From contig JARJMX020000213.1 in the NCBI GenBank assembly GCA_029335925.2, forward strand, positions 1 to 11,654: 11,654 bases of DNA. The letters run 5' to 3'. This DNA comes from Gammaproteobacteria bacterium (lineage in GTDB: Bacteria; Pseudomonadota; Gammaproteobacteria; Halothiobacillales; Halothiobacillaceae). The notes under the pieces are model-generated. The model searched no databases, was not told where the DNA came from, and saw only the letters and a list, made by a program, of their open reading frames with translations. The first letter of the stretch is position 1. Each line of letters opens with the position of its first letter. Shown here one piece after another: positions 1 through 11,654 of this stretch. Both the position numbers and the translations under genes were made by a program.

Positions 1-501
1 AGCTCAGGCAAGGTGCTGATCCATGGCAGCGATATCAGTCGCTTGGCAGGCTGGCGCATCCCTTACCTGCGCCGCCGCATCGGTCTGATCTTTCAGGATC
101 CGCACCTGCTGGTCGACTTGAGCGTCTTCGACACCGTCGCCCTGCCCCTGCGTGTGCAGCACTATCCACGCGCGGAGATCGCCCGCCGAGTGCGCGCCGC
201 GCTGGATAAGGTCGGCCTACTGGACCGCGAGAAGGCTCGCCCGCAGGAACTCTCCGGTGGAGAGCAACAGCGCGTCAATATCGCCCGTGCCCTGGTCGCA
301 AAACCCTCCATCATCCTGGCGGATGAGCCAACGGGTAACCTCGACCCCGAGCTCGCGTTCGAAATCATGCGTCTGTTCACCCAGTTCAATGCCGCTGGTG
401 TGACCATGCTGATCGCCACCCATGCCTTGGAGTTGATCAAACACTTCGATGCCCCGCGCCTGATGCTGCGCGGAGGACGCCTGCGCATGGAGGAGGCATG
501 A
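1..501 (+). CDS. ftsE: Cell division ATP-binding protein FtsE (5' end cut off by the window)
   Basis: ATPase half of the FtsEX complex, an ABC-type machine at the inner face of the cytoplasmic membrane that drives periplasmic murein hydrolase activation at the septum. The frame is open from base 1, giving 166 residues; the family is about 220 residues, so roughly 55 N-terminal residues including Walker A lie outside the window. Visible parts, numbered from the window start: Q-loop IFQD around residue 32, ABC signature LSGGEQQR at 84-91, Walker B ILADEPTGNLD at 105-115 and the H-loop His at 141. The H-loop reads ATHALEL, with Ala where the usual next residue is Asp (E. coli FtsE has ATHDINL). 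The stop TGA (499-501) overlaps the ftsX start as ATGA, so the two are translationally coupled. The identification rests on overall match to FtsE and on ftsX following. The GTG at 13 is only an internal codon, not the start. Confidence 0.96.
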   Translation, partial: SSGKVLIHGSDISRLAGWRIPYLRRRIGLIFQDPHLLVDLSVFDTVALPLRVQHYPRAEIARRVRAALDKVGLLDREKARPQELSGGEQQRVNIARALVAKPSIILADEPTGNLDPELAFEIMRLFTQFNAAGVTMLIATHALELIKHFDAPRLMLRGGRLRMEEA

Positions 502-1436
502 GCCACCACCACGCCCAGCGCGGACACACCGTGTCAGCCCGCTTCCATGCCTGGTTGGCCCATCACGGTGAGAGCCTGCACGACGCCCTCCGCCGCCTCA
601 AACGCCGCCCCTTCGGCTATCTCCTCAGCATGCTGGTCATTGCCGTCAGCCTAACCATTCCGATTACCCTCCTTGCCACCCTGCACGGTGCCCGCACCGC
701 CCTTGCGGGCTGGACAAAAGAAGCTGCCCAGCTGCAACTATTCCTCAAGCCGACGGTCAGCCACCGTGAAGCCGAAGCCTTGCTGCGCACCCTGCGCGAG
801 GATCCGCTGATCGCAGAGCCACGCCTGATCACCCCGGAGGAAGGGTTGGCCCAACTGGCCCGCGCCCATGCGCTCGACGGCGTGCTAAGCGAACTAAAGG
901 ACAATCCCCTGCCGACCGTGATCGAACTTAAGCCGCGCTCAGCCGCAGACCTGGAGGTCCTGCGCACACGCCTGGCCGTCCGCCCCGAGGTTGACACAGT
1001 ACGGATGGATTCGGAGGCGGTCCAGCGCCTGCGTGGGCTGATCAATGCCGGTGAGCGGCTGACCTTGATCTTCCTCATCATCCTCGCCCCCGCGCTGGCA
1101 ATCACCGTCGGCAACACCATCCGCCTGGAACTTGAGCGGCACGCCGAGGAAGTGCGCCTGCTGCAGCTGATCGGCGCCACTCATGCCTTTATCCGTCGCC
1201 CACTGCTCTACGCCGGGGCCATCCTCGGCCTTGGCGGGACGCTGCTTGGTTTGCTGTTCGCTGGCCTGGCCATGCGCCTGCTGCTTCAAGCCGCCGCAGA
1301 CAGCGGCTGGCTGATCACCTTGCCAAGCCTGCCCCCCTATCTTGTGCTGACCCTCATCCCTATCGGCACCCTGCTCGGGATATTGGCCGCCTGGCTGGCC
1401 AGCGCGCTGCAGATCCGCCGCATCCATCCGGCCTGA
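498..1436 (+). CDS. ftsX: Cell division permease-like protein FtsX
   Basis: Membrane partner of FtsE; in E. coli it recruits the amidase activator EnvC through its large periplasmic loop. The 312-residue product is somewhat shorter than E. coli FtsX (about 350), mainly because of a shorter cytoplasmic N-terminus, here His/Arg-rich. Predicted topology by eye: TM1 41-63, periplasmic loop 64-186 containing the conserved NPLP motif at 136-139, TM2 187-208, TM3 235-258 and TM4 281-303, with a basic cytoplasmic tail. The cytoplasmic stretch EEVRLLQLIGAT (217-228) after TM2 is typical of FtsX (FtsX/MacB fold). The start ATG overlaps the ftsE stop by ATGA and is preceded by GGAGGAGG (489-496), which sits close to the ATG but is a strong Shine-Dalgarno sequence. 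No clear terminator follows; the rpoH regulatory gap begins directly after it. Confidence 0.96.
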   Translation: MSHHHAQRGHTVSARFHAWLAHHGESLHDALRRLKRRPFGYLLSMLVIAVSLTIPITLLATLHGARTALAGWTKEAAQLQLFLKPTVSHREAEALLRTLREDPLIAEPRLITPEEGLAQLARAHALDGVLSELKDNPLPTVIELKPRSAADLEVLRTRLAVRPEVDTVRMDSEAVQRLRGLINAGERLTLIFLIILAPALAITVGNTIRLELERHAEEVRLLQLIGATHAFIRRPLLYAGAILGLGGTLLGLLFAGLAMRLLLQAAADSGWLITLPSLPPYLVLTLIPIGTLLGILAAWLASALQIRRIHPA

Positions 1437-1468
1437 AGCGTGTTGCGCCTTGGGAACTTTTTTGTGGA

Positions 1469-1495
1469 TTAGCACTCGAATCAAAAGAGTGCTAA
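1469..1495. promoter_or_regulatory. CIRCE operator (HrcA binding site) upstream of rpoH
   Basis: Seen directly: TTAGCACTC (1469-1477), a 9-base spacer (1478-1486) and GAGTGCTAA (1487-1495). This is an exact match to the CIRCE consensus, with perfect complementary arms and the canonical spacer length. CIRCE is the operator of the heat-shock repressor HrcA, normally found before groESL or hrcA-grpE-dnaK-dnaJ. Here it lies 33-59 bases upstream of the rpoH ATG, in the gap between ftsX and rpoH, so rpoH is the only sensible target. The inference is that HrcA represses rpoH in unstressed cells; hrcA itself is not in the window. Confidence 0.93.
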
Positions 1496-1498
1496 ATT
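1469..1498 (+). promoter_or_regulatory. Candidate sigma-70 promoter of rpoH, overlapping CIRCE
   Basis: A possible extended -10 element TGC-TAAATT has its hexamer at 1493-1498 and TG at 1490-1491. It lies 18 bases after a moderate -35 match TTAGCA (1469-1474, 4 of 6). Both hexamers overlap the CIRCE arms, so bound HrcA would block RNA polymerase. Transcription would start near 1505. A second -10-like GATAAT (1505-1510) has no good -35 partner. Placement is by eye and moderate at best. Confidence 0.4.
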
Positions 1499-1527
1499 CG
1501 CTCAGATAATCCCAAGGGGTTCGATCA

Positions 1528-2379
1528 ATGCAAGAACTTGCCAACCTTTCCGCCCTGCCGACTTCGCGTGATGCCTTCGCGGCCTATCTCGCCGAAGTTC
1601 GTCGGATCCCACTGCTCACTGCCGAGGACGAATACCGTTTGGCGGTCCGCTGGCGCGACGACAAAGATCTGGATGCCGCACGGCAGCTGGTGCTGGGACA
1701 TCTGCGTTTCGTGGTGCACATCGCGCGCAGCTACACAGGCTATGGCCTGCCGCTGAGTGAACTGGTACAGGAAGGCATCATCGGCCTGATGAAGGCGGTG
1801 CGTCGCTACGAGCCGGATCGTAAGGTTCGTCTGATCACCTTCGCCGTGCATTGGATCCGGGCGGAGATTCACGAGTTCATCCTGCGGAACTGGCGCATGG
1901 TACGGGTGGCCACCACCAAGGCCCAGCGCAAGCTGTTTTTCCGTCTGCGCGGTATGCGTGACGGCGAGCGCTGGATCAACCAAGACGAGGCCCAAGCCAT
2001 CGCCGGGGAGCTGAACGTCCCGGTCAAAGAGGTGTTCGAGATGGAGTCCCGCCTGCTGGGGCACGACGTCGCCATCGAGCCGGAGCAGGACGAGGAGGCG
2101 CACCTGGCCCCGCTTGCCTGGCTTGAAGCCCCCAACAGCGATCCGGCCGAGGCGCTGGAGCAGCTGGACAGCCAAAGTTTACGCTTAAAACAGCTCGAGT
2201 CGGCCCTAGAACGCCTCGATGCTCGTAGCCAAGACATCATCCGCCGCCGCTGGCTCGTGGAGGGCGAGAAGGCGACTTTGCATGAACTGGCGGATAAGTA
2301 TCAAGTCTCTGCCGAGCGCATCCGCCAGATCGAGCAAGCTGCCATGCGCAAGATGCGCCAAGCCATCGGCGTACAATAA
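1528..2379 (+). CDS. rpoH: RNA polymerase sigma-32 factor RpoH (heat-shock sigma factor)
   Basis: Directs core RNA polymerase to heat-shock promoters. The 283-residue length equals the family norm (E. coli 284). Sigma region 2 is clear: HLRFVVHIAR at 58-67, then GYGLPLSELVQEG, and FAVHWIRAEIHEF around 105-117, which contributes to -10 recognition. The RpoH-box QRKLFFRLR (133-141), diagnostic for sigma-32 rather than RpoD or RpoS, is intact. Region 4 lies at about 225-280 with SQDIIRRRW and the helix-turn-helix LHELADKYQVSAERIRQIE. The ATG is preceded by AAGGGG (1514-1519) at 8 bases, and the N-terminus aligns with the family without extension. rpoH follows ftsX as in many gammaproteobacteria, but here a CIRCE operator sits before it, so control by HrcA is likely. 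The perfect hairpin at 2421-2446 ends the transcript. Confidence 0.98.
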   Translation: MQELANLSALPTSRDAFAAYLAEVRRIPLLTAEDEYRLAVRWRDDKDLDAARQLVLGHLRFVVHIARSYTGYGLPLSELVQEGIIGLMKAVRRYEPDRKVRLITFAVHWIRAEIHEFILRNWRMVRVATTKAQRKLFFRLRGMRDGERWINQDEAQAIAGELNVPVKEVFEMESRLLGHDVAIEPEQDEEAHLAPLAWLEAPNSDPAEALEQLDSQSLRLKQLESALERLDARSQDIIRRRWLVEGEKATLHELADKYQVSAERIRQIEQAAMRKMRQAIGVQ

Positions 2380-2420
2380 GGGGGGGATCGAAGGCTCGTT
2401 TTCTACGCCCTGAAAGCGGT

Positions 2421-2453
2421 AAAGGCCCGCACATGTGCGGGCCTTTCTGTTTT
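2421..2453 (+). terminator. Palindromic terminator between convergent rpoH and cco genes
   Basis: A perfect 26-base palindrome (2421-2446) has 13-base arms, AAAGGCCCGCACA followed by its exact reverse complement. It folds into a GC-rich stem with a very small loop. On the plus strand a T-rich stretch CTGTTTT (2447-2453) follows, 41 bases after the rpoH stop. On the minus strand it lies about 47 bases after the stop of the small membrane-protein gene, although the T tract on that side is only the arm's own TTT. It probably terminates both converging transcripts. Confidence 0.85.
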
Positions 2454-2455
2454 CT

Positions 2456-2481
2456 GCCGACGAGGGGCCTTTCCTGTCGGC
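2456..2481. repeat. Short inverted repeat next to the convergent terminator
   Basis: GCCGAC (2456-2461) and GTCGGC (2476-2481) are exact reverse complements separated by a 14-base loop. It lies between the main terminator and the end of the small minus-strand gene. It could be a secondary part of the minus-strand terminator or a 3' stabilising hairpin. There is no T tract on either side, so its role is uncertain. Confidence 0.4.
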
Positions 2482-2492
2482 TAGCAAGGCAA

Positions 2493-2591
2493 TCAGCTAA
2501 AGATCACACTCAGGAAAATCAGCCAGGAGAAGATGATCAGGCCGACGATAAAGGTAAAGGCGGCGTTCTGGAAGCTGAACAGCTTGGCCAT
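2493..2591 (-). CDS. 32-aa single-span membrane peptide at the end of the ccoGHIS operon
   Basis: Not in a family I recognise. The frame encodes 32 residues beginning MAKLFSFQNAAFTF and ending at TGA (2495-2493). One hydrophobic segment covers residues 11-32 (AFTFIVGLIIFSWLIFLSV), so nearly the whole peptide is one membrane helix with a tiny N-terminus carrying a single Lys. The ATG (2591-2589) is 17 bases after the ccoS stop. A good Shine-Dalgarno AGGAG (plus coordinates 2604-2600) lies in that gap at 8-base spacing, so the reading frame, ribosome site and operon position agree. Very small single-helix subunits of cbb3 oxidase are known (CcoQ; CcoM in Pseudomonas stutzeri). By position it may be a subunit, assembly or stability factor of this oxidase, but that is inference and I see no clear resemblance to CcoM. 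A second ATG five bases upstream opens a different, non-hydrophobic frame and is less likely. Confidence 0.72.
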   Translation of the reverse strand: MAKLFSFQNAAFTFIVGLIIFSWLIFLSVIFS

Positions 2592-2608
2592 GGCATATGC
2601 TCCTGTCG

Positions 2609-2827
2609 TTAGTGTTTGAGTTGTGTATCTGCCGGTGGCGCCTGCCGCGGCTTCGCGGAAGGCTCCTGCGGCCTTGGAATACGCGGGTCGTCGTCGTCCA
2701 TAAGGATGCGATGCGCCGGCCCCTCGAGATCATCATACTGGCCGCTGCGCACGGTCCACAGCACGGCCCAGATCAGGCCCCCCATCACCACGATGCTGAG
2801 AGGGATCAGGAAGTAAAGAATATCCAC
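2609..2827 (-). CDS. ccoS: cbb3-type oxidase assembly protein CcoS
   Basis: Small membrane protein required to make active cbb3 oxidase; loss in Rhodobacter leaves the oxidase without heme b, b3 and CuB cofactors. The product is 72 residues, normal for the family. One membrane helix covers about residues 3-25 (ILYFLIPLSIVVMGGLIWAV). The family signature SGQYDDLEGPAHRIL follows at 28-42, then an acidic DDDD and a Pro-rich charged tail. I chose the GTG at 2827 because the conserved N-terminus is MDILYFLIP. The frame stays open upstream to an ATG at 2890, but that would add 21 non-conserved residues and overlap the end of ccoI. The start is 40 bases after the ccoI stop. The ribosome site is modest (GGGTAGG just upstream). 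Fourth gene of the assembly group. Confidence 0.92.
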   Translation of the reverse strand: MDILYFLIPLSIVVMGGLIWAVLWTVRSGQYDDLEGPAHRILMDDDDPRIPRPQEPSAKPRQAPPADTQLKH

Positions 2828-2867
2828 AGACCTACCCGGTTTATTGGCGCAAGCTACCCGTTCTATT

Positions 2868-5291
2868 TCAACGGCGCAAGCGCAAGGCATTCAATACCAC
2901 GATAAGTGAACTTAATGACATGCCGATCGCCGCGAGCCAAGGCGGAACAAAACCGGCGGCGGCCGCAGGCACGGCAATGAGATTGTAACCCAGCGCCCAA
3001 GCAAGGTTCTGGCGGATGATGGCCATGGTCCGGCGCGCGACACGTATCCCGGCCGGGATATGGCTCAGATTTTCGGACAACAGAATCATATCCGCCGAGG
3101 CTTGGGCCAGTTGGGTGCCTCCTCCCATGGCCAGCGAAGTCTGGGCTCCGGCGAGAACCGGCGCATCGTTCACGCCATCGCCCACCATCACCACCACCTC
3201 GCCCTGCGCCTGGAGCTGACGCAAATGGTTCAGCTTGTCTTGGGGCAACAGGCCCCCTCGAGCATGGGGAATCCCGAGCTCGCGCGCCACCCGTTCGGCT
3301 TCCTGCGAGCGGTCCCCGCTTAGCAGGCTGACCGCAAGCCCCAATTCGCGCAATTCACGGATTGCGCCGATAGCTTCCTCGCGCGGGGCATCGCGCAGTA
3401 TGAACCAGGCCAGGGCTCGATCCGTATCAGCCAACAGGATCACCGTCCCAGCCGATTCCGGGATCATCGGCACCGGCTGACCGGAGAGGGCCATGGCGAA
3501 ATCCGCCACACCGATACGCAAGCGGCGACCCTCCACACATCCCTCTATGCCCTGCCCCGGTATGGCGCGCACCTCATCCGCAGCTACCTCCTGCCCTGCC
3601 TTGCTTACGATGGCGCGCGCCACGGGGTGTTCGGAGGCCTGTTCAAGGGCCGCCGCCCAGAGGAGGGCCTCGGCCTCGCTCACCGCCCCTAAGGGAATCA
3701 CGCGCTCGAGCGAGAGTCGGCCATCGGTTAGGGTACCGGTCTTGTCGAACACCACATGCGTGGCACGGGCCAGAGTCTCGAGGGCGTGGCCACGGGTCAC
3801 CAGCAGACCAAGACGGGTCAACCTGCCGGTGGCCGCGGTCAGGGCGGCAGGAGTGGCAAGGCCGAGGGCACAGGGACAGGTGACCGCGAGCAAGGATACG
3901 GTGATCCAGAACGCTCGGGATGGCTCGTGCAGCCACCACCAGAGCGCCACCAGCACGCTAACCACGAGTAGTCCAAGGATGAACCACTGCGCTGCACGGT
4001 CGGCCAGCTGGCCAATGCGCGGCTTCTCGGCCTGGGCGCGGTCCAGAAGACGGAGGATGGAGGAGAGCACCGTCTCTTCTCCCACCTTGTCCACTCGCAC
4101 CAGCAACGGGCTCTCGATGTTCACCGCACCGCCGATCACCGCATCCCCGGGGCCGCGCCCGCGCGGCACGCTCTCCCCAGTCAAGAGCGACTCGTCCACG
4201 CTACTGTGCCCTTCCAACACCACGCCGTCGGCCGGAATGCTCTCGCCGGGGCGGACCCGCACGCGGTCCCCCGGGCGCAGCTCGGCCACCGCCACCATCC
4301 GCTCGACTCCGTCCGTATCGATCCGCGCGGCGATGTTCGGCAACAGCTTCACCAGTGCCTCGGCCGCCTCGCCGGCCTTGTGCCGAGCGAGCATTTCCAG
4401 ATAGCGTCCGACCAGCAACAGGAAGGCGAACATGGTGACGGTGTCGAAGTACACCTCGCCGCTGTGGGTCATCGTGGCCCAGGCGCTGGCAAGGAAGGTC
4501 AGGGCGAGGGTCAGGCTCACCGGCAGATCCATGCCCAATCGCTTCTGTTTGAGATCACGCCAGGCCGAAGTGAAGAAGCCAAGCGAGCTATAAAAGATCA
4601 CCGGCAGGGTGATGACAAGGCTTGCCCAGCGCAAGAACTCCCGCAGCCCTTCCTCCATGCCATGGAAATCGCCCGAATACAGGGCAATGGCGATCATCAT
4701 CACCTGCATCATCCCCAAGCCCGCCACTCCAAGCCGTCGCAAGGCCTGGGCGCGCTCGCGCTTGAAGGCCGCCTCCTGACGTCCGGCATCGAAGGGATGG
4801 GCCTGGTAGCCGATCGAGGCGATTGCCCGCAGGATCTCGCTCAGCTGGATTTGCCGTGCGTCCCACTGCACCCTGGCCCGCTTGGTAGCGTAGTTGATGT
4901 TGAAGGAGAGGACCCCGGGCAGGGCGCGCACATGCTTTTCGTTCAGCCAGACGCAAGCGGCACAGGTGATGCCTTCGAGAATCAAGGCCGCCTCGCGGAT
5001 ATCCCCCTCACCGCTGACGAAACTGCGCTGCAGGGCCTCGCTGTCATACAACCGCAAGCCCTCGAGCTTTTGCGGCACCAACTCATGCCCACGACCGGCC
5101 GGCTGGGTGCGGTAGCTGTAGTAATCCTCCATGCCGCCATCGACGATCGCCTGGGCCACGGCTTGGCACCCTGGGCAGCACATGCGACGCTCCTCCCCTT
5201 GGATGCGCACGGTGTAGTGCGCCCCGGGCGGAATCGGCAGGCCGCAATGGAAGCACTCGCCATCCCCGGGCAGAAGACGCAGATCAGACAT
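2868..5291 (-). CDS. ccoI: Copper-transporting P1B-type ATPase CcoI for cbb3 oxidase biogenesis
   Basis: Moves copper out of the cytoplasm using ATP; in the CcoI/FixI (CtpA-like) branch the copper serves CuB insertion into cbb3 oxidase rather than detoxification. The 807-residue protein starts with a Cys-rich metal-binding domain (CFHC 13-16, CCPGC 38-42; PF12156-like). A heavy-metal-associated domain follows with GITCAAC (107-113). Eight membrane helices are expected (about 184-205, 222-242, 256-274, 280-300, 433-452, 461-483, 760-779, 783-803). The actuator motif is TGES (371-374), the metal-site motif CPC (472-474), the phosphorylation motif DKTGT (516-520), the nucleotide-binding SEHP (553-556), and the hinge GDGVNDAP (704-711). 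The last helix carries MSLSS. All key residues are present. ATG at 5291 has an upstream AAGGGGGG, 19 bases after ccoH. The N-terminal double-cysteine domain and the ccoGHIS context separate it from CopA. Confidence 0.96.
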   Translation of the reverse strand: MSDLRLLPGDGECFHCGLPIPPGAHYTVRIQGEERRMCCPGCQAVAQAIVDGGMEDYYSYRTQPAGRGHELVPQKLEGLRLYDSEALQRSFVSGEGDIREAALILEGITCAACVWLNEKHVRALPGVLSFNINYATKRARVQWDARQIQLSEILRAIASIGYQAHPFDAGRQEAAFKRERAQALRRLGVAGLGMMQVMMIAIALYSGDFHGMEEGLREFLRWASLVITLPVIFYSSLGFFTSAWRDLKQKRLGMDLPVSLTLALTFLASAWATMTHSGEVYFDTVTMFAFLLLVGRYLEMLARHKAGEAAEALVKLLPNIAARIDTDGVERMVAVAELRPGDRVRVRPGESIPADGVVLEGHSSVDESLLTGESVPRGRGPGDAVIGGAVNIESPLLVRVDKVGEETVLSSILRLLDRAQAEKPRIGQLADRAAQWFILGLLVVSVLVALWWWLHEPSRAFWITVSLLAVTCPCALGLATPAALTAATGRLTRLGLLVTRGHALETLARATHVVFDKTGTLTDGRLSLERVIPLGAVSEAEALLWAAALEQASEHPVARAIVSKAGQEVAADEVRAIPGQGIEGCVEGRRLRIGVADFAMALSGQPVPMIPESAGTVILLADTDRALAWFILRDAPREEAIGAIRELRELGLAVSLLSGDRSQEAERVARELGIPHARGGLLPQDKLNHLRQLQAQGEVVVMVGDGVNDAPVLAGAQTSLAMGGGTQLAQASADMILLSENLSHIPAGIRVARRTMAIIRQNLAWALGYNLIAVPAAAAGFVPPWLAAIGMSLSSLIVVLNALRLRR

Positions 5292-5310
5292 GGCTCAAAA
5301 GCCCCCCCTT

Positions 5311-6120
5311 TTAGGGAGCTGCGACATCCGTCGCAGCCCGCACCTCATGGATGTCCTCGCCACGCTGGACGAGGATCACCACCTGCCAGAGACCGGCGAG
5401 GTGCGGAGTGATCGCGGCACGGTAGAGGCCAGGCTCAACCTCTCGCAAGGTCACATGGAAGTCTTCACGCTGGTTAGAGGGACGCAAAAAGCGCGCACTG
5501 ACCTCGGCGCCGCTGACGGGTGAACCATGGCGATCGCGCGCCAGCACCTGGAACAACGCCTCCCGGCCCTTAATCGGTTCCTCGAGCCAGCCATATTCCA
5601 CCTGCCAGCCGCGCTCTTTCTGCAGCTCAACCCGGCGTAGGTAGTCGTTGTAAAGCGCTTCCTTCTTCTGGTAGTCGTGCGAGATGACGCCTGGAAAGTA
5701 CGAGCTGATCGCCTCCCCCTGCTTGGGCTTGGGCAGCAGCCAGGCACTGACGCGACTGTCCAGCCCGCCCATAGCCACCGTGACAAACACGGCATCCATG
5801 GCGATGATCACCGCGAAAAAGCCGATGATCAGCCCCGGTCCCCAGCGGAGGGAACTGCGATCTTTATCCCGCTGTTGCTGCTCGCGTTCATGCGCCCACA
5901 CGCCAAGGATAAAGACCACCATCAGATAGAGCGCAAGATGAATGGCTAGCACATCGGCACCGGGCCAGTTCAGCAGGGCGAACGGCAAGTAGAAGCCCAG
6001 GGTAAGGATGGCGAGGATGACTGCCGACTGCCGTCCTCCGAGGCGAACCAGACGGTTCAACCCCAAGAAGGCGAGTACGATTAGCAGGATGCCTACAGCG
6101 AGTGAAATCAGGATGGACAC
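5311..6120 (-). CDS. ccoH: FixH/CcoH family cbb3 assembly protein with a three-helix N-terminal extension
   Basis: CcoH (FixH) is a membrane protein that acts with CcoI and CcoG in cbb3 assembly and stays in contact with the oxidase. The usual form is about 150-180 residues with one N-terminal helix. This one has 269 residues. The conventional part begins near residue 93: a helix at 95-117, then a periplasmic domain with the FixH-like stretch around SHDYQKKEALYNDYLRR (147-163) and a beta-rich C-terminus. Before it lie three more hydrophobic segments (3-22, 32-51, 56-75) and a charged linker (76-90). The start is GTG at 6120, 8 bases after the ccoG stop, with the first helix beginning at once; no ATG fits nearby and the Shine-Dalgarno is weak, suggesting translational coupling to ccoG. 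An internal GTG at codon 74 could give a near-standard protein but has no ribosome site. Confidence 0.85.
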   Translation of the reverse strand: MSILISLAVGILLIVLAFLGLNRLVRLGGRQSAVILAILTLGFYLPFALLNWPGADVLAIHLALYLMVVFILGVWAHEREQQQRDKDRSSLRWGPGLIIGFFAVIIAMDAVFVTVAMGGLDSRVSAWLLPKPKQGEAISSYFPGVISHDYQKKEALYNDYLRRVELQKERGWQVEYGWLEEPIKGREALFQVLARDRHGSPVSGAEVSARFLRPSNQREDFHVTLREVEPGLYRAAITPHLAGLWQVVILVQRGEDIHEVRAATDVAAP

Positions 6121-6128
6121 GACTCGGA

Positions 6129-7541
6129 TCAGCGCGGCATGTTGAAGGTGGCATTCATCGCCACAGGTTTGATCTGACCATCCTTGTCGGTCAGCACGAA
6201 GCGGAAGTTCTGCTGTGAATTTTTGGCCCCAGCGGGCAATTTCACCCTCACCAAGAGATGAAGGAGCTTATCGGAGGGCACTTCGATGTCCTTCTTGCCC
6301 CCGGCAATCTCGATCTCCGCATCAGCCAATCCCTCAACTCCAAGATCAAGACGGAGTGGGCGGGGAACCTTGTTGTTGATCTTGATCTCGTAGCTGTTTT
6401 GCACGCGGCCATCGGCCAAAGTCACGGCAAGAGGATTGCGCACCTGATTCACGGAGAAGTCCATCGGTGCTTGATGCAGAATACTATAGATGAGAAAGAC
6501 AGTGACAACCAGAATCGCCAAACCGTAACCGATCGTCTTCGGCTTAAAAACCCGTGGCTTACTTCCAGTTTCAATTTCCTGCTCGGAGGCATAGCGAATT
6601 AGACCGCGTTCCCAGCCCTGTTTGTCCATAATCTCATTGCAGGCGTCAATACAAAGACCGCAGTTGATGCAGGCAATCTGCAGACCATTGCGGATGTCGA
6701 TGCCAGTCGGGCAAACCTGTACGCAAAGGCCACAATCAATACAGTCACCATAACCGGCCGCTTGACGCTCCTCCCGAGTCTTTAGACCACGACCGAGATG
6801 TGCACGCCCCTTTTCGCCCTCGCCACGCTTGTAGTCATAGGAAGGGATGAGGGTCTCCTTGTCGAACATCACCGCCTGGAAGCGGGAATAGGGGCACATG
6901 TAAATGCACACCTGCTCGCGCACGAAACCGGCGACGACGAATGTCGTCAAGGTCAGAAAACCGATGGTGAAATAGGCTGGATAGGGCGCGCGGCCGGTGA
7001 AGAAATCATTGAGCAAGCCATAGGCATCGGTCCAATAGGCAGTGAAGGTGAATCCGGTGATCCAGGCGAAGAGCAGCCACGCAGCCCAAGTTAGCCCCTT
7101 TTTGCTGATTTTCTCGGGATTCCAGGGCATCTTGTCGATATTGATTCGTTTCTGCCGGTCTCCCTGAATCCAGCGTTCGATGAACATGAACGCATCAGTC
7201 CACAGGGTTTGAAAGCAGAAATAACCGCAGAAAGCGCGGCCGACCACCCCAGTGACGAAGAACAACAGCCAGGCGAAGATGATCAGCGCGCCAGCCAACC
7301 AGTAGATGTCCTGGGGATGAACAATGAGTTCGAAGATATAGAAACGGCGGCCAGGGATATCGAAAAGCACCGCCTGCGAGGGCCCATCACCACGATCCCA
7401 GCGCAACCAGGGTAGGAGAAAAAAAACGGCATAGGCCAGCACCAACACCCCCGTCTTGAACGTGCGGAACGTACCTTTTACCGATTTTGGATGAATAGCG
7501 ATGCGTTTCTGATAGAGCTTCTCTTCTGTCTCGACGGACAT
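6129..7541 (-). CDS. ccoG: Cytochrome c oxidase accessory protein CcoG (FixG), polyferredoxin-like membrane protein
   Basis: Membrane Fe-S protein of cbb3 biogenesis, reported in Rhodobacter to reduce Cu(II) to Cu(I) for delivery to the oxidase. The 470-residue length is normal. Membrane helices are near 30-48, 80-100, 152-170, 190-207 and 337-354. Conserved cysteine pairs CGYFC (105-109) and CIYMC (212-216) sit at membrane edges. A double 4Fe-4S ferredoxin domain spans about 264-305 (CIDCGLCVQVCP from 267 and CINCGLCIDAC from 291). The C-terminal 355-470 region is the Ig-like FixG domain (PF11614-like). ATG at 7541 has AGGAG 8 bases upstream. It is the first gene of the assembly group, separated from ccoP by a terminator and 123 bases. 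By sampling single lines, its G+C (about 50%) is visibly lower than in ccoI. Confidence 0.96.
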   Translation of the reverse strand: MSVETEEKLYQKRIAIHPKSVKGTFRTFKTGVLVLAYAVFFLLPWLRWDRGDGPSQAVLFDIPGRRFYIFELIVHPQDIYWLAGALIIFAWLLFFVTGVVGRAFCGYFCFQTLWTDAFMFIERWIQGDRQKRINIDKMPWNPEKISKKGLTWAAWLLFAWITGFTFTAYWTDAYGLLNDFFTGRAPYPAYFTIGFLTLTTFVVAGFVREQVCIYMCPYSRFQAVMFDKETLIPSYDYKRGEGEKGRAHLGRGLKTREERQAAGYGDCIDCGLCVQVCPTGIDIRNGLQIACINCGLCIDACNEIMDKQGWERGLIRYASEQEIETGSKPRVFKPKTIGYGLAILVVTVFLIYSILHQAPMDFSVNQVRNPLAVTLADGRVQNSYEIKINNKVPRPLRLDLGVEGLADAEIEIAGGKKDIEVPSDKLLHLLVRVKLPAGAKNSQQNFRFVLTDKDGQIKPVAMNATFNMPR

Positions 7542-7563
7542 ACCTCGAGCTCCTCTGAATTTA

Positions 7564-7592
7564 ATTACCGAATGCTAATAATCCTATGACAG
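7564..7592 (-). promoter_or_regulatory. Weak candidate promoter for the ccoGHIS operon
   Basis: The 70 bases between the ccoNOQP terminator and ccoG are AT-rich and should hold a promoter. The best pair I find on the minus strand is CTGTCA (7592-7587, 4 of 6 to -35) and GGTAAT (7569-7564, 4 of 6 to -10), 17 bases apart. Several other AT-rich hexamers are possible. No TTGAT-N4-ATCAA box is present. Confidence 0.22.
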
Positions 7593-7611
7593 CTGGGGGC
7601 TTGGCCTGCTC

Positions 7612-7635
7612 AAAAAAATGCCGGCAAAGCCGGCA
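7612..7635 (-). terminator. Intrinsic terminator after ccoNOQP
   Basis: Read on the minus strand: TGCCGGC, loop TTT, GCCGGCA, then seven T residues. The 7-base stem is perfect (plus strand 7619-7625 and 7629-7635) and the T run corresponds to A at 7612-7618. It begins about 30 bases after the ccoP stop. It separates the structural operon from the assembly operon, so ccoG needs its own promoter or readthrough. Confidence 0.9.
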
Positions 7636-7664
7636 GTTATAGGTGCGAAGCGCATGGAAAGCGC

Positions 7665-8570
7665 TTACTTACCGCCGCCCAGTTCATGCACATACACGGT
7701 CAGCATCTTGATCTCCTCCGGCTTGAGGCGGTTGCCGAAGGCCGGCATCTCGCGGGCAATGCCCTTGTTGATCACGCCCGCGACTAGCTTCTTCTTCTCC
7801 TCGATGGAGCCTGCTGCCGGGATGTTGATCACAGACCAAGCCTTGTCGGTCAGGTTAGCCGCCCCCAACATCGGATTGCCCTTACCCTCGGCACCATGGC
7901 AGCCCATGCACATGGCATAGCCCTGCTTGCCGCGCTCGGCGGCCGCAGCATCCACAGCCTCACCGGACAGGCTCAGCACATAGCTGGCGAGGTCATCAAG
8001 GGCTTGGCCCTGAATATTGGGAAAGGCAGGCATATTACCTTTGCGGCCAGCCTGAAGACTGACCTGAATCTGCTCAACCTGACCACCCCACAGCCAGTCG
8101 TCATCCGCCAGGTTGGGGAAGAATGGCAGGTTGCCCTGACCGCCCTGGCCATGGCAGGCAGCACAGTAGTCGCCAAAGTAGCCTTTGGCCATGGAGCGCG
8201 CGAAGGCCATCATATCGGGATTAGCAAAGATCTCTTCATAGGAGGCGGCGGCGACCTTCTCGATGTACTCACGCTGCTTCACCGCTGCCGGGCTGCTCTG
8301 CATCTCGGCAATCAGCTGACTGCGGGAGTTCCACGGCATCTCCTTGGTCTGACCGTTCTCTTCCACCGTGACGGTTGCGATACCGCGGGTGAAGCTCTTA
8401 CCAACAGGCCACGCCGGGTAGATAACCCAGTAAATGATCGAAAAAACGATAGTGGCGTAGAAGGCCCACAGCCACCAGTTGGGCAACGGATTGTTGTACT
8501 CACGCAGGTCACCATCCCAGACGTGACCGGTGGTTTCGACCTGCTTGGATTTGTTAGTGGGATTGGTCAT
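7665..8570 (-). CDS. ccoP: cbb3-type cytochrome c oxidase subunit CcoP (diheme cytochrome c)
   Basis: Membrane-anchored diheme cytochrome c that takes electrons from soluble or bc1-linked cytochrome c and passes them to CcoO. The 301-residue protein has a short cytoplasmic N-terminus with the FixP_N-like HVWDGDLREYNNPLP (16-30), one membrane helix at about 32-52 and two periplasmic cytochrome c domains. Heme 1 is CAACH (136-140) with a likely Met ligand in GNMPAF (M180); heme 2 is CMGCH (221-225) with EMPAFG (M275). It lacks the extra N-terminal helix seen in the Pseudomonas and Vibrio forms. ATG at 8570 follows the ccoQ stop by 2 bases and has AAGGGG upstream. Last gene of ccoNOQP, followed by an intrinsic terminator. 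Confidence 0.98.
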   Translation of the reverse strand: MTNPTNKSKQVETTGHVWDGDLREYNNPLPNWWLWAFYATIVFSIIYWVIYPAWPVGKSFTRGIATVTVEENGQTKEMPWNSRSQLIAEMQSSPAAVKQREYIEKVAAASYEEIFANPDMMAFARSMAKGYFGDYCAACHGQGGQGNLPFFPNLADDDWLWGGQVEQIQVSLQAGRKGNMPAFPNIQGQALDDLASYVLSLSGEAVDAAAAERGKQGYAMCMGCHGAEGKGNPMLGAANLTDKAWSVINIPAAGSIEEKKKLVAGVINKGIAREMPAFGNRLKPEEIKMLTVYVHELGGGK

Positions 8571-8572
8571 GA

Positions 8573-8773
8573 CTATTGATCCCCTTGTTTCGACGCAGGC
8601 TTCTTTTCCTCGTCGTCGATAAACGGAATGTTCTTGTAAGACTCAAGCCGTTCCTTGCGCTGCTTGCCGGTATAGACGTAGAGCACGATGCCGACAAAGG
8701 TGGTGAAGAAGATGAGCAGGGCCAGCACCTTGCTGTTGCCGAGATCACCCAACCAAGCCCATATTTCAGACAT
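8573..8773 (-). CDS. ccoQ: cbb3-type oxidase small subunit CcoQ
   Basis: Small non-catalytic subunit that stabilises the complex and the CcoP association. It has 66 residues, one membrane helix at about 15-34 (KVLALLIFFTTFVGIVLYVY), then a basic stretch KQRKER and an acidic tail with NIPFIDDEE, the usual end of CcoQ. ATG at 8773 has AGGAG at 6 bases. It sits 26 bases after ccoO and 2 bases before ccoP, the standard position. Confidence 0.95.
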   Translation of the reverse strand: MSEIWAWLGDLGNSKVLALLIFFTTFVGIVLYVYTGKQRKERLESYKNIPFIDDEEKKPASKQGDQ

Positions 8774-8799
8774 GTCGTGCTCCTGACGATGCGACCGTA

Positions 8800-9534
8800 T
8801 CAGCGGAAGCTGGCGAAGTAGCCCTGTTCGTACTGCTTGAAGTCCACCAGGGTGCCTAGCATCTGCAGGTAGGCGACCATGGCGTCCATCTCGGTGATGC
8901 GCGACTTGTCGCCGTCCCAGTTACGGCTGGTGGCCTCCGCCTCGAGGGTAGCCTTGGCGTTCGGGATGTGCAGCTTGTCCGCCATCTCCTTGCCATACTC
9001 AGCCACATTCGCCTGGTACTCCTCCTCAGTGAGGGAGTACGGCACGCCGGTCATCTTGAGCGCCTTCATGCGCTTCTCGATGTCGTCGTACTTGAGCTCA
9101 TTCTGGGCAAGCCAAGGATAGGCTGGCATGATGGATTCGGGCACGACGTTCTGCGGACGGATCAGGTGCTGGGTATGCCACTCGTCGGAGTACTTGCCGC
9201 CGAGACGGGCGATGTCCGGACCCGTACGCTTGGAGCCCCACTGGAAGGGGTGGTCGTACTTCGACTCCGCGGCTAAGGAGTAGTGACCGTAGCGCAGCAT
9301 CTCGTCACGGAACGGACGGACCATCTGCGAGTGACAGGCATAGCAGCCTTCGCGGATGTACAGATCCCGGCCACGCAGCTCCAATGGGGTGTACGGACGT
9401 ACACCCTTGACCTCTTCGACCGTGTTCTTGATGTGGAATAGCGGGACGATCTCGACCAAGCCCCCGATGCTGATCACGACGAGGGTGAGGATGATCAAGA
9501 GACCGGCATTGATTTCGATGCTTTCGTGCTTCAT
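8800..9534 (-). CDS. ccoO: cbb3-type cytochrome c oxidase subunit CcoO (monoheme cytochrome c)
   Basis: Membrane-anchored cytochrome c that passes electrons from CcoP to the heme b of CcoN. It has 244 residues with one N-terminal helix at about 10-32 ([15 protein letters not shown]) and a periplasmic domain. The heme site is CYACH (64-68) in the conserved context [18 protein letters not shown], and the distal Met is M136 in SIMPAYPWL. The C-terminal insert between the Met ligand and the last helix is charged, as usual in this family. ATG at 9534 has GAGGGG at 8 bases, 17 bases after the ccoN stop. Confidence 0.98.
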
Positions 9535-9551
9535 CGATTCAACCCCTCACA

Positions 9552-11003
9552 TCAACGTGCCAAGGCCACTGCACCGGTCGCTTCGACGGCAACGCCACGC
9601 TTGGCCTGGACAATGGTCATGTAGGTGTTGTACACCATCAGCAGAACGCCAGCGACGAAGAACATGCCGCCAAGGGCACGCACAACGTACGGCAGATGCA
9701 TGAAGGTCACGGTCTCGATGAAGGTGTAGGCAAGGTTGCCGTACTCATCGAAGGCACGCAGCATCAGACCCTGACCGATACCCGCCACCCACATCGAGGC
9801 GATGTAGAGCACGATGCCGATGGTCGCCAGCCAGAAGTGGGTATAGATCAGCTTGCTGCTGTACATCTCTTTTGCCCCCCACAGACGCGGGATGAGATGG
9901 TAGAACGACCCGAAGGTGATCATGGCCACCCAACCGAGTGCACCGGAGTGGACATGACCCACGGTCCAGTCGGTGTAGTGAGACAGGGCATTGACGCTCT
10001 TGAGCGACATCAGCGGGCCTTCGAAGGTGGACATACCGTAGAAGGACAGCGCGGTGATCATGAACAACATGATCGGGTCGGTGCGCAGCTTATCCCATGC
10101 ACCGGATAGGGTCATGATCCCGTTGATCATGCCACCCCAAGACGGCAGCAGCAGCAGGATGGAGAAGGTCGCTGCAAGCGTAGAGGTCCAGTCTGGAATC
10201 GCAGTCCAGTGCAGGTGGTGGGTACCCGCCCACATGTACAGGAAAGACAACGCCCAGAAGTGAACGATGGACAGGCGGTAAGAGTACACCGGACGGCCAG
10301 CTTGCTTCGGCACGAAGTAGTACATCATGCCAAGAAAGGCTGCCGTCAGGAAAAACCCTACCGCATTATGTCCATACCACCACTGGGTCATGGCATCCTG
10401 CACGCCCGAGAACAGGCTATAGGACTCGAGGCTGGTCAGACTGACCGGCACAGCAAGATTGTTGAAGATGTGCAGCAGGGCTACAGCCAAAATAAAGGCA
10501 ACGTAGAACCAGTTCGCCACATAGATATGCGGCTGGCTACGGTTGCGCAGGGTCATCACATAGACCAGGGCATAGCTCACCCAGACCACAGCGATCGCAA
10601 GATCCAGCGGCCAGACGAATTCGGCGTACTCGCGCCCCTGGGTATAGCCCAACATGTAGAGCACAACGCCAGCGCCGATGCCGATCTGCCACCCCCAGAA
10701 GGTGAACTCGGCCAGCGGGCCGCCCCACAGACGGGTCTGGCAGGTGCGCTGTACCACATAGTAAGACGTGGCAAACAAGGCGCTGCCACCAAAACCGAAA
10801 ATGACCAATGTGGTATGCACTGGACGCAGGCGCCCAAAGGTGATTTCGGGGATATCGAAGTTCAGAAACGGCCACGCCAGCTCACTGGCGATGTACGTCC
10901 CCGCAGTCATGCCCAGGACACCCCAGACGAGCGCCATGATGGCAAACTTTTTCACGATGTCGTAGTTGTACTGCTCTGTGGCAACAGCCGTGCTCGTTGA
11001 CAT
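9552..11003 (-). CDS. ccoN: cbb3-type cytochrome c oxidase catalytic subunit CcoN
   Basis: Heme-copper oxidase subunit I, class C; reduces oxygen to water and pumps protons. The 483-residue protein has about twelve membrane helices. Visible ligands: H63 (RPVHTT) and H352 for low-spin heme b, H350 ([11 protein letters not shown]) for heme b3, and H212 (WYGHNAV) with H262 and H263 (GTHHLHW) for CuB. Y256 is placed for the His-Tyr cross-link typical of cbb3, and E328 (TFEGP) is conserved near the active site. I chose ATG at 11003 because GGGAGGAG lies 7 bases upstream and the protein then starts [15 protein letters not shown], as the family does. An ATG 84 bases further upstream is in frame but adds 28 basic residues without a ribosome site. 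First gene of ccoNOQP. Confidence 0.98.
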
Positions 11004-11085
11004 CTCGAGTCTCCTCCCAAGGTTAATTCTTATTGCTCGGGTTCCCAAAAGGCGGACCTTCCCCACACCCTTTGCTAGTGGGTGC

Positions 11086-11114
11086 ATGTTACTGCAACCT
11101 CAAGTCCCTCTAAA
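11086..11114 (-). promoter_or_regulatory. Candidate promoter of ccoNOQP
   Basis: On the minus strand TTTAGA (11114-11109, 4 of 6 to the -35 consensus) and TAACAT (11091-11086, 4 of 6 to -10) are 17 bases apart. Transcription would start near 11079, giving a leader of about 75 bases before ccoN. It is the best-spaced pair I found in the gap, but the match is only moderate. Confidence 0.3.
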
Positions 11115-11152
11115 GTTTCTTATTTTTCCGGGCTTTTTCCTTGGATATTCGA

Positions 11153-11179
11153 AAAACACGCAGCATTTCAACGTGTTTT
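11153..11179 (-). terminator. AT-rich hairpin after bioC, possible weak terminator or operator
   Basis: AAAACACG (11153-11160) and CGTGTTTT (11172-11179) are exact reverse complements around an 11-base loop. On the minus strand the 3' arm ends in five T residues, so it can serve as a weak intrinsic terminator 45-71 bases after the bioC stop. It also lies about 40 bases upstream of the candidate ccoN promoter, where a dimeric regulator could bind. The sequence alone does not decide between these. Confidence 0.45.
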
Positions 11180-11184
11180 CAAAC

Positions 11185-11202
11185 AACCAAAAATAACCAA
11201 AA
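11185..11202. repeat. Two AACCAAAA direct repeats at 10-base spacing, bioC-ccoN gap
   Basis: AACCAAAA occurs at 11185-11192 and again at 11195-11202, one helical turn apart, inside a strongly AT-rich stretch (about 11141-11222). Phased A tracts of this kind can bend DNA. The rest of the gap shows only the hairpin and candidate promoter listed separately. A TTGAT half-site (plus strand ATCAA, 11210-11214) has no partner. Confidence 0.35.
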
Positions 11203-11223
11203 TACCTCAATCAAAACATTTAA

Positions 11224-11654
11224 TCAGCGCCTGAGCGAATCCAGAGGGATACGCACCTCCCCGTAGGCATCCGCCACATAGCGCCCAGCCTCCCCACCCC
11301 AGGCCTGACCATGGATGACCTCGTAGGTCACCGGCAACATCCCGTTCACATTGCGATGCGCCTCGTACGCGGCCCGCATAACCTCCAGCCGTCCTTTGCC
11401 GGTCAAGCCTCGCGCTCGCCCGAGGGTGACGTTGTGTGCACCAATGCTCTTAAGACTACGCATGATGGATTGCACATCAGGGTAGTCGAGCCGAAGGCGC
11501 TCGACGTCCATCACCGGGTCGCGTAACCCCGCGCGCACAAGCGCATCGCCTAGGTCATGCATGTCATAAAAAAGATTGACATGGGTGTGCTCAGGATCGG
11601 CCACCCGCCAGGCGTCGCGCAGTTCGTGCAGGGTATCGGGTCCAAGGGTTGCGA
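11224..11654 (-). CDS. bioC: Malonyl-[ACP] O-methyltransferase BioC, C-terminal part (5' end outside the window)
   Basis: BioC methylates the free carboxyl of malonyl-ACP with S-adenosylmethionine so that fatty acid synthesis can build pimeloyl-ACP for biotin. The window holds the last 142 residues; the frame is open to the window edge, and the SAM-binding motifs near the N-terminus are not visible. The visible part begins TLGPDTLHELRDAW, continues with HVNLFYDMHDLGDALVRAG and SLKSIGAHNVTLGRARGLTG, and has PVTYEVIHGQAWG near the end, which is the BioC C-terminal pattern. The GTG at 11604 is an internal codon, not the start. It is transcribed toward ccoN, 220 bases away, with a possible weak terminator between. 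Identification is by C-terminal pattern only; a related SAM methyltransferase is a less likely alternative. Confidence 0.85.
   Translation of the reverse strand, partial: ATLGPDTLHELRDAWRVADPEHTHVNLFYDMHDLGDALVRAGLRDPVMDVERLRLDYPDVQSIMRSLKSIGAHNVTLGRARGLTGKGRLEVMRAAYEAHRNVNGMLPVTYEVIHGQAWGGEAGRYVADAYGEVRIPLDSLRR

Follow-up and report, generated by a model that had tools for sequence, protein, structure and literature searches.

The region directly upstream of rpoH in this genome is very likely a composite promoter-operator, in which a predicted sigma-E promoter is fused with a CIRCE operator and the putative -10 element starts inside the left arm of that operator. The region lies in a window of 11,654 nucleotides, the whole stretch of DNA that was analysed, which is one contig of a 1.64-Mb assembly that is 92% complete.

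The operator, TTAGCACTC-GAATCAAAA-GAGTGCTAA, occupies positions 1469-1495 (no strand assigned), with its arms at 1469-1477 and 1487-1495 and a 9-base spacer at 1478-1486, and as a predicted HrcA operator it shows 0 mismatches to the consensus over the 18 arm positions. No second match with up to three mismatches occurs in the window, and among 200 dinucleotide-shuffled versions of it none yielded a CIRCE even at that tolerance. The perfect CIRCE with a 9-base spacer that the preliminary description had reported before rpoH is thus real, and only its end had been set at 1498, three bases past the operator. Across 148 CIRCE sites before rpoH, the inner arm positions are nearly invariant. The operator ends 32 bases before the start of rpoH, the gene for sigma-32 (1528..2379, plus strand; TIGR02392, 373.1 bits against a cut-off of 323.1, E 8.8e-112), which has by its sequence a ribosome-binding site, AAGGGG, at 1514..1519 (plus strand), 8 bases 5' of the start codon. 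The upstream neighbour at 498..1436 (plus strand) is an ftsX-like gene whose best family is FtsX_Gneg, TIGR00439 (218.5 bits, under the cut-off of 255; E 1.1e-64).

The remainder of the window, on the minus strand, holds a cbb3 oxidase cluster at 2609-11087 with COX1, FixO, FixP, CcoG, a heavy-metal P-type ATPase and FixS, as well as a 269-residue frame at 5311-6120. Directly after ccoS in this cluster lies a 32-residue hydrophobic frame (MAKLFSFQ..., 2493-2591, minus strand), which might be a small, CcoM-like subunit of the oxidase; the 35-residue translation containing it has no Pfam match. A 126-residue frame near the window end (11224-11604, minus strand) likewise has no Pfam match and may be the end of a BioC-type methyltransferase.

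Overlapping the left arm of the operator, the sequence GGAACTT-N16-TCGAA at 1453-1480 has the form of a sigma-E (RpoE, ECF02) type promoter motif of the kind found at E. coli rpoHP3. Its putative -35 element, GGAACTT, spans 1453..1459 on the plus strand, and the position of GAAC is conserved before CIRCE; GAACTT with N16 spacing also precedes E. coli rpoH. The putative -10 element, TCGAA (1476..1480, plus strand), follows GAACTT after 16 bases, its TC being the end of the left arm and its GAA belonging to the spacer, and from this geometry transcription would be expected to start at 1486..1488 (plus strand), 6 to 8 bases past the -10. For E. coli, the available sections of PMC8103513 give GGAACTT as the target -35 of RpoE and state that RpoE starts transcription at rpoH P3. 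RpoE is also encoded in the host genome (TIGR02939, 291.4 bits against a cut-off of 236.15, E 2.8e-87), where rpoE is itself preceded by GGAACC-N16-TCTAT, as judged by eye.

The preliminary description had seen promoter hexamers overlapping the operator arms and had, in effect, read the site as a plain CIRCE on a sigma-70 rpoH promoter, a reading under which GGAACTT would be unused. Such hexamers can be picked out by eye (TTAGCA-N18-TAAATT, 8/12 matching positions), but a sigma-70 scan of 1200-1800 found no promoter-like site, and GGAACTT-N16-TCGAA, the site that matters more, had gone unnoticed. We regard this sigma-70-only reading as unlikely, and one result in its favour comes from the host genome as a whole, where the sigma-E pattern is not enriched: GGAACTTN{14,16}TCNNA matches once in 1.64 Mb, at rpoH, where about 9 matches are expected by chance and the backwards control gives 10. 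This is scarcity and not enrichment, so the case for the element rests on its position. As a separate observation, the genome may otherwise avoid this pattern (1 found against about 9 expected).

The position of the element was compared over 148 rpoH-CIRCE sites, namely 34 from the relatives and 114 from a scan of genome contigs (116 among the matches listed, less 2 duplicates), which were chosen with GAAC disregarded, and over a control set of 42 CIRCE sites of relatives, 22 before groES and 20 before hrcA (L261, with its gene unrecognised, was omitted). A GAAC starts 13-16 bases 5' of CIRCE at 102 of the 148 rpoH sites (26/34 in relatives and 76/114 among the matches listed), at an offset of 15 in 73 sites, 16 in 16, 14 in 9 and 13 in 4, and at none of the 42 groES and hrcA sites (Fisher 8.9e-18), so that in these sets the fused form is confined to rpoH. 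In two five-base control windows farther upstream, 28-32 and 38-42 bases from CIRCE, GAAC occurs at 4 and 4 of the 148 sites. Spacer base 3, the last letter of TCNNA, is an A in 88/102 sites with GAAC, in 23/46 without it and in 12/42 of the other CIRCE sites. Within the 73 offset-15 sites, letters that played no part in the selection are conserved (G at -16 with 0.93 bits, T at -11 with 1.05 bits, and the A at spacer base 3 with 1.46 bits, in 66/73), and no column among the 14 above the -35 (-30 to -17) exceeds 0.17 bits. That GGAACTT is fixed in position and sequence across families while the flank above it varies argues against the unlikely view that it goes unused beside a sigma-70 promoter, as does its presence in the host family, where all 17 members with CIRCE on rpoH have GAAC at the expected place. 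These rpoH-CIRCE sites share descent, and only a count at the family level, given below, lessens the effect of kinship.

In the remaining 46 of the 148 rpoH sites, among them four from Pseudoalteromonas and the Desulfuromonadia-type loci L091, L113 and L136, GAAC is absent from its place, a result that fits a plain sigma-70 promoter under CIRCE and indicates that sigma-E is not required for CIRCE on rpoH. The four Pseudoalteromonas loci are L073, L117, L121 and L179, and all but L073 have a AAAGTTTTAAATTG stretch before CIRCE. A DnaA-box-like TGTGGATTA at 1463-1471 of the window was considered and dropped, since in the 73 aligned sites none of the nine positions preceding CIRCE exceeds 0.35 bits; E. 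coli rpoH has a DnaA-box-like TGTGGATAA at a similar place.

The fixed distance between GGAACTT and CIRCE could also be expected if GGAACTT were an extension of the operator, contacted by HrcA or another repressor, and not a promoter. We consider this highly improbable, given that the groES and hrcA operators lack GAAC at that place throughout, that the element also stands before E. coli rpoH, where RpoE starts transcription at P3 (PMC8103513, available sections), and that it occurs apart from CIRCE in relatives of the host that have no hrcA.

These relatives belong to a comparison of 57 genomes, the host's own and others from its genus, family and class. RpoH scored over the cut-off in 54 of them, and G012, G044 and G054, with none, were left out. 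A CIRCE with at most three mismatches lies no more than 300 bases upstream of the RpoH match in 34 of the 54 genomes and is absent in 20. The host family is represented by 27 genomes, 17 from genera g1, g2 and g4 and 10 from genus g3. In the former, hrcA is matched in 17/17 (as a fragment below the cut-off in G004 and as a partial gene in G019), and CIRCE stands directly before rpoH in 17/17, with 0-2 mismatches. In genus g3, hrcA is matched in 0/10 genomes, and CIRCE is found at rpoH in 0/9 readable upstream regions, where the best matches have 7-9 mismatches. Seven of these nine regions nevertheless carry GAAC[TC]N-N16-TCNNA without CIRCE; spacings of 15-17 were allowed in this search, all seven matches have N16, and the base-shuffle expectation for N16 is 1.1% per genome. 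The sigma-E geometry therefore appears to be a promoter element independent of HrcA that seems to outlive it, and these seven regions speak against both the sigma-70-only reading and the extended-operator reading.

One hrcA-less genome, G006 (L206), keeps the sigma-E geometry, including the TC of the left arm, next to a right arm with one change (GAATGC) and a spacer of 7, and we think that this site is a decayed composite, a relic. Relics in relatives, such as this one with its broken right arm and no hrcA, could suggest that the CIRCE of the window is itself a relic or a product of chance and has no role, a reading to which we assign next to no probability, as here 18 of 18 positions match, hrcA is intact and the site is kept in all 17 family members that match hrcA. 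Outside the host family, G042 has a 1-mismatch CIRCE on rpoH yet no hrcA match; G191, of the same genus, has hrcA, so an assembly gap in G042 is possible. The RpoE match is also missing from G042 (locus L228).

The preliminary description had placed rpoH under the apparent control of HrcA, and the search for hrcA in the host genome found it (TIGR00331, E 1.3e-96, with both HrcA domains recognised by Pfam). Searched with a tolerance of three mismatches, the genome yields three CIRCE sites: besides the perfect one at rpoH (window positions 1469-1495), one lies before groES (C175:11419, 1 mismatch) and one before hrcA (C139:13061, 29 bases 5' of the hrcA match, 3 mismatches). The latter contig has the gene order hrcA, grpE, dnaK, dnaJ, based on GrpE, Hsp70 and DnaJ matches. 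Ahead of its CIRCE, groES has CTTGACC-N12-CCCTTAT, which by eye resembles sigma-32 promoters, suggesting that sigma-32 and release from HrcA may act jointly at groES. Given hrcA, the regulon sites and the contrast within the family (17/17 against 0/9), HrcA control of rpoH in the host genome is the best reading of these sequences; this part of the earlier proposal stands, and the form of its circuit needs the correction given below.

A search for the composite pattern GAACN{12,15}GCACTCN9GAGTGC in an even sample of the class, 369 genomes in all, matched 153 of them, and the backwards control matches in at least three (G049, G052 and G325). In the same sample hrcA is matched in 270/369 genomes and RpoE, at 1e-40, in 285/369. 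The composite and hrcA occur together in 145 genomes, the composite only in 8, hrcA only in 125 and neither in 91; for the composite and RpoE the corresponding numbers are 147, 6, 138 and 78. At the family level (the host plus G027-G183, one genome per family, n=158), the composite is found in 63/158 families, with RpoE in 63/63 of these and hrcA in 59/63, and in 0/38 of the families without RpoE. When only hrcA-bearing families are considered, the composite occurs in 59/102 with RpoE and in 0/14 without (p 1.9e-5). That GGAACTT keeps company with RpoE in all 63 families speaks against its being unused beside a sigma-70 promoter.

The exceptions in the class sample are of two kinds. An hrcA match is missing from eight of the 153 genomes with the composite, of which 7 are under 90% complete and G154 is 98% complete, and six of the 153 have no RpoE match at 1e-40, of which 3 are under 90% complete and G321, G324 and G323 reach 99%, 93% and 91%. 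As G154, G321, G324 and G323 are all more than 90% complete, incompleteness cannot account for every exception. Among the 30 first-listed composite loci, a non-random set that was fetched, 28 encode RpoH; the other two are L281, which adjoins hrcA, and L295, without RpoH. The sole composite match of G358 also adjoins hrcA, and these matches beside hrcA make 153 an upper bound for rpoH composites. In G111 and G234 the composite pattern matches a CIRCE-like site on both strands, which could be a divergent promoter pair.

Besides the sigma-E element, the outer ends of the operator arms may form a weaker, sigma-70-like promoter, TTAGCA-N18-TAAATT. Its possible -35, TTAGCA (1469..1474, plus strand), lies at the outer end of the left arm and agrees by eye with the consensus at 4/6 positions, and its possible -10, TAAATT (1493..1498, plus strand), lies at the end of the right arm, 18 bases after TTAGCA. 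The stricter form TAANAT is found at the right arm end in 102/148 rpoH sites and in 0/42 groES and hrcA sites, which favours the sigma-70-only reading that we hold unlikely, and it is independent of GAAC (69/102 with GAAC, 33/46 without). With TTAGCA or TTGGCA 18 bases 5' of it, TAANAT looks like a vegetative promoter made from the two ends of the operator. The looser TANNNT, of which the TAAATT of the window is an instance, occurs in 139/148 rpoH sites, 14/20 hrcA sites and 0/22 groES sites, and with its presence in the hrcA sites it does not set rpoH apart. Only TAANAT therefore supports an rpoH-specific sigma-70 element, and the window is without it.

An inverted repeat in this place might also work at the RNA level, with the rpoH leader folding into a hairpin or a thermometer, since transcription from an upstream start would give the repeat a 9-pair stem. 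In E. coli, the thermometer element of rpoH extends over more of the gene. We find such a role scarcely credible here and rejected it, with no excess structure and little compensation between the arms. The leader from 1487 (1487-1600, one stretch only) folds no better than its shuffles (z -0.59), the site accompanies hrcA, and the arms are conserved as letters with little pair compensation over the 148 sites: seven of the nine arm pairs keep one letter pair in at least 146/148, the outermost pair shows C-G for T-A in 4 sites against T-G, C-A or T-C in 22, and the third shows G-C for A-T in 1 site against G-T in 28 and A-C in 1.

Our results lead us to propose how the composite of sigma-E promoter and CIRCE could act, HrcA binding, polymerase occlusion, promoter use and GroEL titration being steps that we infer. 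In other bacteria, the activity of HrcA is set by the load on GroEL. Free GroEL would keep HrcA active and rpoH off, and HrcA on CIRCE would cover the sigma-E -10 and transcription start as well as both sigma-70-like elements. Unfolded protein would occupy GroEL and HrcA would be released from CIRCE, upon which sigma-70 would transcribe rpoH at a basal rate and, under envelope stress, sigma-E would drive it strongly. Sigma-32 would then raise the chaperones, and GroEL would re-activate HrcA. At rpoH the logic would then be sigma-E AND NOT HrcA, possibly with a basal vegetative level that this operator also controls. The preliminary description had proposed a simple series circuit from HrcA through rpoH to the chaperones; an operator fused with a sigma-E type promoter would make envelope stress a third input, so the circuit would not be a simple series, and with CIRCE also on groES and hrcA it would be a feed-forward loop with feedback.

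CIRCE on rpoH is in itself known and widespread, and what draws interest is its fusion with a predicted sigma-E promoter. A scan of genome contigs for a CIRCE core with a codon pattern of the RpoH box downstream of it gave at least 118 stretches, and RpoH was found in at least 116 loci with CIRCE (116/118 among the matches listed; L126 and L154, in neither of which RpoH was found, were left out), indicating that the arrangement is widespread. Among the matches listed, the records are mostly labelled gamma- or betaproteobacteria or plain Proteobacteria, and the other labels are Desulfuromonadia-type (L091, L113 and L136), Alphaproteobacteria (L151) and Chitinophaga pinensis (L099). A 2003 study by Permina and Gelfand reportedly covers the sigma-32 and HrcA regulons of beta-, gamma- and epsilon-proteobacteria and, we guess, may list rpoH as an HrcA target. 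For Geobacter sulfurreducens, a CIRCE at -51 before rpoH is already in print as a computed prediction (Table 8 in the available part of PMC545781). The suggestion that CIRCE near rpoH may be rare thus does not hold. Our literature search found no paper describing a composite of sigma-E promoter and CIRCE, which is weak evidence of absence for a search with mostly subscription papers outside its coverage, and sigma-E, CIRCE and rpoH are not joined in the available parts of PMC545781, PMC8103513, PMC3224663, PMC11764788 and PMC3490749.

In the usual picture, HrcA and CIRCE stand apart from the sigma-E-fed sigma-32 system of E. coli; here both seem to be joined within about 45 bases. One short piece of DNA could thus join three stress systems, and the composite is found in 63 of the 158 families sampled. 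We lean, with modest confidence, toward the view that in beta- and gammaproteobacteria with HrcA and RpoE the arrangement GGAACTT-N9-TTAGCAC-TCNNA...GAGTGCTAA is the commonest control of rpoH and works as an AND-type gate, and that E. coli rpoHP3 is its remnant after the loss of HrcA, comparable to what the hrcA-less relatives show. Through such a gate, envelope stress would raise sigma-32 only with cytoplasmic GroEL already occupied and HrcA off. If it works in this way, the load on cytoplasmic chaperones gates the signal that envelope stress sends to sigma-32. The reading also yields a clear prediction that can be tested in species whose rpoH is known to be under sigma-E.

The CIRCE sites of groESL and hrcA share the operator sequence and the repressor with the site at rpoH. 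They differ from it in having neither GAAC at its place nor TAANAT (0/42 for each), and a TTGA, of the sort expected for sigma-70 or sigma-32 promoters, lies no more than 40 bases upstream in 22/22 groES and 12/20 hrcA sites. Geobacter sulfurreducens resembles the host in its perfect CIRCE near rpoH beside groESL and hrcA-grpE-dnaK-dnaJ sites (PMC545781, available part), but that part of the paper names no sigma-E element, and the Desulfuromonadia-type loci lack GAAC in 3/3 cases among the matches listed. In Bordetella bronchiseptica, the available part of PMC3490749 describes in vitro transcription of fam, the rpoH homologue, by an RpoE-like factor, SigE, which provides another proteobacterium with an RpoE-like factor on rpoH and the same promoter class, whereas HrcA and CIRCE are unmentioned in the main text so far as it is available. 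E. coli K-12 has GAACTT-N16-TCTGA at rpoHP3, upstream of rpoH and after ftsX, but the 260 bases upstream of the gene contain no CIRCE (the closest match has 8 mismatches), and according to the available part of PMC545781 E. coli has no HrcA/CIRCE regulon. If the gate exists as proposed, E. coli may be the derived state, in which the sigma-E promoter of rpoH is kept without the gate.
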